A stretch of DNA of 64,000 nt from Chloroflexota bacterium (lineage in GTDB: Bacteria; Chloroflexota; Limnocylindria; Limnocylindrales; CSP1-4): positions 1 through 64,000 of the forward strand of contig JAJYGH010000065.1 of assembly GCA_021785175.1 (NCBI GenBank), read 5' to 3'. The position numbers and the translations under genes were made by a program. This document shows, piece by piece, positions 1-64,000 of this stretch. Below the pieces are notes generated by a model. It had not been told where the DNA came from and did no database searches. It was given only the letters and a program-made list of their open reading frames with translations. Each line of letters starts with the position of its first letter. The first letter of the stretch is position 1.

Positions 1-1853
1 ACGTATCGCAGTCCCAGCTCGGCGTACTGCGCGGGATCCGGCGCCGACGGCGCGTCGAGCATCAGGTCGGTGCCCGATGACGTCTTCGGGAAGGCCATGA
101 CCTCGCGGATGTTCGTCTGGTCGGCGAGCAGCGCGGCCCATCGGTCGATCCCGAGCGCGATCCCGCCGTGCGGCGGCGCCCCGTAGTCGAAGGCCTCGAG
201 GATCCCGCCGAACAGGTCGCGCATCCGCTCGGCGCTGTAGCCCTGCAGCGCGAAGCTCCGCTCGAGCAGCTCCCGGCGGTGGATCCGCACGGAGCCGCCG
301 CCGAGCTCCCAGCCGTTCAGCGCGATGTCGTACTGCATGGCCCGCGCACGCCCCGCCGGGTCCTCCGGCGACGGCCGGTACGGATCGCCCGAGGCCGTCA
401 CGAGCAGCGGCTCGTCCTCCGGCACCACGCCCGAGAACGGGTTGTGGGTGGCGTCCCAGCGATCGTTCTCCGCGTCCCACTGGTACATCGGGAACCGATA
501 CACCCAGCAGTACGCCAGCACGTTCGGGTCGGGCAGGCCGAGCCGCTCCCCGAGCTCGCGCCGCAGCCGGCCGAGCACGTCCGCCGTGACCTCTGGCCGG
601 TCGGCGACCACGAGCACGAGGTCGCCCGCGTGCGCACCGGCGGCGTCGGCGAGCGCACGCACCCGGTCCTCGCCGACGAACTTCGCGATCGACGAGTGGA
701 CCGCGCCGTCGGCGTCCACGGACACGTGCACGAGCCCCTTGGCGCCGGACCGTCGCGCGAGGTCGGCCAGCGCGTCGATCTCGCGGCGCGTGGCACCGCC
801 CAGGCCGGGCGCGACGATGCCCTTGATCCGGCCGCCGGACGCGCGCACGTCGTCGAACACCCGGAAGCCGGTGGGCGGCTCCCCGAGGGTCGGCGCCAGG
901 TCGACGAGCTCCATCCCGAACCGCACGTCTGGCTTGTCGGACCCGAACCGCTCGATCGCCTCCTCGTACGTGAACCGCGGGAACGGCACCGCCTGCAGCG
1001 GCCGGTCCGGCGCGACCGTGCGCGACACCTCGATCGCCATCGCCTCGACGAAGTCCATGACGGTCTGCTCGCGCACGAAGCTCATCTCGAGGTCGAGTTG
1101 GGTGAACTCCGGCTGGCGGTCGCCGCGCAGGTCCTCGTCGCGGAAACAGCGCGCGATCTGGAAGTAGCGATCCATTCCCGCCACCATCAGCAACTGCTTG
1201 AGTTGCTGCGGGCTCTGCGGAAGCGCGTACACCTTGCCGGGATGGAGCCGGCTGGGCACGATGAAGTCGCGCGCACCCTCGGGCGTCGACTTGATGAGGA
1301 TGGGCGTCTCGATCTCGACGAAGCCGGCCCGGTGGTGGGCGTCGCGGATGGCGCGGACGAGGTTCGAACGGAGCAGGAGGCGATCGCGCATGGGCTCTCG
1401 CCGGATGTCGAGGTATCGGTAGCGCAGCCGGACCGCCTCGTCGATGGGAGCATCGGGGTCGTTGATGTAGAAGGGCGGCGTCTTCGCCTCGGACAGGATC
1501 TGCAACTCCCGGGCGCGCAGCTCGACCTCGCCCGTCGCGAGCTTCGGATTCTCGGTTCCGGCGAGTCGCCGAGTCACGGTGCCCGCCCCCATGACGACGA
1601 ACTCGGGCCGGACGCGCGAGGCGACCGCATGCGCCTCGGGCGCTTCCCGCGCATCGACGACCACCTGCGTGATGCCGTGCCGGTCGCGCAGGTCCAGGAA
1701 GATCAGGTGCCCCAGGTCGCGCCGGCGATGCACCCAGCCCGCGAGCCGCGCCTCGCGCCCGGCGTCGCCGGCACGGAGGTCGCCGCAGGTGTCGGTGCGG
1801 TACGGGGTCGCAGGGTCGTCGAGGGCGTGCGAGAGCACGGTGGCGTCGGTCAT
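1..1853 (-). CDS. aspS: Aspartyl-tRNA synthetase, 3' end beyond window
   Basis: Class II synthetase that charges tRNA-Asp in the cytosol. The ATG at 1853 gives a start reading MTDATVLSHALDDP, then an OB-fold anticodon-binding domain with GWVHRRRDLGHLIFLDLRD near residues 38-56. The last visible codons read ELGLRY, close to the family's usual C-terminus, so 617 codons are present and little is missing. A TACGAT hexamer ends 9 nt before the ATG and there is no Shine-Dalgarno, so the message is probably leaderless. Leucine in RRRDLG is typical of discriminating enzymes, but glycine in AGTENP, about 40 residues later, matches non-discriminating ones, so specificity is uncertain. It lies downstream of hisS on the same strand. 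Confidence 0.95.
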   Translation of the reverse strand, partial: MTDATVLSHALDDPATPYRTDTCGDLRAGDAGREARLAGWVHRRRDLGHLIFLDLRDRHGITQVVVDAREAPEAHAVASRVRPEFVVMGAGTVTRRLAGTENPKLATGEVELRARELQILSEAKTPPFYINDPDAPIDEAVRLRYRYLDIRREPMRDRLLLRSNLVRAIRDAHHRAGFVEIETPILIKSTPEGARDFIVPSRLHPGKVYALPQSPQQLKQLLMVAGMDRYFQIARCFRDEDLRGDRQPEFTQLDLEMSFVREQTVMDFVEAMAIEVSRTVAPDRPLQAVPFPRFTYEEAIERFGSDKPDVRFGMELVDLAPTLGEPPTGFRVFDDVRASGGRIKGIVAPGLGGATRREIDALADLARRSGAKGLVHVSVDADGAVHSSIAKFVGEDRVRALADAAGAHAGDLVLVVADRPEVTADVLGRLRRELGERLGLPDPNVLAYCWVYRFPMYQWDAENDRWDATHNPFSGVVPEDEPLLVTASGDPYRPSPEDPAGRARAMQYDIALNGWELGGGSVRIHRRELLERSFALQGYSAERMRDLFGGILEAFDYGAPPHGGIALGIDRWAALLADQTNIREVMAFPKTSSGTDLMLDAPSAPDPAQYAELGLRY

Positions 1854-1862
1854 GGCCGCGTA

Positions 1863-1868
1863 ATCGTA
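1863..1868 (-). promoter_or_regulatory. -10-like hexamer before aspS
   Basis: Minus-strand TACGAT with 9 nt to the aspS ATG. No clear -35 and no Shine-Dalgarno are visible. The spacing predicts a transcript starting at or next to the start codon. Confidence 0.4.
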
Positions 1869-1989
1869 GACGAACGCGCAGGCGCCGATGGGCTCGCGTC
1901 CGGCGACGGCGCGGAGACGTCGGCCCAGCCGGCGATGCGCGCCGCGGCACACCGGGCAGCGTGATCAACGAGCCCGCCCATCCCCGGAC

Positions 1990-3276
1990 CTAGCCGTGCC
2001 GGTGCGACGCCTCGTCCCGCAGGATCTCGCGCGCGAGGTCCGTCAGCGGCACCGGGTGCTGCGTGCCTGCCCGGAGATCGCGCAGCTGGACCGTCCCCTC
2101 GCGCAGCTCATCGCCGAGGATCACCGCGAAGTGGGCGTCCTCTCGCGAGGCCTGTTCCAGCTGGCGTCCGAGCTTCCGGCCGCCGAGGTCCGCGCGCGCC
2201 GACACGCCGGCACGGCGGAGCTGCGTGGCAATTCGGAGTCGCTCGACCGTGTCGCCGGCTTCCGCGCTCGCGACGAACGCCGCCGGCCGGGCCGGTCGCG
2301 CCCTTTCGGCGCCAGCCTCGGCGAGCGCGAGCACGACACGGTCGAGCCCGAGCGCGAACCCGATCCCCGGCGTCGGCCTCCCTCCGAGCAGCTCCACGAG
2401 CCCGTCGTAGCGGCCACCTCCGCCGAGCGCCTGCTGCTGGCCCTCGGCGCCCTCGCGGTAGTACTCGAACGCCGTCCGCGTGTAGTAGTCGAGCCCGCGG
2501 ACGAGCGAAGGCTCGATCCGGACGGGGACCGCGAGCGCGTCGAGGTGCTCGCACACGGCGTCGAAGTGGGCACGGCACGCGTCGCACAGGTGGTCGACGA
2601 TGCGCGGCGCGTCCGCGATGAGCGCGGCCATGTCGGGATCCTTCGAGTCGAGCAGCCGCAGCGGGTTCGTGCGAAGCCGCGCCTGCTCCAGGTCCGGCAG
2701 CGTCGCGCGGTGGCGCTCGAAGTACGTCGTCAATCGCTCGATGTATGGCGGCCGGCAGGTCGGGTCGCCGATCGAGTTGAGCAGGACTCGAACATCGGAC
2801 AGGCCCGCTTCGGTGTAGAAGCGGTGGCCCAGCTCCACGATCTCCGCGTCGATCCCTGGTCCGGCATCGCCGATCGCCTCGACGTCCCACTGCCAGAACT
2901 GCCGGTACCGGCCGGCCTGCGGGCGGTCGTATCGGAACATCGGCCCGACGTACTGGACCCGCACCGGCTGCGGCCACGTGCGCAGTCCGTGCTGCACGTA
3001 CGCGCGGACGACGCCGGCCGTCCCCTCGGGCCGCAGCGACCACGACTCCGCCTCGTCGGTCCGGGGCTGGATCCGGAACAGCTCCTTCTCGACGATGTCC
3101 GTGACGGCACCCACGCCCCGCTCGAAGACCGCCGTCTGCTCGAACATGGGCGTCTCGATGCCGGCGTAGCCGTAGCGCCGCGACAGGTCCGCGGCGATCG
3201 CGGACAGGCGATCGAACGACGCGCGCTCGGCCGGGAGCAGGTCGCGGGTGCCGCGTGGCGCGTGGAACGTGGGCAT
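1990..3276 (-). CDS. hisS: Histidyl-tRNA synthetase
   Basis: Charges tRNA-His. The 428 residues match the family's usual length. The class II fold is marked by EGTAGVVRAY near residue 84, FRYDRPQAGRYRQFWQWD near 114, the histidine-binding RGLDYYTRTAFEYY near 260 and the glycine-rich GGGGRYDGLVELLGG near 286. The C-terminal anticodon-binding domain ends at residue 428. The ATG at 3276 follows TAGACT by only 6 nt and has no Shine-Dalgarno, which suggests leaderless expression. The gene lies 136 bp upstream of aspS in the same orientation, a common pairing, and the two may be co-transcribed. Confidence 0.97.
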   Translation of the reverse strand: MPTFHAPRGTRDLLPAERASFDRLSAIAADLSRRYGYAGIETPMFEQTAVFERGVGAVTDIVEKELFRIQPRTDEAESWSLRPEGTAGVVRAYVQHGLRTWPQPVRVQYVGPMFRYDRPQAGRYRQFWQWDVEAIGDAGPGIDAEIVELGHRFYTEAGLSDVRVLLNSIGDPTCRPPYIERLTTYFERHRATLPDLEQARLRTNPLRLLDSKDPDMAALIADAPRIVDHLCDACRAHFDAVCEHLDALAVPVRIEPSLVRGLDYYTRTAFEYYREGAEGQQQALGGGGRYDGLVELLGGRPTPGIGFALGLDRVVLALAEAGAERARPARPAAFVASAEAGDTVERLRIATQLRRAGVSARADLGGRKLGRQLEQASREDAHFAVILGDELREGTVQLRDLRAGTQHPVPLTDLAREILRDEASHRHG

Positions 3277-3282
3277 TGCAGC

Positions 3283-3288
3283 AGTCTA
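3283..3288 (-). promoter_or_regulatory. -10-like hexamer before hisS
   Basis: Minus-strand TAGACT 6 nt before the hisS ATG. The same hexamer occurs before the Xre antitoxin gene at 40660. No recognisable -35 is seen at 16-18 bp. Confidence 0.4.
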
Positions 3289-3312
3289 TCCGGTCCCCGT
3301 CGCCTCGCCCCG

Positions 3313-3395
3313 CCGGCCACGCCGGCCACGCGGGCCACGCCGGCCATCGCGGGCCCGTCGGCCATCGCGGGACCGTCGGCCATCGCGGGACCGTC
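3313..3395. repeat. Two adjoining tandem repeats
   Basis: Three 9-bp units of CCGGCCACG type occupy 3313-3339. They are followed by three 18-bp units, ggccatcgcgggaccgtc, at 3342-3359, 3360-3377 and 3378-3395; the first has one substitution. They fill the spacer between the divergent hisS and the plus-strand gene at 3418. No function can be read from the sequence. Confidence 0.85.
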
Positions 3396-3417
3396 GGCCA
3401 CCCTCGATAATCGGAGG

Positions 3418-3891
3418 ATGAGCCTCGGCGCCCCACGGTTTCGACGGGTCCTCCGCCTGCCGCGGCCGTCGCGATCGCCTGTCGGGGTCGCGCCTCCCGC
3501 GAGGGCGATCGTGCACGTCCGCGTCCGGCCCGCCGTCCGCCGGATCGGGTCGCGACTTCTCCTGCCGGACTGGCTCGCGATCACGATCGACACGACGGTC
3601 GTCACGTGGCGCCGGCTGGACGATCGCGAGCTCGCCCACGAGCTCGAACACGTGCGGCAGTGGCAGCGGCTCGGTCGCACGTGCTTCGTCGTCCACTACG
3701 CGATCGCCTCGTTTCGGGCATGGCGTGGCGGCGGGCACTGGTACCGCGACAACGCGTTCGAGCGCGAGGCGCGCGAGGCCGCGGCGGATCGCGCGATGCC
3801 GCGGCGGATGAGGACGGCCGCCCATTCCCGCCACGCCGGCTCCCCTCGCGGCCCTCGCCCGCACACACCGCAAGCGACGCGTAACGGGTGA
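3418..3891 (+). CDS. Small basic HExxH-type protein
   Basis: A 157-residue Arg-rich protein. Its one recognisable motif is HELEHVRQW near residues 75-83. The HExxH core resembles that of zinc peptidases and of DUF4157-like domains. No signal peptide or membrane segment is evident, and the last 30 residues look disordered. GATAAT ends 6 nt before the ATG, so the GGAGG directly abutting the start is too close to act as a Shine-Dalgarno. The reading frame is open far upstream, but that part is antisense to hisS and is not used. The protein could be a genuine minimal metallopeptidase or a family that keeps only the motif. Activity is not established. Confidence 0.6.
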   Translation: MSLGAPRFRRVLRLPRPSRSPVGVAPPARAIVHVRVRPAVRRIGSRLLLPDWLAITIDTTVVTWRRLDDRELAHELEHVRQWQRLGRTCFVVHYAIASFRAWRGGGHWYRDNAFEREAREAAADRAMPRRMRTAAHSRHAGSPRGPRPHTPQATRNG

Positions 3892-3941
3892 CGCACGCGT
3901 TGCTCCTCCCGGACGGCCTCGGTCCCGGGGACACTCCGCGG

Positions 3942-4208
3942 ATGAGCGACGACGACACGCAGGTCCGGGGGGACTCGGACCACCTGCTCGCCGAGGTCCG
4001 GCGCCTGCGGGAGCTCGAGGAGCGCAAGCGCCGCGAGCCCATCTCGAGTCCCGAGTTCCATCGCCTTGCCGAACAGGTCGAGGAGCGCACCCGGGCGGTG
4101 TGGAAGACGGCCGACCATGAGCGGGCGGCGGGCGACAGCGCAGAGCAGCAGTCGCGGACCCCCGCCGAAGTCGACCCGCCGGAGGGCGACCCGTCGACGT
4201 CGGAGTGA
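3942..4208 (+). CDS. Small charged hypothetical protein
   Basis: I do not recognise the family. The start chosen is the ATG at 3942 (MSDDDTQVRGD), giving 88 residues. A GTG at 3888 that overlaps the previous stop as GTGA is also possible and would add 18 residues. The middle is a predicted charged helix (LAEVRRLRELEERKRRE) and the C-terminus is acidic and probably disordered. There are no cysteines, membrane segments or catalytic motifs. It follows the HExxH gene closely and may be co-transcribed with it. Confidence 0.5.
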   Translation: MSDDDTQVRGDSDHLLAEVRRLRELEERKRREPISSPEFHRLAEQVEERTRAVWKTADHERAAGDSAEQQSRTPAEVDPPEGDPSTSE

Positions 4209-4307
4209 CACCGTCCGGGCCGAGGGCGAGCTGTCGACAGGGACGAGAGACCGGGAGGCGGCCGACGGCCTGGCCCCGGCGCGTCCCGGGTCAGGCCGTG
4301 GCGGGCC

Positions 4308-6587
4308 TCAGCCGAGCGCGCGCTGGACCGAAAACACGTCCTTGACCTGCTCCAGGCGCGACAGCACCCTGGCCAGCTGGGCGACCGACGAGACCTGGAG
4401 CGTGGCGCTCACCGTCGCCGTGCGGTCCGCGTGCGTCTCGACGTGCGCGGCCACGATGTTGACCTTCTGCTCGGCGACGACGTTCGTGATGTCGGACAGG
4501 AGCCCCGTCCGGTCGTACGCGTCGAGCCGGATCGCGATCGGGTAGGTCCGCTCGGCCGCGCCTTCCCACTCCACCTCGATGAGTCGCTCGACGTCGCGCT
4601 CGTGGAGGATCGTCACGCAATCGCGCAGATGCACCGTGACGCCCTTGCCGCGCGTGATGAACCCGATGATCGGGTCACCCGGGATGGGATGGCAGCAGGC
4701 GGCGAAGCGGACGAGCAGATCCCCGACGCCCTTGACGCGGACCCCGCCCGACTGTGACGGAGGGGCCGGGGGCGCGACCTGCGGCAGGACGGCCTCGTTC
4801 GAGTCGTCGACGACGCCCAGCCGGATGACAGCCTGCTGGGGGCTGACCGCGCCGTATCCCACCGCGGCCAGGAAGTCGTCGACGGTCGGGAACTTGTACA
4901 GCTCGGCCAGCTCGGCCACGCGGTCGGTGCCGACCCGCTCGAGCGACGTCCGCGCCAGCCGGCGGAGCTCCCGGTCCAGCGCCTCGCGCCCGTGCGCGAT
5001 GTTCTCCTCGCGCTGCTGGCGCTTGAACCACTGGCGGATCTTCTCCCGGGCGTGCGTGGTCCGAACGATCGACAGCCAGTCGCGCGAGGGCCCGTGAGCG
5101 GCCCTGGTCGTGACGATCTCGACGATGTCGCCATTGCGCAGCTTGTAGTCGAGCGGAACGAGACGGTTGTTGACCTTGGCCCCGATGCAGCGGTGGCCGA
5201 CGTCGGTGTGGATGCGGTACGCGAAGTCCAGCGGCGTGGAGCCGGCGGGCAGGTCCTTGACCTCGCCCTTCGGCGTGAACACGAACACCTGGTCCTGGAA
5301 CACGTCGAGCTTCAGCCCCTCGACGAACTCGGTGGCGTCGGCGACCTCGCGCTGCCACTCCATGAGCTGACGGATCCAGGCGAGCTTCGCGTCGTAGTCG
5401 CGGTCGGACTTGGAGCCCTCCTTGTAGCGCCAGTGCGCCGCGATGCCGACCTCCGCGATCCGGTGCATCTGGTGCGTCCGGATCTGGACCTCGAGCGGAT
5501 GGCCCTCGAGGGCGATGACGGCGGTGTGGAGGCTCTGGTAGCCGTTGGCCTTCGGCATCGCGATGTAGTCGTCGAACTGGCCCGGGATCGGGCGCCACAG
5601 CGAATGCACGACGCCGAGCGCCGCGTAGCAGTCCTTCACCTCGTCCACGAGCACCCGGACCGCGTGGACGTCGTAGACCTCGTCGAAGTTGGCGGACTTG
5701 CGCTCCATCTTCCGGTGGATGCTGTAGAGGTGCTTCGGGCGACCGGACAGGTCTGCCTCGATCCCGCTGATCTCCAGCGCCTCGCGGAGCTCGGCCATCG
5801 CGCGCTCGACGTACGACTCGCGCGCCGCGCGCCGCGTCTCCAGCTGCGTCGCGATCGAGCGGAAGGCTACCGGCTCGAGCACCTTGAACGAGAGGTCCTC
5901 GAGCTCCCACTTCATCTGCCAGATCCCCAGGCGCTCGGCCAGCGGAGCGTAGATCTCGAGCGTCTGCCGCGCGATGCGCTGCTGCTTCTCGGGCGGCAGC
6001 CCCGCGATCGTGCGCATGTTGTGGAGCCGGTCGGCGAGCTTGATGAGGACGACCCGCACGTCCTCCGCCATCGCCAGGAACATCTTCCGGATGTTCTCGG
6101 CCTGCCGCTCCTCGTGGCTGTGCGCGCTGAACTTCGACAGCTTGGTGACGCCGTCGACCAGGCGCGCAACCTCCGCCCCGAAGCGCTCCTCGACGTCCTC
6201 GAGCGAGTACTCCGTGTCCTCCGGGATGTCGTGCAGGAGCGCGGCCTGGATTGCCACGGGGTCGAGCCCGAGCTCGGCGAGCGTCTGCGCGGCCGCCAGC
6301 GGGTGCGTGATGTACGGTTCGCCGCTCGCCCGGCGCTGCGCCGCGTGCGCCTCGCCCGCGAACCGGAGCGCGCGCTCGACGCCCGAGAGGTCGGCCAGCG
6401 GATGGTGGCCGGCGACCTCGGCGATCAGCCGCCGCGCCAGCGCCTCGATCTCCTCCGGCGTCTGGGCCGCGGCAGTGCCGGCGGCGACCGCGCCCGGCTC
6501 GGCGCGTTCGGCGCGCTCGCCACGTTCCGCGCGTTCCTCGCGGCGACGGGTTTGTCTCGAGCGGAGGCTCACAGGCTCAGGGGACAT
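4308..6587 (-). CDS. rel: Bifunctional (p)ppGpp synthetase/hydrolase
   Basis: Makes and degrades the alarmone (p)ppGpp. The 759 residues follow the long RSH layout. An HD hydrolase domain carries LLHDIPEDTEYSLEDVEERFG split around residue 120. The synthetase domain near 250-380 has VYDVHAVRV, YIAMPKANGYQSLHTAV and EVQIRTHQMHRIAEVGIAAHW. A TGS domain follows near 420-480 (DQVFVFTPKGEVKDLPAGST), and a C-terminal ACT domain covers about the last 75 residues. The intact HD motif supports a bifunctional enzyme. The Glu/Arg-repeat N-terminus (RAERGERAERAE) is unusual and probably disordered. The ATG at 6587 lies 8 nt after TATCAT. The frame stays open into the gene upstream, but that extension overlaps a FemABX gene in another frame. 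Confidence 0.95.
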   Translation of the reverse strand: MSPEPVSLRSRQTRRREERAERGERAERAEPGAVAAGTAAAQTPEEIEALARRLIAEVAGHHPLADLSGVERALRFAGEAHAAQRRASGEPYITHPLAAAQTLAELGLDPVAIQAALLHDIPEDTEYSLEDVEERFGAEVARLVDGVTKLSKFSAHSHEERQAENIRKMFLAMAEDVRVVLIKLADRLHNMRTIAGLPPEKQQRIARQTLEIYAPLAERLGIWQMKWELEDLSFKVLEPVAFRSIATQLETRRAARESYVERAMAELREALEISGIEADLSGRPKHLYSIHRKMERKSANFDEVYDVHAVRVLVDEVKDCYAALGVVHSLWRPIPGQFDDYIAMPKANGYQSLHTAVIALEGHPLEVQIRTHQMHRIAEVGIAAHWRYKEGSKSDRDYDAKLAWIRQLMEWQREVADATEFVEGLKLDVFQDQVFVFTPKGEVKDLPAGSTPLDFAYRIHTDVGHRCIGAKVNNRLVPLDYKLRNGDIVEIVTTRAAHGPSRDWLSIVRTTHAREKIRQWFKRQQREENIAHGREALDRELRRLARTSLERVGTDRVAELAELYKFPTVDDFLAAVGYGAVSPQQAVIRLGVVDDSNEAVLPQVAPPAPPSQSGGVRVKGVGDLLVRFAACCHPIPGDPIIGFITRGKGVTVHLRDCVTILHERDVERLIEVEWEGAAERTYPIAIRLDAYDRTGLLSDITNVVAEQKVNIVAAHVETHADRTATVSATLQVSSVAQLARVLSRLEQVKDVFSVQRALG

Positions 6588-6595
6588 GTCCGACC

Positions 6596-6601
6596 ATGAT
6601 A
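6596..6601 (-). promoter_or_regulatory. -10-like hexamer before rel
   Basis: Minus-strand TATCAT 8 nt before the rel ATG, with no Shine-Dalgarno between. It is consistent with a leaderless rel transcript. Confidence 0.4.
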
Positions 6602-6672
6602 CCGCCCGGGCCCGTCCGCCCCGGCTGCCTGTGGTTGCCTGTGGCCTCGGCGGCCTGTCCCCGGCCGGCCGT

Positions 6673-7788
6673 TCAGCGCACGCGCCGGGCGAGGCTCCAG
6701 CCAGCGGCGAGCGCGGCATGCGGTGACACATCATGAGCGCGCACGAACACGACACCATGCGCTCCGAACCCCTGCTTGAACTCGTACAGGTTCCAGAGCG
6801 GGTGCGTCCGGTCGGGCGGCAGACCCGGCGCGTCCTGCGTGTCCACGCCCCCCAGGTCGTACGTGGCGAACCCGTGCGCCGCCCCCCAGCGCATGATCTC
6901 CCACTGCAGCAGGTGGTTCGCGCGGGTCCGCCGCAGGTCAGCATCGTCCGCCGATCCGGCGACATGCGACACGAGCCGGCGGCCGGAGTGCAGCAGCACG
7001 ACGCCGTTGCGCCGCGTCCCGCCGATCCGTCCGAACCACAGGCTCGCCAGGCCTGCCTCGCCGAGTGCCTGCCACTGCGCCAGCTGGTACTCGCGGTCGC
7101 GGACGATGAACCCCTCGCGCCGTCCCGTCGCAACGAACATTCCCCAGAACGCGTCGAGCGCCGCCGGCGCGACCGCGGGGTCGGCGAGATCAACCCGTTC
7201 CGCGAGCACCCCGGCACGGCGCGCCTTGTTGATGTTCCGCGCCGTGCTGTCCCCGAGCCGTTCGTGCTGGGCGCCCTCGTCCTCCTTCAGCGGGACGAGC
7301 ATCGCGGTGCGGGAGACCTGGATCTCGCGCACCGCCGGGCGGAACCCGGCTTCGGACAGCGCCGACGCGAGGTCGCTCCCCTCCTCCCAGGCGGGATCGA
7401 CCGTCAGTGCGACGGCGTGCCGCGCGCGGGCGAGCCGGGCGAGCGCCTCGAGGGCCGTGCGGGCCGCGTCGGGATCGCGGCGAAGCAGGACCGGGCCGCG
7501 CGGGGCGTAGAGGTAGGTCAGGCGGCCGAACGGTCCCGGCAGCCTGGCGCCGAGGCGACGTTCCTGCAGCGATGCAACGGCGACGGGCTGTCCCGCCTGC
7601 TCCACGACGACCCGGAGCGCCCGCCACCCGAGCGCGGCCTTGCTCAGGCCCCAGGCGTGCGACTGGAACGCCTCGCCGTACTCGCTCTTCGCCGCGAGCG
7701 CGTCCCAGCGCTCGGCGAGCCATGCGGATGCGTCGATGATGCCGGCGGAGGCGGGACCGCGAAGGCTGGCTGGCACGGGGCCGATCAT
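6673..7788 (-). CDS. FemABX-family peptidyltransferase 1
   Basis: Two-GNAT-domain enzyme of the FemABX family (371 residues). Characterised members use aminoacyl-tRNA to add amino acids to the side chain of peptidoglycan stem-peptide residue 3, building the interpeptide bridge. Family features include the N-terminal region with FQSHAWGLSKAALGW near residue 42, NINKARRAGV in the first half, and the C-terminal GNAT part ending in the YDLGGVDTQD / YEFKQGFGAHGV pattern. It is cytoplasmic with no signal peptide. It sits between rel and a second FemABX gene. The substrate amino acid cannot be predicted; a general aminoacyl or acyl N-transferase role is the alternative. Confidence 0.88.
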   Translation of the reverse strand: MIGPVPASLRGPASAGIIDASAWLAERWDALAAKSEYGEAFQSHAWGLSKAALGWRALRVVVEQAGQPVAVASLQERRLGARLPGPFGRLTYLYAPRGPVLLRRDPDAARTALEALARLARARHAVALTVDPAWEEGSDLASALSEAGFRPAVREIQVSRTAMLVPLKEDEGAQHERLGDSTARNINKARRAGVLAERVDLADPAVAPAALDAFWGMFVATGRREGFIVRDREYQLAQWQALGEAGLASLWFGRIGGTRRNGVVLLHSGRRLVSHVAGSADDADLRRTRANHLLQWEIMRWGAAHGFATYDLGGVDTQDAPGLPPDRTHPLWNLYEFKQGFGAHGVVFVRAHDVSPHAALAAGWSLARRVR

Positions 7789-7930
7789 ACGAGCCGCCGC
7801 GAGGGCGGGCGAGCAAGCCCGCGGTCGCGCCGTCCCCGTCGAGCCGGCGAGGCGTCGAGCCCGGGTCCTCCGGAGCCGCTCACCTCCGGCGGTCGCTCAC
7901 CTCCGGCGGCCGCTCACCGCGGGCGGCCGC

Positions 7931-9157
7931 TCACCTCCGCAGCCGCTCCCGGATATCCCGGAGCGCATACCAGGCCGGAGACAGGACGAGGTCGAAGGTT
8001 CCCGGATGCGCGAGGGGGATGCCGCCGAAGCCGCGCTTGAACAGGCTGAAGCCGGACCAGCCGGGGTCGGCGGTCGTGTCACCGGGCTCGACCACGCCCC
8101 ACAGGTCGAGGGACTCGCGACCGTCGGCGGCGAGCGCCTGGATGCACGCCCAGAGCGCCGCGTACGGGCCGTTGGCGTGCTTCAGGCGGGGACCGTCGCG
8201 GAGCGACGCCGCGTACAGGTAGAACGCGCGTGGCCCGGTCGCGAGCGCGAGGCAACCCGCGATGGCCTCGCCCTCGAGATCGGCGAGGACCAGGTACGCG
8301 TCACCGGCGACGGCGAACTGGCGAGCGATCGCCTCCAGGGCGGCCGCGGGACGGACGCGGAACCCGGCCCGCGTCCCGGTCCGGGCGAGCAGCGCCGAGA
8401 AGGTGCCGTAGGCCGCCGAGTCGGCGTCACGGACGACGCGCGTCCGCACGCCCTCGCGAGCCGACCGCCGCACGAGGTTTCGGGTGTCCTTCTCGAGCCC
8501 GGCGAACACCGCCTCCGCGCCTGGGCGCAGGTCGATCAGCCGCGTCGTCCGCGCCTGCAGGTCGGCGCGCGCCGGGCGCAGGTCACGGGATCGCAGGGCA
8601 GCGTGCAGGCGTCCGGCGCTGACGGCGGGCGTCGCGCGAGGATCGAGCTTCGCGACGATCCCGCGTTCTTCGCGCCCCACCATTCGCAGCCCATGGGCCA
8701 GCGCATCGAGTACGGCGTCCGCGTCGGGCGCTGAGGCATCCCACGCCGGCCCGTGCGGCACGTACAGCACGCGCCGGCCGGCCGCCGCATCGCGCACGAG
8801 CACCTGCGCGACGCCCCGCATCGTGCCGTCCTCGTCGGTCGCCACGATGCGCCGCGGACGCTCGCGTCCCGTTCGCGCCACCTCGCCCCAGGCCCATGAC
8901 TGGAGCGGGTCGGCCGACGGAAGCGCGGCGACGAAGGTGTCCCAGGCAACCCGCTCGGTCTCGCGCGCGGGTCGCACGAAAAGACGGGACGGTCGCCGTG
9001 TCGCCGCGCGCCAGGCTGCGGCCGCGGGCGACCCCGCGGCCCCGGCCGGCGCTGCCTCCCGGCGTCCCCGCGCGTCCGGCGGCAGGTTCGTCTCCCCGCT
9101 CAGCGCCCCCCCTCCAGTTCCGCGATGGCCGCCTCGACCTCGGCGCGCTCGTCCCAC
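7931..9157 (-). CDS. FemABX-family peptidyltransferase 2
   Basis: Second FemABX paralogue. The conserved part begins near ETERVAWDTFVAALPSADP and contains SWAWGEVARTG, NLVRRSAREGV and the closing LWGVVEPGD / GFSLFKRGFGG. The start is uncertain. The GTG at 9157 used here overlaps the murE 3' end by 58 bp and gives 408 residues with an Ala/Gly/Arg-rich leader. A GTG at 8977 would give a more typical 348 residues. Neither has a Shine-Dalgarno. Its place directly downstream of murE on the same strand supports a peptidoglycan role. Confidence 0.85.
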   Translation of the reverse strand: MGRARRGRGGHRGTGGGALSGETNLPPDARGRREAAPAGAAGSPAAAAWRAATRRPSRLFVRPARETERVAWDTFVAALPSADPLQSWAWGEVARTGRERPRRIVATDEDGTMRGVAQVLVRDAAAGRRVLYVPHGPAWDASAPDADAVLDALAHGLRMVGREERGIVAKLDPRATPAVSAGRLHAALRSRDLRPARADLQARTTRLIDLRPGAEAVFAGLEKDTRNLVRRSAREGVRTRVVRDADSAAYGTFSALLARTGTRAGFRVRPAAALEAIARQFAVAGDAYLVLADLEGEAIAGCLALATGPRAFYLYAASLRDGPRLKHANGPYAALWACIQALAADGRESLDLWGVVEPGDTTADPGWSGFSLFKRGFGGIPLAHPGTFDLVLSPAWYALRDIRERLRR

Positions 9158-10671
9158 GCATGCGGTCCATCCGCCATCTCGAGCGTTGACTCGTGCCCCT
9201 TCCCCGCGAACACCACGACGTCGCCGGGCCGCGCACGCTCGAGCGCGGCCCGGATGGCGGCAGGCCGGTCGGCGATCAGCAGGAGGTCCGCGTCCCGGAC
9301 GCGGCCCGCCTCCTCGGCGCCCGCGGCGATCTCCTCGAGGATCCGCTCGCGGTCCTCACCGCGCGGGTCCTCGTCTGTCACGACGACGAGCCGGCACCGC
9401 TCACCGGCCACGCGCCCCATGATCGGCCGCTTCAGTACGTCGCGCTCCCCGGCGGACCCGAAGACGGCGATGAGCCCGCCGCCGCCGGCGCGCGCGACGG
9501 GCGCGAGATCATCGAGCACGAGCTCGAGCGCGTTGGGCGTGTGCGCGTAGTCCACGACGATGGTGAACGGCAGACGCGTGGGAACACGTTCCATGCGACC
9601 CGGAATCCGCTCGATCCGCTCGAGTCCCGCGCGCGTGAACCCGGGATCGAGGCCGAGCGCCTCGGCGACCGCGAGCGCCGCCAGCGCGTTGTGCGCGTTG
9701 AACGTCCCGGCGAGGTGCAGCGTCAGGAGCCCACGCCATCGCGGTGTCGCGACCTCGAGCCGCAGAGCGTCGGCGTCCTGCCGGAGGGCGAGCAGGCGGA
9801 CGTCCGCGTCGGGATGGCGCCCGTAGCTGATCAGCGCAGCACCCGCGCGGCGTGTCGCGTCGACGAACTCCGGAGCCCATTGATCGTCGAGGTTCACGAC
9901 GCCCGTCTTGCCCCAGCCCTTCTCCGGGTTCCGCTCGCCGACCGCGAGCGCCTCGAACAGTCGCCGCTTCGCCGCCCGGTACGCCTCGTGAGTGCCGTGG
10001 AACTCGAGGTGCTCGTGCGTGAGGTTCGTGATGACCGAAACGTCGTAGGCGGTCTCGCCGACCCGGTCGAGCGCGAGCCCGTGGGACGTCGATTCCACGA
10101 CCGCGAACGTGTCACCGGCCTCGACCATCGCCGCGAGGGCCGCCTGGAGCTCGGGGGCCTCGGGCGTGGTGGCGCGCGAGGGCGGGCCGAACGGCCGCCC
10201 GCCCACGATCGTCGTCACCGTGCCGATGAGGCCGCAGCGATGGCCGGAGGCCTCCAGCATGGCGCGCACGAGGAAGCTCGTGGTGGTCTTGCCGTCCGTG
10301 CCCGTGATCCCGACGATCCCGAGACGGTGGCTCGGGAAGTCGTTGAACCACGCGGCGGCCGCTGCGAGGGCGGGCCGCGCCGAGCGGACGACGACCTGTG
10401 GCACGCCCGCATCGACGAGGGGCCGTTCCACGAGGATGGCCCGGGCCCCGGCCGCGACCGCCGCCGGCACGTACGCGGCGCCGTCCTGTCGCGTCCCCGG
10501 GATCGCCGCGAAGAGGCTGCCCGCGGTGACGCGCCGGGAGTCGTACTCGACCGACCCCACCTCCGCGAGGAGAGGCGGCTGGCCGTCGATTCCGGGCACG
10601 ACCGACGAGAGGTTCTCGCGCCGTTCGAGGATCTCGATCAGGCCGCCGAGCAGGTGCTTCGGTTCAGGCAT
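9100..10671 (-). CDS. murE: UDP-MurNAc-tripeptide synthetase
   Basis: ATP-dependent ligase adding the third, dibasic amino acid to UDP-MurNAc-L-Ala-D-Glu in the cytoplasm. The 523 residues contain the substrate-binding N-domain (SVEYDSRRVTAGSLFAAIPG), the P-loop GITGTDGKTTT near residue 120, NLTHEHLEFHGT, the carbamylated-lysine region AKRRLFEAL, and VVDYAHTPNALE in the C-domain. The selectivity motif reads DEDPRGED where meso-DAP enzymes have DNPR, so the substrate may be ornithine, lysine or another diamino acid. The three FemABX genes nearby fit such a wall. The ATG at 10671 is preceded by TACCAT at 6 nt. Confidence 0.94.
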   Translation of the reverse strand: MPEPKHLLGGLIEILERRENLSSVVPGIDGQPPLLAEVGSVEYDSRRVTAGSLFAAIPGTRQDGAAYVPAAVAAGARAILVERPLVDAGVPQVVVRSARPALAAAAAWFNDFPSHRLGIVGITGTDGKTTTSFLVRAMLEASGHRCGLIGTVTTIVGGRPFGPPSRATTPEAPELQAALAAMVEAGDTFAVVESTSHGLALDRVGETAYDVSVITNLTHEHLEFHGTHEAYRAAKRRLFEALAVGERNPEKGWGKTGVVNLDDQWAPEFVDATRRAGAALISYGRHPDADVRLLALRQDADALRLEVATPRWRGLLTLHLAGTFNAHNALAALAVAEALGLDPGFTRAGLERIERIPGRMERVPTRLPFTIVVDYAHTPNALELVLDDLAPVARAGGGGLIAVFGSAGERDVLKRPIMGRVAGERCRLVVVTDEDPRGEDRERILEEIAAGAEEAGRVRDADLLLIADRPAAIRAALERARPGDVVVFAGKGHESTLEMADGPHAWDERAEVEAAIAELEGGR

Positions 10672-10677
10672 GGACGC

Positions 10678-10683
10678 ATGGTA
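10678..10683 (-). promoter_or_regulatory. -10-like hexamer before murE
   Basis: Minus-strand TACCAT 6 nt before the murE ATG with no Shine-Dalgarno. It is part of the leaderless pattern seen through the window. Confidence 0.35.
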
Positions 10684-10794
10684 CGGAGCACGCCCTCCGC
10701 GGGCCCGCGGCGCGGCCTGCGTGGTCGGTCGTCCCCGTGGCGGCCGATCCCCGGGGCTGCATCCCGCCGCCCATTGCGCCCACCCACAGACGCG

Positions 10795-11868
10795 TCACGG
10801 CTCACCGGCGTCGGCCGTGACCTGTCGTTCCCGCTCGAGGCGCCGCCGCGCGACCAGCACCCGGCCCTCCTGCGCCAGCTGCACAGCGCGTCGAACGAGC
10901 GGTCGCACGGGCAGCTCCAGCCCGCCGATGAAATCGACCTCGCGGCCGCCGAACCCGATCTTGAAGTGCTCGATCCCCGCGTGGGACAGCCCCCACAGGT
11001 CGTACAGGCCGTACCCGGCCTCGCGCGAGCTCCGGATCGCCTCCCACTTCAGCAGGTAGTTCGCCCGCGAGTCCGCCCCTGCGCGGGTCATCCCGCCGTA
11101 GGGCTCGACGATCCGGCCCCCCCAGCCGACGAGCATCAGGGTCGCCTGCGCGACGCCGTCCGCGTCCCGGGCGAACAGCAGGCGCGCGCGGCCGTGCGCC
11201 GCGAACGCCTCGAACACGGCCCGATACGTGTCCTCCGTCCGGTACGTGAAACCGGCACGCCTCGCCGTCTCCACGTAGATTGCGTAGAACTCCGCGAGAC
11301 CCTCCGGCCCCGCCTCGACCACGGCGATCCCGCCCCGGCGGGCCTTCTGCACGTACTGCCGCCACTTTGCCCGCAGGTCGCCCCAGAGCGATGCCTCGCT
11401 CTTCGTCAGGTCGATCCACCGCGATCGCGCGGGCTGCGGCGACGCCGCCGGCCGCCACCCGGCCCGGCGGAACCACTCCAGCTCCGGCCCACCGGACTCG
11501 ATCTCCGGGTCGATCACGACATGGCTCAGGCGCTCGTCCCGGGCGGCGCGGCGCACCGCCTCGGTCCACGCCGCGACCGACGCCTCGTCGAGGAGTGCCG
11601 CGACCGGGGCCCGCGGCGCGTACCCGACGGACCACGGCAGGGGTCCGATCGGATGCGCGAGCAGCTGGCTTCCCGCGCCCCCGGCGAGGATCCGACGCGG
11701 GCGCCACCCGTTGCGGGCCTTGACCTCGGCCCAGGGGCTCGCCTGGAGGTACGGCGAGACCGATGTCGACGCGACGAACGCATCCCACGCGGCGCGGCCG
11801 GGGTCGACGCCTCGGTCGGGGGACACGGTTGGCCGGGGGACGCCGGGCGCGGCAGCTGGCGCGGTCAC
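10795..11868 (-). CDS. FemABX-family peptidyltransferase 3
   Basis: Third FemABX paralogue (357 residues from GTG 11868). It shows PYLQASPWAEVKARNGW near residue 40, WRQYVQKARRGGI, NYLLKWEAIR and the terminal YDLWGLSHAG / HFKIGFGGREV blocks typical of the family. The GTG start overlaps the murJ stop as GTGA and is preceded by GGAGG at a good distance, so translation is probably coupled to murJ. It closes the topA-xerC-murJ-femX unit. Placement next to the lipid II flippase supports a role in making bridge residues on lipid-linked precursors. The amino acid donor is unknown. Confidence 0.87.
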   Translation of the reverse strand: MTAPAAAPGVPRPTVSPDRGVDPGRAAWDAFVASTSVSPYLQASPWAEVKARNGWRPRRILAGGAGSQLLAHPIGPLPWSVGYAPRAPVAALLDEASVAAWTEAVRRAARDERLSHVVIDPEIESGGPELEWFRRAGWRPAASPQPARSRWIDLTKSEASLWGDLRAKWRQYVQKARRGGIAVVEAGPEGLAEFYAIYVETARRAGFTYRTEDTYRAVFEAFAAHGRARLLFARDADGVAQATLMLVGWGGRIVEPYGGMTRAGADSRANYLLKWEAIRSSREAGYGLYDLWGLSHAGIEHFKIGFGGREVDFIGGLELPVRPLVRRAVQLAQEGRVLVARRRLERERQVTADAGEP

Positions 11869-13451
11869 GCGAGCCTCCTCCCGATCGCGTCGCGGACGAG
11901 CCGCAGCGTCTCCGGCAGCTCGGGGACGCGGAACAGGTAGCACCATGCAGCGTAGACGGCGCCGGCCAGGACGGTGGCGACGATCAGCTCCATCAGCACG
12001 AGCAGGCGGCCGGGGGTTGCGCCGACCGCGCCCTCGATGGCGTCGAGCACCCAGCCGCCGGCATACGCCGCCAGGATCGACCCGACGGCGAAGATCGCCG
12101 CTGCCAACACGAGGCTCCGCAGGTCGACCGTCGAGGCCCGGCGGGTGAGCAGCACGGTCAGCATGGCCGCCTCGACCCATGCGCCGAGGGCGATGCCGAG
12201 CGCGAGCCCGCGCAGGCCCAGCGGGCCCACGGTCGCGACGGACACGACGACGTTGATGGCCACGGCGACCAGCGCGGCCAGGACCGGAATGCGGGTCTCC
12301 TTGTCCGCGTAGAAGGCGCGTGCGAGCACGACGACGAGCGAGTCAGCGGCCAGCCCGACGAGGAAGAACCCGAGTGCGTCGGCGGTCACCGCGACGTCCC
12401 CCCGGGTGAAGTTGCCGTAGCCGAAGAGCAGGTCCACGACCTGGGCGCGGACGACGAACCCGACCGCGGCGAGGAACAGCATCACGAACAGCAGCAGGCG
12501 CACCGATCGCGTCACGAGGCGCCCGAACGTCAGGTGCTCGCCGGCCGCGAGCGCGGTCGACATCGAGGGGAGCAGCACGACGCCGAGCGGCAGGCCGATC
12601 ACGCCGATCGGGATCTGGTACGCGGTGAAGGCCGCGGTGTAGTCAGTGATGAGGCCGGCCCCGAGCCCGGACGCGAGCAGCGTGTTGACGATGAACGTCA
12701 CCTGTGTCGCGCCGAGACCGAGGGCGCGCGGCGCGACCAGCCGGACGACCTCGCGGGTCTCGGGGTCGTGCGTGTCCGCGATCCGGGCGTAGCGGTAACC
12801 CATCGCGTCCAGCGGCATGATCTGGACGAGCACGCTGAGTGCGCCGCCGACGACGACGCCGATCGCCGCGACCGTCACGCCCATCGTGCCGCCCAGGAAC
12901 GCGACCGGCACGATGATCGCCAGGTTGTACACGAGCGGCGCGAGCGCCGCCGCCGTGAACCGGTTGGCCGCGTTCAGCGCGCTCGTCGCGACGGCAGACA
13001 CCGCGAGCAGGATCGGCGAGAGCAGCATGATGCGGCTGAGCCGCACGGCGAGCGCCATCTGGGGCGCCGTGAAGTCCTGCGTGATGAGCGGCATGATCCA
13101 CGGCGCGAGCAGGAAGAACACGATGCTGAGGACGGCGAGCGCGATCAGCATGAGGTTCGTGACGCTCGAGACGAGCCGCCAGGCCTCGCGATGCCGGCCC
13201 TCGTGGAACAGCCCCGCGAGCACGGGGATCAGCGCGGACCCGAGGGCACCCGCTGCGACCAGCTGGAAGATCGCATCGGGGATCCGGAACGCGGCGAGGT
13301 AGGCGTCGAGGTCGCGGCCCGCCCCGAACACGGCCAGCAGGACCGCCGTGCGCACCCAGCCGAGGACGCGCGACGCGAGGTACGCCCCCGTCACGACGAG
13401 CCCGGCACGGACCAGTGTCCGGCCGGTCGCGGTGGCTCCGATCTCGGTCAC
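11865..13451 (-). CDS. murJ: Lipid II flippase MurJ/MviN
   Basis: Polytopic membrane protein (528 residues) that moves lipid II across the cytoplasmic membrane. The N-terminus has the family block LGWVRTAVLLAVFGAG followed by DAYLAAFRIPDAIFQLVAAG, and many hydrophobic helices follow (about 14 expected for the family). The GTG at 13451 overlaps the xerC stop as GTGA, and residues upstream of it in the open frame are antisense shadow. The downstream femX also overlaps by 4 bp. An MATE-like transporter is the less likely alternative, given the cell-wall context. Confidence 0.94.
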   Translation of the reverse strand: MTEIGATATGRTLVRAGLVVTGAYLASRVLGWVRTAVLLAVFGAGRDLDAYLAAFRIPDAIFQLVAAGALGSALIPVLAGLFHEGRHREAWRLVSSVTNLMLIALAVLSIVFFLLAPWIMPLITQDFTAPQMALAVRLSRIMLLSPILLAVSAVATSALNAANRFTAAALAPLVYNLAIIVPVAFLGGTMGVTVAAIGVVVGGALSVLVQIMPLDAMGYRYARIADTHDPETREVVRLVAPRALGLGATQVTFIVNTLLASGLGAGLITDYTAAFTAYQIPIGVIGLPLGVVLLPSMSTALAAGEHLTFGRLVTRSVRLLLFVMLFLAAVGFVVRAQVVDLLFGYGNFTRGDVAVTADALGFFLVGLAADSLVVVLARAFYADKETRIPVLAALVAVAINVVVSVATVGPLGLRGLALGIALGAWVEAAMLTVLLTRRASTVDLRSLVLAAAIFAVGSILAAYAGGWVLDAIEGAVGATPGRLLVLMELIVATVLAGAVYAAWCYLFRVPELPETLRLVRDAIGRRLA

Positions 13452-14461
13452 GTCGGCCGGTTCGCTCCCCCTGCGGTCCGAGACGAACGGGGATGAGCCG
13501 ATGCGTACGCGGACCGGAGCCGACCGGGCGACACGTGCGTGTACAGCTGGGTGGTGTTGAGGCTGCTGTGGCCCAACAGTTCCTGCACGACGCGGAGGTC
13601 CGCGCCACCGTCGAGCAGATGGCTCGCGAACGAGTGCCGCAGCGTGTGCGGGCTGACGCCGGCAGGCAGCCCGGCAAGGCGCACGAGCCGGTCGATCCGG
13701 AGCCGGAGGCCGCGCACGCCGAGCGGGCCTCCGCTCGCATTCAGGAACACCTTCCCGTCGTCGAACCCTGCGGCCCGCCGTCGCAGCACCGGCCGCACGT
13801 CGCGCAGGTACTCCTCGAGCGCCTCCACGGCCGGGCGCCCGAGCAGGCCCGCGCGCTCCTTCCGGCCCTTGCCGAGCACACGGACCTCCGCGTGCCGCAG
13901 GTCCAGGTCGGAGATCCGGAGGCCCGCAAGCTCGCTGACCCGGAGCCCGGCGGCGTAGGCCGTCTCGACGATGGCCCGATCGCGTACGGCAAGGCGGGCA
14001 ACCTCCTCCCCACGCCGGCGCGTGGGTGCCTCGCCGGCCGGCTCCCCACCGCGCACGTCGGTCGCGTCGATGAGCGCCTCCACCTGGCCGATCTCGAGGA
14101 CCTTCGGCAGCCGCGCCCCCTGTCGGGGCGTCGAAACCGCCGCCCACGGGTCACCCTCGACCCAGCCCACCCGACGTCCGTGCCTGTAGAACGACCGGAC
14201 GGCCCCCAGCCGGCTGCCAATCGATCGCCGCGCCAGCCGCTCGGAGAGGTGCGCGAGGTAGCCGCGGAGCACGCTGCGTGCCGGTCGCTCCCACGACGCG
14301 TCGTCGGAGTGGCCGGGCCGGCAGAGCGCAGCGGCGTCCGGCGACGCCAGCCAGCCAAGATAGTCGGTCAGCGCGATCCGGTATGCGCGGAGCGTGTGCG
14401 GCGAGGCGTCGCGCGCGGCGAGCGCCTCGAGGAACGAGGCGAGGGCGTCGTCCCCCGTCAC
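13448..14461 (-). CDS. xerC: Tyrosine recombinase, XerC/D type
   Basis: Chromosome-dimer-resolution type recombinase (337 residues). An N-terminal SAM-like core-binding domain (LEALAARDASPHTLRAYR) is followed by the catalytic domain. It has Arg in AAGLRVSELAG, Lys in LGKGRKER, His-x-x-Arg in SPHTLRHSFASH, His in LLGHSSLNTTQ and the nucleophile in LYTH. The start is the GTG at 14461, overlapping the topA stop as GTGA. Its core position between topA and murJ and its Xer-like length favour a housekeeping role rather than a mobile-element integrase. The XerC/XerD distinction cannot be made here. Confidence 0.9.
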   Translation of the reverse strand: MTGDDALASFLEALAARDASPHTLRAYRIALTDYLGWLASPDAAALCRPGHSDDASWERPARSVLRGYLAHLSERLARRSIGSRLGAVRSFYRHGRRVGWVEGDPWAAVSTPRQGARLPKVLEIGQVEALIDATDVRGGEPAGEAPTRRRGEEVARLAVRDRAIVETAYAAGLRVSELAGLRISDLDLRHAEVRVLGKGRKERAGLLGRPAVEALEEYLRDVRPVLRRRAAGFDDGKVFLNASGGPLGVRGLRLRIDRLVRLAGLPAGVSPHTLRHSFASHLLDGGADLRVVQELLGHSSLNTTQLYTHVSPGRLRSAYASAHPRSSRTAGGANRPT

Positions 14462-16914
14462 GCTGCGCCGGCGTCGGCGGTCCGCCGGCTCGTCGTCCGC
14501 CTGCCCGACGTCGCGGCCCGTGGCTGCGGACGGTGTCCATTCGAGGAGGCGCCTCCGCGGCCCCGCGGTCGCTTCGCCGTCAGCGCGTCCGGATTCGGTG
14601 GACCGCCGGGCAGCGAGCGACCTGCGAGGTCGGTCTCCGGCAGCGCGATCTCCGCCCCGCAGACCAGGCAGACTCCGGCCGCATCGCGCCGCCCGACCGG
14701 CCCGCCATCCGCGTCGTGCCGGGCCCCGATCGGCTCGAAGTCGGTGGTGAAGTCGCACGATGGGTACCGCGAGCAGCCGAAGAAGACCTTGCCGGTCCGG
14801 CGCGCGCGCCGCGCCACGAGGTGCCCCTTGCCGCACGTCGGGCAGGGCACCTCGAACGGGAGCTGCGGCGGCGCTGCGGGGCCGTCCTTCTTGATGAACC
14901 TGCAATCGGGGTACCGCGAGCAGCCGACGAACGGCCCGAAACGGCCCCGCTTCTCGATCAGCGTGCCCTGCCCGCACTCAGGGCAGGTCTCCCCGACCCC
15001 GGGCAGGTGCCGCTCCGCGGGCTGCGAGCCGTCCCCCGTCGCATCGCCTCCGTCGCCCGCCTCCCCCGGAAGCGGCCGCGTCTCCTGGTGTTCCGGGTAC
15101 AGCGAGCACGCCAGAAACTTCCCGTACCGCCCGAGCCGGATCACCATCGGGTGGCCGAGCGAGCACACCTCGTCGGAGGGTTCCGTCGTGAAGTCGCGCC
15201 GGTGCAACTCGCGGCGCTTCTCGTCGACGAGGTCGCGGAGCGGGCCGTAGAACTCGCGCAGCAGCGGCACCCACTCGCGCTCGCCCCGGGCGATCTCGTC
15301 GAGGCGCTCCTCCATCCGGGCGGTGAACTCCGGGTCGACGAACTCCCCGAAGTGCTCGACGAGCAGGTCCGTGACGATCTCGCCGACGGGCTCCGGACGG
15401 AGCCGGCGGTCGACGATCCTGACGTAGCCGCGGTCGATGATGGTCGAGATCGTCGCCGCGTAGGTCGACGGACGACCGATCCCGCGCTCCTCCAGCGCCT
15501 TGATCAACGTGGCCTCGGTGTACCGCGGCGGAGGCTCCGTGAAGTGCTGCGTCGGCGTGACGTCGACCACCGCGGTCTCGTCGCCGACCGCCATCGCCGG
15601 CAGGCGCCCCTCGCGCTCCTCGGCGTCGTCGTCGCGCCCCTCGGTGTAGATCCGGGAGAACCCGTCGAAGGTCGTCCGGCTCGCGCTCGCCCGCAGCGCG
15701 TACCGCCCGGCCGTCAGGTCGACCGTCGCCGTCTCGAGCTCCTTCGACGCCATCTGCGACGCGATCGCGCGCTGCCACACGAGCCGATAGAGCCGCAGCT
15801 CGTCGCTGCTGAGATGTCCCTTGAGCGACTCCGGATCGCGCCGGAACGACGTGGGCCTGATCGACTCGTGCGCCTCCTGCGCGCCGCGGACCTTCGTGCG
15901 GTACACCCGTCCGCGCGGCACGACGTACGGGTCGCCGTACCGGTCGCGGATCACCTCGCGCGCCTCCGCCATCGCGATCCCGGCGATCGCGGTCGAGTCC
16001 GTCCGCATGTACGTGATGAGCCCGACCTGTCCCTCGCCGGTATCGACGCCTTCGTACAGCCGCTGCGCCACCGACATGGTCCGCTTCGGCGAGAAGCCCA
16101 GCTTGCGGCTCGCCTCCTGCTGGAGCGTGCTCGTCGTGAAGGGCGGCGCCGGGTTCATCTTCCGGCTCGAAACGCCGACCTTCTCGACGCGCGGTCGGAG
16201 CGCCCGCAGGGCGTCCGCGTGCCGGCGCGCGGTCGCCTCGTCGCCGACGTCGACCTTGGCACCATCGATCCGGATGATCTCGGCCGCGAATCGATCCCCC
16301 CCGGCGGTCTCGAGCAGCGCCGCGAGGGTCCAGTACTCCTTCGCCGTGAACGCGCGGATCTCGCGCTCGCGCTCGACGACCATGCGCACCGCGACCGACT
16401 GCACGCGGCCCGCCGAGAGCCCGCCGCGGACCTTCCGCGACAGGAGCGGGCTCAGCGTGTAGCCGACGAGCCGGTCGACGATGCGCCGTGCCTGCTGCGC
16501 GTCGACCAGGTGCTCGTCGATTCCGCGCGGGTGCGCGAAGGCGTCGCGGATCGCGCCCTCGGTGATCTCGCTGAACGTCACGCGGCGCTGCTTCTCGCGC
16601 GGCACGTCCGCCGCCTCCGCGACGTGCCAGGCGATCGCCTCTCCTTCGCGATCGAGGTCGGTGGCAAGGTACACCTGCTCGGCGGTCTTCGCCGCCCGCC
16701 GGATCGCCTCGACCTGCTTCCGGCGATTGTCGGACACGACGTACTCCGGCGCGAAGTCATGATCGACGTCCACGCCGAACTTGCCCCTGCCGGGGTTCTC
16801 CGGGAGATCCCGGACGTGGCCGTACGAGGCCAGCACGCGGTACCCGTCGCCGAGATACCGCTCGATCGTCTTCGCCTTTGCCGGCGACTCGACGACCACG
16901 AGGTTCTTCGTCAT
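14458..16914 (-). CDS. topA: DNA topoisomerase I
   Basis: Type IA topoisomerase relaxing negative supercoils. An 818-residue protein opens with the TOPRIM domain (VVVESPAKAKTIERYLGDGY), has DREGEAIAWHVAE near residue 110 and the active-site tyrosine in GLITYMRTDST near 300. Four C-terminal Cys-rich modules follow: CSLGHPM..C, CPECGQG..CSRYPDC, CPTCGKG..CSRYPSC and a final CLVCGAE pair. The ATG at 16914 is 8 nt after a TG-extended -10 (TGATACACT), again without Shine-Dalgarno. A GTG 18 nt upstream is possible. It is the first gene of the four-gene overlapping unit. Confidence 0.96.
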   Translation of the reverse strand: MTKNLVVVESPAKAKTIERYLGDGYRVLASYGHVRDLPENPGRGKFGVDVDHDFAPEYVVSDNRRKQVEAIRRAAKTAEQVYLATDLDREGEAIAWHVAEAADVPREKQRRVTFSEITEGAIRDAFAHPRGIDEHLVDAQQARRIVDRLVGYTLSPLLSRKVRGGLSAGRVQSVAVRMVVEREREIRAFTAKEYWTLAALLETAGGDRFAAEIIRIDGAKVDVGDEATARRHADALRALRPRVEKVGVSSRKMNPAPPFTTSTLQQEASRKLGFSPKRTMSVAQRLYEGVDTGEGQVGLITYMRTDSTAIAGIAMAEAREVIRDRYGDPYVVPRGRVYRTKVRGAQEAHESIRPTSFRRDPESLKGHLSSDELRLYRLVWQRAIASQMASKELETATVDLTAGRYALRASASRTTFDGFSRIYTEGRDDDAEEREGRLPAMAVGDETAVVDVTPTQHFTEPPPRYTEATLIKALEERGIGRPSTYAATISTIIDRGYVRIVDRRLRPEPVGEIVTDLLVEHFGEFVDPEFTARMEERLDEIARGEREWVPLLREFYGPLRDLVDEKRRELHRRDFTTEPSDEVCSLGHPMVIRLGRYGKFLACSLYPEHQETRPLPGEAGDGGDATGDGSQPAERHLPGVGETCPECGQGTLIEKRGRFGPFVGCSRYPDCRFIKKDGPAAPPQLPFEVPCPTCGKGHLVARRARRTGKVFFGCSRYPSCDFTTDFEPIGARHDADGGPVGRRDAAGVCLVCGAEIALPETDLAGRSLPGGPPNPDALTAKRPRGRGGASSNGHRPQPRAATSGRRTTSRRTADAGAA

Positions 16915-16922
16915 CGGCCGGG

Positions 16923-16928
16923 AGTGTA
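16923..16928 (-). promoter_or_regulatory. Extended -10 before topA
   Basis: Minus-strand TACACT preceded by TG at the extended -10 position, 8 nt from the topA ATG. It is the likely promoter of the topA-xerC-murJ-femX unit. Confidence 0.45.
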
Positions 16929-17045
16929 TCACCGGGTCCTTACCGCTCGATCACCTCCGGATGCCCTCCCCGGACCCCGGAGTCGGCACGTGGCGACGAC
17001 CCGGACGTGCCGGTCGCTCCGCGTGCGGATGGGGGCCGAGTACCG

Positions 17046-17360
17046 TCAGGTCTCGCGGATCCGCCGCAGCAGCTCCTCGTCAAGCTCGAGGTCCGGTTCC
17101 TCCGCCGACGGCGTCCCCGCCCCACGCCCCGGCTCAGCCGCGTCCTCTGTCGACGGGGCGGCGGGCACTTCCAGGAACCGGACCTGGGCGAGCGGGAACA
17201 GGAACCAGTGTTCGCCGTTGCCGACCCACGCCGGGCGTCTCCCGTTCGTCATCCGGATGTTCGTGCACACGATGGCGGCATCGCCCGGCCCGGGCATGGC
17301 CGCCAGGTCGACCAGCAATGGCTGCTCGTTGAGCAGGTGGAGGAACGCGCCGCGGATCAT
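17046..17360 (-). CDS. Small hypothetical protein
   Basis: I do not recognise the family (104 residues). The N-terminal two thirds look folded (LHLLNEQPLLVDLAAMPGPG, VCTNIRMTNGRRP, WFLFPLAQVRFLEVP). The last third is acidic and Pro/Ala-rich, ending in a charged helix (LELDEELLRRIRET). No membrane segment or catalytic motif is seen. The ATG at 17360 lies 1 nt after the stop of the CAP-domain gene, so the two are almost certainly co-transcribed. Confidence 0.6.
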   Translation of the reverse strand: MIRGAFLHLLNEQPLLVDLAAMPGPGDAAIVCTNIRMTNGRRPAWVGNGEHWFLFPLAQVRFLEVPAAPSTEDAAEPGRGAGTPSAEEPDLELDEELLRRIRET

Positions 17361-17361
17361 G

Positions 17362-18888
17362 TCACGGATGGTAGAAGTCGAAGACGATGACGACGTAGCC
17401 GCCGGTGCTCCACACGCCGACCCCGACCGTCGAGTACGCCGGGTTCTTCAGGTTGACCCAGTGGCCACCGTCGTACGGCTTCTCCGACTGGAAGAACGTC
17501 ATCGAGGCGATCGCGACCGTCGACGGGGCGTTGCTCTGGCACCCGATGTTCTCCGCCCACCGCCAGCCCGTGTAGCCGGCCCGCGCCAGGCGGTCACCAG
17601 GCGTGCCATCGAGGAAGTGGCTGCACGCGTGGCGCTCCGCCTGGTATCGCGCGTAGGGCCTCGCGACGCTCGTGGAGATGCCGGCGCTCAGCGTGAGCGG
17701 CGCGACGTACGCGCTGTAGCGTCCCGTTCCGTATCCGTCGCACGTCCCGTCCGGGCGGACCCAGCCCCCGGTGCGCGTGCAGTTGAGGAGCCGCAGCGCG
17801 TATTGCTCGACCGAGAGCCACGGCGCGCTGGCGGACGGGGTCGCGGTGGGGCGCAACGTCGGCGTCGGGGCCGGTTTCCGGGTGGGCGTGGGGCTCGGCC
17901 TGGGCGTCGCCGCGGGCTTCGCTGTGGGAATCGGCGTCGGCCTCGCGCTCGGCTTCGGTGTCGGCCGCGGCGTCGCCTTCGGCGTCGGCGGGAACCATGT
18001 GAGCCCTGCGCTCGAGCGGTCGGTCGCGACCGGCCCCTCCGTCCGCACGACAAGACGAGGTGCCTGGGCGACGACCATGCCGTCCGCGGAGCGAACGGGA
18101 CCCGCGAACGTCACGACGTACGTCGTGCCGGCCAGCAACGGCGCCGCGGGGACCCACGTGACCGAGGTCGCAGCCCCGCCGCCCGGCGGCGCGTCCAACC
18201 TCCCAGCGGCCTCCGGCACGATCCGGAGTGCAGCCGTGAGGCTCGCGACGTCGACGGGGCGGCTGAACGACAGGCGGAACCCGGCCGTCGCGCTCGCCCG
18301 TTGCCCCACCATCGCGACCGCCTCGATCGTCGCCGTCGGTGCGTCGGCGGTCAGGAAGGCGACCCGGATCGGCGACTGGAGTGGCTTCCCGGCGACGGTC
18401 TTCGCGGCGGCGCCGACCTCGATCGCGTAGAGAGTCGACGGCTGCCACGAGCGGAGCGGCGTGATCGTGAGGAGCGTGTCCGATTCCGCCCAGTCGAGCC
18501 GCACGCCGGCGAGAGGACTCACCGCCAGCGCCCCCTGCACGGAGTCGCGGTCCATGGGTGCACTGAACGACAGCGTGACCTGCTGCATGGCGCCGACCCC
18601 GACCTGCAGCGGCGTCGCGAGGCGCGCGATCGCCGCGGTGTCGATGGGCGACGTCCGGTGCCCCTCGGCGCCGGGAGCGAGTCGGGCGACGGCGACCGAG
18701 CAGGCCGTGAGGACGGCGAGCCCGATGAGGGAGACCCGCAGCGCCCTGGGATGGCGCGCGACCACGCGAGCGTAGACCGTGACCAGAACCGGGAGAGCGG
18801 CGAGGCCAAGCACGGCACCGCGCGCCACGTGCACGGCACGGCGTCGGCTGCTGACGCGGGGCACGGGGGGGCGGCCGTCCCGGTCCAT
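17362..18888 (-). CDS. Secreted CAP-domain protein with Ig-like domains
   Basis: A 508-residue surface or secreted protein. Two hydrophobic segments lie near residues 24-44 and 50-70. Two bacterial Ig-like (Big_5/SbsA type) domains follow, each with the VTLSFSAPMDRDSVQGAL or FRLSFSRPVDVASLTAAL pattern near 100 and 205. A 55-residue Pro/Thr/Lys/Arg linker leads to a C-terminal CAP/SCP domain with YRAERHACSH-like YQAERHACSHFLDG, WRWAENIG and HWVNLKNPAYSTVGVGVW. CAP domains have diverse extracellular roles and none can be assigned. A paired hydrophobic N-terminus is unusual for simple secretion. It lies upstream of the small gene ending at 17046 with 1 nt spacing. Confidence 0.8.
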   Translation of the reverse strand: MDRDGRPPVPRVSSRRRAVHVARGAVLGLAALPVLVTVYARVVARHPRALRVSLIGLAVLTACSVAVARLAPGAEGHRTSPIDTAAIARLATPLQVGVGAMQQVTLSFSAPMDRDSVQGALAVSPLAGVRLDWAESDTLLTITPLRSWQPSTLYAIEVGAAAKTVAGKPLQSPIRVAFLTADAPTATIEAVAMVGQRASATAGFRLSFSRPVDVASLTAALRIVPEAAGRLDAPPGGGAATSVTWVPAAPLLAGTTYVVTFAGPVRSADGMVVAQAPRLVVRTEGPVATDRSSAGLTWFPPTPKATPRPTPKPSARPTPIPTAKPAATPRPSPTPTRKPAPTPTLRPTATPSASAPWLSVEQYALRLLNCTRTGGWVRPDGTCDGYGTGRYSAYVAPLTLSAGISTSVARPYARYQAERHACSHFLDGTPGDRLARAGYTGWRWAENIGCQSNAPSTVAIASMTFFQSEKPYDGGHWVNLKNPAYSTVGVGVWSTGGYVVIVFDFYHP

Positions 18889-18961
18889 CCGCGCGCACTC
18901 TAGCAGACGCCGGCACCGCGAATCCGCCCGTGCAGCCGACGGGTGGCGCGGGCGTCGGCGG

Positions 18962-20401
18962 TCACGGCGGCCCCAGCAACAGCGGGCCGGCGGGCAGGTA
19001 CAGGCCGCCGACTGTTCGCACGAGCCCGCGTAGCTGGAGCAGCGTGAGGGCGGCGGCGGTCTCGCCGGGCGACGCGCCGGCCGCGAGGAGTCCGTCGAGC
19101 GCCACGGGACCGTCCGCGAGCACCCGACAGAGCTCGGACTCCATGTCGCTCAGCGTCAGCGCCGCGATGGCGTCGACGCGGTTCGGCCCGAAGCCGCTCG
19201 CCGGGAGGACCACCTGCGGGGACGCGTGCCGGCTGGGCGCGGAAGCCGCCGGTCCCGATCCGGCGACGCGCCCCGCATGCGCGGACGCCTCGCCGCCCCC
19301 GGCCCAGTGCCACCCCAGGTCCCCGAACAGTGCCGCCACGCCTTCGTACGGCAGCGCTCCTCCCTCGGACAGCAGGGCGCGACACCCCGCCGACAGCTCC
19401 GATCCCATCCTCCCCGGCAGGGCGTACACCGGAACCCCGGATTCCATCGCGAGGTGCGCGGTGATCAGCGCCCCGCTGCGCTCCGGGGCCTCGACGACGA
19501 GCACCGCGTCCCCGAGCGCGGCGATGATCCGGTTGCGCCGGGGGTACGTGCCGCGGGTCGCGCGAGCGGCCGGCGCGAGCTCGCCGACGACGGCGCCGCG
19601 TTCGAGGATGCGCCGCACGAGCGCCGAGTGCGCGCGAGGGCCCGGACGAAGGTGGCCGGAGCCGATCACCGCCAGCGTCGGCCCGCCGGCCTCGACGCAG
19701 GCCGCGTGCGCCGCCCCGTCGATCCCCACCGCCAGCCCCGACACGACGACCACGCCGGACGCGGCGAGGGCCGCGGCCGCGCGGGAGGCATCGACGCGGC
19801 CCACGGGCGAGGCACGTCGGGTGCCGACGATCGCGACCGTTCGTGGCTCGCGGAGCAGCGCGGCGTCGCCCTGGCCGAACAGGACCGGCGGAGGCGTCGG
19901 AAGGCCGTCGAGCCGGCGCGGGTAGTCGGGATCGAGCAGCGTCAGCGTCCAGACGCCCGCGTCGCGGAGCACCGCCAGGATGGCCCCGCGATCCCGCGCG
20001 ACGCGTTCGATGCCCGCAAGAACGGGCGCAGGCAGCGACGCCGGGCGCGCGTCCACGTCGGACATGAGCCGCCTCTGGAGCCGTCCCCTCCCAGCCAGCC
20101 AGAGCACGCGCCGCGCGCTGCCGTGTGTCCGCACGAGCCGCTCCAGGGTCCGTTCGCCGACACCGTCCACGGTGGCCAGGAGCACCCACGCCTGGCGTTC
20201 CTCGGCGAGCGTCCCGGTCCCGGCCTTCTTCGGCGGCCGTCCGTCGTGTCCGTCTCGCGAGACCCCCCTGGATGGCCGTGTGACGGCACCTCGCGGGGCG
20301 GCCGGCAGCGTGGCCTCGCCGCGCGGGGCCGGTGCAGGCCCCCCGACCGGCACGGGCGCCCGGAGCGGGCCGCGCGGTCCGAACGGGCCGATGCCGAGCA
20401 T
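18962..20401 (-). CDS. dprA: DNA-processing protein DprA
   Basis: Binds incoming single-stranded DNA and loads RecA during natural transformation. The 479 residues comprise a disordered basic N-terminus, a helical SAM-like part, the Rossmann-like domain (VAIVGTRRASPVG near 185, VVSGLAVGIDGAAH, PRRNRIIAALGDAVLVVEA) and a C-terminal winged helix near 410-470. The N-terminal 60 residues are probably dispensable, and a start further in (the MLAEERQ region lacks a Met) cannot be fixed. It begins 3 bp after the comM stop, so the two competence-type genes form an operon. Confidence 0.92.
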   Translation of the reverse strand: MLGIGPFGPRGPLRAPVPVGGPAPAPRGEATLPAAPRGAVTRPSRGVSRDGHDGRPPKKAGTGTLAEERQAWVLLATVDGVGERTLERLVRTHGSARRVLWLAGRGRLQRRLMSDVDARPASLPAPVLAGIERVARDRGAILAVLRDAGVWTLTLLDPDYPRRLDGLPTPPPVLFGQGDAALLREPRTVAIVGTRRASPVGRVDASRAAAALAASGVVVVSGLAVGIDGAAHAACVEAGGPTLAVIGSGHLRPGPRAHSALVRRILERGAVVGELAPAARATRGTYPRRNRIIAALGDAVLVVEAPERSGALITAHLAMESGVPVYALPGRMGSELSAGCRALLSEGGALPYEGVAALFGDLGWHWAGGGEASAHAGRVAGSGPAASAPSRHASPQVVLPASGFGPNRVDAIAALTLSDMESELCRVLADGPVALDGLLAAGASPGETAAALTLLQLRGLVRTVGGLYLPAGPLLLGPP

Positions 20402-20404
20402 GGG

Positions 20405-21982
20405 TCAGGCAGCGAGACCCGCCCGCTCGGTGGCGGCGGGGTCACGGAGATCGGCCGCCGCGAGCAGGTCGGTCGAGGATACCGACGCTCGATCGGCGAG
20501 ATCGGCGATGGTGCGGGCGACGCGCAGGATCCGGTGGATGCCCCGCGCGGAGAGGCGGCGCCGTGCGGCGACGGCCGCCAGGAGGTCTCGTCCGTCGGTC
20601 GCGAGCCGGCACTGCTCGACGATCTCCCGCCCGCCGAGCCGCGCGTTGAGCCGTCCGCCGTTCCGGGAGGCGGCCCGCTCGCGCGCGAGGGCGATCCGCG
20701 CCGCGACGGTCTCCGAGCACTCGGGCTCGGGGCCGAGCAACACGTCCGAGGGTCGGGTGCGCGGCATCTCGACGCGGATGTCGAGCCGGTCGAGGAGTGC
20801 GCCGCTCACGCGCCGCACGTAGCGCTCCGGCTCACCAGGCGCGCACGTGCAGGCTCGCTCGAGATCGCCGGCATACCCGCACCGGCACGGGTTCATCGCC
20901 GCGACCAGCTGCACGTCCGCCGGGAACCGGATCGTTCCCTGCGCCCGCGCGATCGCGACGCTCCCCTCCTCGAGCGGCTGTCGCAGCGCCTCGAGGACGT
21001 CGCGGTCGAACTCGGCAAGCTCGTCCAGAAACAGGACGCCGCAGTGCGAGAGGCTCGCCTCCCCGGGTGCGAGGCGCGGGCCGCCACCGACGAGCGCCGC
21101 GTACGACGCGGTGTGGTGGGGTGCGCGGAACGGCCGCTGGCGGCGCAGCCCATCGCCAGGGCCGAGCAGCCCGGCCACGGACGCGATCACGGTGACCTCG
21201 AGCGCCTCGCGCTCGTCGAGCGGCGGGAGGAGCCCCGGAATCGTCCGGGCCAGCAGGGTCTTGCCGGCGCCGGGCGGCCCGACGAGCAGCAGGCTGTGGC
21301 CGCCCGCCAGCGCGACCTCGAGCGCCCAGCGAGCGGCGACCTGCCCGCGCACCTCGGCGAGGTCGACGCGCGCATCCGTTCGGACGAGCGACGCGTCCGT
21401 GCCCCGCGATTCGGCGAGCGGCCCCGAGACGGCCACGGGAGGAGTCCGCCTGGCCCGCGCGGCCCGCCTGCCTTTCGGGCCCGCGACGAGGCGGGCCGCA
21501 TCGTCCAGGCCGGCGAGGGGCACGACCTCGATCCCGTCGACCAGGGACGCCTCGGCGGCGTTCGCGGCCGGCACGCCGACGCGCCGCGCACCCGCTCGAC
21601 GGAGCGTGTGGACCATGGGGAGGACGCCGGGAACGGGGTGGATCTCGCCGGTCAGCGAGAGCTCACCGAGCAGGGCCCAGTCGCCTCCCGACGCGACGAC
21701 CTCCCCGGAGGCGACCATGATCCCGAGCGCAATCGCCACGTCGTACGCCGCGCCGTGCTTGCGACGGCCCGCCGGCGCGAGGTTGACCGTGACCCGGCCC
21801 TGGGGATAGGCGTACCCGGTGTTCCGAATGGCACCGCGCACCCGTTCCCGCGCCTCCGACAGCGCCGCGTCGGGCAACCCGACGATATGGGTGACCGGCA
21901 GGCCGGGGGCGACGTCCACCTCCACCCGGACGAGCGCGCCCTCCAGGCCGTCGACGACCGCGGTGATGAGCGTCGCGAGCAT
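20405..21982 (-). CDS. comM: ComM/YifB-family AAA ATPase
   Basis: Mg-chelatase-like hexameric helicase that promotes branch migration during transformation in characterised relatives. The N-terminal Lon-like domain (HIVGLPDAALSEARERVRGA) lacks an obvious Ser-Lys protease dyad. The Walker A is GPPGAGKTLLARTIPGL near residue 240, Walker B is GVLFLDELAEFDRDVLEALR near 330, and MNPCRCGY, typical of YifB, lies near 365. The 525 residues are near the family's usual length. Context with dprA supports a role in DNA uptake or recombination. Confidence 0.92.
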   Translation of the reverse strand: MLATLITAVVDGLEGALVRVEVDVAPGLPVTHIVGLPDAALSEARERVRGAIRNTGYAYPQGRVTVNLAPAGRRKHGAAYDVAIALGIMVASGEVVASGGDWALLGELSLTGEIHPVPGVLPMVHTLRRAGARRVGVPAANAAEASLVDGIEVVPLAGLDDAARLVAGPKGRRAARARRTPPVAVSGPLAESRGTDASLVRTDARVDLAEVRGQVAARWALEVALAGGHSLLLVGPPGAGKTLLARTIPGLLPPLDEREALEVTVIASVAGLLGPGDGLRRQRPFRAPHHTASYAALVGGGPRLAPGEASLSHCGVLFLDELAEFDRDVLEALRQPLEEGSVAIARAQGTIRFPADVQLVAAMNPCRCGYAGDLERACTCAPGEPERYVRRVSGALLDRLDIRVEMPRTRPSDVLLGPEPECSETVAARIALARERAASRNGGRLNARLGGREIVEQCRLATDGRDLLAAVAARRRLSARGIHRILRVARTIADLADRASVSSTDLLAAADLRDPAATERAGLAA

Positions 21983-22137
21983 GCCCGGAGGGTAGTGATG
22001 GGTGCTTCACCGCGGCTTTGTCCGCGCTCCACCGGACTGGGGCGGCCCGAGCAGAGGCCGCCGATGAGCGGCCGCAGCGGAACGACGGACGAGGAGAGGG
22101 CGGCTCGGAGCGGTGCCGGCAGGGGCGCCGGGACGCG

Positions 22138-23331
22138 TCAGGTCCCGGCGGGCAGCAGCTCGACCGTCTGTGCCTGCGCCGGGTCGAGCTTGTCGATCTG
22201 GCGGACGAACTCGACCACCGACTTGCCGAGAGCGGAATCCGCCCGCGCGACGGCGAACGGTGCGCCAGTGTTCAGCGCGGTGATCGCCACGCGGTAGTCG
22301 TTCACGACCTGGTACGAGATCCGCCGGCGGAGCGCGCGCTCGGCGTTGCGCACCGTGATCCCCGTGTACGCCGTCGAGCGATTGAGGACGAGCTGGATGC
22401 GGCCGGCGCCCATGCCGAGCTGCGCCATCGTCTCGAGCACGAGCCGGACGTTCTTCAGGCACGAGAGGTCAGCGGTCATGACCACGAACACGAGGTCCGC
22501 CGCCGAGATCACGTCGAGGTTCGTCTCGTCGAGCCGCTTGTCGATGTCGACCACGACGTAGTCGTAGTGCTGCCGCAGCAGCCCGATGATCTGGCTCATG
22601 TGGTGCTGCTCGTCGCTCACGAGCTCGGCGGTCTCGGGCGACGGCGGCGCCAGCAGCAGGTCGATTCCGGTGTCGTGATGGATCAGAACCGACCGCAACA
22701 GGTCGTAGTCGATCGCCGGTGCAGCCACCACGTCCACGATCGACTTGCGGTCGAGCCCGAGGTCGAGGAACACGCGGTGGTCGCCGAACTGGAGGTTGCC
22801 GTCGACGAGGACCACCCCCCGGCCCTCCTCGCGCTGGAGCGCGATCGCGGCGTTGATCGCCAACGTCGTCGTCCCCACGCCGCCCTTGGCTCCATAGAAC
22901 GCGATGACGCGACCCGCCTCGGCCGTCCGGCTCACCGGCTCGAGCGACCGGGGCGCGAACCGGGCGAGCAGGGTCCGGATGCGCGCGAGCAGTTCGGCAG
23001 GGTGGAATGGCTTGACCAGGTAGTCATCGGCGCCGGCGCGAAGCCCGCGCACCTTCTGCTCGATGTCGGTCTCGGCCGTCACCATGATGATCGGCACGTG
23101 CCCCGACGCTCCCTCGTCCGCGCGGATCCGCTCGGCGACCTGGTAGCCGTCGAGCTTCGGGAGCATGACGTCGAGCAGGATCAGATCTGCGCGCTCCCGC
23201 TCCTGGATGCGCACGGCCTCGACGCCGTCGGCCGCGGACAGGACGGCGAAGCCCTCCTGCTTGAGCGTGAACCCCAGCACCCGCTGGGTGTCGGGATCGT
23301 CGTCGACGACCAGGATCTTGGCCGTTGCCAT
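22138..23331 (-). CDS. Receiver-CpaE/TadZ ATPase fusion
   Basis: A 397-residue two-domain protein. Residues 1-120 are a complete receiver: acidic VVDDDP, phosphoacceptor in LILLDVMLPKLDGYQ and Lys in DDYLVKPF. From about 140 on is a ParA/MinD-like ATPase of CpaE/TadZ type with a deviant Walker A, AKGGVGTTTLAIN, in which the usual second lysine is Thr. CpaE/TadZ proteins place Flp/Tad pili. No other tad gene is in the window, so the partner is unknown. A second, differently degenerate fusion is encoded at 58202. A TATCAT hexamer lies about 40 bp upstream. Confidence 0.88.
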   Translation of the reverse strand: MATAKILVVDDDPDTQRVLGFTLKQEGFAVLSAADGVEAVRIQERERADLILLDVMLPKLDGYQVAERIRADEGASGHVPIIMVTAETDIEQKVRGLRAGADDYLVKPFHPAELLARIRTLLARFAPRSLEPVSRTAEAGRVIAFYGAKGGVGTTTLAINAAIALQREEGRGVVLVDGNLQFGDHRVFLDLGLDRKSIVDVVAAPAIDYDLLRSVLIHHDTGIDLLLAPPSPETAELVSDEQHHMSQIIGLLRQHYDYVVVDIDKRLDETNLDVISAADLVFVVMTADLSCLKNVRLVLETMAQLGMGAGRIQLVLNRSTAYTGITVRNAERALRRRISYQVVNDYRVAITALNTGAPFAVARADSALGKSVVEFVRQIDKLDPAQAQTVELLPAGT

Positions 23332-23422
23332 GGGACCTCTCAGCGATCGGAGACGATGGATCGCCCGGATGATAGCGGGCGCCGCGGCACGTCATCGACC
23401 GTCCGCGGCCGCCCGTCGCGCA

Positions 23423-24439
23423 TCACGCCCCGCTCGGCCGTCCCGTCGCGCTCGGGCCGGCATCGGCCGCGCCGATCGTGCCCGAGGTCCCCGTCGGCTG
23501 GCCCGCTGCGGCCGACTGTCCGCCGGCGGCCGCCCCTCCCGGCGCGCCCCGTCCGTCGCCACCGGCCATGCCGCGGTCGACGAACCCGGAGATCGGCCGG
23601 AGCAGCTCCGTGAACTCGACCGGGATGACGAACTTCGTGGCGGCGCCGGACCCGAGGGACTTGAGGGCGTCGAGGTACTGCAGCGTCATGGTCTTCTCGT
23701 CGACGCCCCTGGCGGCACTGAAGATCCGCTCGAGCGCCTGGCTGAAGCCCTCGGCGCGCAGGATCGCGGCCTGTCGGTCACCCTCGGCGCGCAGGATCGC
23801 CGACTGCTTGTCGCCCTCGGCGACGTTGATGGTGGACTGCCGCGTGCCTTCGGACTCGGTGATGACCGCGCGCCGCGTCCGTTCCGCGGAGAGCTGCCGG
23901 TTCATGGCGTCCTGCACTTCCCGAGGCGGCGTGATCTCGCGGATCTCCACCGTCGTGACCTTGCCGCCCCAGCGCTCGGTGACCTCGTCGAGCTTCGTGC
24001 GCAGGATCTCGTTGATCTGCTCGCGCTTCGACAGCACCTCGTCGAGCAGGATGTCGCCGATCACCGCGCGCAGGGTGGTGGTCGCCACGCCCTGCAGCGC
24101 GCCCGCGAAGTACGCCACCTGCACCACGCTCTTGAGCGGGTCGGCGATGCGCCAGTAGATCAGGAAGTCGACGTTGATCGGGGCGTTGTCCTTGGTGATG
24201 GTGGTCTGGCTGGGGACCTCGATGAACTGCTCGCGCAGATCGACCGTGACCGGCCGGTCGACGACGGGGATGAGGAAGACCAGGCCGGGCCCCTTGACCA
24301 GGTCGGCCCCGGCCCGTCCGAAGCGGAAGACGACGAGCCGCGCGTACTCGTTCACCACTCGCACCGAGAGGTACACGAGCACGAGCACGACGACGATCAC
24401 CAGGATGAGCGCGGCCAGCACCACCGGGTCGAGGTTCAT
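23423..24439 (-). CDS. SPFH/stomatin-family membrane protein
   Basis: A 338-residue SPFH protein. One N-terminal membrane helix (LAALILVIVVVLVLVYL, residues 7-25) precedes the band-7 domain with GPGLVFLIPVVDRP and VPSQTTITKDNAPINVD. A coiled-coil follows with repeated AILRAEGDRQ units near 215-245, and the tail is a Gly/Ala-rich low-complexity segment. Starting at ATG 24439 gives an ATGA overlap with nfeD. The nfeD-SPFH pair is a common membrane-microdomain and proteolysis module in which NfeD can cleave or bind stomatins. It acts in the cytoplasmic membrane. Confidence 0.93.
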   Translation of the reverse strand: MNLDPVVLAALILVIVVVLVLVYLSVRVVNEYARLVVFRFGRAGADLVKGPGLVFLIPVVDRPVTVDLREQFIEVPSQTTITKDNAPINVDFLIYWRIADPLKSVVQVAYFAGALQGVATTTLRAVIGDILLDEVLSKREQINEILRTKLDEVTERWGGKVTTVEIREITPPREVQDAMNRQLSAERTRRAVITESEGTRQSTINVAEGDKQSAILRAEGDRQAAILRAEGFSQALERIFSAARGVDEKTMTLQYLDALKSLGSGAATKFVIPVEFTELLRPISGFVDRGMAGGDGRGAPGGAAAGGQSAAAGQPTGTSGTIGAADAGPSATGRPSGA

Positions 24440-25815
24440 GTGCACGACACCTCCAGGTCAGCCGACCCGGCCGGATCGGCACGCTCCACGAGCAGGACGA
24501 GTCCGCGCTGCCCGACGACGCGAACGCGTGTGCCCCGCTCGAGCGCGGCGCCGTCGGTGCTCCGCGCGCTCCATTCCTCGCCGCCAGCGTACACCGTGCC
24601 CTCGGGCGCGAGCGGCCGTCTCACGCTGGCCGCCATGCCGGGCGGCACCGGGAGCGTGCCGTCCGACGTGCTCCCCCCGAGGCCGAGCGGCAGCCTGACG
24701 CGGTGGCGTATCCGCCAGGCAGCCGACACGACGACGAGCATGAACGCGGCCGTGAGCGCCACCATGACCCCGATGACGGGCCACGCGACGCCGATCCCCT
24801 GCTCGCCGGGTACCGGCGCGGTGTAGAACGCGCCCGCCCCGAGCACGAACACGACGATCCCGGCGAGGGTCAGGAGGCCATGGCTCGTGACCGTCAGGTC
24901 GGCCACGAAGAGCCCGAGCGCGAGCACGATCAGGAGCACCCCGGCGAGGTTGAGGGGCAGGCTCCCGAAGCCGAGGAACGCGAGGATGAGCGCGACGCCG
25001 CCGGCGGTGCCGGTCAGCAGGTTGGGGTGGATCAACTCCAGGATCAGCCCGTAGGCGCCGAGCACGAACAGGATGAAGGCGAGGTTCGGGTCCGCCATCA
25101 GGTGCAGGAAGGCCTGGACCGGGTTCATGCCCTGCTCCTGGACCTGCGCTCCCGAGAGCGACAGCGTCACCGTGCGCGTCCCCGCCCTGACCTGTCGCCC
25201 GTTCGCGAACGCGAGCACGTCGGGCAGCGTGGCGGCGATCCCGTCGACGGCGTGCGCCGCCACCGCCTCCGTTGCCGACGACGAACTTGCGTCCTTGACG
25301 GCCGCGACCGCCCACGAGACGTTCCGACCGCGCGCCTCGGCGATCGCCGTGATGCTCGAGATCGCGAAGCTCATCGTCTTGGCCGCCTCGGTGCCCGTCA
25401 GCGTCTGCCCGCCCGACCCGACCGGCGACGCCGCGCCGATGTTCGTCCCGGGGGCCATGAGCGCCACTGCGCCCGCGAGTGTGATGAAGGTTCCCGCGCT
25501 CGCGGCCCAGGCACCCTGCGGGCCGACCCAGGTGATGACGGGCACGCTCGAGCCGAGGATGTCCTGCGTGATCTGGCGCGTGGCGTCGAGCGACCCGCCG
25601 GGCGTGTCGATGCGAAGGATGACCGCCGCCGCGCCCTCCTGCGCGGCCCGCGCGATCCCGTCGTGCACGTAGGTCGTCATCACTCCGTCGACGATCCCGG
25701 TCAGCGGGAGCACGACGACCCGGGCCTCATCGGCAGCCGCCGTCGGCGCCAGGGCCGCGGGCACGATGCCGAGCGCGAGCGCCAGCGCGACGGCCGTCCT
25801 GACCACGAGTCGCAT
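24436..25815 (-). CDS. nfeD: NfeD-family membrane-bound serine protease
   Basis: A 459-residue long-form NfeD. A signal peptide (VRTAVALALALGIVPAAL) is followed by a ClpP-like protease domain with the nucleophilic serine in WAASAGTF, then MAPGTNIGAASPV. The catalytic lysine is probably in EAAKTMSFA, ahead of EARGRN. About four to five membrane helices follow (residues 255-375), then a C-terminal OB-fold (GERGTRVRVVG-like, residues 385-455). The start is ATG 25815; the longer open frame upstream is antisense to the Nudix gene. The 4-bp overlap with the SPFH gene supports joint function in membrane protein quality control. Confidence 0.93.
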   Translation of the reverse strand: MRLVVRTAVALALALGIVPAALAPTAAADEARVVVLPLTGIVDGVMTTYVHDGIARAAQEGAAAVILRIDTPGGSLDATRQITQDILGSSVPVITWVGPQGAWAASAGTFITLAGAVALMAPGTNIGAASPVGSGGQTLTGTEAAKTMSFAISSITAIAEARGRNVSWAVAAVKDASSSSATEAVAAHAVDGIAATLPDVLAFANGRQVRAGTRTVTLSLSGAQVQEQGMNPVQAFLHLMADPNLAFILFVLGAYGLILELIHPNLLTGTAGGVALILAFLGFGSLPLNLAGVLLIVLALGLFVADLTVTSHGLLTLAGIVVFVLGAGAFYTAPVPGEQGIGVAWPVIGVMVALTAAFMLVVVSAAWRIRHRVRLPLGLGGSTSDGTLPVPPGMAASVRRPLAPEGTVYAGGEEWSARSTDGAALERGTRVRVVGQRGLVLLVERADPAGSADLEVSCT

Positions 25816-25874
25816 CGCGCGAAACCTCCGGTTCCATCGTACGGCCGGCGCGAAGGGCCGGACGGACCGTCGGC

Positions 25875-26459
25875 TCAGCCGGCTGGCGGCACCAGGTAGG
25901 CGAGCACGAGCTGGCTCCACGTCTCCATCCGCTCGTACGCCGACCACAGTTCGTCGGGGCCCGCGAACGCCCCCGACAGCTTCTCGGTCTCGCGGATCGC
26001 GACCGGACGACCACGTGCGTCCACCTCGTAGACGAGCCCGAGGTGCACCGCGCCGACCGAGTCGCTGTCGTCGTTGAGCAGGCCGAGCATCCGGACGTCC
26101 GGGTCGAACGCCGTCTCGAGCTCCTCGTGCCACTCGCGCAGGAGCGCACCCGCGATCCCGCGATCGCCTGGGTTCACGTGGCCCCCGACGCCGATCGTGA
26201 AGCGCTCGTGCAGCCGCTCGTCGCCGCCGGCCCGCGTCCGACGCATGAGGAACACGGACCGGCCGTCCCGGATGACGACGTACGGGATCAGCTGCTTCCA
26301 GCCCGGATCGTGCTCCGCCTCTCCTCGGCGCCGGAAGGACGCCGCGTCCAGCGCGCGCGCCACGATCTCGTGCGCGCCGTCCTCCCGCACGCCCCGCCAG
26401 CCCCGGCCCTCCCACAGGAGCGCGCGGGGAGCCCCGAGGACGAGTTCGTCGTCAGCCAT
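25875..26459 (-). CDS. Nudix-like phosphohydrolase
   Basis: A 194-residue MutT/Nudix-fold protein resembling the predicted MutT-like phosphoesterase group. It has IPYVVIRDGRSVFLMRR followed by GVGGHVNPGD and REWHEELE. The Nudix box is atypical: the first Glu is replaced by Asp or Gly and the spacing before REWHEEL is one longer, so activity and substrate are uncertain. Starting at ATG 26459 gives an 8-bp overlap with tyrA, implying coupling. No link with tyrosine synthesis is evident. Confidence 0.75.
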   Translation of the reverse strand: MADDELVLGAPRALLWEGRGWRGVREDGAHEIVARALDAASFRRRGEAEHDPGWKQLIPYVVIRDGRSVFLMRRTRAGGDERLHERFTIGVGGHVNPGDRGIAGALLREWHEELETAFDPDVRMLGLLNDDSDSVGAVHLGLVYEVDARGRPVAIRETEKLSGAFAGPDELWSAYERMETWSQLVLAYLVPPAG

Positions 26460-27339
26460 TCCGCTCGACCAGCGCCGCACGGACCTGCGCGAATCGCTCC
26501 CGAAGCTGGCGCTCCGGATCACCGGCTGCGCGAGCGGTCCCGGCCGCCACCGGCGGAATGGACGCCACCTGCTCGCGCCAGGACGCCAGCGTCGCGGCGA
26601 ACCGGTCGAGCCAGGCGAGGATCTCGTCGCGGTTCAGCGCGATCATCCCGACACCGAGGTCCGGGTCCCCCCGCGCGACGCGCGTCGTGTCGCGCCAGCC
26701 GCCCGCCGCGAGCCGCGCCGCCTCGGGCCAGCTGTCCGCCGTCGTCACCGCCTCGGCCAGCGCGGCAGCGACCACGAGCGGCAGGTGGCTGGTCGCGGCG
26801 ACCAGCCGGTCGTGCTCCCAGGGCTCGAGCGCGATGGCCCGAGCCCCGCACGCCGCGACGAGCGCATGGGCCCGCTCGAGGTCGTCGGGCCCGGCGGACG
26901 GCGAGGGCAGCACGATCCATGGACGGCCCGCGAAGAGATCGGCCCGGGCGGCCGCGTATCCGCTCGCCTCGACGCCGGCCATGGGGTGGCCCCCGACATG
27001 CCGGAGCCCGGGCACCTCGGCCGCCGCGCGAGCCATCACGCCCTGGGCTGACGTGACGTCGAAGAGCGTCGCGCCCGAGGAGGCGATGGCCGGCCCGAGC
27101 GCGCGGACGAGCTCGACGTTGGCGAGCGGCGTCGCGGCGAGGAGGACGAGTTCGGCGCCCGAGACGGCATCCTCCGCCGACGGCGCCACGGCGTCGACGA
27201 CACCGTCGGCAAGGCCCTCCTGTGGCCCTTCCTGCGAGCGGCTCCATGTCGTGACGTGCCAGCGCCCTGCGTCGCGTGCCGCGAGCGCACGAGCGACGGA
27301 CCCACCGATGAGCCCGAACCCGATGATCGAGAGCCTCAT
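26452..27339 (-). CDS. tyrA: Prephenate dehydrogenase
   Basis: Oxidative decarboxylation of prephenate (or arogenate) towards tyrosine, NAD(P)-dependent. The 295 residues begin with the Rossmann motif IIGFGLIGGSVARAL. The block VGGHPMAGVEASGYAAA, with its catalytic-region histidine, lies near 125, and SHLPLVVAAALAEAV follows in the helical dimerisation domain. There is no ACT or chorismate-mutase extension. The ATG at 27339 lies 7 nt after TACACT with no Shine-Dalgarno. Substrate preference for prephenate versus arogenate cannot be told. Confidence 0.9.
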   Translation of the reverse strand: MRLSIIGFGLIGGSVARALAARDAGRWHVTTWSRSQEGPQEGLADGVVDAVAPSAEDAVSGAELVLLAATPLANVELVRALGPAIASSGATLFDVTSAQGVMARAAAEVPGLRHVGGHPMAGVEASGYAAARADLFAGRPWIVLPSPSAGPDDLERAHALVAACGARAIALEPWEHDRLVAATSHLPLVVAAALAEAVTTADSWPEAARLAAGGWRDTTRVARGDPDLGVGMIALNRDEILAWLDRFAATLASWREQVASIPPVAAGTARAAGDPERQLRERFAQVRAALVERNG

Positions 27340-27346
27340 GGCCACG

Positions 27347-27352
27347 AGTGTA
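27347..27352 (-). promoter_or_regulatory. -10-like hexamer before tyrA
   Basis: Minus-strand TACACT, identical to the topA hexamer, 7 nt before the tyrA ATG. Confidence 0.4.
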
Positions 27353-27497
27353 CGGGCGCGGCGATCGTCTCCGAGGCCCCGGCCGGACGTCCAGGCGCGG
27401 CTGGTGGCCGGTCCCTGTCGACGCCGGCGGCATGCCGGACCGGGCCTCGCCATGCAGGGGCCGGAACGCGATCGGGTGATATCCTCCGGCCTCAACG

Positions 27498-27502
27498 GGA
27501 GG
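27498..27502 (+). promoter_or_regulatory. Shine-Dalgarno deciding a TTG start
   Basis: GGAGG with 7 nt to the TTG codon at 27510. It fixes this non-ATG start for the response regulator. Confidence 0.7.
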
Positions 27503-27509
27503 AAGCGTC

Positions 27510-28199
27510 TTGCCGGTTCCGCAGCACACGCCGATCCGGGTCCTGCTCGTCGACGACCACCAGCTGCTCACGGACGCCCTGTCGCGCGTCCTCGAGCGGG
27601 AGCCGGACATCCAGGTCGTCGGCGTCGCCCCGACCGTCGGCGACGTCAGAGAGGCGCCCCGGACGGGCGTCGACGTCGTTCTCATGGACTACCGGCTGCC
27701 CGACGGCACCGGCTCCGAGGCGACGCGCATCGTGAAGGCGCGATGGCCGAGCGCCAAGGTGGTCATGCTCACGGCAATCGCCGACGACGAGACCGTGCTC
27801 GAGTCGATCCAGGCCGGCGCCGACGGGTACCTGACCAAGGATCGGGCGGTCGCCGAGGTCGTGCAGGCTGTGCGCTCGGCACACGCCGGCGACATCCTGC
27901 TGCCCCGATCCGTCATCGTCGACATCGCGCGGCGCGTCGTGGCGGCGCGGGACCGCCAGCAGGACCGCGTCCTCGTCGAGCCGCTCACACCCCGCGAACT
28001 CGAGGTCCTCCGGGCGCTCACCGAGGGCCTCGCCTCTCCCGAGATCTGCGAGCGGCTCGGCATCACGCCGAACACGCTCCGCACGCACGTGCAGAACATC
28101 ATGGGCAAGCTGCACGTCCACTCGAAGCTCGAGGCGGTCGCGTTCGCGCTGCGGCACCGGCTCGTCGAGCCGCCGCGGCCCGAGGGTTCGCTCTTCTAG
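27510..28199 (+). CDS. NarL/LuxR-type response regulator
   Basis: A 229-residue regulator. The receiver has VLLVDDHQ, phosphoacceptor VVLMDYRLPDGTG near residue 60 and Lys in GYLTKD. The C-terminal LuxR helix-turn-helix contains LTPRELEVLRALTEGL and ICERLGITPNTLRTHVQNIM. The first codon is TTG at 27510. It is supported by GGAGG 7 nt upstream and by the lack of any later ATG before the receiver core. It is a lone plus-strand gene and no histidine kinase is adjacent, so its partner is encoded elsewhere. Confidence 0.92.
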   Translation: MPVPQHTPIRVLLVDDHQLLTDALSRVLEREPDIQVVGVAPTVGDVREAPRTGVDVVLMDYRLPDGTGSEATRIVKARWPSAKVVMLTAIADDETVLESIQAGADGYLTKDRAVAEVVQAVRSAHAGDILLPRSVIVDIARRVVAARDRQQDRVLVEPLTPRELEVLRALTEGLASPEICERLGITPNTLRTHVQNIMGKLHVHSKLEAVAFALRHRLVEPPRPEGSLF

Positions 28200-28226
28200 G
28201 GTCATCGCGCCGGCGCGGCGGGACCC

Positions 28227-28259
28227 GGATGCCCGGGGAACCCGCACACGCGGGCATCC
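28227..28259. terminator. Hairpin between convergent genes
   Basis: Perfect 9-bp stem GGATGCCCG/CGGGCATCC with a 15-nt loop, in the short gap between the response regulator and trpB2 stops. It has no T-run, so it may slow or end transcription from both sides only weakly. Confidence 0.4.
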
Positions 28260-28278
28260 CCGGGGCAGGCGGGAAGCG

Positions 28279-29637
28279 TCAGACGCTCGGAACGGCGCTC
28301 AGCGCCTCGCGGACGGCCTCGGCCGGGAACTCGTAGTCCTCGAGCTGCCCCGCGAGGTACCGCTCGTACGCGGACAGGTCGAAGTGGCCGTGGCCGGAGA
28401 GGCCGAACAGGATGACGCGCGGCGTCCCCTGCTCGCGTGCCTCGATCGCCTCGTCGATCGCGACGCGGATCGCATGCGCCGACTCGGGCGCCGGGGCGAT
28501 GCCCTCCGTGCGGGCGAACTGGACGCCGGCCTCGAAGGTCGGGCGCTGGTGGACCGCCTTCGCCTCGATGATCCCCCGCTCCCTCAGCAGGCTCACCAGC
28601 GGCGACATGCCGTGATAACGGAGCCCGCCGGCGTGAATCGGCTCCGGGATGAAGTCGTGGCCGAGCGTGTACATCTTGACCATCGGCGTCAGCTTCGCCG
28701 TGTCGCCGAAGTCGTACTCGTAGACGCCGCGCGTCAGCGTCGGCGCGGCCTCCGGCTCGACCGCGACCACGCGGTACTTCGCCTCGCCGCGCAGCATCTG
28801 CCCGACGAACGGGAACGCGAGCCCGCCGAAGTTCGAGCCACCGCCTGCGCAGGCGATGATGACGTCCGGCGCCTCGCCCGCCATCTCCATCTGCTCGATG
28901 GCCTCGATCCCGATGACGGTCTGGTGCAGCAGCACGTGGTTGAGCACCGACCCGAGCGAATAGCGCGTGTCGTCCCGTCCCGCTGCGTCCTCGACGGCCT
29001 CGCTGATCGCGATCCCGAGCGACCCCGGGCTGTGTGGGTGCTCCTCCAGGACCCGGCGGCCATACGTCGTCGTGGGACTCGGGCTCGCCACGACCTCGGC
29101 GCCGTACAGCTCCATGAGGTTCCGGCGGTACGGCTTCTGGTCGTAGCTCGCCCGCACCATGTAGACCTTGACCTCGAGCCCGAACAGGGCGCCGGCGAAC
29201 GCCAGTGCGCTCCCCCACTGACCCGCTCCCGTCTCGGTCGCGAGGCGGCGCACGCCCTCCTGTCGGTTGTAGAACGCCTGCGCGATCGCGGTGTTCGGCT
29301 TGTGGCTGCCGGCCGGGCTCGTGCCCTCGTACTTGTAGTAGATGTGCGCCGGGGTATCGAGCGCGCGCTCGAGCCGGTGCGCCCGGAAGAGCGGGGCCGG
29401 CCGGTAGAGGCGGTAGGCGTCGCGGACCGGCGTGGGGATCTCGATCTCCGGTTCGGTGCTCACCTCCTGCCCGATGATCGCCATCGGGAAGAGTGGGGCG
29501 AGGTCGGCGGGGCCGATCGGCTGCCCGGTCCCGGGGTGGAGGACGGGCGCGGGCGGCTCGGGCAGGTCGGCGACGATGTTGTACCAGGCCTTCGGGATCC
29601 GGCTCTCGTCGAGCAGGAACTTCGTCTGCTGGCTCAT
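28279..29637 (-). CDS. trpB: Tryptophan synthase beta, TrpB2 type
   Basis: PLP enzyme joining indole and serine. The 452 residues fit the longer TrpB2 class. The PLP lysine is K113 in [14 protein letters not shown]. The glycine-rich phosphate loop is [14 protein letters not shown], and [12 protein letters not shown] lies near the C-terminus. The ATG at 29637 has GGAGG 8 nt upstream. A T-box leader with a UGG specifier precedes the gene, which independently ties it to tryptophan. No trpA is adjacent, fitting TrpB2 enzymes that act alone on free indole or have another partner. Confidence 0.93.
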
Positions 29638-29683
29638 GACGGTGCGCACCTCCGCTGGTGTCCCGGCCAAAGGCCCGGACGTG

Positions 29684-29716
29684 AAAACAGCCCCGTCCCG
29701 CGAGGGACGAGGCTGT
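29684..29716 (-). terminator. T-box intrinsic terminator
   Basis: Minus-strand hairpin pairing ACAGCCTCGTCCC with GGGACGGGGCTGT around a CGC-type loop, followed by TTTT. It is the off-state structure of the T-box. The competing antiterminator uses the GGTGGCACC region just upstream. Confidence 0.85.
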
Positions 29717-29969
29717 GACCTCGTGGTGCCACCCTACGTTCCGGCCGCGTCGCGGCCGCTCATTCCGCGGTCCGGGTCATCACCTGACGCCGTACCTGGC
29801 CCTGCGCTAACGGTGGGCCTCCGGCCCCGACTACTGCGCGTCCCCTCGGCCGCGGTTCGCGGGGGCGTCTCGCGGGTCCATTCCCCGTCCCGCCGGCGGC
29901 GCCGGCTTCCACCATCCCGGCTCGCTGTGGCCCGCGGTTGACGGGTACTCGTCCCGGTCAACGACTGTC
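29684..29969 (-). promoter_or_regulatory. Tryptophan T-box riboswitch
   Basis: On the minus strand the leader shows the Stem I element GACGAGTA and a specifier loop GGAATGGACC with the codon TGG at 29880-29878. The T-box core AGGGTGGCACCACG lies at 29735-29722, and a terminator hairpin ends in TTTT. Uncharged tRNA-Trp should pair with TGG and with the T-box bulge to favour the antiterminator, so trpB2 is made when tryptophan is scarce. It is transcribed from a TAGATT -10 just upstream. Confidence 0.93.
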
Positions 29970-29974
29970 GGGCG

Positions 29975-29980
29975 AATCTA
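29975..29980 (-). promoter_or_regulatory. -10 element of the trpB2 leader
   Basis: Minus-strand TAGATT. A start about 7 nt downstream coincides with the first bases of T-box Stem I. Confidence 0.45.
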
Positions 29981-30108
29981 CCCGCCCCGGCCGGACGCCG
30001 CAAGCGGCGAGCGCCGGCGACGCGCCGTGCGGGTCCATCCGCGCCCATCCGCGCCCATCCGCGGCCTCATCGAGAGCCGAGCGTCGTTCCCGGCCAGCGC
30101 GCGGAGGG

Positions 30109-30828
30109 CTATCCCACCGGCTCCCCGAGCCGTGCCTCGAGCAGCGGCGTGTGCTGCGCGCCCGTCCTTCCGAGGACGCTCCGGTAGAGCACCAGCCGGT
30201 CCACCGTCCAGGCGAACGGGTCACCGCCCACCAGGCGAACTGGCGGAGCCGGCGGTCCGCTGCCGAGGCCTGCCGATGCCGGTCTCGGACGTCCGGTTCG
30301 CGCCTCGCGCATCGCCTCGTCCAGCGCGCCGACCAGCGCCACCGGCGCCTCGCGCGCGATCGTCAGGTGCGCGCGGAACGGCTCACGCGAGACCTCGTCG
30401 GGCGCCGTGGCGGCCGCGAGCGCCCGGGCGAGCGCGGCCACGCCCTCGGCCCCCGAGTCGAGGCCGATCCACGCCACGCGCCCGGACCGTCGTTCGAACG
30501 CTCCGGCGTGCCCGAGCGCGGCCGCGAACGGTCGGGCTGTCCGCGCCGCCGACCGCACCGCCTCCTCGATCAGCGGGATCTCCGGTACCGGCGTGTCGCC
30601 CAGGAACCGCAGCGTCAGGTGCCACGTCTCGGGCCCCAGCCATCGCCCGCCGCGCACCTCGTCGCGCACCCGCCCCAGCGCGTCTTCGAGCGCCGACCGC
30701 ACGTCCTGCGGCAACGGCACCGCGACGAACAGCCGCCACGCCCCGGAAGTGCCCGGCTCGCGCCCCGGCCGGTTGTCGCGTCCCTCAGCCGCGGTGGCGC
30801 TCACCTCGTCGCGCTCACGCCGCCGCAC
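30109..30828 (-). CDS. thpR: RNA 2',3'-cyclic phosphodiesterase ThpR
   Basis: 2H-phosphoesterase (LigT family) opening 2',3'-cyclic phosphates on RNA. The two HxTx motifs are HLTLRFLG near residue 70 and HLTIARE near 152. The 239 residues include a charged N-terminal extension. The GTG at 30828 directly abuts the HAD-gene stop, and a second GTG 24 nt later is an alternative start. It is the last gene of the ppa-HAD-thpR run. Older annotation as 2'-5' RNA ligase describes the same family. Confidence 0.88.
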   Translation of the reverse strand: MRRRERDEVSATAAEGRDNRPGREPGTSGAWRLFVAVPLPQDVRSALEDALGRVRDEVRGGRWLGPETWHLTLRFLGDTPVPEIPLIEEAVRSAARTARPFAAALGHAGAFERRSGRVAWIGLDSGAEGVAALARALAAATAPDEVSREPFRAHLTIAREAPVALVGALDEAMREARTGRPRPASAGLGSGPPAPPVRLVGGDPFAWTVDRLVLYRSVLGRTGAQHTPLLEARLGEPVG

Positions 30829-31644
30829 TCACGTCGCGCCACCGCGCGGCACCCACGCCGCCCGCGACGGCGTGCCGGCCTGGTCCGGATCGATGCCGAG
30901 CCAGCGCACCAGGGCGAGGAGGTCGGGCACGACGGGCACCTCGGGTCGCCCGGGGATCCCGTCGGGGAAATGCCGGCCCCTGTCGAGCAGGATGGTCCGC
31001 ATCCCGACCTGCCCAGCCCCCGCCACGTCCGCCTCCAGGTTGTCGCCGACATGCATTGCGCGCTCGGGCGCGATTCCGGTGAGATCGAGCGCGTGCTGGA
31101 AGATCTCGCGCTGTGGCTTCACGTACCCCACGCGCGCCGACGCGACGACAGCCTCGAAGTGGTGCCCGATCTCGAGGTCGTGCAGCAGCTCGGGCAGCGC
31201 CCAGACCCAGTTGCTGATCACCGCGCGCCGGATGCCCGCGGCGGCGATTGCCTCGAGCGCCGGCTGCACGTCGGGGAAGACATGCCACGCCGCGCGCTGC
31301 TCGAAGAACCGGCCCAGGTGCCGGTAGAACTCGTCGGGCAGATCCTCGTACCCGAGCAGGGCCATGGCGCGCACGTCGAACTGCTTGATGCGCCGGAACG
31401 ACCCCTCCGGCGACGCCTCGAACGGCCCCGGGGAATCCCACAGGCCCTCGCGCAGCGCCCGGGCGAACGCGACGGCCAGCGCGTCGGGATCGATCTCGAG
31501 GCCCCATGACGTGGCAGCCGCAAGGTACGCGCCGGGCCACGACGGGTCGACGCGGATGAGGGTGTCGCCGATGTCGAAGAAGATGAGCTCCGGCCGACCA
31601 TCGAGCGCGGCGTCACGGCCGGCTGCCTGCCGGGCTTCCGTCAT
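30829..31644 (-). CDS. HAD-family hydrolase
   Basis: A 271-residue haloacid-dehalogenase-like phosphatase. Motif I is FFDIGDTLIRVD near residue 22, with Ile between the two catalytic aspartates. Motif II is AVISNWVWALPE, motif III Lys is YVKPQREIF, and motif IV is HVGDNLEADVAGA. An N-terminal helical cap lies between motifs I and II. The substrate is unknown; small phosphate esters are typical. The ATG at 31644 overlaps the ppa stop as ATGA, so expression is coupled to pyrophosphatase. Confidence 0.88.
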   Translation of the reverse strand: MTEARQAAGRDAALDGRPELIFFDIGDTLIRVDPSWPGAYLAAATSWGLEIDPDALAVAFARALREGLWDSPGPFEASPEGSFRRIKQFDVRAMALLGYEDLPDEFYRHLGRFFEQRAAWHVFPDVQPALEAIAAAGIRRAVISNWVWALPELLHDLEIGHHFEAVVASARVGYVKPQREIFQHALDLTGIAPERAMHVGDNLEADVAGAGQVGMRTILLDRGRHFPDGIPGRPEVPVVPDLLALVRWLGIDPDQAGTPSRAAWVPRGGAT

Positions 31645-32195
31645 GCCCGCGAAACGGGCTCGTGCGCCCCCGTTCCGCCACCGGCCGCCGCCTGCTCGCG
31701 CTCCCAGCGCGCCTTGTCCGCGCGCAGCATCTCGAACGCGGTCGCGCGGTCGCGCCAGCCCAGCACCTCGACGGCCTTGTTCTCGAGCAGCTTGTACGTC
31801 TCGAAGAAGTGCTCGATCTCGACGAGGCGGTGCGGCGACACGTCGTCGAGCGACTCGATGTGCGCGTACAGCGGATCCGCGAGTGCGACGCTCAGCACCT
31901 TGAAGTCGTCGCCGTTCTCATCCCGCATGGACAGCCCGCCGACGGGGCGCACCACGATCCGGCACCCCGTGAACGTGGGCTCCTCGATCAGCACCATGAC
32001 GTCGGTGTGATCGCCGTCGTCCGCGCGCGTGCCCTCGATGAAGCCGTAGTCGAAGTTGTAGTAGACGGCGGAGCTCAGCACCCGGTCGAGGCGGAAGAGG
32101 TGCCTCGCTTCGTCGTACTCGTACTTGTTCCGGTTCCCCGAGGGGATCTCGATGACGGCCTCGACGATCTCGGGAAACCGCAGTCTCGTGGCCAT
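31641..32195 (-). CDS. ppa: Inorganic pyrophosphatase, family I
   Basis: Hydrolyses pyrophosphate and drives biosynthetic reactions. The 184 residues contain the family's metal-binding blocks IPSGNRNKYEYDEA, YYNFDYGFIEGTRADDGDHTD split near residue 48, and RPVGGLSMRDENGDDFK. The C-terminal HFFETYKLLE helix is also typical. The ATG at 32195 starts 4 nt after the stop of the DnaB-like ATPase gene. A longer frame upstream lies antisense-like inside that gene and is not used. Confidence 0.95.
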   Translation of the reverse strand: MATRLRFPEIVEAVIEIPSGNRNKYEYDEARHLFRLDRVLSSAVYYNFDYGFIEGTRADDGDHTDVMVLIEEPTFTGCRIVVRPVGGLSMRDENGDDFKVLSVALADPLYAHIESLDDVSPHRLVEIEHFFETYKLLENKAVEVLGWRDRATAFEMLRADKARWEREQAAAGGGTGAHEPVSRA

Positions 32196-32199
32196 GCCG

Positions 32200-33378
32200 T
32201 CAGTCGTTGTAGAGCCGCTCTTCGATGAGCTTCTCCTGCACCGTGCGCCCATCCGGGTCGAAGCAGGAGTATTCGAAGTGCTTCTCGTACTCGAGGTCCA
32301 CGTTGTCCTTTCCGCCGCGATTCTTCTCGACGCTCACGATGACCCAGTCACGGAAGCGCTGCGCCTGATACGGGTTGAACTCGATGTTGACCTTGGCCAC
32401 GATGTGGTACTTCTCGTTGAGGATCAGGATGATGTCGGCCTCATAGTTGATCGCCGACGAGCCGCGCAGGTGATGGTTGCGCAGGCGGGACGCCTTGAGG
32501 CCCTCCTTGTCCGCAGCAACGATCGCGACGAGCGGCACTCCCTCCGAGAGCGCCACGTCCTTCAGGCCGTTGACGACGTACGTGACCTTCTCCGTCTCGT
32601 TCGGCGGCTCCGGGATGACGGGCACCTTCTGCAGGTAGTCGACGAACACGACGAGCTGGCGGTCGCCGGACAATTCGCGGTGCTGCTCGACGAGCAGCCG
32701 CAGGTTCTCGACGGTGGATCCGGTCTGCGATCCCTTGAGCAGGAACAGCGACTCGCCGTACCGGCCGATGCGCTCGAGTGCCGGCCGCAGGCGCGGGTTC
32801 GAGGCGAGCTGGTGCCCCGCCTCGCCCTCGACCATCCAGCTGCCGAGGATCTCGCGCCGCACGTCCTGAATCTTGATCCCACCCGTGGTCTGGGGCAGGT
32901 GCACGAGCACCGACTCGAGCGCGATGAGCCGGTTGAGCAGGTACTCCTCGTCGTGCTCGAAACAGACGTACAGGACGTTGGCCAGGCCGCCCGACGCGAT
33001 GTTGCGCGCCATCTGGAGCGCCATCGTCGTCTTGCCGGTCCCCTGCGCGCCGCCGAGCAGAACCATCTCGCCGGGCCGGAGGCCCCCGCCGACCGTCTTG
33101 TCCAGCGGCGTGAAACCGAGCGGGACGGGCTGGTACCGGGAGACGTCGCCGGTCGAGACGCGCTCGTTGAGATTGACGAGGATGTCGAGCGCGGACTGGG
33201 GTCGCATCGACCCGCCGGCCGCATCGACCCGCCACGGCTCCGCGACGGGCTCGGTCGACACGGGATCATGCGGGTACGAGCCCGGCGTCTCGAATGGATC
33301 GGCCACCCCGTACGTGTCGAGGTCTCCGAGCGGCTCGGGCGCGCCGGGCGCGCCCGTCGGCTGTGCAGTCGTCTCCAC
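32200..33378 (-). CDS. Stand-alone DnaB-like RecA-fold ATPase
   Basis: A 392-residue protein consisting of a disordered N-terminus of about 60 residues and a single RecA-like domain of DnaB helicase C-terminal type. Walker A is GGAQGTGKTTMAL near 108, Walker B is VVFVDYLQKV near 240, and the arginine-bearing loop is LRGSSAINYEADIILIL near 315. The N-terminal helicase collar domain of DnaB is absent, so it is unlikely to be the replicative helicase. The GTG at 33378 has GGAGG about 10 nt upstream and TATGAT further up. It precedes ppa by 4 nt. Its role is unknown. Confidence 0.8.
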   Translation of the reverse strand: METTAQPTGAPGAPEPLGDLDTYGVADPFETPGSYPHDPVSTEPVAEPWRVDAAGGSMRPQSALDILVNLNERVSTGDVSRYQPVPLGFTPLDKTVGGGLRPGEMVLLGGAQGTGKTTMALQMARNIASGGLANVLYVCFEHDEEYLLNRLIALESVLVHLPQTTGGIKIQDVRREILGSWMVEGEAGHQLASNPRLRPALERIGRYGESLFLLKGSQTGSTVENLRLLVEQHRELSGDRQLVVFVDYLQKVPVIPEPPNETEKVTYVVNGLKDVALSEGVPLVAIVAADKEGLKASRLRNHHLRGSSAINYEADIILILNEKYHIVAKVNIEFNPYQAQRFRDWVIVSVEKNRGGKDNVDLEYEKHFEYSCFDPDGRTVQEKLIEERLYND

Positions 33379-33517
33379 CAGCGCGTCACCTCCGGGCGGA
33401 TCGTGGGGCCGATCATAGCATCTGGATTCGGCCCTCCCGCTGGTACGAATGCCTGCGCGGAGGGTACCGACCTGCCGCCCGATGTCCTCAGCGAGCGGGC
33501 GCCGCCGGCAAGGGACG

Positions 33518-34906
33518 CTACCGCAGGAGCGTTTCCGCGAGCGCCTCCCAGTAGCGCGTCATGGTCCGCGTGCCCAGCTCCAGGTTGTCCAGGCGCATCG
33601 ACTCGTTCGGCGCGTGCGCGTGGTCGTCGGGCGGCGTGAACCCGAGCAGCACGACCGGCAGCCCGAGGATCGACTCGAACGAGGCCGTGACGGGGACCGA
33701 GCCGCCCTCGCGGATGTACACCGGGTCGACGCCGAATACCTCGCGGATGCTCCGCGCGGCGGCCTTCGTGGCGGGGTGGTCGACCGGCGTCAGCGAGGGC
33801 GAACCTCCGTGGATGTACGTGACGTCGACGCGCACCCCCGCCGGGGCGAGCGCGAGGATGCGGTCGCGGACGAGCCCGAAGATCCGCTCCGGGTCCTGGT
33901 CGCGGACGAGCCGGCAGCTGATCTTGGCGTGCGCGTGGGCCGGGATGATCGTCTTCGCTCCCTCGCCCTGGAACCCGCCCCAGATCCCGTTCACCTCGAG
34001 CGTCGGGCGCCCCCCTCGTCGCTCGAGCGTCGTGTACCCGGCCTCGCCCCACAGCGTGTCGACCCCCAGCGACTCCCGGTACGCCCTCTCGTCGAACGGC
34101 AGCCGCGCGAACTCGGCCCGGTCGCGCTCCGACAGCGGCCGCACGTCGTCGTAGAACCCGGGCACGTCCACGCGGCCGTCCGCGTCGTGCAACCCGGCCA
34201 CGATCTCGCACAGCACCGTCGCCGGGTTCCGGACTGTTCCCCCGTATCCGCCCGAATGCAGGTCGATCGCCGGCCCGGACACGTCGACCTGTGCGTACAT
34301 GATCCCGCGCAGCCCGACGGTGATCGCCGGCACGTTGCCCTCGAAGAAGCCCGTGTCGCTCACGACCGCGAGGTCGGCGGCGAGACGCCTGCGGTTGTCC
34401 GCCAGCCAGCGGTCCAGGTGCTCCGAACCCGACTCCTCCTCGCCCTCGAAGACGAACTTCAGGTTGACCGGCAGCCGTCCGTCGTTCGCCAACCATGCCC
34501 GGGCCGCCTGCACCTGCGCGTGCACGTTCGACTTGTCGTCTGCGGCGCCGCGCGCGTACACACGCCCGTCCTCGACGCGCGGGTCGAAGGGGGCCTTCAC
34601 CCACAGGTCGAGCGGGTCGACGGGCTGCACGTCGTAGTGGCCGTACACCAGGATCGTCGGCGCATCGTGGGCGTGCAGCCAGTCGCCGTACACGACGGGG
34701 TTGCCCTCGGTCTCCGCGACCTCCACGTGCTCGAGCCCGGCCGCACGCATGCGGTCCGCCAGGAATTCCGCGGCCCGCCGGCACTCATCCGCGTGGGACG
34801 GGAGGGCCGAGATGCTCGGAATGCACAGGAACTCGAGGTAGTCGGCGAGGCGCTCCTCGCGCGTCTCGTCGAGCCACGCATCCAGGTCGGCCGCGTGTGG
34901 CGTCAT
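33518..34906 (-). CDS. M20-family metallodipeptidase
   Basis: A 462-residue cytosolic zinc peptidase. The ligand blocks are VYGHYDVQPVDPLDLW near 88, RGAADDKSN near 120, and FEGEEESGSEH with the catalytic Glu near 155. Then follow SDTGFF, IDLHSGGYGG and the late histidine HAHAPNE near 437. The dimerisation (lid) domain is residues about 200-370. The ATG at 34906 has GGAGG 6 nt upstream. It resembles carnosinase/CPG2-like dipeptidases; the substrate is not predictable. Confidence 0.92.
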   Translation of the reverse strand: MTPHAADLDAWLDETREERLADYLEFLCIPSISALPSHADECRRAAEFLADRMRAAGLEHVEVAETEGNPVVYGDWLHAHDAPTILVYGHYDVQPVDPLDLWVKAPFDPRVEDGRVYARGAADDKSNVHAQVQAARAWLANDGRLPVNLKFVFEGEEESGSEHLDRWLADNRRRLAADLAVVSDTGFFEGNVPAITVGLRGIMYAQVDVSGPAIDLHSGGYGGTVRNPATVLCEIVAGLHDADGRVDVPGFYDDVRPLSERDRAEFARLPFDERAYRESLGVDTLWGEAGYTTLERRGGRPTLEVNGIWGGFQGEGAKTIIPAHAHAKISCRLVRDQDPERIFGLVRDRILALAPAGVRVDVTYIHGGSPSLTPVDHPATKAAARSIREVFGVDPVYIREGGSVPVTASFESILGLPVVLLGFTPPDDHAHAPNESMRLDNLELGTRTMTRYWEALAETLLR

Positions 34907-34996
34907 CGTGTCCTCCGTACCATGAAGAAGACGGGCCCCCTGGCCCGCCTTCTCGAACTGCGCGGATCGTCGTGGCGTGGACGCCACGTGCGGTGC

Positions 34997-36967
<1,971 letters not shown>

Positions 36968-37026
36968 GAAAGGTGACCCTCCGGGTCGTACGGTGCGCAC
37001 CGCGGCATCCGCGGTGGCGTCCCGGG

Positions 37027-37032
37027 ATTATA
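37027..37032 (-). promoter_or_regulatory. Consensus -10 of ftsH
   Basis: Minus-strand TATAAT about 60 nt before the TTG start of ftsH. No TTGACA-like -35 is seen at the normal spacing. This leader carries a Shine-Dalgarno, unlike many first genes here. Confidence 0.5.
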
Positions 37033-37160
37033 GGCCGGTGCCCCGCGGGGCGACGATTACGCGGCTCGACCGGTTGGAGCATGCGCGTTGCAGGCTTCTC
37101 GCCGCGCAGGGGCGCGACCGTCGTCCGGTCGCCGCGACCCCGTGTCATGTCGTGCCGGGC

Positions 37161-37235
37161 TGGTAGCGGAGGGCGGATTCGAACCACCGACCAAGGGCTT
37201 ATGAGTCCCCTGCTCTACCACTGAGCTACTCCGCC
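37161..37235 (-). tRNA. tRNA-Met (CAT)
   Basis: A full 75-nt cloverleaf including encoded CCA: acceptor GGCGGAG/CTCCGCT with a G1-U72 wobble, D arm GCTC..GAGC, anticodon loop CTCATAA, and T arm GGTGG TTCGAAT CCGCC. CAT means elongator Met; a lysidine-modified Ile isoacceptor is less likely given the Met-like acceptor. Pair 31-39 is A-G, so the anticodon stem has a mismatch. The 5' half overlaps the left end of an integrated element, and the sequence upstream belongs to that element. Confidence 0.93.
37196..37235 (+). repeat. Left attachment-site repeat
   Basis: The 40-bp copy inside the intact tRNA-Met gene. It differs from the right copy only at 37201, the anticodon's third base. Recombination most likely occurred within the 34 identical bases at 37202-37235. 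Confidence 0.85.
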
Positions 37236-37248
37236 GCCGATTCACGCT

Positions 37249-37307
37249 CAGTTACAGCCCATAACTGGCGCAGAGCTTGACCGCAGTCGATTTCGAGCCT
37301 ATAACTG
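37249..37307. repeat. Repeats at the integrase control region
   Basis: CAGTTA (37249) and TAACTG (37262) form an inverted repeat with a 7-nt spacer. An 11-bp direct repeat, GCC(C/T)ATAACTG, occurs at 37257 and 37297, exactly 40 bp apart. Candidates are recombinase arm-type sites or operators, because the second copy overlaps the integrase -10. Confidence 0.6.
37277..37305 (+). promoter_or_regulatory. Integrase promoter
   Basis: TTGACC, 17 bp, TATAAC, 35 bp ahead of the integrase ATG. The -10 lies inside the second GCCTATAACTG repeat, so binding there could autoregulate the gene. Confidence 0.6.
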
Positions 37308-37340
37308 TCGCCGTGCTTCCACGCACGGCGGCCGATACTC

Positions 37341-38300
37341 ATGGCTTCTAGCGCCCGCGGTCGGGCTCGCGACGATTCTATAGCCGAACCCGACGTCCTC
37401 GCCAACCTCGCCTCGTTCACGCGCCACCTGCGCGCCGAGAACAAGGCGCCCTCGACGATCGTCACCTACGCCAAGGCGGTCGAGCAGTTCGAGACGTTCC
37501 TGGCCGAACCGCGCCGCCACCGCCCGCGCCGGGTGGCCGACGTCCGGCGCGAGGACGTCGAGGCGTTCCTCGTCGAACGTTCCGACGCCGGGATGCGTCC
37601 CGCGACGCTCTCGCAGCGCTTCCGCTCCCTCCAGCAGTTCTTCAAGTGGCTGGCCGCCGAGGGCGAGATTGCGGCGAGCCCGATGGCGACGATGCGTCCG
37701 CCTCTCGTGCCCGAGACTCCCCCGCCCGTCCTGCGCGAGGACGACCTGCGAAAGCTGCTCGACGCGTGCGCCGGGACCGGCTTCGAGGACCGCCGCGACA
37801 ACGCGATGATCCGGCTCTTCCTCGACACCGGGATGCGCCGCGGCGAGCTCGCCGGGCTGAAAATGGAGGACGTCGACCTCGACCAGGAGACGGCCGTCGT
37901 CCTCGGCAAGGGCCGCCGGCCGCGCGCGTGCCCTTTCGGCCACAAGACCGGCCAGGCGATCGATCGGTACCTGCGCGCGCGATCGAAGCGGCCCGACGCG
38001 TCGGAGCCCTGGCTGTGGCTCGGCAAGCGCGGCCGGCTGACCGAGACCGGGGTGGAACAGGCGATCAAGCGCCGCGGCCGCGAGGCCGGCCTGCCCGACA
38101 TCCACCCGCACCAGTTCCGGCACACCTACGCCCATCAGTGGCTCGCCGCTGGTGGCACGGAGGACGATCTCATGCGCCTCGCCGGCTGGAAGAGCCGCCA
38201 GATGCTCGCCCGCTACGGCGCGTCGGCGGCCGACGAGCGGGCCCGCGAGGCATACAAGCGCCTCAGCCCGGGCGACCGGCTGCAGGTTCGGGCGCGCTGA
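37341..38300 (+). CDS. Tyrosine recombinase (integrase)
   Basis: A 319-residue site-specific recombinase. A SAM-like core-binding domain (residues 20-110, [19 protein letters not shown]) is followed by the catalytic domain with Arg in [12 protein letters not shown], Lys in [10 protein letters not shown]-x-x-R in [13 protein letters not shown], Trp in place of the second His (GWKSRQML) and nucleophile in ARYGAS. This W-type variant is common in mobile-element integrases and differs from the xerC gene at 13448. Adjacency to the tRNA and the flanking repeats indicate that it catalyses this island's integration. No separate excisionase of the usual kind sits beside it. Confidence 0.92.
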
Positions 38301-38315
38301 TTCGGAGTCCGGGCG

Positions 38316-38335
38316 CTGTCACACTACCTGTCACA
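38316..38335 (+). repeat. Short direct repeat after integrase
   Basis: CTGTCACA occurs at 38316-38323 and 38328-38335, a 12-bp period. It lies in the 200-bp gap before the AbiEi-like gene, where no gene is seen. It could be an operator for the downstream promoter. Confidence 0.4.
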
Positions 38336-38446
38336 GCCTCGCGATAGCTTTGACCCGCGCGATCTACGCTCGTGGACGACCCCGCTGGCGTCGAACGCTT
38401 CACCTGACCATCGAGACAGGGAAGCGTGGGCGTTCAGTGTCGCGCA

Positions 38447-38475
38447 TTGACGCAGAACGTACACTCCGGTACGGT
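38447..38475 (+). promoter_or_regulatory. Promoter of AbiEi-like gene
   Basis: TTGACG, 17 bp, TACGGT, with 26 nt to the ATG at 38502. No strong Shine-Dalgarno is visible in the leader. Confidence 0.5.
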
Positions 38476-38501
38476 AACGTCACACAGACGACACCAATTC
38501 G

Positions 38502-39248
38502 ATGAGCTGCCCAGACCTGACTGACTGGTACCTCCGCAATCGCGTCGCCGTCGTCGACGTTCGCTCGTCGACATTCCAGCGTGCGCGCAGCCAGGTCATG
38601 CCCACCGGGTACGACGCCAACGTCTGCCTGCGGCGCCTCGTCAAGGCGGGCCGCATCCGACGGATCCGCGCTGGCCTGTACGTGGTCCGCGATCCTGCCC
38701 GCGAGACACCGGCGATCGCCATCGCCAGCGGCATCTTCGTCGAAGCCCCCCACTACGTCACGACGGATGCTGCCCTTGCTCACCATGGTCTGATCGACCA
38801 GCCGATCACGACGATCACGGTGGTCCTGCCGCGCATTCGCCGCTCGTTCGCCATCGACCCGACCACGACGCTGCGGCCGGTGACGCTCGACGAGAACCGC
38901 GTCCGCGAGGCCGACGCGTATCAAACAACGGTCGATGGCTTCGGCATCCGCGTCGCGTCGCGCGAGCAGGCCGTCGTCGACGCGCTCGCCGAGCCAAAGT
39001 GGATGGTCTACGGCGATCTCCTCCCTGAGGTCCTCGCCGCCTTCTCTGACGACGAGATCAAGCGGACGGCCACCGGGACCCTGGCTCGGACGACCGCGGC
39101 GGCTCAGCGGCTCGGCTACCTCCTCGAGGAGGCGCAACGGCCACTGCCGTCGGGACTCGCCAACCTTCGGCCAGTCCGGGCGGTCCGACTCCGCCCGCAG
39201 AACCGCTCCCGAGGTCGCTACTCGACGCGCTGGCGCATGTATGGCTGA
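38502..39248 (+). CDS. AbiEi-like antitoxin without partner
   Basis: A 248-residue protein of the AbiEi antitoxin group (type IV toxin-antitoxin and abortive-infection systems). An N-terminal winged helix (NVCLRRLVKAGRIRRIRAGL) leads to the C-terminal AbiEi domain with YVTTDAALAHHGLI, SREQAVVDALAEPK and a basic tail. In known systems AbiEi represses its operon and counters the nucleotidyltransferase toxin AbiEii. No AbiEii-like gene follows; the next gene is an HTH protein 94 bp on. It may be a solitary transcriptional regulator of the island or an anti-toxin guarding against external AbiE systems. Confidence 0.75.
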   Translation: MSCPDLTDWYLRNRVAVVDVRSSTFQRARSQVMPTGYDANVCLRRLVKAGRIRRIRAGLYVVRDPARETPAIAIASGIFVEAPHYVTTDAALAHHGLIDQPITTITVVLPRIRRSFAIDPTTTLRPVTLDENRVREADAYQTTVDGFGIRVASREQAVVDALAEPKWMVYGDLLPEVLAAFSDDEIKRTATGTLARTTAAAQRLGYLLEEAQRPLPSGLANLRPVRAVRLRPQNRSRGRYSTRWRMYG

Positions 39249-39303
39249 CACGCCAGGAAGTTGGAACCTGGGCTCGGGTGAACCCGACGTGCCATCTGAT
39301 GGC

Positions 39304-39332
39304 TTGACACTTTTGACACTTCGCGATAGGGT
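39304..39332 (+). promoter_or_regulatory. Promoter of HTH/PIN operon
   Basis: TTGACA, 17 bp, TAGGGT, followed by 9 nt to the ATG at 39342, so the transcript should be leaderless. The -35 is part of a perfect tandem TTGACACTT pair (39304-39312, 39313-39321), a likely binding site for the encoded HTH protein. Confidence 0.7.
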
Positions 39333-39341
39333 GCCCGAACC

Positions 39342-39716
39342 ATGACGCTCGCGAACCGCACCCGAACCGTTGACGAGGAACTCCGGACTGCGCTTGACGA
39401 TGTCCGAGCCATCGATCCCGCGCTCGGGAATCGCGTGGCCACGCTCATCGAGGAGCGCGAAAGGTCGCGCGACACGGAGTATCTGACGAGCACCGAGGCT
39501 GCGGAGGCGCTTGGGGTAAGCCGCAACACCGTGAAGAAGTGGGCCCGCCTCGGCTACCTGCACGACGCGTATCGCACCGACGGGGGCCATGTTCGGATCC
39601 CGCGTCACGAGGTTGACCGTGTGGCCAGGCTGGAGCGTCTCATGGCCGAGACGCCTGAGCCGATAGGACCAGCGCCCGAGGCTGACGAGACCGCGGCCTT
39701 GCCTTGGCGGTCGTAG
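39342..39716 (+). CDS. Excisionase-type HTH protein, probable antitoxin
   Basis: A 124-residue DNA-binding protein. A helical N-terminus of about 45 residues precedes a MerR/BldC/excisionase-like winged HTH (LTSTEAAEALGVSRNTVKKWARLGYL, broken here as EAAEALGVSRNTVKKW) with the wing TDGGHVRIPRHEVDR. The acidic C-terminal tail could occupy the toxin. The stop overlaps the PIN gene by 13 nt. Pairing with a PIN nuclease makes an antitoxin/autorepressor the best reading. It could instead be a directionality factor for the integrase, and both functions are possible. Confidence 0.75.
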   Translation: MTLANRTRTVDEELRTALDDVRAIDPALGNRVATLIEERERSRDTEYLTSTEAAEALGVSRNTVKKWARLGYLHDAYRTDGGHVRIPRHEVDRVARLERLMAETPEPIGPAPEADETAALPWRS

Positions 39717-40207
39717 TTCGACCGCGCGCGGTACTCGACACCAGCGCACTCTGGGGGCGTGGCCCTCGGAGTGAGTTGATCCGCGCTCTCGATGCCGGGC
39801 GCTTCGAAGGGCTCTGGTCGGAATGGATCCTCGGCGAGCTCTACTACGGCCTCGCTTGGGACTGGGCCGCGAACAAGGGTACGGATGACACGCAGCGGCG
39901 GGCGATGTCGGCGTCGGCGCACGCAATGCTGCGGCTGCTGATCCCTCGGCTGGAAATCGTCACTCTCCGCCGCGGTGCGATCGATCCGTGGCCGTCTCTC
40001 CGCGATCAGGACGATGAGCCGGTGTGGGCGACGGCTGTCCTGGGTCGTGCCACGCATGTCGTGTCGATGAACACGCACGACTTCCCTCCGAATGCGGCTG
40101 CTCAGGGTGAACCGCCCCGACACGTGTGGGAAGGGATCGAGTACCTCGAACCGCAGGCGTTCCTGGCGATGATCTGGGCGGATGATCCGACCGACGACGA
40201 GGAGTAG
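39704..40207 (+). CDS. PIN-domain toxin (VapC-like)
   Basis: A 167-residue PIN nuclease, probably cleaving RNA. The acidic residues of the fold are visible: VLDTSALWG near residue 10, SEWILGELYYGL near 40, and DQDDEPVWATAVLG near 118; the last, acidic position in STNxxDF form is MNTHDF. The TTG at 39704 is the only reasonable start and overlaps the antitoxin, so translation is probably coupled. An acidic tail ends the protein. Activity is inferred from family. Confidence 0.8.
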   Translation: MAVVVRPRAVLDTSALWGRGPRSELIRALDAGRFEGLWSEWILGELYYGLAWDWAANKGTDDTQRRAMSASAHAMLRLLIPRLEIVTLRRGAIDPWPSLRDQDDEPVWATAVLGRATHVVSMNTHDFPPNAAAQGEPPRHVWEGIEYLEPQAFLAMIWADDPTDDEE

Positions 40208-40244
40208 GGCGGCAACCGGTCCGTCACTGCGTGGCCGCGGTCAG

Positions 40245-40284
40245 CTGTTCCAGAAAGCCCGCGGTTCCGCACGCTGTGGAACAG
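40245..40284. repeat. Inverted repeat between convergent genes
   Basis: CTGTTCCA (40245-40252) and TGGAACAG (40277-40284), an 8-bp perfect arm pair with a 24-nt loop, between the PIN stop and the zinc-ribbon gene's 3' end. It may serve as a weak bidirectional terminator. Confidence 0.45.
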
Positions 40285-40314
40285 CGGTCACCGCCGGAAC
40301 AGCGGTCACCGCCG
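40279..40314. repeat. 18-bp tandem duplication
   Basis: gaacagcggtcaccgccg is repeated perfectly at 40279-40296 and 40297-40314. It runs a few bases into the 3' end of the zinc-ribbon gene. Confidence 0.8.
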
Positions 40315-40571
40315 GATCGCGTGCCCGTCGCAAAGCGTGCGCTGCCAGTAGCGGTCTGTCCGGAGCCGGCCCGGGTTGCCGCAGACCTCGCATATCGTGA
40401 GGGACTCCGAGGCAAGCTCATCGAGCAGGTCCTCGTACGCCCGTTCGTTCGGCTCGAAGTAGATGCGAAGCGAGCCGTCAGGCCGTCGGCCGCGGCTTGT
40501 GCCCACGGGCCCAGGCTCGGGTCGCGACGTTCGATCGCCACAACCGCAGCAGCGACCTTCCTTGCCGTCAT
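40306..40571 (-). pseudogene. Frameshifted small zinc-ribbon-like protein
   Basis: The frame from GTG 40506 encodes 66 residues ending in a recognisable block, SLRIYFEPNERAYEDLL then ICEVCGNPGRLRT and TLCDGHAIRR, with Cys/His spacing of a zinc ribbon. A plausible N-terminus, MTARKVAAAVVAIERRDPSLG, starts at ATG 40571 but lies in another frame. A one-base shift near 40500 would join them. Either the gene is broken, or only the short GTG-started form is made. The function of the family is unknown to me. Confidence 0.5.
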
Positions 40572-40637
40572 CTCACCAATGTTCGCCCAGCTGGCCACCG
40601 CCGCGCCTGGTCCGGACGCGAGCGACACACCCACGCC

Positions 40638-40665
40638 TTGACGTCTCTCGCGGTCCGGTTAGACT
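40638..40665 (+). promoter_or_regulatory. Promoter of Xre/RES operon
   Basis: TTGACG, 16 bp, TAGACT, and 7 nt to the ATG at 40673. There is no room for a Shine-Dalgarno, so the message is probably leaderless. Confidence 0.65.
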
Positions 40666-40672
40666 TTGGTAG

Positions 40673-41299
40673 ATGGCTGCCGTCCGAATATCTACCGTAG
40701 AGCCTCCTCTGGACCGTCCTGCGCTTGTCGATCCGGCGATTCGGCTGTTGCGCCGAGCGCTGGCTCTGGGGCTGCTGGCCGATCAAGAGCGGGTAGATCG
40801 ACTGGATCTTGAGCTTGTTCGGCGGATCGCGCGCGAGGCTTCCACGGCCGGGATCGGACGCGACGCGGCTATCGCACTCCTCCAGGGCGATCCTGGGGCA
40901 AACCGTCTCGCAGGGTTGATCGAGCGACTCGACGACTCCCTCGCCCAGTCTGCGCTCCCCGACCGCGAGGTACCGGAGCTGCTTCGTGTCTTCGGTCGCG
41001 ATGAGCTCGCCGCGCTGGCTGGTACGTCGTCGGTGAGCCTCGGGCGCTACCTGTCTGGCGCCCGCGCCTGGCCGGATGCGCTGGCGGCCAGGATCCATTG
41101 GCTTGCCCTGGTGCTCTCCGACCTTGAGGGGGCGTACAACGCATTCGGTGTACGGCGATGGTTCGACCGTCAACGAGCGCAGCTCGATGGCCGTTCGCCA
41201 CGGCAGGTCCTCGGATCGGAGTGGGATCCCGCCTCCCAAGAGGTCGAGAGAGTTCGGCAGCTCGCCGCTGCCTTGGCTGGAGTCGGCGCTGCGACGTGA
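40673..41299 (+). CDS. Xre/MbcA/ParS-type antitoxin
   Basis: A 208-residue antitoxin. The centre has a helix-turn-helix (ELAALAGTSSVSLGRYLSG near residue 113), and the C-terminus carries the toxin-binding DUF2384-type region, AYNAFGVRRWFDRQRAQLDG then SPRQVLG. The N-terminal 90 residues form an additional helical region, longer than in minimal Xre antitoxins. The stop overlaps the RES toxin start as GTGA. In studied pairs the complex represses its own promoter. Confidence 0.85.
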   Translation: MAAVRISTVEPPLDRPALVDPAIRLLRRALALGLLADQERVDRLDLELVRRIAREASTAGIGRDAAIALLQGDPGANRLAGLIERLDDSLAQSALPDREVPELLRVFGRDELAALAGTSSVSLGRYLSGARAWPDALAARIHWLALVLSDLEGAYNAFGVRRWFDRQRAQLDGRSPRQVLGSEWDPASQEVERVRQLAAALAGVGAAT

Positions 41300-41823
41300 A
41301 AGTCTTTCGGCACGCCGATCCCCGCTTCCCCTTCCTGTGGGAGTCGGCTGCGCAAGATCCCGCTCGTTGGCACGACGTGGGGGAAGGACCCGTGCATTAC
41401 TTCGCCGAGACGCCGGATGGCGCGTGGGCCGAGTTCCTGAGACACGAAGGCATCTCGGACCCCCTGGACCTCCAGGGTATCGCTCGATCCATCTGGTCGA
41501 TCGAGGTGTCCCGTCCTCCTCGGGCACGTGCCCGTCTCGATGACGCCACGCTCACGGGCGGTCTCTCGACGTATGACGAGTGCCGCCGCGAGGCTCGCCG
41601 GATCCGGGGACGAGGCGCCAAGGGTCTGGTCGCTCCATCGGCAGCCCTTGACCCGGCCTCGCCGAGCGGGTTTCGCACGCAGCGTGGACTTCGCGCCGCC
41701 CCGGCGCGCGCGGAACAGGTCTTCGTCCTGTTCGGCCCGCGCCCGGACCTCGTCGGGTGGGCCGCCTGCCACGAGGGGCGACCTCGTGACGACCTCCTAC
41801 CCCGCGTCCGCCACTTGCGGTAG
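41296..41823 (+). CDS. RES-domain toxin
   Basis: A 175-residue RES-family toxin. Characterised relatives are NAD+ phosphorylases or ADP-ribosyltransferases that deplete NAD or modify a host enzyme. The signature residues are Arg in KVFRHADPRFPF, the YFAETPDGAWAEFLRH segment with its Glu near residue 35-50, and Ser in KGLVAPSAALD. Starting at GTG 41296 gives GTGA coupling to the antitoxin. The longer frame upstream overlaps the antitoxin and is rejected. NAD-directed chemistry is inferred. Confidence 0.87.
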   Translation: MKVFRHADPRFPFLWESAAQDPARWHDVGEGPVHYFAETPDGAWAEFLRHEGISDPLDLQGIARSIWSIEVSRPPRARARLDDATLTGGLSTYDECRREARRIRGRGAKGLVAPSAALDPASPSGFRTQRGLRAAPARAEQVFVLFGPRPDLVGWAACHEGRPRDDLLPRVRHLR

Positions 41824-42005
41824 GCAGGCACCGTCCGCACGGGGACGTGCTGCGCCTGGCGGTCCGGAGGATCGCCCGAATGTCGCCGAATCAGGTATGC
41901 GCTCGATCGGAGTTATGCGCTCTTGCCCCCGGCGCCGATAGAGCCCATGAGTCACCCGATTCGTGCGTGACTCCTACTCGGGAAACCGCAGCGGATTGAT
42001 GGGGA

Positions 42006-42045
42006 GGCTTGTGAGTCCCCTGCTCTACCACTGAGCTACTCCGCC
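42006..42045 (+). repeat. Right attachment-site repeat, truncated tRNA-Met
   Basis: Matches tRNA-Met positions 1 to about 41 on the minus strand, with CAC where the intact gene has the CAT anticodon. It has no 3' half. It marks the island's right boundary. Confidence 0.85.
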
Positions 42046-42055
42046 CCGGGTACCA

Positions 42056-42084
42056 AGCTTACCGAGCGTGCGTGAACCGGGCAA
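42056..42084 (-). promoter_or_regulatory. Probable original tRNA-Met promoter
   Basis: Minus strand: TTGCCC, 17 bp, TAAGCT, ending 10 nt before the first base of the truncated tRNA copy. This is the spacing expected for a tRNA promoter. It suggests that the right flank is the native upstream region, now 4.8 kb from the functional gene. Confidence 0.6.
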
Positions 42085-42154
42085 CGGTCACGCTGCCAGC
42101 ACATCGCGATCGAACGGCACGGACGTCTGGCCTCTCGTCGTCCTGGTGCAGCAC

Positions 42155-43678
42155 TCAGGATGGCCGGGCTCCCTTGACCACGCGGAGCTGCGGCGGTCGT
42201 TCGATCAGGCGTGCCGCGTCGAAGAGGGCCAGGAACGCGGGCCTGCGAGCGTTGGCAGCCCGGACTTCCGCGGCATATGCGGCGAAGTCCGCCTCCAGGC
42301 CGAGCCGGGCCATCAGCGCGCGGATCCGACGAAGGAGAGCCACGACCTCAGCGTAGACGCGCTTGTCCGTGACACCGAACAGCGCCGCAACCTCCTGCCG
42401 GTAGACCGCGAGCGCGTCGTCGGGCCGGGCTTCCTCGCTCCGATGCGCCAGAGCGAGCCACGTTCCGCGACGGCAACCGAGCCTGCGCGCCTCGGTCCAC
42501 GCGTCGTCGACGTGGCCCTCCCACAGCAGGATCTCGACGAGCCGCGAGCCATCGGCCGGCTCCTCCCAGCGGTACCGCGCGGACCGTGCCCGAGCCCGGT
42601 CCGTCGCCATCGCCTGGTCGATCGATCGCCGGAGCTCCTCGAGCGCTCGCGGTCGCCAGGACGCCCAGGCCCCGGTGCGGTCCGCGTACCCCTTCAGCAG
42701 CCTGTACCGCTCAGGAGCGGGCCCCTCCGAGTACTCCGCCCAGATGACCGCCATCGCCTCCTGCCCGCGCGATCGGCGCAGGTACTCGTCCGCCAGGAAC
42801 TCGCGAAGACGCACGTCGGTGCGACTCGGGAAGGCACGCACGCCGCGTTCGGCCCAGTCGAGCGCCTCATCGCCACGACCGGCATCGCGGCAGAGCTGCG
42901 CGAGCCTGAGGAAGTCGTACGCAGACGACAGGTCGCGGCTCAGCACCGCGATCTCCATGTCCACATCCCCGAACGCCTGCGCCAGCGACTCCATCATGGA
43001 GGTCACGCTGAACCGGTCATCGTCCTCGTCGGTGACGTCCTCGTCCTCGGGAGCGCGAGCCGGGATCCGTGCCCACTCCGCTTCCGCCAGGCGGCGATAG
43101 GTCGCCAGGCCGGCCTCCCCGAGCACGTCCGCGTATCGCTGGGCCGCGCCTCGAAAGACGTCCCAATCGCCGTCCAGCTCCCAGCGGAACAGCCGCTCGG
43201 CAAGCGCGACCGGGTCAGGACGGGCCGCGCGGCAGGCGTCGAGATGAAGCGTCTGGAACCGATCGAGCAGGTCACCGATCAGCCCGTCCGAGTCGTCCGC
43301 CTCCTCGAGAGCCTGCTCGAGACGGTGGAGCGTGCGTTCCGCGAGGTCGATGGCCATTCCCGCGCGGCCGTCGCGGATCAGCCCTTCGAGCGTGTCCGCC
43401 ACGTCGTCAGCCCCGCCGGCGAACGCGGCCACATCCCGATAGTGGAGGATCCCTCGGATCTGTGTCGCCCGGTCGACCGCCTGCTCGAGGGCCCGTATCC
43501 CTTCCCCGGCCGAAGCTGCCGCGGCCGCACGCAGCCGAACGCGAGCCGCCAGGTCCTCGTCTCGCTCCATCTCGCTGGTGATGAGCTCGATGAGCGCGTC
43601 GCGAGCGAGACCCTCAAGGAACGGTTCGTGGATCCGGGTCTCGGGCGTCGGCCGTTCGTCAGCCCCGCGGGTCGTCAT
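42155..43678 (-). CDS. DUF6880-like helical-repeat protein
   Basis: A 507-residue soluble, all-helical protein with TPR-like stretches. It resembles DUF6880 proteins, which often accompany SWIM zinc-finger proteins; none is adjacent here. Features are LIELITSEMERD near residue 30, a DEDVTDEDDD acidic loop near 225, and ARARYRWEEPADGS-like ARSARYRWEEPADGSRLVEI near 385. No catalytic residues stand out. TACGAT lies 6 nt before the ATG, suggesting a leaderless message. Function unknown. Confidence 0.7.
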   Translation of the reverse strand: MTTRGADERPTPETRIHEPFLEGLARDALIELITSEMERDEDLAARVRLRAAAAASAGEGIRALEQAVDRATQIRGILHYRDVAAFAGGADDVADTLEGLIRDGRAGMAIDLAERTLHRLEQALEEADDSDGLIGDLLDRFQTLHLDACRAARPDPVALAERLFRWELDGDWDVFRGAAQRYADVLGEAGLATYRRLAEAEWARIPARAPEDEDVTDEDDDRFSVTSMMESLAQAFGDVDMEIAVLSRDLSSAYDFLRLAQLCRDAGRGDEALDWAERGVRAFPSRTDVRLREFLADEYLRRSRGQEAMAVIWAEYSEGPAPERYRLLKGYADRTGAWASWRPRALEELRRSIDQAMATDRARARSARYRWEEPADGSRLVEILLWEGHVDDAWTEARRLGCRRGTWLALAHRSEEARPDDALAVYRQEVAALFGVTDKRVYAEVVALLRRIRALMARLGLEADFAAYAAEVRAANARRPAFLALFDAARLIERPPQLRVVKGARPS

Positions 43679-43684
43679 CGCGCC

Positions 43685-43690
43685 ATCGTA
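43685..43690 (-). promoter_or_regulatory. -10-like hexamer before DUF6880 gene
   Basis: Minus-strand TACGAT, identical to the aspS hexamer, 6 nt from the ATG at 43678. Confidence 0.4.
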
Positions 43691-43769
43691 CCGGCCCCGA
43701 GGCTCGCCAAAGCCCGAGGCTCGCCAAGGACGGCCGCATGCCAGGCGCGGGGCCCATCCCGACCATGGC

Positions 43770-43979
43770 TCACGCGTGCGCCCCGCTTCCTGTCCCCGGG
43801 CTGAGCCAACCGGCCATCAACTCATCGACCTTCGCGCGCACGGCCTCTCGAGCCTCGTGACGATCCCGGCCTCGCATCAGCAATTCGTCGTAGGGCGTGT
43901 GGCGATGACGCAGGTGGGCGCGCACGGCCAGATCGATGGCCTCCTCGGAGAGCGCCGTCGCGGCGGCGGTCCTGCCCAC
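43770..43979 (-). CDS. DUF2293-like small protein
   Basis: A 69-residue protein from GTG 43979. The core AVRAHLRHRHTPYDELLMRG then EAREAVRAKVDELMAGW matches the DUF2293 pattern, a short helical domain of unknown function. It is slightly short for the family and may be truncated at the N-terminus. No Shine-Dalgarno precedes the GTG. It lies between the DUF6880 gene and the M19 gene, all on the minus strand. Confidence 0.6.
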   Translation of the reverse strand: MGRTAAATALSEEAIDLAVRAHLRHRHTPYDELLMRGRDRHEAREAVRAKVDELMAGWLSPGTGSGAHA

Positions 43980-44025
43980 CCGTCCGGAAGACCGAGCACA
44001 CGCACGCAGGGCCGGCTGCGGCGCG

Positions 44026-45207
44026 TCAACAGGTTCCGCCGGCCGTCAGGTCCTGCAGCGCCGGCCGGTGCCCCTCCGCCGATCGACCGCTGTCCGCGCT
44101 GGCGCCGTCGAGCGCGGGGCGGAGGATGCGCAGCGCGTTCCCCCCGAGCACGGCGACGATGTCGGGCTCCGGCACGCCCCTGGCGAGGAGTCCGTCGGTG
44201 ATCAGCGGGAGGCCGGACGCGTCGACGACGGACCGGAGCGCGCCATCCATGTCCGAGCCGATCGCGACGTGCGCGGGCCCGAGCTCGTCGATCGCGAACC
44301 GGATGGTGTCGACGAGATCGCGGACGGTCGACCCGCCGAGCAGCGTGACGACGGTGACGACGCCGACGATGCCTCCCGCCCCGGCCACGAGCCTGGCGTC
44401 GGCCATTCGGACGTTGCGCGTCGCGGCGCTGTACCGACGCCAGCGGCTGGCGCGGGCGGCCCGCTCCAGGAAACCGGTGTGGCTGATGACGGGCGGACGC
44501 GACGCGCACGCGACCGTGTCGCGGATGGTCCCGGAGGATCCGTGAGCGAGGTCGACGACGATCGACGCCCGTTCGAGCTCCGCGACGGCGATCCGACCGA
44601 GCGGTGTGAGCCCGCCGGCCCGCCTCCCCGACCCTGACCCGGCGAGGGGGCTGTCCATGACGTGGGCCAGCCCGAACATCCGGATCCCGAGCGCCCGCAG
44701 CCGCGCGACCGCGGCGGGCAGGAGGGCCTCGTCCGTCCCGAGCACCTGCCCACCCTGGACCCCGATGAACGCGCCGACGGGACCGTTCGGCGCAAGGACG
44801 CGGTCGAGGTCGGCCCCGGAACGCACGACGACGAAGGCGTTCGGAGAGGCGGCGGCCCAGGCATCGATCCGGCGGACGAGGAAGGACACGATCGCGAGGT
44901 CGGAACGCAACGCCCGTGCGGGCACCCCCAGGCCGAGGAACTGCGCCGCCGACAGCGTGCCCCGTGGGTCGGGGAACCGTGTCGCGAGCGAGAGCCCGAC
45001 CAGGTTCGTGCCGACGGAGCGGAGACGGGGAAGGTCCACGTGCCCCGTCGAGGCCGGCTCGAGCATCGTCCGGCGGAAGAGCGGCGTGCCCACCAGAAGG
45101 TCGACGACCGGCACGCGAGCGTGGAGCGCGATCGCCTCGGGCGAGGGGCGGTGGGGGCGCGGGGCGCTCACGCCGAGCAGCGCACGATCGACGACTTGGG
45201 TGATCAC
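44026..45207 (-). CDS. M19 dipeptidase homologue with altered metal site
   Basis: A 393-residue renal-dipeptidase-like TIM barrel. Two metal histidines are kept (DLAHGSSG, H222; ISHTGF, H243), as are RNVRMAD and GSDMDG. Two classical ligands are changed: the HxD pair reads V34-V-D36, and the bridging Glu of GVEGG is Gln in GVQGG (Q151). Known M19 enzymes need both for a two-zinc centre, so this may be a pseudoenzyme, a one-metal enzyme or act on another substrate. It has no signal peptide. The start is GTG 45207. Confidence 0.8.
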   Translation of the reverse strand: MITQVVDRALLGVSAPRPHRPSPEAIALHARVPVVDLLVGTPLFRRTMLEPASTGHVDLPRLRSVGTNLVGLSLATRFPDPRGTLSAAQFLGLGVPARALRSDLAIVSFLVRRIDAWAAASPNAFVVVRSGADLDRVLAPNGPVGAFIGVQGGQVLGTDEALLPAAVARLRALGIRMFGLAHVMDSPLAGSGSGRRAGGLTPLGRIAVAELERASIVVDLAHGSSGTIRDTVACASRPPVISHTGFLERAARASRWRRYSAATRNVRMADARLVAGAGGIVGVVTVVTLLGGSTVRDLVDTIRFAIDELGPAHVAIGSDMDGALRSVVDASGLPLITDGLLARGVPEPDIVAVLGGNALRILRPALDGASADSGRSAEGHRPALQDLTAGGTC

Positions 45208-45234
45208 GAGCCGGCTTCCCGGGCGGTCCGGCGT

Positions 45235-46014
45235 TCAGCCGCCGCCGACGACGGCTGGACCGTTGCCCCCGCTCCGGGCCTCCACGAGGTCCGCGAGGTA
45301 GGCCGGCATCGGCACGGGAACGCCGGCGGCCCCCTCCGTCGAGGGCTCCCCGAGCGACAGCCGCACCGGGATCACGCCGCTCCACACCGGCAGGTCGAGG
45401 TCCGCGGGATCCTCGACGGGCCCCCCGGTCCGCACCTTCGCCGACGCCTCCGCGATGGGAATCGCAACGACGTGCGTCTGCCGGAGTTCCTGCCCGTTCG
45501 GCCGGCGCGCGTCCGCCCACCGGCCGGGCGCGACGTGCTCGACGACGGCCTCGAGGCCGGCCACCTTCTCCGCGTGGTCCCGGACGAGGCGAGCGCGCCC
45601 GACGAGCATGACGCTCCGGAAGTTCAGCGAGTGATGGAACGACGAGCGTGCCATCACGAGTCCGTCGAGCAGCGTCGCCTCCACGCAGACCTCGGGACCG
45701 CCGCGCAGGTGGCGGAAGAGGCGCGCCGCCGGCAGCCCGTGGAGGTACAGGATCTCGCCGATCCGTCCGTGGAGCATCGGCACGACGAACGGCGTCCCGT
45801 CGAGCACGAACGCGACGTGCACGAGGCGGGCCTCGTCGAGGATCGCGTGGATCAGCGCCCGGTCGTAGGAGGCGCGGTCCGCCCGGCGGACCTCGGTCCG
45901 CGCCGTGACGGGGTACACGGAGTCCGCGTCGGCCACGTCCACCGACTCGGCATCCGCCGCCGCCGAAGAAGCGGCCGCCGCGGTCGTCACAGACGCGCGA
46001 GCCGGGCGCGTCAC
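45235..46014 (-). CDS. PPOX-family flavin-binding protein
   Basis: A 259-residue split-barrel protein of the pyridoxamine 5'-phosphate oxidase-like group, expected to bind FMN or a related flavin. Conserved parts include ARLVHVAFVLDGTPFVVPML, YLHGLPAARLFRHLRGG and the barrel strand FHHSLNFRSVMLVGRARLV. The N-terminal 35 residues are Ala-rich and probably disordered. Starting at GTG 46014 gives a GTGA overlap with the FtsB-like gene. No substrate can be assigned; F420 or heme binding are alternatives in this fold. Confidence 0.82.
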   Translation of the reverse strand: MTRPARASVTTAAAASSAAADAESVDVADADSVYPVTARTEVRRADRASYDRALIHAILDEARLVHVAFVLDGTPFVVPMLHGRIGEILYLHGLPAARLFRHLRGGPEVCVEATLLDGLVMARSSFHHSLNFRSVMLVGRARLVRDHAEKVAGLEAVVEHVAPGRWADARRPNGQELRQTHVVAIPIAEASAKVRTGGPVEDPADLDLPVWSGVIPVRLSLGEPSTEGAAGVPVPMPAYLADLVEARSGGNGPAVVGGG

Positions 46015-46517
46015 GGCGATCCGAACAGCAGGTTCAGCCACGCCTGCAGCGGCGTGGGCGGCGCGGACGCGGGCGGCTGCTGCCCGAGCGGCGTGATGGC
46101 GGGCGGGGCGGAGGACCCGGGCTGCAACGCGAACACCTGCTCGTTCGGTGTGCCGTAGCCGTAGGCGCGTGCCTGCAGGGCCAGGAACTGCGGCGACTGG
46201 ATGATCGACAGCTCCGCCCGTCGCTCCTGCAGCTGCGCCGCCATCACGGCGTTCTGCTGCCGCATCACCGCTGCCTGATCGGCCGCCTGGTTCGCCTGCG
46301 ACACGGCACGGCCGAACACGAGCACGAGCCAGACGACCACGAGGATCGCCGCCGACAGCGCGACCGTCCGCCGGTCGAGACCTGCGAGCGCGGGTCTCGG
46401 CTGGGACAGCAGCGACGCGGGCACGGACGGGTCGGGAAGCCGGGGCTGGGACCTATCCTCGCGCCCGGACCGCTTGTCGTCTGGGGTGGGGGATGGCGAA
46501 ACGTCGTCGACGGTCAT
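46011..46517 (-). CDS. FtsB/DivIC-like septum protein
   Basis: A 168-residue single-pass membrane protein. A disordered 45-residue N-terminus is followed by one membrane helix (TVALSAAILVVVWLVLVFG, near 50-68), then a short coiled coil (AADQAAVMRQQNAVMAAQL) with the LQARAYGYGTPNEQVFAL motif of septum formation initiators, and a Pro-rich tail. FtsB relatives bridge FtsL and FtsQ in divisome assembly. The ATG at 46517 is the start; the longer frame upstream is rejected. It is coupled to the PPOX gene. Confidence 0.82.
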   Translation of the reverse strand: MTVDDVSPSPTPDDKRSGREDRSQPRLPDPSVPASLLSQPRPALAGLDRRTVALSAAILVVVWLVLVFGRAVSQANQAADQAAVMRQQNAVMAAQLQERRAELSIIQSPQFLALQARAYGYGTPNEQVFALQPGSSAPPAITPLGQQPPASAPPTPLQAWLNLLFGSP

Positions 46518-46800
46518 CGCCGCCGACCGTAGTGGGCCGCCTCGGGCGGTGTCAAGCGCGAACGACGCAGTGTGTGGACGGCCGCGAACGGCGCAGTTTG
46601 CGGGAGGCGCAGGCCGCGGGGCGCCACGACCAGGCGGGCGCGAGACGGGAATGCCGGGGCAGGCTGGCGCACGCATCCGGCGGGCTGCTAGACTCCCCCG
46701 CAAATCGAACGCCTGTGCGGTTGTCCGGACCCGACATCGGGCACAGCGGCGGCACGGGCAGGACCGGGCCGGCGGGATGGGCCGGCGGGATGGAGGCAGC
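46518..46800. other. Divergent intergenic region
   Basis: No gene is visible between the FtsB-like gene and mrfA. It contains an imperfect 14-bp direct repeat, GCGAACG(A/G)CGCAGT, at 46558-46571 and 46584-46597 (26-bp period, one mismatch), and a plus-strand TAGACT at 46688 that could be an mrfA -10. Confidence 0.4.
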
Positions 46801-49098
46801 ATGCGGCTCTACGCGCCCTCGCCGCTCACGGACGTCCTCGGACGGCTGCTCGAGGATCCCGGGGTCGCGCGATCCGTGGTCGAGCACCGCGTGATCCCCG
46901 CCGCCGGACCTTCCTTCGCGCCGCTGCCGGCCTGGCTCGACGCGCGCATCGCGTCCGGCCTCGCGGCCTCGGGCATCGAGCGGCTGTGGACGCACCAGGC
47001 GGTCGCGGCGGACGCGCTCCGTGACCGCCGTGATGTCGTCGTCGCGACGCCCACGGCGTCCGGCAAGACCCTCTGCTACAACCTGCCGGTCCTCCAGGCC
47101 GTTGCCGACGACCCGGCGGCCCGCGCGCTCTACCTCTTCCCGACGAAGGCGCTCGGGCAGGACCAGGTGGCTGCCTTCCGGGAACTCGCGGCGGCATCGG
47201 GCCTCGACGTCGCGTGCGCGACGTACGACGGCGACACGCCGGCCCCCATCCGGTCGACGATCCGGTCGGCCGGTCAGGTCGTCGTCACCAACCCCGACAT
47301 GCTCCACGCGGCGATCCTTCCGCACCACACCAAGTGGTTCCGGCTGTTCGAGCAGCTGCAGTACGTGGTGATCGACGAGCTGCACACGTACCGCGGCGTG
47401 TTCGGCAGCCACGTGGCGAACGTGCTGCGGCGGCTGCTCCGCATCTGCGAGCACTACGGCAGCCATCCGGTCATCGCGTGCTCATCGGCGACGATCGGCA
47501 ACCCGGCCGAGCTCGCCCGCCTGCTGACGGGGCGCGACGCGACGTGCGTCGACGAGAGCGGGGCGCCGTCCGGGGAACGGCACGTGCTCGTGCTCGATCC
47601 GCCGCTCATCGACCCCGCGCTCGGAGGGCGCGCGAGCTCGTTCGCGCTCGCTGAGCGCATCGCGCTCGCGTTCCTCCGCGCCGGCCACCAGACCATCGTG
47701 TTCGGGCGCTCGCGCGTCAGCGTCGAGCTGCTCCTCACGGCGCTCCGCGAGGCGATGCGGGAGGGCCGCGGGCCGGGAGACCGCGTGCGCGGGTATCGCG
47801 GCGGCTACCTGCCCACGGAGCGGCGCGCGATCGAGCGGGGACTGCGCACGGGCGAGCTCCTCGGCGTGGTGAGCACGAACGCGCTCGAGCTCGGCGTGGA
47901 CATCGGCGGCCTCGACGCCTCGGTCCTCGTGGGGTACCCGGGCTCGATCGCGGCGACCCGGCAGCAGATGGGCCGCGCCGGACGACGACAGGGAACGAGC
48001 GTGTCGGTGCTCGTGGCGGGCCAGGGCGCGGTGGACCAGTACGTCGCGACCCATCCGGCGTACGTCCTCGACCGGACCCCCGAGGAGGCGCGCCTGGATC
48101 CCGACAACCTGCACGTCCTGCTCGCGCACGTCCGGGCGTCGGCGTTCGAGCTGCCCTTCCCGCCCGGCGAGCGCTTCGGCCCCGAGCCGGCCGACGACCT
48201 GCTCGCGTTCCTCGCCGAGGAGGGCCACGTCCGGCAGGCCGACGACGGGCGCTGGTACTGGGCGAGCGAGAACTTCCCGGCCAGCGAGATCTCGCTGCGC
48301 AGCGCCGCCGAGGAGAACGTCGTGATCATCGACACGACGGCCGACCGCCCGCGCGTGCTCGGCGAGGTGGATCTCTTCGCGGCGCGCACGCTGGTCCACG
48401 AGGACGCGATCTACCTCCACGAATCGCTGCAGTACCACGTGGAGCGGCTCGACTGGGACGAGCGCAAGGCGTACGTGCGGCGCGTCGACGTGGACCACTA
48501 CACGCAGGCGGACCTGGCCGTCACGCTGAAGCCGCTGGAGACGTTCGCCTCGGCCCCCGCCGCCGGTGGCGAGCGCGGGCACGGCGAGGTGATGGTCAGC
48601 TCGCTCGCGAGCATCTACAAGAAGCTGCGCCTCGAGACCGGCGAGAACCTCGGCTGGGGACGGATCCACCTGCCGGAGATCGAGCTCCACACCACCGCGT
48701 ACTGGGTCGCGCTCGACCCGGCCCGGTTCGTGGCGTGGCGCCGCGACGATCTCGACGTCGCGCTCGTGGGGGCGGGCCGCGCCCTCCAGGCCGTGGCCAG
48801 CGTCCTGCTGATGAGCGACCCGCACGACCTCGGCATGGTCGCGCAGGTCCGGTCGCCGCACTTCGGGCGGCCCGTCCTGTTCCTCCACGAGGGCGTTCCG
48901 GGCGGCGTCGGCCTCGCACCGCGCCTGTTCGACCGCCACGTCGAGCTCGTGGAGGGCGCGCTCGACCTCGTCGCGGGGTGTCCGTGCGAGGCGGGATGTC
49001 CGGCGTGCGTGGGTCCGCGGCTCGAGGCCGGCGGGGATGCGAAGGCGCTCGGACGATCGCTGCTCGAGGCGCTGGTGGGCCGGACGGCGGAGTCGTGA
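46801..49098 (+). CDS. mrfA: DEAD/H helicase MrfA (YprA/DUF1998 type)
   Basis: A 765-residue SF2 helicase. Walker A is TPTASGKTLCYN near residue 83, Walker B is YVVIDELHTYRG near 190, motif III is CSSATIGN, and motifs V-VI are NALELGVDIGG and QMGRAGRRQG. The C-terminal DUF1998-type region has four cysteines in CPCEAGCPACVG. B. subtilis MrfA acts with the nuclease MrfB in repair of mitomycin-type damage. The ATG at 46801 has GGAGG 4 nt upstream. mrfB follows, strongly supporting the assignment. Confidence 0.92.
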   Translation: MRLYAPSPLTDVLGRLLEDPGVARSVVEHRVIPAAGPSFAPLPAWLDARIASGLAASGIERLWTHQAVAADALRDRRDVVVATPTASGKTLCYNLPVLQAVADDPAARALYLFPTKALGQDQVAAFRELAAASGLDVACATYDGDTPAPIRSTIRSAGQVVVTNPDMLHAAILPHHTKWFRLFEQLQYVVIDELHTYRGVFGSHVANVLRRLLRICEHYGSHPVIACSSATIGNPAELARLLTGRDATCVDESGAPSGERHVLVLDPPLIDPALGGRASSFALAERIALAFLRAGHQTIVFGRSRVSVELLLTALREAMREGRGPGDRVRGYRGGYLPTERRAIERGLRTGELLGVVSTNALELGVDIGGLDASVLVGYPGSIAATRQQMGRAGRRQGTSVSVLVAGQGAVDQYVATHPAYVLDRTPEEARLDPDNLHVLLAHVRASAFELPFPPGERFGPEPADDLLAFLAEEGHVRQADDGRWYWASENFPASEISLRSAAEENVVIIDTTADRPRVLGEVDLFAARTLVHEDAIYLHESLQYHVERLDWDERKAYVRRVDVDHYTQADLAVTLKPLETFASAPAAGGERGHGEVMVSSLASIYKKLRLETGENLGWGRIHLPEIELHTTAYWVALDPARFVAWRRDDLDVALVGAGRALQAVASVLLMSDPHDLGMVAQVRSPHFGRPVLFLHEGVPGGVGLAPRLFDRHVELVEGALDLVAGCPCEAGCPACVGPRLEAGGDAKALGRSLLEALVGRTAES

Positions 49099-49174
49099 GC
49101 GGGGGTGCGGCCAGAGGAGCGAGCCCCGCGGCCAGAGGCGTGAGCTCCGTGGCCAGAAGAGTGAGCCCCGCGGC
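49095..49174. repeat. 21-bp imperfect tandem repeat
   Basis: About 3.5 units resembling GTGAGCCCCGCGGCCAGAGGA, starting at 49095 (24 nt), 49119, 49140 and 49161. It begins at the mrfA stop and fills most of the gap before mrfB. Confidence 0.75.
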
Positions 49175-49249
49175 AGCCGCGAGCGCGGCTGGATCCGCGG
49201 GCACGACCACGGTGCAGGCGTGACACCGGAGCTGGCACGCGGCCCGGCC

Positions 49250-50740
49250 ATGCTGCGCGTCGTGGAATCGAACGGGTTCGAGCGGGATCCCTCGCCGCCC
49301 GGACCCCCCGACGTGGCGACGGGCGCGACTGCGGCAGCGGCTGCCGAGCGCGGCACGCGCGACCTCGGCGCTCGACTTGCACGGCTCCGCGTCGAGCGGC
49401 AGGGGTCACCTGCGCACGCAACTCCTGCGCACGGCCGACCCGAGCCCGGTGCACCCCGGGAGCCCGCCGGAGGCGCGGCGGCCGCGGCGGCAGGCCCGTG
49501 GATGCGAGGAGTCGACCGCGCCAGCGGTCTGGCCGGGGCGATCGGCGGCGAGGTGGTGCACGGCCCGGGTGGCCGCCTCGTCCGCGTCGTGACGTCGGTC
49601 GACCTGCCGGTTCCGTTCGACCTGCTCGCCGGCCTCCCCTACCCCATCGATCCCGGGCGGCCGCTCGTGTGCCTGGACACGGAGACCACGGGCCTCGGGA
49701 CGGCCGCGGGAACCCTGGCGTTCCTGGTCGGCGTCGGCCGCTGGGACGGGCCACGGTTCGAGGTCGAGCAGCTCGTGCTCCCCGACCATCCCGACGAGCC
49801 CGCGCTCCTTGCCGCCCTGCGCCAGGCGATCCCCCCGGACGCCTGGCTCGTCACGTACAACGGCCGCGGCTTCGACTGGCCGCTGCTCGTCACGCGGTTC
49901 CGGCTCCACCGGTCCCCGCCTCCCGAGCACTCGGGCCATCTCGACCTGCTGCCGATCGCACGGCAGCTCTGGCGCCACCGGCTCGAGGACGCCCGCCTGG
50001 CGACGGTGGAGCGCGGTGTCGCCGGAGTCGTGCGCGTCGACGACCTGCCGGGCGCGCTCGTGCCGGCACGCTACCTGGAGTTCCTCCGCACCGGCGAGGC
50101 GTCGCCCCTGCGCGCCGTCGTCGACCACAACCGCCAGGATGTCGTGTCACTGGGACTGCTCGTCGCACACCTCGCCTCGCGGCTCGCAGCGGCGCCCGCG
50201 CGCGACCACGAGCCGGCGGGCGACGTCGCGGCGCTCGGCCGGGCGTACGCGAGGCGCCGGCGGTTCGACGAGGCGATCGCGTGCTGCGAGGCGGCCGTGG
50301 GCGGCGCGACCGACCCTCGACAACGCGAGCGGCTCGCCTCGGAGCGCGCACGGATCCTGCGGATGGCGGGCAGGCACGAGGACTCGGCGTCCGCCTGGCA
50401 GGAGCTGGCCGAGGCCCGGGGGGGTCTCGCGGCGGTCGCGTGGGTGCAGCTCGCGAAGCATCTCGAGCACGTGCGGCGCGATCCGGTCGCCGCCCTCGAC
50501 GCCGCGGACCGTGCCCTTGCGCTCCTCGAGCGACAGCGCGCGCTCGGCCGGGACCTGCCGCGGCTCGAGCACGACCTGGTCGGGCGCCGGGCGCGCCTGC
50601 GCAGGCGTATCGCGTCCGGCTCGGCGGGGGCGCGGGCGGGACGTGCCGCGAGAACCCGCGGCACGGGACCGGTCCGCTCTCGGGAAGCGGCCGGCGGCGG
50701 GAGCGCTGCCGCACTCAGTCCGCCGCTCGCGTCTCCCTGA
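49250..50740 (+). CDS. mrfB: RNase H-like exonuclease MrfB
   Basis: A 496-residue DEDDh-type nuclease (YprB family). The acidic residues are CLDTETTGLG near residue 142, YNGRGFDWPLL near 205, and the H/D pair VDHNRQDVVSL near 293. A C-terminal TPR-like helical region covers about 315-455, and the tail is Arg/Gly-rich. The N-terminal 90 residues are low complexity. The start chosen is ATG 49250 (MLRVVESNG); a GTG at 49220 is possible. Partner of mrfA. The 3' end overlaps the convergent kinase gene by 26 bp. Confidence 0.88.
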   Translation: MLRVVESNGFERDPSPPGPPDVATGATAAAAAERGTRDLGARLARLRVERQGSPAHATPAHGRPEPGAPREPAGGAAAAAAGPWMRGVDRASGLAGAIGGEVVHGPGGRLVRVVTSVDLPVPFDLLAGLPYPIDPGRPLVCLDTETTGLGTAAGTLAFLVGVGRWDGPRFEVEQLVLPDHPDEPALLAALRQAIPPDAWLVTYNGRGFDWPLLVTRFRLHRSPPPEHSGHLDLLPIARQLWRHRLEDARLATVERGVAGVVRVDDLPGALVPARYLEFLRTGEASPLRAVVDHNRQDVVSLGLLVAHLASRLAAAPARDHEPAGDVAALGRAYARRRRFDEAIACCEAAVGGATDPRQRERLASERARILRMAGRHEDSASAWQELAEARGGLAAVAWVQLAKHLEHVRRDPVAALDAADRALALLERQRALGRDLPRLEHDLVGRRARLRRRIASGSAGARAGRAARTRGTGPVRSREAAGGGSAAALSPPLASP

Positions 50741-51614
50741 GGCGCAGTCGGATCTTCGCCAGGTCGGGCACGCCCGCGAGCCCGACGTCCTCCACGGACA
50801 GCGACGCGGCGATGGCCGCGAACCGCAGCGCCGCCCCTGGGCGCGCGGCGTCGTTGCCAAGGATGAGCCGCGCGGCGAGCAGCGCGGCCAGGAACACGTC
50901 GCCCGCGCCCGTCGGATCGACCTCGCGCCGCGCGGAGACGGCACGCCACCGCCGGGCCCCGATGCCTCCGGCCTCCGTCCGACACAGGTACACGCCGCCC
51001 GAGCGGCCGCTCGTCACCGCGATCGACTGCCCCGCCCTCGCGAGCAGCTGCTCGAGGCGATCCCCGGCCGAATCCGGCGGCAGGTCCTCGCGACTGAGGG
51101 CGGCGACGTCGGCCCGAGCCGCGATGGGGTGTACGCTCGGAGGGAGCCGCACGGGCGGCTCTCCGGGCACGAGCCGTCGGAGCAGCCCCTGCCATCCGAG
51201 CGCGACGACCGCGTCGGCGCCCGGCACGGCCGCCCACGCCGTGCCGAGCTCGCCGGCGACGGGTACGAGGAGGAACGCGCGCGCCTGGCGCCACCTGGCC
51301 GGGACGGCGGCCGTGGGGAGCGGATCCGACACTTCGTGACAGACCTGCCGGCGCCCCGACGGCGTCTCGCGGTTGTCGAAGACCGGGCCGTGCCCCAGTT
51401 CGACCGCCACGACCTCGACTCCCGCCGTTCGGAGTGCCTCGGGCTCGCCCGTGTCGAGCGCAACACGGTCCAGCCCGACGACGGCCCCCACGGCGAGCCC
51501 GAGCCGGGCGAGGAGCAGCGCGCCGTAGGAGACGCCCCCGCCCGGCCGCCAGCCGCGGCGCTCGTCCGGATCGAGATCGCGCGCCGCGGCCCCGACGACC
51601 ACGACGTCCGGCAT
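50715..51614 (-). CDS. PfkB-family sugar or nucleoside kinase
   Basis: A 299-residue ribokinase-fold enzyme. The N-terminal GGGVSYGALLLARLG replaces the common GGN motif. The C-terminal active-site signature is DPTGAGDVFLAALL near residue 240, with the catalytic Asp of DPTGAGD. The substrate is unknown. It is a single gene convergent with mrfB and divergent from the acidic-protein gene at 51707. Confidence 0.85.
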   Translation of the reverse strand: MPDVVVVGAAARDLDPDERRGWRPGGGVSYGALLLARLGLAVGAVVGLDRVALDTGEPEALRTAGVEVVAVELGHGPVFDNRETPSGRRQVCHEVSDPLPTAAVPARWRQARAFLLVPVAGELGTAWAAVPGADAVVALGWQGLLRRLVPGEPPVRLPPSVHPIAARADVAALSREDLPPDSAGDRLEQLLARAGQSIAVTSGRSGGVYLCRTEAGGIGARRWRAVSARREVDPTGAGDVFLAALLAARLILGNDAARPGAALRFAAIAASLSVEDVGLAGVPDLAKIRLRLRETRAAD

Positions 51615-51673
51615 CAGCGAGCGCCCTGCAACGCCGGAGTCGCCATGACACCGAGCGTGTGCGGCGCCGCGCC

Positions 51674-51679
51674 TATACT
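51674..51679 (+). promoter_or_regulatory. -10 before acidic-protein gene
   Basis: TATACT, about 27 nt upstream of the GTG at 51707; the leader includes GGAGG. No good -35 at normal spacing. Confidence 0.4.
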
Positions 51680-51706
51680 CCGCCGTCGAAGCAGGCGGGA
51701 GGAACG

Positions 51707-52078
51707 GTGTACTTCTACGAGCTCCACGAAAGCGACGACGACCTCTACTCGGACGCGCTGCTCACGCACGAGCAGGAGTTCACGGCGGAGGAGTTCTTCG
51801 AGCTCGTCCAGGAGGCGCGGCGACGCATCCTGGACACGTTCGAGGAGGATACGCTGGTCGAGGCGATCGCCCGCGAGCTCGAGCGAACGCAGGACTTCAC
51901 GTATGTCAGCGACGGGATGCTCGTGGCGGCGGTCAACGTGTCGCGGATCGAGGACGAGAACTTCGTTGCGGACGTCGGCGGGGACGAGGGGGACGACGCC
52001 GACGACGACCTGGACGACGAGTCGGACGAGGGGTTCCGGTCGCTGATCGTCGACCTGGACCGCGAGCCGCCGTACTAG
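51707..52078 (+). CDS. Small acidic hypothetical protein
   Basis: I do not recognise the family (123 residues). A folded-looking first two thirds (YFYELHESDDDLYSDALL, QEFTAEEFFELVQEARR, DTLVEAIARELER) is followed by a run of Asp/Glu near residues 88-108 and a short hydrophobic end. The GTG start is set by GGAGG 4 nt upstream. There are no cysteines or membrane segments. It stands alone on the plus strand between two minus-strand genes. Confidence 0.65.
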   Translation: MYFYELHESDDDLYSDALLTHEQEFTAEEFFELVQEARRRILDTFEEDTLVEAIARELERTQDFTYVSDGMLVAAVNVSRIEDENFVADVGGDEGDDADDDLDDESDEGFRSLIVDLDREPPY

Positions 52079-52123
52079 GGGGCGTGGGCCCCTCGCTCTC
52101 CCCCGCAGACCGCCGCTGTCCGT

Positions 52124-53227
52124 TCAGACGTTGAAGAGGACCTCGATCACGTCCCCATCGCGGACCCGGTAGCTCCTCCCCTCCGACCGGAGCTTGCCGG
52201 CGCGCCGTGCCTCCGCCATCGACCCGAGGCGGATGAGGTCCTCGAACGTGACCACCTCTGCGCGGATGAAGCCGCGTGCGAGGTCGGAGTGGATCGCGCC
52301 TGCCGCGTCGACCGCGGTGGCCCCGTCCGGGATCGTCCACGCCCGCGTCTCGTCGGGCCCGGCGGTGAAGAAGCTGATCAAACCGAGCAGGCGGTACGAG
52401 AGCCGGATGACGCGGTCGAGGCTCGACTCGTGCAGCCCAAGCTCCTCCATGAAGACGGCCGCGTCGTCCGGTTCGAGCTCGCCGATCTCCATCTCGACGC
52501 GCGCCGACAGCGCGTCGACCAGCGTGTGCGAGTGGCGGTACCGCTCCGCGACCCCGGCCACGATCTCCGGCTCTCGCGGCAGATCCTGCTCGCCGATGTT
52601 GAGCAGCACCAGCACCGGCTTCTCGGTCAGGAAGCGGAAGCCACGCAGGACGCGGGCCTCGTCCGCGTCGAGCCCGAGGTCGCGAATCGGGGTGCCGTCA
52701 CGCAGCGCGGGCAGCACCCGCTCGAGGATCGCGAGCTCCCGGTCGTTCGCCTCGCGTTCGGCCGGCGTCCCGTGGTGGCCCTGCGTCCGCAGCCGTTCGA
52801 CCCGCTTCTCCACGACCGCGAGGTCGGCCATGATCAGCTCGAGGTCCAGCCGCTCCAGGTCGCGCCCCGCATCGACCGAGCCATCGGGATGCGGCACCGA
52901 CGCGCTCTCGAACGCGCGCACGACGTGCAGGAGCGCGTCGGCGTTGCGCAGGCGCGCGAGCTGGTCGGGCGGCATGTCGGCCGCGCCGACCCCCGGCTCG
53001 TCGGCCCGCGGAGGCGCGGGCAGGTCGACGTAGGTCACGTCGGCGTGGACCTCGCGCTTCGGATGGAACAGCGCGGTGAGCGCGGTCAACCGGTCGTCGG
53101 GGACCTTCACGACACCGACGTTGACGACGGCGCCTCCGTATCCGCCCGTCTCCGCGTGGCCGCGGGTGAGCGTGTTGAAGACGGTCGACTTGCCGGACGC
53201 GGCGAGGCCGACGATCGCGATCTGCAT
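52124..53227 (-). CDS. ychF: YchF/OLA1-family ATPase
   Basis: A 367-residue Obg-type P-loop NTPase; relatives prefer ATP and bind ribosomes. G1 is GLAASGKSTVFNTL instead of the common GLPNVGKS, and the G4 position reads LNIGEQD. The C-terminal TGS domain has FFTAGPDETRAW, IHSDLARGFIRAEV and the closing YRVRDGDVIEVLFNV. TACGCT lies 6 nt before the ATG, again leaderless in appearance. The altered G1 departs from most YchF proteins but keeps GKST. Confidence 0.9.
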   Translation of the reverse strand: MQIAIVGLAASGKSTVFNTLTRGHAETGGYGGAVVNVGVVKVPDDRLTALTALFHPKREVHADVTYVDLPAPPRADEPGVGAADMPPDQLARLRNADALLHVVRAFESASVPHPDGSVDAGRDLERLDLELIMADLAVVEKRVERLRTQGHHGTPAEREANDRELAILERVLPALRDGTPIRDLGLDADEARVLRGFRFLTEKPVLVLLNIGEQDLPREPEIVAGVAERYRHSHTLVDALSARVEMEIGELEPDDAAVFMEELGLHESSLDRVIRLSYRLLGLISFFTAGPDETRAWTIPDGATAVDAAGAIHSDLARGFIRAEVVTFEDLIRLGSMAEARRAGKLRSEGRSYRVRDGDVIEVLFNV

Positions 53228-53233
53228 GCGACA

Positions 53234-53239
53234 AGCGTA
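53234..53239 (-). promoter_or_regulatory. -10-like hexamer before ychF
   Basis: Minus-strand TACGCT 6 nt before the ATG at 53227; the weakest member of the leaderless set. Confidence 0.3.
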
Positions 53240-53331
53240 GCGCCGCGGGAGCCCACGGCGGGGCTCGCAGGCGGGCGCGGCCACCCGCTGGCGGACGCGA
53301 CAGTCCCCAGACGGGGCGTCCCGGGTCCGCC

Positions 53332-53441
53332 GCGGCCGGCGGCAGGGCGCCGGACGGGGTCCCTCCGCGACCGGCGGCAGGGCCGGACGGGGTCCCTCCG
53401 CGACCGGCGGCAGGGCCGGACGGGGTCCTCCGCGACCGGCG
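53332..53441. repeat. 33-bp tandem repeat
   Basis: Units at 53332-53366, 53367-53399 and 53400-53431, plus a 10-bp partial. The unit begins GCGACCGGCGGCAGGGCCGG. It lies between ychF and the MFS gene. Unit length drifts from 35 to 32 bp, as expected of slippage. Confidence 0.85.
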
Positions 53442-53461
53442 TGCGCCCTCCATCCCCGCTG

Positions 53462-54871
53462 TCAGGCAGTCACGGTCTCCGGGCGACTGATCCTCGAGAT
53501 CACGAGATCCTCGCGCGAGGCCTCCTCGATCGTCAGGCCGGCAGGCTCGGGCAGCACGAGCGTGAGCAGCGCGCCGGCCACGGCGACGCCGGCCGTGAAC
53601 AACAGCGTCACGTGGAGCCCGAGGGCCGACGCGAGGTGGGGGAACGCGTACACGCCGACGAACGCGCCGATCTTCGCGATGCCCGACGCGATGCCGTGTC
53701 CGGTGGTGCGGCTCGTGACCGGGAACACCTCGCTCGGCAGGACGAACGTCGTGACGTTGGGCCCGAACTCGGTGAAGAAGTAGCTGATGCCATAGATGAC
53801 GAGGAACGGCAGCACGACATGCGTGAGGTTGGGCACGAGCCCGATCGTGGCGAACGCGGCCGCCATCCCGAGGAAACCGATCCACTGCAGCCGGCGGTGG
53901 CCGATGCGATCGATGGTGGCGATCGCGAGCACATAGCCCGGGGCCGCCGCCAGGGCGAAGATGACGAGGCTCCACGCGACCGACTGGATGAGCGCCGCAT
54001 GCGGCGCCACGCTCGAGAGGATCAGCGTCGTCGAGATCGTGTTGCCGTAGAACGCGTAATCGAGCAGAAACCAGCTCCCGGCGGTCCCGAGCAGCAGCAG
54101 CAGGTTGCGCGGGTTCGACAGGAAGTCGCGGAGCCGCTCGTGGATCCTGGGCTCCGTCACGGCGACGCCCTGGATCTGGCCGCCCGTGTAGGCCGCGAGG
54201 CTCGCCGCCGCACCGGTCGCGTCGCCGCGAACCCGTGCGCGGTAGCGGGGGGACTCCGGCAGCGTGCGACGGAGGTAGATGACCGCGAGCGCCGGCACCG
54301 CGCCGAGACCCAGCATCAGGCGCCACGCGAGATCGGCCTGCACGCCCGCGGCGAGCAGGGTGAGCCCGACGACCGGGCCCACGATGAGGCCGGCGGCCTG
54401 CGTGGAGAAGACCATGCTGACCAGGCGGCCGCGGTCACGCCGGTTCGCGTACTCGCTCATGATCGTGGCGCTGACCGGGTAGTCGCCGCCGATGCCGATG
54501 CCCAGCAGGAAGCGGGCCGCGATGAGCCAGGCGATGTTGGGCGCGAACGCGGATGCAATGGCCGCGATCGCCATGACCGCCGCTTCGAGCCCGTAGATCG
54601 CCTTCCGGCCGAGCAGGTCCGCCAGTCGCCCGAAGACGAACGCGCCGACGACCGCGCCGAGGAGCGCGACGCTGCTGGCCAGCGTCGCCTCGCTCGTGGA
54701 AAGGTGCCACTCGGCCTTCACGAGCGTCAGCGCGACCCCGATGATGAACAGGTCGTAGGCGTCCGTGAAGAAGCCCATCCCCGAGGTGAACATCGCCCGG
54801 AGATGGAAGATGCTCAACGGTGCCTCGTTGAGCGCGTCGGTCAGCGGGATGCTGTCTGCCGGTCGATCCAT
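53462..54871 (-). CDS. MFS transporter, PHS-like
   Basis: A 469-residue, 12-helix major facilitator protein. The loop 2-3 motif is GRLADLLGRKAIYG, and GIGIGGDYPVSATIMSE is typical of the phosphate:H+ symporter (PHS) family. Helix 7 begins near residue 255. The best guess is inorganic phosphate or a related organic anion as substrate. It is a single gene; no clear promoter hexamer or Shine-Dalgarno was found before ATG 54871. Confidence 0.88.
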   Translation of the reverse strand: MDRPADSIPLTDALNEAPLSIFHLRAMFTSGMGFFTDAYDLFIIGVALTLVKAEWHLSTSEATLASSVALLGAVVGAFVFGRLADLLGRKAIYGLEAAVMAIAAIASAFAPNIAWLIAARFLLGIGIGGDYPVSATIMSEYANRRDRGRLVSMVFSTQAAGLIVGPVVGLTLLAAGVQADLAWRLMLGLGAVPALAVIYLRRTLPESPRYRARVRGDATGAAASLAAYTGGQIQGVAVTEPRIHERLRDFLSNPRNLLLLLGTAGSWFLLDYAFYGNTISTTLILSSVAPHAALIQSVAWSLVIFALAAAPGYVLAIATIDRIGHRRLQWIGFLGMAAAFATIGLVPNLTHVVLPFLVIYGISYFFTEFGPNVTTFVLPSEVFPVTSRTTGHGIASGIAKIGAFVGVYAFPHLASALGLHVTLLFTAGVAVAGALLTLVLPEPAGLTIEEASREDLVISRISRPETVTA

Positions 54872-54967
54872 CGAATCTGGGCCCCCGTGCGGCTGTCGTC
54901 TCGGACACCGTACGCAGCGCGTGTCATCGTTTCGTCAACCCCGCGCTAACTGGGCATGGTCGCGGAT

Positions 54968-54988
54968 CAGATCCGGTTGAGGGATCTG
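54968..54988. terminator. Hairpin after dehydrogenase gene
   Basis: CAGATCC/GGATCTG, 7-bp stem and 7-nt loop, about 30 bp beyond the dehydrogenase stop on the minus strand. It lacks a T-run, so termination is uncertain. Confidence 0.4.
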
Positions 54989-55020
54989 AATCGGCGCGCC
55001 GGCCCCGCGGCTTCGGCAGG

Positions 55021-56079
55021 TCAGTACCCGGCGCGCGCGTCCACCACGTTGTGAAGGGGCTCGCCGCGGACGAACCGGGTGAGGTTGTCCACGAAGACGT
55101 CGATGCTGCGAGACAGGACCCGATCCGTCGACCAGCTCGTATGCGGGGTGACGATCACGTTCGGAAGGCCGTAGAACGGCGAGGCCGACGGAAGCGGCTC
55201 GTCGCGGAACGCGTCGAGCACCGCGCCGCCGAGCGGTCCGGAGCGGAGGGCCCGCAGCAGCGCGGCCTCGTCGACGAGACGCCCGCGCGCGACGTTGATC
55301 AGCCAGCAGCCGGGCCGGGCGGCGGCCAGGGCGCGATCGTCGACGAGCGCCTCCGTCCCGGCGGTCACGGGCAGCGCGAGCACGACGAAGTCGGAGGCCG
55401 CGAAAAGCTCCGGGAGCCCGGACGTGCCGAACACCCGCTCGGCACGAGGCGGCGCGGGGAGTGGCTCTTCGTCGATGTCCGCCGGCGCCTGGATTCCGAG
55501 CTCGGGATGGCGACGCAGCGCGATGACGTGCGCCCCGAAGACCGTCGCGTACGAAGCGACGGCGCGGCCGATCGAGCCCATCCCGACGATCCCCACCGTC
55601 GCGTCGCGCAGCTCGCCGCCTTCGAGCGGCTGCCACGTGCGCTCCCGCTGCAGCTCGAGGAGCGCCGGCAGCCGGCGGCGCACGGCGAGCATCATCATCA
55701 GGACGTACTCGGCGATGGGCCGGCTGAACACGCCGCGTCCGTTCGTCACCGTGATGCCGCGCTCGAGCGTTGCGGGGGTCAGCACGCGCTCGACCCCGAC
55801 CGACGCAGAGTGGATCCACTGCACGCGCGGTGCGCGCGCCAGCAGCCGATCCAGGTGATCCCCGGAGAGGCTGCTGCCCCGGAACAGGACCTCTGCGTCC
55901 TCCAGCGGCCCGTCAGGCGCGCCGTCGTCGCCAAGGAGCACGATGCGGGATCCGGGCACGGCGGCCGCGATGCGATCGAGGTCCTCGGGGCGGTGGCGCG
56001 CGTGGAGGATCGGACCGAGCGCGATCGCCGCGGGGACGCGCGGGTGGCGCGGGGCCGTGTCGCCGCCTCCCGTCGTCAC
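55021..56079 (-). CDS. D-isomer 2-hydroxyacid dehydrogenase
   Basis: A 352-residue NAD(P)-dependent dehydrogenase. The nucleotide-binding motif is GIVGMGSIGRAVA near residue 170. The catalytic Arg is in NVARGRLVD, Glu is in DAFRDEPLP, and His is in VTPHTSWS. No ACT domain is present, so it is not a typical serA. Starting at GTG 56079 gives a GTGA overlap with the DUF2342 gene upstream. It is the last gene of the 59.3-55.0 kb operon. Confidence 0.9.
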   Translation of the reverse strand: MTTGGGDTAPRHPRVPAAIALGPILHARHRPEDLDRIAAAVPGSRIVLLGDDGAPDGPLEDAEVLFRGSSLSGDHLDRLLARAPRVQWIHSASVGVERVLTPATLERGITVTNGRGVFSRPIAEYVLMMMLAVRRRLPALLELQRERTWQPLEGGELRDATVGIVGMGSIGRAVASYATVFGAHVIALRRHPELGIQAPADIDEEPLPAPPRAERVFGTSGLPELFAASDFVVLALPVTAGTEALVDDRALAAARPGCWLINVARGRLVDEAALLRALRSGPLGGAVLDAFRDEPLPSASPFYGLPNVIVTPHTSWSTDRVLSRSIDVFVDNLTRFVRGEPLHNVVDARAGY

Positions 56080-57341
56080 GTCGCGGGTCCCTCGGTCCGG
56101 ACCACGACCCGCCGTATCCACGCTGGCGGGTCGGCCAGCTCCGCCTCCGTGGGGAGCGACTCCGGTCCATCCCACAGGTGCGCCACGGCTTCGGGTCCGC
56201 CCGCCTCCGCCACACCGGCCACGAACTGCTCGCCGCGCCGGTACTGCGCGAGCTTCAGGTCCATGCCCATCAGCCGGGCCAGGATCCCGTCGAGGCCACG
56301 CCGCGGCTGCCCCCGGCGCTGCTCGAACCGTTCGCGGAGCAGCCGGACATCCGGCAGGAAGGCGGCGCCCACGCGGTCCATCACCCAGTCGCCGAACCCC
56401 TCGAGCAGGCTCATGAGGGTCTGCGTCTCGCGGAACAGCCGACGTTGCTCGGGCTCGAGCAGGCTCTCAAGCAGGCTGCCCGTGCCCCGGTGCCGCCACA
56501 TCCGGGCCAGGCGGCCCAGGCCCTCCACGCTGAGCACGCGAGCCTCGTCGACAAACCCCGCCAGCTGCCGCTCCATCCGGTCGGCGAGGTACGGCCGCAG
56601 CCACGGATGCGCCTCGAACTCGAAGGCGTGCGTGGTCTCATGGAGCGCGACCCAGACCCGGAAGTCGTCGAGCGGTACGTGGAGGGACTGCGCCGTCGAG
56701 CGGATGTTCTCCTCGACAAAGAGCAACTGGCCGGGGCGGGCCTCGGCGGACAGCAGCGCGATGTCGTACTGCCCGAGCACCCGCGTGCCGAGGTACGTGA
56801 GGATCAGCGCGATCTGCTGGGTGGTCACCGCGCGGTTGGCGAGCGCGACGAACCCCTCGGCGAGGTTGCCCTCGTGCGGGCGGAGCCGGTCTCCCAGCGC
56901 CGCCTCGAGGTGCGCGTAGAGCTGGCGGAACACCACGAGGTTGGCGCTCGCCCACTCGGCCCGGCTGACCGCGGCATGGCGCTCGACGACCCCGGGCAGC
57001 GGCGTGCCGAGCTCAGCCTCGAGCGCGGGCACGATCCGGCGCATCGCGTCGTCGTAGGCGGAGGCTGCGGCGCGAATCTCGCGGGCCGGGAGCGCTCCCG
57101 GGATACGTGCGAGCCGGTCGCCGGCCAGTCGCTCGGCGCGAGCCCAGTCGACGAGTCCGGTTCGCGCGGCGCGCTGCACCTGACGGTTCAGATACACGGC
57201 GCCCAGGCCGGCCACCGCGCCCACGACGACCCCGATCTGCCATGTCCGGTCCCGGACGGGATCGATCCGGCGCGAAAGCTCGCCGGCGATGTCGCGGGCG
57301 CGCCGCCCAAGCGGCCCGGGGTTGCCCTCGTTCGGCGGCAT
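56076..57341 (-). CDS. DUF2342 zinc-dependent metallopeptidase
   Basis: A 421-residue zincin-like protein of the DUF2342 (F420-biosynthesis-associated) family. One hydrophobic segment lies near 36-52 (WQIGVVVGAVAGLGAVYL). The zinc site is HETTHAFEFE near 235, and further conserved parts are LLFVEENIRSTA and MSLLEGFGDWVMDRVG. Its substrate is unknown, and the F420 link rests on family context. Starting at ATG 57341 gives TGATG overlap with murI; a GTG at 57344 is equally possible. Confidence 0.87.
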   Translation of the reverse strand: MPPNEGNPGPLGRRARDIAGELSRRIDPVRDRTWQIGVVVGAVAGLGAVYLNRQVQRAARTGLVDWARAERLAGDRLARIPGALPAREIRAAASAYDDAMRRIVPALEAELGTPLPGVVERHAAVSRAEWASANLVVFRQLYAHLEAALGDRLRPHEGNLAEGFVALANRAVTTQQIALILTYLGTRVLGQYDIALLSAEARPGQLLFVEENIRSTAQSLHVPLDDFRVWVALHETTHAFEFEAHPWLRPYLADRMERQLAGFVDEARVLSVEGLGRLARMWRHRGTGSLLESLLEPEQRRLFRETQTLMSLLEGFGDWVMDRVGAAFLPDVRLLRERFEQRRGQPRRGLDGILARLMGMDLKLAQYRRGEQFVAGVAEAGGPEAVAHLWDGPESLPTEAELADPPAWIRRVVVRTEGPAT

Positions 57342-58198
57342 CACGCAGCCTCCGGGACGATCACGGCCTCGACGGCCGTGAACTCCGATCCGAACAGGAG
57401 CGTGGCGGTTGCGCGAAACCGCTCGACGTCACCCGTCGTGAGCTGGAGGTGCGAGGGTGTCGAGCCGGCGGGCGCACGGAGCTCGTTGATGGCGAGGAGT
57501 TCGGCGAGGACGCTCGCGGTGGCGAGCGCGGAGTCGATGACGGCGACGCCCTCGCCCGTCGCGCCCCGGATGGAGTCGACGATGAGCGGATAGTGCGTGC
57601 AGCCGAGCAGCAGGGTGTCGATCCGCGCATCCGCGGGCAGCGGGAAGATCCACTCGCCGTCCGCCGTCCGCTCGCCGAGCAGCGGCGCGAGCCCGCGCCG
57701 CACGGCCTCGTCGACGTCCGCGCCGTGCAGCCGGCCGGCCTCGACGAGCGGCACGAAGTCCGGCGTCGCGTGCTCGTACACCTCGACGAACGGGTTCTCG
57801 TCCTTGATCGCCTGGAAGTACGCGTGGGATCGGATGGTGGCCGGGGTTGCGATGACGCCGACGCGCCGGGTCCGCGTCGCGAGGGCCGCGGCGGTGGCGC
57901 CCGGGCGGACCACGCCGACGATCGGGACGTCGTAGCGGCGCCGCAGCTGCGGGAGCGCCACCGACGTGGAGGTGTTGCACGCCACGACGATCGCCTTCAC
58001 GTCGCGGCGCACCAGCTCGTCGAGGCACTCGGCGCTGAAGCGGCGCACCTCGTCATCCGAGCGCGTCCCGTACGGCGCGCGCGCGTTGTCGCCGAGGTAG
58101 ATCGTGGATTCGTCGGGCAGCCGGCGCACGACCTCGCGGAGCACGGTGAGCCCGCCGACGCCCGAGTCGAACAGCCCGATGGGCCGTGCGTCGCCCAC
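57341..58198 (-). CDS. murI: Glutamate racemase
   Basis: Makes D-glutamate for peptidoglycan. The 285 residues contain FDSGVGGLTVL near residue 10, YLGDNARAPYG, the first catalytic Cys in VVACNTSTSVALP near 73 and the second in LLLGCTHYPLI near 197. The start is GTG 58198, 3 bp after the receiver-ParA stop. Its place in that operon is unexpected and could link wall synthesis with the regulator. Confidence 0.95.
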   Translation of the reverse strand: MGDARPIGLFDSGVGGLTVLREVVRRLPDESTIYLGDNARAPYGTRSDDEVRRFSAECLDELVRRDVKAIVVACNTSTSVALPQLRRRYDVPIVGVVRPGATAAALATRTRRVGVIATPATIRSHAYFQAIKDENPFVEVYEHATPDFVPLVEAGRLHGADVDEAVRRGLAPLLGERTADGEWIFPLPADARIDTLLLGCTHYPLIVDSIRGATGEGVAVIDSALATASVLAELLAINELRAPAGSTPSHLQLTTGDVERFRATATLLFGSEFTAVEAVIVPEAA

Positions 58199-58201
58199 CT
58201 G

Positions 58202-59347
58202 TCAGACCCCGGCCGGCACGGGCCGCCGTTCCGCGACGAGCGCCTCGGCCATGCGCCGGATGTCGCCGGAGATCCCGGCGTCCGGGGACGCGAGGACGAA
58301 CGGCACGCCCTGGTTGTTCGCCTCGACGACGAGCCGCCCGTCGCTGACCACCGCGTGGTCCGGCTTCCGGCCGATCGCGCGCTCGACGACGCCCGGATCG
58401 AGGCCGCCGGGGGAATCGGAGCGGTTCAGCACGTATTGCAGCTTGGACGGCGGGTAGCCGATCGCGCGGAACGTGTCCGCCACGGCAACTGTGTTCCGGA
58501 TCGTCGTCGAGTCGTACGTGACGACGTCGAGGATGACATCCGCGGCATCCAGGAAGGCCAGCGTCAGGTCGCTCAGGTTCGTCGGCAGATCCACGACCGT
58601 CACGTCGTACACGCGGCGGACGAGCGAGAGCACCTTCTCGACGTCGCGCGGCGTGACCATGTCCGCCATCTCGATCCGCGGGGGCGCGAGCAGGATGTCG
58701 ATCCCGGAGGGGTCGCGCCACAGCACGTCCGCGAGGTCCGCCTCCTGGATCCGGTCGATCGGCAGGTCGAGGATCGACGGCGCATCCGCGGGCACCCTGA
58801 GCAGGGCGCGCAGGTCGCCGAACTGGAGGCTGCCGTCGACCAGCACGGTCCGCGCCCCGCGCTGCTGCTGGATCGCGACGGCGAGGTTGAACGCGAGCGT
58901 CGTCTTCCCGACCCCGCCCTTCGGGGCAAAGACCGCGAGCAGCGCCGCCGCGGCGCTCGCGTCCCGCGATCGCTGGGCCTCGACCGTCTTCTGCAGCAGC
59001 GTGATGAGCTCGTAGCCCGTGAACGGCATCGACAGCACGGCGTCGACGCCACGCTCCGGGGCGACGGCGACAGGCCGCTGCGGGACGGTGATCACGACGA
59101 TCGCGGCCGGGAGCCCGGCATTCCGAATCTGCGCGGCCAGCTCGAGCCCGGCGACGCGACCCTGGAGGAGCGCATCGACGATCACGACGTCGGGCCGCTG
59201 CTGCGCGGCCTGCTCGAGCACCGACCGGCCGTCGCGCAGGATGTCGAGGAGCTTGACCCGCGGGCTGGTGCTCACGAGCCCCCGCATGTACTGCGCGACC
59301 TGCGGCACGTCCTCGACGACGAGCAGGCGGATCTGGTCGGTGGGCAC
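58202..59347 (-). CDS. Degenerate receiver-ParA/MinD ATPase fusion
   Basis: A 381-residue relative of the fusion at 22138. The N-terminal receiver keeps an acidic pocket (VVEDVP) and an Asp in VVIVDALLQG. It has lost the conserved Lys: LSMPFTGYEL stands where the other has VKPF, so phosphorylation signalling may be absent. The ATPase has a canonical KGGVGKTTLAFN Walker A, unlike the other's GVGTTT. Starting at GTG 59347 leaves 6 nt to a TG-extended TATAGT. It leads the murI operon. Confidence 0.88.
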   Translation of the reverse strand: MPTDQIRLLVVEDVPQVAQYMRGLVSTSPRVKLLDILRDGRSVLEQAAQQRPDVVIVDALLQGRVAGLELAAQIRNAGLPAAIVVITVPQRPVAVAPERGVDAVLSMPFTGYELITLLQKTVEAQRSRDASAAAALLAVFAPKGGVGKTTLAFNLAVAIQQQRGARTVLVDGSLQFGDLRALLRVPADAPSILDLPIDRIQEADLADVLWRDPSGIDILLAPPRIEMADMVTPRDVEKVLSLVRRVYDVTVVDLPTNLSDLTLAFLDAADVILDVVTYDSTTIRNTVAVADTFRAIGYPPSKLQYVLNRSDSPGGLDPGVVERAIGRKPDHAVVSDGRLVVEANNQGVPFVLASPDAGISGDIRRMAEALVAERRPVPAGV

Positions 59348-59353
59348 GGCCCG

Positions 59354-59359
59354 ACTATA
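59354..59359 (-). promoter_or_regulatory. Extended -10 before receiver-ParA operon
   Basis: Minus-strand TGGTATAGT, 6 nt from GTG 59347. It overlaps the stop codon of the methyltransferase gene upstream. Leaderless geometry. Confidence 0.5.
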
Positions 59360-60137
59360 CCAAGCCCGCGACGAGCACCATCCGGCTCGAGCCCGGGCCG
59401 AACGAGGACAGCTCGTGGTCCCCGCCCAACTGGTCGATCGCCAGCCCCGCGTCGGTGGCGGCCTGCACGAGCTCGGCCGCACTGGTCAGGTGGAGGACGT
59501 CGCGGCGCAGGTGACGCGTCAGCGGGCCGCCTTCCGGCGGCGACGACTCGAAGATCGACGTCAGATCCAGGCGCCGCGTCGGGGGATCGTACGAGGCGCT
59601 CGCAAGCTTCACGACTCGCTCGCCCGATTCCTGGTCATCGCGGGTCCACTCGAGCACGAGGCGGCCGTCGTAGATCGCCAGGTCGTCGGTCGACGGGATC
59701 CAGGCGTCGACCACGGCAAGGCCGCCACGGCGCAGGTGGCGTGCCATGACGGACAGGGCCACGCGCTGCCGGCCCGGGTCACCGAGCAGGAACAGCGTGT
59801 TGAGCGCGAGAATGACGAGCCCGAACCGCGGCTCGAGGGCAAGCCCGAACAGGTCGGCCTCGACGAACTCGAGCCGCCCGCCGGCGTGGACACGACGCGC
59901 ACGCCGCTCGGCCGACCACCGCGACTTCGCCCGCTCGAGCATGGCCGGGTCGTTGTCGACCGCGACGACCTCGAGGCCGCCGCACGCCAGCGGCACGGCG
60001 AGACGGCCGCTCCCCGCCGCCAGTTCGAGCACGGCTCCGCCGCTGCGCGCCGCGAGCGCACGGTACAGGTCGAGGTCGTCGAGATCCTCGGCGAGGTCGA
60101 GGTCGTACAGCCGCGCGAGGTCGACGCCGGCGTTCAT
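59355..60137 (-). CDS. Class I SAM-dependent methyltransferase
   Basis: A 260-residue Rossmann-fold methyltransferase. Motif I is VLELAAGSGRLAVPLA near residue 38, the acidic end of strand 2 is VVAVDNDPAML, and ALNTLFLLGD lies in the motif IV region. The substrate is unknown. The ATG at 60137 overlaps the M20D stop as ATGA, so the two are coupled. A longer open frame upstream is antisense-like within the hydrolase gene. Confidence 0.85.
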   Translation of the reverse strand: MNAGVDLARLYDLDLAEDLDDLDLYRALAARSGGAVLELAAGSGRLAVPLACGGLEVVAVDNDPAMLERAKSRWSAERRARRVHAGGRLEFVEADLFGLALEPRFGLVILALNTLFLLGDPGRQRVALSVMARHLRRGGLAVVDAWIPSTDDLAIYDGRLVLEWTRDDQESGERVVKLASASYDPPTRRLDLTSIFESSPPEGGPLTRHLRRDVLHLTSAAELVQAATDAGLAIDQLGGDHELSSFGPGSSRMVLVAGLV

Positions 60138-61336
60138 GCCCGCTCCCGAAACTCCCGCCACGCGGCCTCGACGAGCGAGCGATCGGCGAGGAGCTCGTAG
60201 GCGACGTCCGCCGCGACCGCGGCGGCGACGAGCGTGACGTCGTCCGCCCGCGGGCTCCGCGCCGCCTCGCGGAACTCGATCGAGTGGCCGGGCACGCCAG
60301 GCTGGCAGATCGCGATGTCGGGGTGGATGGTCGGCACGCGCAGGCTGACGTTCCCCATGTCCGAGCTGCCCATGTTCGGCGTCGGCGGATCCTCGCGGAT
60401 CCCGAAGGCCTCGAGGTTCGCGCGGTACCGATCCCCGATCACGCGGTTGTGGCGCATCGTGTCGGACCGCCCGGAGAACGCGACCTCCACGCCGCAGCCG
60501 GTGGCCCGCGAGGCCGCCTCGCAGAGCTCGCGAAACCGGCCGCGCATCGACTCGAAGAACGCCTGGTCCGGCGAGCGGATCATGAACCGCGCGACGCCGC
60601 GATCCGGGATGATGTTGGCCGCGGTCCCGCCCTCGAGGATGATCCCGTGGACGCGGGCGGCCGGCGGCAGCTGCTGGCGCCACAACCCGATCGAGGTGAA
60701 CAGCAGGACGAGCGCGTCGAGCGCGTTGCGGCCCTCCCACGGCTGGGCCGCCGCGTGGGCAGCGCGCCCGAGGAACGTGACGTCGACGTCCTCGCTGGCG
60801 AGGAGCTTCGCCTCCACGAGCGTCAGATCGCTTGGGTGGAACAGGATCGCGGCGTCGACCGCGTCGAAGAGCCCGTCGTCGAGCATGTACTGCTTGCCGG
60901 ACCCGCGCTCCTCCGCGGGTGTGCCGAGGAAGACGATCTCGCCGGAGACGTCGCCCGCGACCGCAGCCAGCCCGATCGCCGCGCCGACGCCGCTCGCCGC
61001 CATCGTGTTGTGCCCGCAGGCGTGCCCGATCCCCGGCAGCGCGTCGTACTCCGCGAGGACCGCGACGCGGCTCCCGCGCGCCCCGCGCCCGCCTTGCAGC
61101 GTGCCCCGCACCGCGGTCTCGAGCCGCCCCGCAGGATGCTCCACCCGGTACCCGTGCCGGGCCACGGCGTCCGCGACCCACGTCGCCGCCTTGCGCTCCT
61201 CGAACGCCGGCTCCGGGTTCTCGTGGATCCGGTGCGACAGGTCGAGGATCTCGTGACGGGCCGCCTCGATCGCGGCCGCGATCCGCGCCTTCGCCTCAGC
61301 GTGGGGGCCTGTGGGTGCGAAGTCGGTCAGTTGCAC
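60134..61336 (-). CDS. M20D-family amidohydrolase
   Basis: A 400-residue metal-dependent amidase/peptidase. The metal-site blocks are HRIHENPEPAFEE near 35, DALPGIGHACGHNTMAASG near 100, and TPAEERGSGKQY with the catalytic Glu near 135, then FHPSD. It resembles AbgB/indole-acetyl-amino-acid hydrolase-type enzymes that split N-acyl amino acids. The GTG at 61336 has GGAGGAG 4 nt upstream. Coupled to the methyltransferase. Confidence 0.9.
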   Translation of the reverse strand: MQLTDFAPTGPHAEAKARIAAAIEAARHEILDLSHRIHENPEPAFEERKAATWVADAVARHGYRVEHPAGRLETAVRGTLQGGRGARGSRVAVLAEYDALPGIGHACGHNTMAASGVGAAIGLAAVAGDVSGEIVFLGTPAEERGSGKQYMLDDGLFDAVDAAILFHPSDLTLVEAKLLASEDVDVTFLGRAAHAAAQPWEGRNALDALVLLFTSIGLWRQQLPPAARVHGIILEGGTAANIIPDRGVARFMIRSPDQAFFESMRGRFRELCEAASRATGCGVEVAFSGRSDTMRHNRVIGDRYRANLEAFGIREDPPTPNMGSSDMGNVSLRVPTIHPDIAICQPGVPGHSIEFREAARSPRADDVTLVAAAVAADVAYELLADRSLVEAAWREFRERA

Positions 61337-61437
61337 GTGCTCCTCCCTCCGGCTTCCGTGGGCGGCCTGCAGGGAAGGCGCGCCACGGACCGTCGGAATC
61401 GTAGACGCGCCGCACTGCACCCCGTGGCCTCGCTCCG

Positions 61438-62583
61438 TCAGCCCGCGACCGGCTCGCCCCCCGCCGGGCTGGATTCCAGGATGTTCGAATCGGGCCGAGC
61501 GGAGCCGACAGGCCCGGCCGGTACGGGAACCTCCCCGGACCGCTCGTGCCGCACGGCGTCGCCCGCCAGCTTTCGGACCGCGAGCGCGCTGATCGCCTCG
61601 AGCGCGACGCGATGGGCGGCCATCGCGGTGACCTCCGCGTGGTCGTACGGCGGCGACACCTCGACGATGTCCAGTGCGGCGAGCGGTACGCGCCCGACGA
61701 TGCGCCGCACGGCGCGGAGCAGCTCGCGCGTCAGGAGCCCGCCGGGCTCGGGTGTCCCCGTGCCAGGAGCCATTCCGGGGTCGATCACGTCGATGTCGAC
61801 CGACAGGTAGATCGCGTGGGCGCCGTCGAGCGCCTCGGCGATGGCATCGTCGATGACGGCCTCTGCGCCGCGCTCCTCGATCTCGCGCATCAGGTGCCAG
61901 CGCATCCCCTGCGCCTGCATCCACGCGAACACCTCGGGCCCGGGCCAGTAGCCGCGCAACCCGACCTGCACGAAGTTGCGGCCCTGCACGGCACCCGACT
62001 CGATGAGCCGGCGCATCGGTGTGCCGTGCCCCGCGAGCACTCCCCAGTCGTTCGCCGCCGTGTCCGCGTGCGCGTCGAAGTGCACGATGCCGATCGCCCC
62101 CGGCGCGCGGACCTCCGCCACTGCCGTCGCCGCCGGCCACGTGATCGAGTGGTCTCCGCCGAGGACCACGGGGATCGCCCCTGTCTCGGCCACTTCGCGC
62201 ACCTTCCGGTACACCATCGCGTGGCCCCGCTCGAGCCACGCCGGAACAATGTTCGCGTCGCCGGTGTCGACCACGTCGAGCACCTCGAACGGCTCGACGT
62301 CGAGCTGGAGCGAATGCAGGGACCCCGTGCTGTACGTCGCCTCGCGGATCGCGCGGGGACCGAAGCGCGCCCCCGGGCGGTGGCTGACCGCGTCATCGAA
62401 CGGAGCGCCGACGATGGCCACGTCCGCCCTCCGCCGCGCCAGCGCCGCGGGATCCGGCACGTACGGCAGCTTCGAGTACGTCGGCATCCCGACGTACATC
62501 GGCAGATCGAAGTCCTCGAAGGCCTCGCGGTCGAGGCCCCAGCCGTTCGCTCGACCGAGCGGACCTGGGCGGGAGAGCGCCAT
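61438..62583 (-). CDS. speB: Agmatinase/ureohydrolase-family enzyme
   Basis: A 381-residue ureohydrolase. Mn-binding motifs are complete: VLGGDHSITW near 160, HFDAHADTAAND near 185, and YLSVDIDVIDPGMAPGTGTP, cut here, near 268. Agmatine to putrescine and urea is the usual agmatinase reaction, but related guanidino substrates cannot be excluded. The N-terminal 30 and C-terminal 30 residues are extra to the core. The ATG at 62583 has a GAGG site, and TACAAT lies further upstream. Confidence 0.85.
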   Translation of the reverse strand: MALSRPGPLGRANGWGLDREAFEDFDLPMYVGMPTYSKLPYVPDPAALARRRADVAIVGAPFDDAVSHRPGARFGPRAIREATYSTGSLHSLQLDVEPFEVLDVVDTGDANIVPAWLERGHAMVYRKVREVAETGAIPVVLGGDHSITWPAATAVAEVRAPGAIGIVHFDAHADTAANDWGVLAGHGTPMRRLIESGAVQGRNFVQVGLRGYWPGPEVFAWMQAQGMRWHLMREIEERGAEAVIDDAIAEALDGAHAIYLSVDIDVIDPGMAPGTGTPEPGGLLTRELLRAVRRIVGRVPLAALDIVEVSPPYDHAEVTAMAAHRVALEAISALAVRKLAGDAVRHERSGEVPVPAGPVGSARPDSNILESSPAGGEPVAG

Positions 62584-62705
62584 GATCGTCCTCGTCGCGG
62601 ACGTCGCCGGTGCGCTGCGAAGGTCCGGCGCGACGCGTCCGGGGATTGTAGCGAGGACGGGCCGTCCGACCGCCGGAAACGTGCCGTCGGGGCCGCGGTC
62701 GGCGG

Positions 62706-63080
62706 TCAGCGCTGGAGGCTGAGGCTGACCTCCACGAAGGCGACCATGACGATGATGAACAGGGCGATCGGCGCGCTGAACGCCTGCTGCGTGCGGAGCC
62801 CCATGAGCAGCGCGATGATGAGCCAGACCCAGGCGCCGCGTCGCACGGCGCGGCCCCAGTCCCCCGGACGGGCGATGCGCCGCTGGTGACCGAACACGAC
62901 CAGCCAGGCCAGCGGGACCGCGGTCGTGCCGCACGCGAGCCCGATGAGGATCGACCCGGCGACCTGCACCTCCGGCCGACCGACCGGCGACACGGTCGTG
63001 AGCATGGCGGCGACCACCAGCCAGCAGGCGAGCGCGACGGCGATGAGCACGATGGCGGTGATGCGGTCGCGTGGCTGCAT
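62706..63080 (-). CDS. Small four-helix membrane protein
   Basis: I do not recognise the family (124 residues). Four hydrophobic helices are predicted, about residues 8-28, 38-58, 84-98 and 103-121 (AIVLIAVALACWLVVAAML, GSILIGLACGTTAVPLAWLV, AWVWLIIALLMGL, ALFIIVMVAFVEVSL). A basic loop (HQRRIARPGDWGRAVRRG) separates helices 2 and 3, suggesting that it faces the cytoplasm. The start at ATG 63080 is preferred; the longer frame to 63167 adds only Arg-rich sequence. Confidence 0.65.
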   Translation of the reverse strand: MQPRDRITAIVLIAVALACWLVVAAMLTTVSPVGRPEVQVAGSILIGLACGTTAVPLAWLVVFGHQRRIARPGDWGRAVRRGAWVWLIIALLMGLRTQQAFSAPIALFIIVMVAFVEVSLSLQR

Positions 63081-63207
63081 GCTGCTCGGGCGTCTCCGAT
63101 CGAGGGAACGGCTGGTGCAGGGACCCGTCCTCTCCGGGCCACGTCTCGAGTCTAGCCGCCGCGGCACCGCCCGACGCGTTCCACCGCCGTGGCCCGGGCA
63201 GGGCGGG

Positions 63208-64000
63208 CTACATGCGGCTCGAAGGGCAGATCTCGCGGAAGGGACAGTAGTGGCACGTCATGGAGTCGGGCCGCGCGTCGAATGCGCCGGCACGGATCCC
63301 GTCCGCGGCCTCGCCAATGCGAGCGGCGGCGCGCTCGAGCCGGGCAGCCTCCGGCACAACGCCACCCGCGACGCCCGAGTCCAGGAACACGAGCTCGGTC
63401 TCCGCCGGCAGCGTGCCCTCCCGTGCCCGCCAGGCGAGCGCGTACAGCGCGAGCTGCAGCGACTCCCGCGCCCGCTCCCGTGCGCGCGCCCGGTCGCGCA
63501 CGTCGCTCGACTTGAAGTCCGTCACGACCACGCCGCGCGGGCCCTCGTCGACTCGGTCGAAGCGCCCCTGCAGCCTGACGTTCTCGAGCGTCACGAAGAA
63601 CGGCTCCTCGACGGCGATGGGCCGCCTGTCCGAGCGCAGCGCGGCGTCGCGGAAGCGGAGGAGCGCCGCGCGTCCCGCCGCGAGCCGCGCCTCCTCGTGT
63701 TGCCGCGAGAGGAACCCAAGACCGGACCACGCGCGGGAGAAGGCCTCCAGGAGCCCCGCCTCGGAGAGCGGGCGACCCTGGATCTGGCTGCGCCCGAACG
63801 CCGCGACGGCCTCGTGGAGGGCAATGCCGTAGGTGATGGCGTGGTGTGCGGGCGTCGGCAGCCGGAGCACGTGCCGGAACCGGTAGCGCGCCGGGCACGC
63901 GAGGTACTCATCGACCTGCGTGAAGCTCAGGGCCTCGGGCGGTCGGGGCGCCCGCGGCACGTTGGAACGCGCATCCACTGGCTCGAACCCGGCGAGCGCG
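63208..64000 (-). CDS. RecB-like nuclease domain, 5' end beyond window
   Basis: The C-terminal 264 codons of a larger protein; the frame is still open at the window edge. The PD-(D/E)XK core shows ALHEAVAAF, QGRFDRVDEG and VVVTDFKSSD with the D-x-K pair, then ESLQLALYALAW. Four cysteines (ACPARY early; CHYCPFREIC at the end) match the iron-sulfur cluster of AddB/Cas4-type nucleases. It is probably the nuclease end of a UvrD/RecB-like helicase or an AddB-like subunit. A GTG at 63978 is probably internal. Confidence 0.8.
   Translation of the reverse strand, partial: ALAGFEPVDARSNVPRAPRPPEALSFTQVDEYLACPARYRFRHVLRLPTPAHHAITYGIALHEAVAAFGRSQIQGRPLSEAGLLEAFSRAWSGLGFLSRQHEEARLAAGRAALLRFRDAALRSDRRPIAVEEPFFVTLENVRLQGRFDRVDEGPRGVVVTDFKSSDVRDRARARERARESLQLALYALAWRAREGTLPAETELVFLDSGVAGGVVPEAARLERAAARIGEAADGIRAGAFDARPDSMTCHYCPFREICPSSRM

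Follow-up and report, generated by a model that had tools for sequence, protein, structure and literature searches.

A closely similar system is described in Dehalococcoides, where the main text of Wels et al. 2008 (PMC2494555) places tryptophan T-boxes before trpE and before a trpB-like gene. On the strength of that report, the arrangement was therefore already known in the phylum, and the view of the first-pass annotation of our DNA, i.e., that T-boxes on a lone TrpB2 are uncommon outside Firmicutes, does not agree with it. Transcriptional T-boxes characteristically have a long Stem I (PMC7583486). Here, we describe a leader with such a stem in the window (the whole stretch of 64,000 nucleotides analysed, from a contig, with a GC content of 73%, of a Limnocylindria-like Chloroflexota MAG). 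Very probably, it is a true riboswitch of the T-box type, specific for tRNA-Trp and in control of a stand-alone trpB2.

Anatomy and conservation of the trpB2 leader

The T-box proposed at 29684-29980 is indeed present, on the minus strand. The covariance model RF00230 could be aligned end to end (model positions 1-219 of 219) to positions 29970-29700, with a score of 57.4 bits and E-values of 5.5e-12 in a 501-base scan and 7.0e-12 in a whole-genome scan. The scan suggested by the first-pass annotation thus gave a full-length and significant match, but one that lies under the Rfam gathering score of 93 bits, and a default Rfam scan reported nothing for the element. This gathering score is a curator's threshold and no structural feature. 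Among 61 related genomes, 41 have T-box matches and only one has a match above the cut-off (which was passed in 2 of 14 control genomes). The anomaly is therefore the Rfam threshold, rather than the trpB2 leader, and nearly all T-boxes of these GC-rich genomes are missed when the default is used. The leader and its gene comprise the following features:

29868..29964, minus strand: Stem I, long form, with AG bulge, distal GGUG loop and AGUA/GAA S-turn at the specifier loop (covariance-model alignment, pair list, compensatory changes in 10 leaders)
29878..29880, minus strand: specifier codon UGG (Trp), read as GAA-UGG-A in the specifier loop and invariant in 10 leaders
29811..29865, minus strand: Stem II, with GAA/AGUAG S-turn, and Stem IIA/B region (covariance-model alignment, pair list; 4 of the 7 pairs in Stem II changed on both sides)
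29742..29758, minus strand: Stem III (covariance-model alignment, pair list; paired in its own family, poorly aligned in the other family)
29703..29735, minus strand: antiterminator, AGGG-bulge-CGAG with CUCG-UCCCU (covariance-model alignment, pair list; -12.6 kcal/mol without tRNA)
29722..29735, minus strand: T-box sequence AGGGUGGCACCACG, with a UGGC (29731-29728) complementary to the terminal GCCA of tRNA-Trp
29684..29716, minus strand: competing, terminator-like hairpin ACAGCCUCGUCCC-UCGC-GGGACGGGGCUGU with a short UUUU tail (fold of -25.7 kcal/mol; the tail varies within the genus)
29660..29680, minus strand: second GC-rich hairpin, downstream of the terminator-like one and upstream of the Shine-Dalgarno (predicted fold, in relatives too)
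29641..29653, minus strand: Shine-Dalgarno and spacer GGAGGUGCGCACC, with predicted pairing to the T-box core GGUGGCACC (29733-29725)
28279..29637, minus strand: trpB2, encoding a TrpB-like PLP enzyme of 452 aa (TIGR01415, PRK12391)

Both sequence motifs named beforehand are found: the specifier UGG at 29880-29878, after the GAA of the S-turn and before an A, and AGGGUGGCACCACG at 29735-29722. UGG is a tryptophan codon, in agreement with the downstream trpB2. The tRNA-Trp of the same genome has the anticodon CCA and an encoded 3' end GCCA, to which the UGGC bulge is complementary. Hence, both contacts with the cognate tRNA are present. Further downstream, a Shine-Dalgarno GGAGG (29653-29649) precedes the trpB2 ATG at 29637. 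The second GC-rich hairpin (29660-29680) is predicted in all trpB2 leaders of the family with readable sequence at this place.

Our alignment comprises ten trpB2 leaders, drawn from two or more families; a combined set of trpE and trpB2 leaders, in which the G001 trpE row had been cut at the wrong place, was set aside. Standard pairs occupy 88.5% of the pair cells, and 13 pairs changed on both sides, a count reached in one of 500 shuffles. The covariation score was 0.211, compared with 0.086 in shuffles (none of 500 as high), and controls in which the structure was slid along the sequence were far worse (33-45% paired). Within the family, the specifier, the S-turns, the T-box sequence and the antiterminator are invariant. 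The competing hairpin also has compensated changes, with a number of double-changed pairs that was reached in 84 of 500 shuffles. The folding energy of the whole leader is not unusual relative to shuffles (z of -1.18), but this test is uninformative because GC-rich sequence folds well regardless. The anatomy, the determinants of specificity, their conservation and their covariation are established at the level of sequence.

Distribution of the T-box and probable role of TrpB2

In the genus, the T-box lies ahead of trpB2 in all six genomes in which the gene was found. Beyond the genus, trpB2 is widespread in the family, but the T-box was found only in G022 and G079, with a sensitive rescan covering 15 T-box-free loci. 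Nearly all sister genera carry trpB2 but not the T-box, so the gene can do without this control. A similar T-box occurs in 10 genomes of another family of the class, with trpB2 behind it in all of them, and the specifier is UGG in the three cases checked (two of these 10 genomes and locus L076). A third family of the class provides one further case (G149). Outside the class, trpB2 T-boxes were found in loci of Dehalococcoidia, Anaerolineae, Caldilineae, Dictyoglomaceae (Dictyoglomota) and others, and this recurrence, together with that in Limnocylindria-like families, also speaks against rarity outside Firmicutes. When the presence of the T-box is mapped on the TrpB2 tree it requires at least seven changes, two of which are forced by well-supported branches. 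The T-box is therefore repeatedly gained or lost.

Other matches were found during these searches. Pattern matches to GGTGGCACCACGAG in G066, G072, G104, G127 and G030 were discarded as due to chance, with neither trpB2 nor trpE nearby. A Chloroflexi contig (L074:1560-1815) has a T-box just downstream of trpB2, where it fronts the next gene instead, and in another family of the class a T-box (L187, G060:C20:55176) is followed by what looks, by eye, like a tryptophanyl-tRNA synthetase gene. The genome of the window has a weak match restricted to the 3' half of the model (L086, G000:C40:292-349; 15.4 bits), located between a tRNA-Val(GAC) and an open frame whose product resembles, by eye, a threonyl-tRNA synthetase. 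This element has a UGGA bulge and a strong hairpin, its 5' half matches the model poorly, and the same thrS-like arrangement is seen in the genus relatives G001, G006 and G007. Four genus relatives (L156 in G006, L160 in G003, L161 in G007 and L153 in G001) have a further T-box with a UGGU bulge (AGGUGGUACCACG), behind which the gene reads by eye as a valyl-tRNA synthetase in some of them; the genome of the window, which is incomplete, yielded no T-box with this bulge.

The product of trpB2 scores above the cut-offs of TIGR01415 (655.3 bits, cut-off 518.85) and PRK12391 (735.1 bits, cut-off 366), with a full-length family match and the PLP lysine motif. Its nearest solved relatives are TrpB2-type chains (6hul, 4qys, 6hte), and the closest named ones come from Chloroflexi MAGs, some labelled Candidatus Limnocylindrales. 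As proposed, the T-box does front a trpB2, one that is separate from the trp operon and belongs to a genome other than Firmicutes. Downstream of trpB2, the minus strand carries a prephenate dehydrogenase gene (26452-27495); a response-regulator gene running the other way (27510-28199) separates the two. Because of this intervening gene, trpB2 is probably transcribed alone.

The first-pass annotation had recommended a look at the main trp operon, and a UGG T-box is found there as well (C65:2497-2780), ahead of trpE, trpG and trpD, with trpB1 and trpA downstream. The enzyme is thus not a lone TrpB in this genome, contrary to the initial description. The trpB2 gene and the trp operon, each under a UGG T-box, would make up a tryptophan regulon of two transcripts. 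The T-box would place trpB2 under the same tRNA-Trp signal as the operon. Although these uncultured bacteria have trpB1 and trpA as well, this is good circumstantial support for a role of TrpB2 in supplying tryptophan. The occurrence of the T-box throughout the genus likewise argues that trpB2 is expressed for this purpose, and TrpB2 presumably makes tryptophan. The earlier claim that it is a real tryptophan-supply enzyme is reasonable as an indirect reading of this kind.

The predicted switch and its output

The antiterminator (29735-29703) and the 13-bp hairpin (29716-29704 paired with 29699-29687) are mutually exclusive, the strand CCUCGUCCC being common to both. In computed folds without tRNA the hairpin is the more stable of the two (-25.7 versus -12.6 kcal/mol). 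We infer from the anatomy that the leader responds to uncharged tRNA-Trp: in Stem I the UGG specifier would pair with the CCA anticodon, and the UGGC bulge with the GCCA at the 3' end of the tRNA. Together, these contacts would stabilise the antiterminator and block the hairpin, and trpB2 would be expressed when tryptophan is scarce. Charged tRNA would be unable to form the second contact, the hairpin would form and expression would drop. This is the predicted direction of regulation, and the output is presumably at transcription, with possible masking of the Shine-Dalgarno. Of the terminator with a T-run that had been announced, the 13-bp hairpin is clear and the run is short, a UUUU with one of its residues paired. 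The nearest relative likewise has UUUU, the other members of the genus have AUUC, AACC, GUUCC or similar, and G149 of the third family has UUUUUUU. Judging from these tails, the lineage has a weak terminator by the standard of conventional poly-U tracts.

One might ask whether the element is a T-box at all. Its score under the Rfam cut-off would fit a chance resemblance within GC-rich DNA, but the genome-wide E-value of 7e-12, the covariation and the orthologous position in relatives leave this explanation a negligible probability, and we regard it as ruled out by conservation. It could also be a degenerate relic, i.e., an inherited T-box that lost its terminator U-tract and no longer switches, as the poor U-tails of most genus members and the absence of the T-box from most sister genera might suggest. 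This is very unlikely given that the family shows no variation in specifier, S-turns, T-box sequence or antiterminator, that changes in the hairpin are compensated, and that all six genus genomes with trpB2 have retained the T-box. A functional tRNA-Trp switch remains by far our preferred reading, and the weak tails bear on the level at which it acts.

The T-box might act mainly on translation. When the hairpin forms in the OFF state, it would free the core GGUGGCACC to pair with the Shine-Dalgarno and its spacer; uncharged tRNA-Trp would capture the core in an antiterminator-like fold and free the ribosome-binding site. About nine such pairs are expected in each of seven leaders of the family, and none of 119 background start regions reaches such pairing when grafted onto the G000, G005 or G022 leaders. 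The leader of G149, which has the seven-U tail, is at background (74/119). Duplex energies range from -16.5 to -18.9 for T-box-bearing genes of the family, against a mean of -10.5 for T-box-free orthologues, and variants on the Shine-Dalgarno side differ in letters while keeping the pairing in all cases. The trpE leaders give 0-3 pairs, and the poor U-tails also fit a translational output. However, these leaders represent at most three genera of the family, which are not phylogenetically independent, and the T-box side is invariant, so that there is no covariation. For a single lineage, chance complementarity may be the sole source of the pairing. Shuffles of single regions give only 0.003-0.036, bare duplexes of -18 are obtained for the trpE leaders of G001 and G006 too, and the second family is weak to intermediate in this pairing. 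Moreover, a Stem I of this length is what transcriptional T-boxes typically have (PMC7583486), and other T-boxes of the genus (valS) look U-poor too. On balance, we think a mainly translational action somewhat improbable, yet plausible enough to be kept in view. The modelled pairing suggests masking of the Shine-Dalgarno instead of, or besides, termination, and the output of the tRNA-Trp switch may be partly or wholly translational, a reading that rests on few independent lineages. Slightly more tentative still is the idea that the trpB2 T-box of this family has shifted from termination towards masking of the ribosome-binding site with its core as the masking strand, which would be a hybrid or new translational design outside Actinobacteria. 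If the pairing is real, the lineage offers a test case for the change of a T-box from transcriptional to translational output.

Comparison with described T-boxes and TrpB2 enzymes

The trpB2 leader resembles the class I transcriptional T-boxes for tryptophan (RF00230) in its long Stem I, UGG specifier, Stem II and IIA/B, Stem III and T-box sequence, and in the mutual exclusion of antiterminator and hairpin. It differs from them in being GC-rich, in scoring below the Rfam cut-off, in its short U-tail and in the possible pairing of the core with the Shine-Dalgarno. The Dehalococcoides T-boxes (PMC2494555), as far as the main text describes them, belong to the same phylum and have the same pair of tryptophan targets, but in a different taxonomic class, and the subtype of their trpB-like gene is not named in that text. 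The enzyme itself has the full-length match and the PLP lysine motif in common with other TrpB2/TrpB-like proteins (TIGR01415; 6hul, 4qys, 6hte). With the actinobacterial ileS translational T-boxes of class II (PMC1262725, PMC7583486), the leader may share an arrangement of hairpins that could control access to the Shine-Dalgarno. In most of these class II elements, Stem I is shorter and the hairpins are described as hiding the Shine-Dalgarno (PMC1262725, PMC7583486), whereas the trpB2 leader has a long Stem I and it is the T-box core itself that would mask.

Follow-up and report, generated by a model that had tools for sequence, protein, structure and literature searches.

A probable small integrative element on the 5' side of a tRNA(CAU) gene, stacked with an older integrase-less element in a Chloroflexota bacterium

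What kind of DNA lies between a tRNA gene and a displaced copy of its own 5' half, and how would the tRNA be transcribed with such DNA on its promoter side? These questions are raised by one locus in the 64,000-nucleotide stretch analyzed here (the window). The CAU tRNA gene is intact at 37161-37235 on the minus strand; ARAGORN calls it tRNA-Met, and both elongator Met and Ile2 are possible. An earlier sequence-only reading of this DNA had described a 40-bp direct repeat with a single mismatch, and this description held: the copies, at 37196-37235 and 42006-42045, are identical at 39 of 40 positions, and blastn within the 64 kb recovered the second copy at an E value of about 1e-15. The left copy is bases 1 to 40 of the intact gene, while the right copy is a displaced tRNA 5' half. 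Their sole mismatch (A37201/G42011) falls on the third letter of the anticodon. Since the repeat is the 5' half, an ordinary tRNA 3'-end island is ruled out. Judged from the sequence, the repeat-bounded DNA, which we call element A, is placed on the promoter (5') side of the tRNA gene. Such 5'-side insertion is rare in bacteria: a 5' tDNA fragment was found in 159 of 3,919 Islander islands, making this a minority mode (PMC4383910). As in an Islander-type island, element A lies between an intact tRNA gene and a displaced, identically oriented piece of a tRNA end, and it has a tyrosine integrase on board.

The integrase gene (37341-38300, plus strand) lies just inside the left end, where the sequence-only reading had put a tyrosine recombinase. 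Its 319-aa product matches PF00589 at 9.4e-31. The R, K, HxxR, W, and Y residues are visible by eye (GMRRGEL, GKGRR, HQFRH, GWKS, and RYG), the reading frame is whole in the integrated state, and dN/dS values of about 0.07 to 0.16 indicate strong purifying selection. The integrase is probably active, and element A may still excise; no excised circle of element A itself was seen. A plasmid-borne form was rejected, as no plasmid record was returned at an E value of ≤1e-30. A motif scan placed arm-like motifs in both ends of the element. The left end (37236-37340) has AGTTATGYGCTCT (inverted) at 37254 and 37294 and is conserved in seven genomes. The right end (41886-42005) has three motifs, at 41893 (plus), 41911 (plus), and 41940 (minus), and is kept in 10 other genomes despite different cargo; in G078 three right ends stand in tandem.

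The sequence-only reading had proposed searching relatives for an empty tRNA site and for the same integrase with other cargo, and both were found. G004, from the same genus, has a clean unoccupied tRNA site, and the 5' side of the tRNA gene is likewise unoccupied in three further genomes; these unoccupied sites rule out a conserved host gene cluster. Integrases 92 to 95% identical to that of the window sit at the same tRNA in relatives, with different cargo. Thus, of the proposal that this is a minimal integrative or satellite element, the integrative part stands on the integrase, the empty site, and the other cargo. No helper that would make the element a satellite was identified.

Comparison with the empty site showed that the extra DNA runs from 37236 to about 44,010-44,100. 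The 4.8-kb island recognized from its repeats is element A, and the inserted DNA is larger. The right repeat of A adjoins an older element, B, which extends from 42046 to about 44010 and has no integrase; by its sequence, the window holds two tandem elements, A then B. The left end of B (42046-42100, minus strand) resembles a tRNA promoter, with TTGCCC (42084-42079), 17 nt, and TAAGCT (42061-42056). The B-type promoter reads TTGCCG-N17-TAAGCT, and in seven genomes this left-end sequence is directly upstream of an intact tRNA gene. The cargo of B is a DUF6880 gene (42155-43678, minus strand; PF21810, 1.2e-12), which lies within an integrase-less B island in G017 and is missing from unoccupied sites. 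At the end of B is a truncated small ORF (43770-43979, minus strand) that is intact in G002 (139 aa). In the window B has kept its left end and lost its own right end; complete B units are present in G015, G017, and G025. Other genera also have similar units of 0.6 to 3.4 kb, in some cases arranged in tandem. In a transfer comparison, a recurrent PHD-like/136-aa cassette showed 81 to 86% nucleotide identity, against 80 to 90% for ftsH.

It is possible, though we think it doubtful, that B and its kin are vertically inherited, independently dead A elements that lost their integrase in place and are not mobile units. Such an origin would fit the in-place integrase deletions at three loci (L170, L172, and L174) and the frequent lack of a close integrase in B-bearing genomes; a close integrase is now absent from G025, G127, and G129, all of which have B units. 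It does not fit well with the left ends of B, which form a conserved type of their own whose promoter is built differently from that of A, with the stacking of several B units in G078, or with the occurrence of B and A in both orders (in the window and in G017). We favor instead an explanation in which repeated integration at one tRNA gene would produce stacked elements. Here, A would have been inserted between the tRNA gene and the older, integrase-less B (its left end plus the DUF6880 gene). An A-type integrase could mobilize B-type units in trans; these units have similar ends and bring a portable tRNA promoter of their own. Taken as a whole, this proposal is in our view very probable: a small integrative element, A (about 37236-42045), stacked at the tRNA gene with an older B.

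The cargo of A, read earlier as AbiEi-like, HTH/PIN, zinc-ribbon, and Xre/RES genes, was recovered in part. Pfam supports the AbiEi-like, HTH/PIN, and RES assignments; the Xre match is weak, and the "zinc-ribbon" ORF has no match. The AbiEi-like antitoxin gene (38502-39248, plus strand; PF09407, 1.2e-6; PADLOC AbiEi, 3.2e-23) is an orphan here, missing its AbiEii partner, while its relative at L082 is accompanied by an AbiEii toxin. An excisionase-like HTH protein (39342-39716, plus strand; HTH_17, 1.7e-11; TIGR01764, 4.3e-11) is the likely antitoxin of the PIN-domain protein encoded by the overlapping gene (39704-40207, plus strand; PIN_3, 3.5e-9), a likely toxin that matches NF046100 at 1.7e-14, under the cutoff. 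The short CxxC...C/H ORF (40306-40506, minus strand) is probably a gene remnant; the region around it spans ~245 bp in the window and ~860 bp in G002. An Xre-like protein (40673-41299, plus strand) is a candidate RES antitoxin by its position and a weak PF09722 match (E value, 0.16), next to a RES-domain protein, the likely toxin (41296-41823, plus strand; PF08808, 1e-8). As the sequence-only reading had it, the element showed no genes for replication or transfer. The relaxase or conjugation genes by which an ICE or mobilizable element is recognized are absent from 37236-44012. Related elements also bear a sigma factor, transporters, methyltransferases, and a Ppl defense gene. Cargo appears to be replaced rapidly and frequently consists of toxin-antitoxin or defense genes; selection may act on this cargo, and it is possible that the element is kept by addiction or defense.

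An alternative is that the whole insertion is a decayed, immobile remnant, old and fixed, whose repeats survive through conservation of the tRNA half. Element B without its right end and several clearly broken relatives with a deleted integrase gene agree with this, but the integrase in the window is intact, dN/dS among its relatives is low, and close relatives differ in cargo, and we judge a remnant improbable. Homologous recombination between conserved ends and flanks, with the integrase incidental, is more improbable still as the general source of cargo turnover: a 99% identical block shared by G000 and G002 has its breakpoints just after the integrase gene and at a dipeptidase gene, not at att sites, but in many genomes the boundaries coincide precisely with the tRNA half and are accompanied by conserved ends, and the integrase tracks its tRNA across seven tRNA types. 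The integrase genes of G000 and G002 are only 91.5% identical and lie outside that block, so part of the cargo exchange may be homologous recombination.

The integrative reading extends to the wider integrase family. Relatives in Limnocylindrales-type Chloroflexota lie on the 5' side of Met, Lys, Gly, Pro, Val, Arg, and Leu tRNA genes, whereas relatives from actinobacteria are mostly found facing the 3' ends of tRNA genes. The integrase genes begin about 50 to 190 bp from the tRNA gene and are directed away from it, and the 5'-facing integrases group together on the tree. At Pro, Val, Leu, and Gly tRNA genes, elements are bounded by 40- to 42-bp copies of the 5' half. A circular phage-like contig of ~9.7 kb in IMG/VR encodes an integrase 71% identical to that of the window and has a predicted attP with the tRNA half (40/40) and without the 3' half. 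In our proposal, the integrase would act on a circular form, recombining its attP with the tRNA(CAU) gene at the anticodon stem-loop.

Integration on the 5' side means that transcription of the rebuilt tRNA would start in the element, most probably at an antisense promoter in the first ~30 codons of the integrase gene. We found a candidate, TTGGCG-N17-TATAGAAT, antisense in integrase codons 12 to 22 (37375-37405, minus strand), with a -35 TTGGCG (37405-37400), 17 nt, and a -10 TATAGA/TAGAAT (37382-37375). TAGAAT lies 132 to 165 bp upstream of the tRNA at all Met-type A loci and at the Lys locus L085; in the native tRNA promoter it lies 15 to 38 bp upstream. Derivatives with a deleted integrase gene retain the promoter stretch of that gene. 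No TAGAAT promoter was found for the Gly, Pro, Val, Leu, and Arg elements, and TAGAAT inside the integrase gene is limited to the Met/Lys clade. The element appears to supply a promoter now needed by the tRNA.

Several known systems share parts of this arrangement. Islander 5'-fragment islands (PMC4383910) likewise have a tyrosine integrase and an anticodon-centered attP class and are bounded by an intact tRNA on one side and a displaced 5' fragment on the other; here, however, entire integrase clades have the 5' fragment as a rule, and there are integrase-less units under 2 kb, which the Islander pipeline excludes. The pTN3-like integrases (PMC8371274) also use the tRNA 5' half as attB and leave the rebuilt tRNA reliant on an element promoter, as would be the case here, but they are archaeal, suicidal, and split on integration, whereas the bacterial integrase gene remains unbroken and appears to contain the promoter. 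Tandem ssrA islands of Dehalococcoides, in the same phylum, are likewise stacked at one RNA gene by accretion and likewise include members without an integration module, which were suggested to be cis-mobilizable; these islands are larger and use a serine recombinase module at the ssrA 3' end (PMC3146451). Tycheposons, as described in PMC10872708, share the tRNA, the tyrosine recombinase, and variable cargo; a possible difference is their size range of 4 to 200 kb. Mobile and chromosomal integrons have small stacked cassettes, often with toxin-antitoxin genes, but the sites here are not attC but rather tRNA halves accompanied by arm-like motifs, and an integron was ruled out (49.3 bits against TIGR02249; cutoff, 265). 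Only tentatively do we suggest the broadest reading, an integrase family reversed at the anticodon loop that takes over transcription of essential tRNAs and sustains a pool of integrase-less cassettes; each cassette would supply a portable tRNA promoter and be captured and stacked at the tRNA in an integron-like manner.

Integration at the 5' half would force an element to provide the promoter for an essential tRNA. Within this one family there are many 5' examples, relatives of contrasting, 3'-facing orientation, promoter candidates, and a free circle that bears attP, and the evolution of the 5'/3' switch is therefore directly testable. Also testable is whether part of a dying integrase is preserved by the presence of a promoter within its gene. 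The locus would represent a site of gene exchange in uncultured Chloroflexota that is missed by tools needing an integrase or a length of at least 2 kb.

A tRNA(CAU) gene was called by ARAGORN at 37161-37235 on the minus strand, and the sequence-only reading had placed at it a 4.8-kb island (37202-42045) bounded by a 40-bp direct repeat whose copies differ at one position, with a tyrosine recombinase just inside the left end. We recovered both repeat copies, at 37196-37235 and 42006-42045 (second copy E about 1e-15, blastn in the 64-kb window), and the recombinase, a 319-aa member of PF00589 whose gene begins 106 bp from the 5' end of the tRNA. Because tRNA base 1 is 37235, the repeat is tRNA bases 1-40, that is, the 5' half, and it ends just beyond the anticodon loop. 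A second tyrosine recombinase in the window (13490-14464, minus strand) is 31% identical to this integrase and has no tRNA alongside.

Alignment to related genomes (G numbers; L numbers are loci or contigs taken from relatives) revealed the empty tRNA site that the earlier reading had suggested looking for. In G004, ftsH, the tRNA, and, after about 76 bp, a homolog of window 44109 are all adjacent, and the 5' side of the tRNA is likewise without an insert in G003, G005, and G006. Therefore, the inserted DNA in the window runs from 37236 to about 44100 and is larger than the island first proposed. Other DNA separates ftsH from the tRNA 3' end in G006: about 4.8 kb (L075, 1492-6255), absent from the window and possibly an ordinary 3'-side insertion. 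The sequence just past the right repeat, 42046-42100, lies directly upstream of an intact tRNA in G015, G017, G024, G025, G027, G031, and G127. This sequence marks the left end of another type of element, B, which lies behind the integrase-bearing element A. An integrase-less B island in G017, between the tRNA and a displaced half, carries a DUF6880 gene and AbiEi/AbiEii; thus, the window DUF6880 gene (42155-43678, minus strand) is cargo of an older B element. The right end of this element is gone, with about 180 bp of G002 missing at 44012.

The right end (about 115 bp) and the half are repeated in G002, G013, G015, G017, G025, G077, G078, G103, G117, and G129. On G078 contig 108 (L158, 8365-11872), the right end occurs three times, at spacings of 1.5 and 1.9 kb; these stacked small units enclose a sigma factor, accompanied by a 201-aa gene, and a cation-efflux gene, and a Na/H exchanger lies beyond. 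The motif AGTTATGYGCTCT is present in the right end as two direct copies and one inverted copy and in left ends in the opposite sense. At ≤3 mismatches it occurs only six times on both strands of the 64 kb, five of them at the ends of element A; we infer that these copies are putative integrase arm sites.

Searches of relatives returned integrases of 41 to 95% identity. Where a tRNA was nearby, the integrase started about 50-190 bp away and pointed away from it. The tRNA 5' end faces the integrase in several Chloroflexota clades (Met, Lys, Gly, Pro, Val, Arg, and Leu), and the 3' end does so in most actinobacterial relatives, L100 (Thr) being an exception, and in some others. On the integrase tree this label requires 4 changes, versus 9.3 in shuffles (0/500 as low), and the 5'-facing integrases could have a single origin. 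Elements at Pro, Val, Leu, and Gly tRNAs are delimited by 40-42-bp displaced copies of the 5' half, and L107 (His) has a 3'-half copy instead. Because the 5'-half and 3'-half copies have the anticodon stem-loop in common, they would be most simply explained by a single crossover site that serves in either orientation. A single tRNA may carry an element at each end, as suggested by L085/L069 (tRNA-Lys) and L088 (tRNA-Gly): there, a 5'-facing integrase flanks the gene and a displaced 3'-half copy is found on the opposite side.

A free relative was found in IMG/VR contig IMGVR_UViG_3300042818_000027 (L217), whose 9,828 bp have 127 identical bp at both ends and are therefore circular, at about 9.7 kb. 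Beside its integrase (71% identical) lies a tRNA 5' half matching at 40/40 positions, with no tRNA 3' half; this region is the predicted attP, as 5'-half integration would require. The contig's proteins also include an HK97-type Phage_capsid match (PF05065, 5.8e-17) and one that matches a tape-measure protein. It is very small for a tailed phage and perhaps a satellite.

In 10 genomes (G018 entered once), TAGAAT precedes the unoccupied tRNA by 15-38 bp. In B left ends, TTGCCG-N17-TAAGCT stops about 11 bp short of the tRNA. In A left ends, TAGAAT lies 132-165 bp upstream, within the integrase gene or at its start, in 12/12 Met-type loci listed (L082 and L171 apparently being one contig) and in the Lys locus L085, and it is retained in integrases down to 59% amino acid identity. 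It was not found at the corresponding position of tRNA types other than Met and Lys. In the window integrase gene, the candidate promoter has a -35 TTGGCG (37405-37400, minus strand), 17 nt of spacing, and then TATAGAAT. Integrase-deleted copies retain this stretch (L170 to codon 34, L172 to 37, L108 to 51, L173 to 71, and L174 as codons 6-31 fused to 273-316), although these are five cases only, with shared ancestry, which limits their strength. The displaced G017 copy keeps codons 12-33 with a -10 of ATTCCA, not ATTCTA.

Window cargo consists of an orphan AbiEi, HTH/PIN, and Xre-like/RES. L082 carries an AbiEi relative followed by AbiEii, along with a Ppl defence protein (6.8e-35). G001, with a 95% identical integrase, carries a Gp49/HTH_3 pair; the sequence-only reading had proposed a search for the same integrase with other cargo. 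A PHD-like antitoxin (154 aa) and a 135-136-aa partner without a Pfam match recur at the tRNA(CAU) site in G011, G015, G024, and G025, four genera (L065 6437-7305, L162 7734-8602, L168 309-1177, and L170 310-1178). Thus, toxin-antitoxin genes are common but not the sole cargo; related elements also carry transporters, methyltransferases, and a sigma factor, and larger ones Replic_Relax or AAA_25. The integrase has a dN/dS of about 0.07-0.16. G000 (the window genome) and G002 are 99% identical over 38543-44012, except near 40336-40581, compared with 91.5% for the integrase and 87.5% for the flank, so cargo and integrase can have separate histories. In G002, a small deletion-inversion (L063, about 776-790) has removed the start of abiEi: 14 bp, which correspond to part of the window in reverse complement, replace about 139 bp (window 38404-38543).

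Islander lists 3,760 islands with a 3' fragment versus 159 with a 5' fragment (PMC4383910). Archaeal pTN3-like integrases use the 5' half, the tRNA then being expressed from the integrase promoter, a mode seldom seen in bacteria (PMC8371274). Dehalococcoides, also Chloroflexota, has tandem ssrA island units, some without an integration module (PMC3146451). The repeat of the Methylopumilus additive island, ACCAGCTGAGCTAATCCCCC, was described as the final 20 bp of tRNA-Lys (PMC10872708). We noted that its reverse complement reads like the 5' end of a tRNA; these additive islands may be 5'-half insertions too. In our literature search for Limnocylindria islands, no listed paper carried that name. 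Element A is a genuine element that falls within a known broad category, in an uncommon mode and with stacked integrase-less companions.
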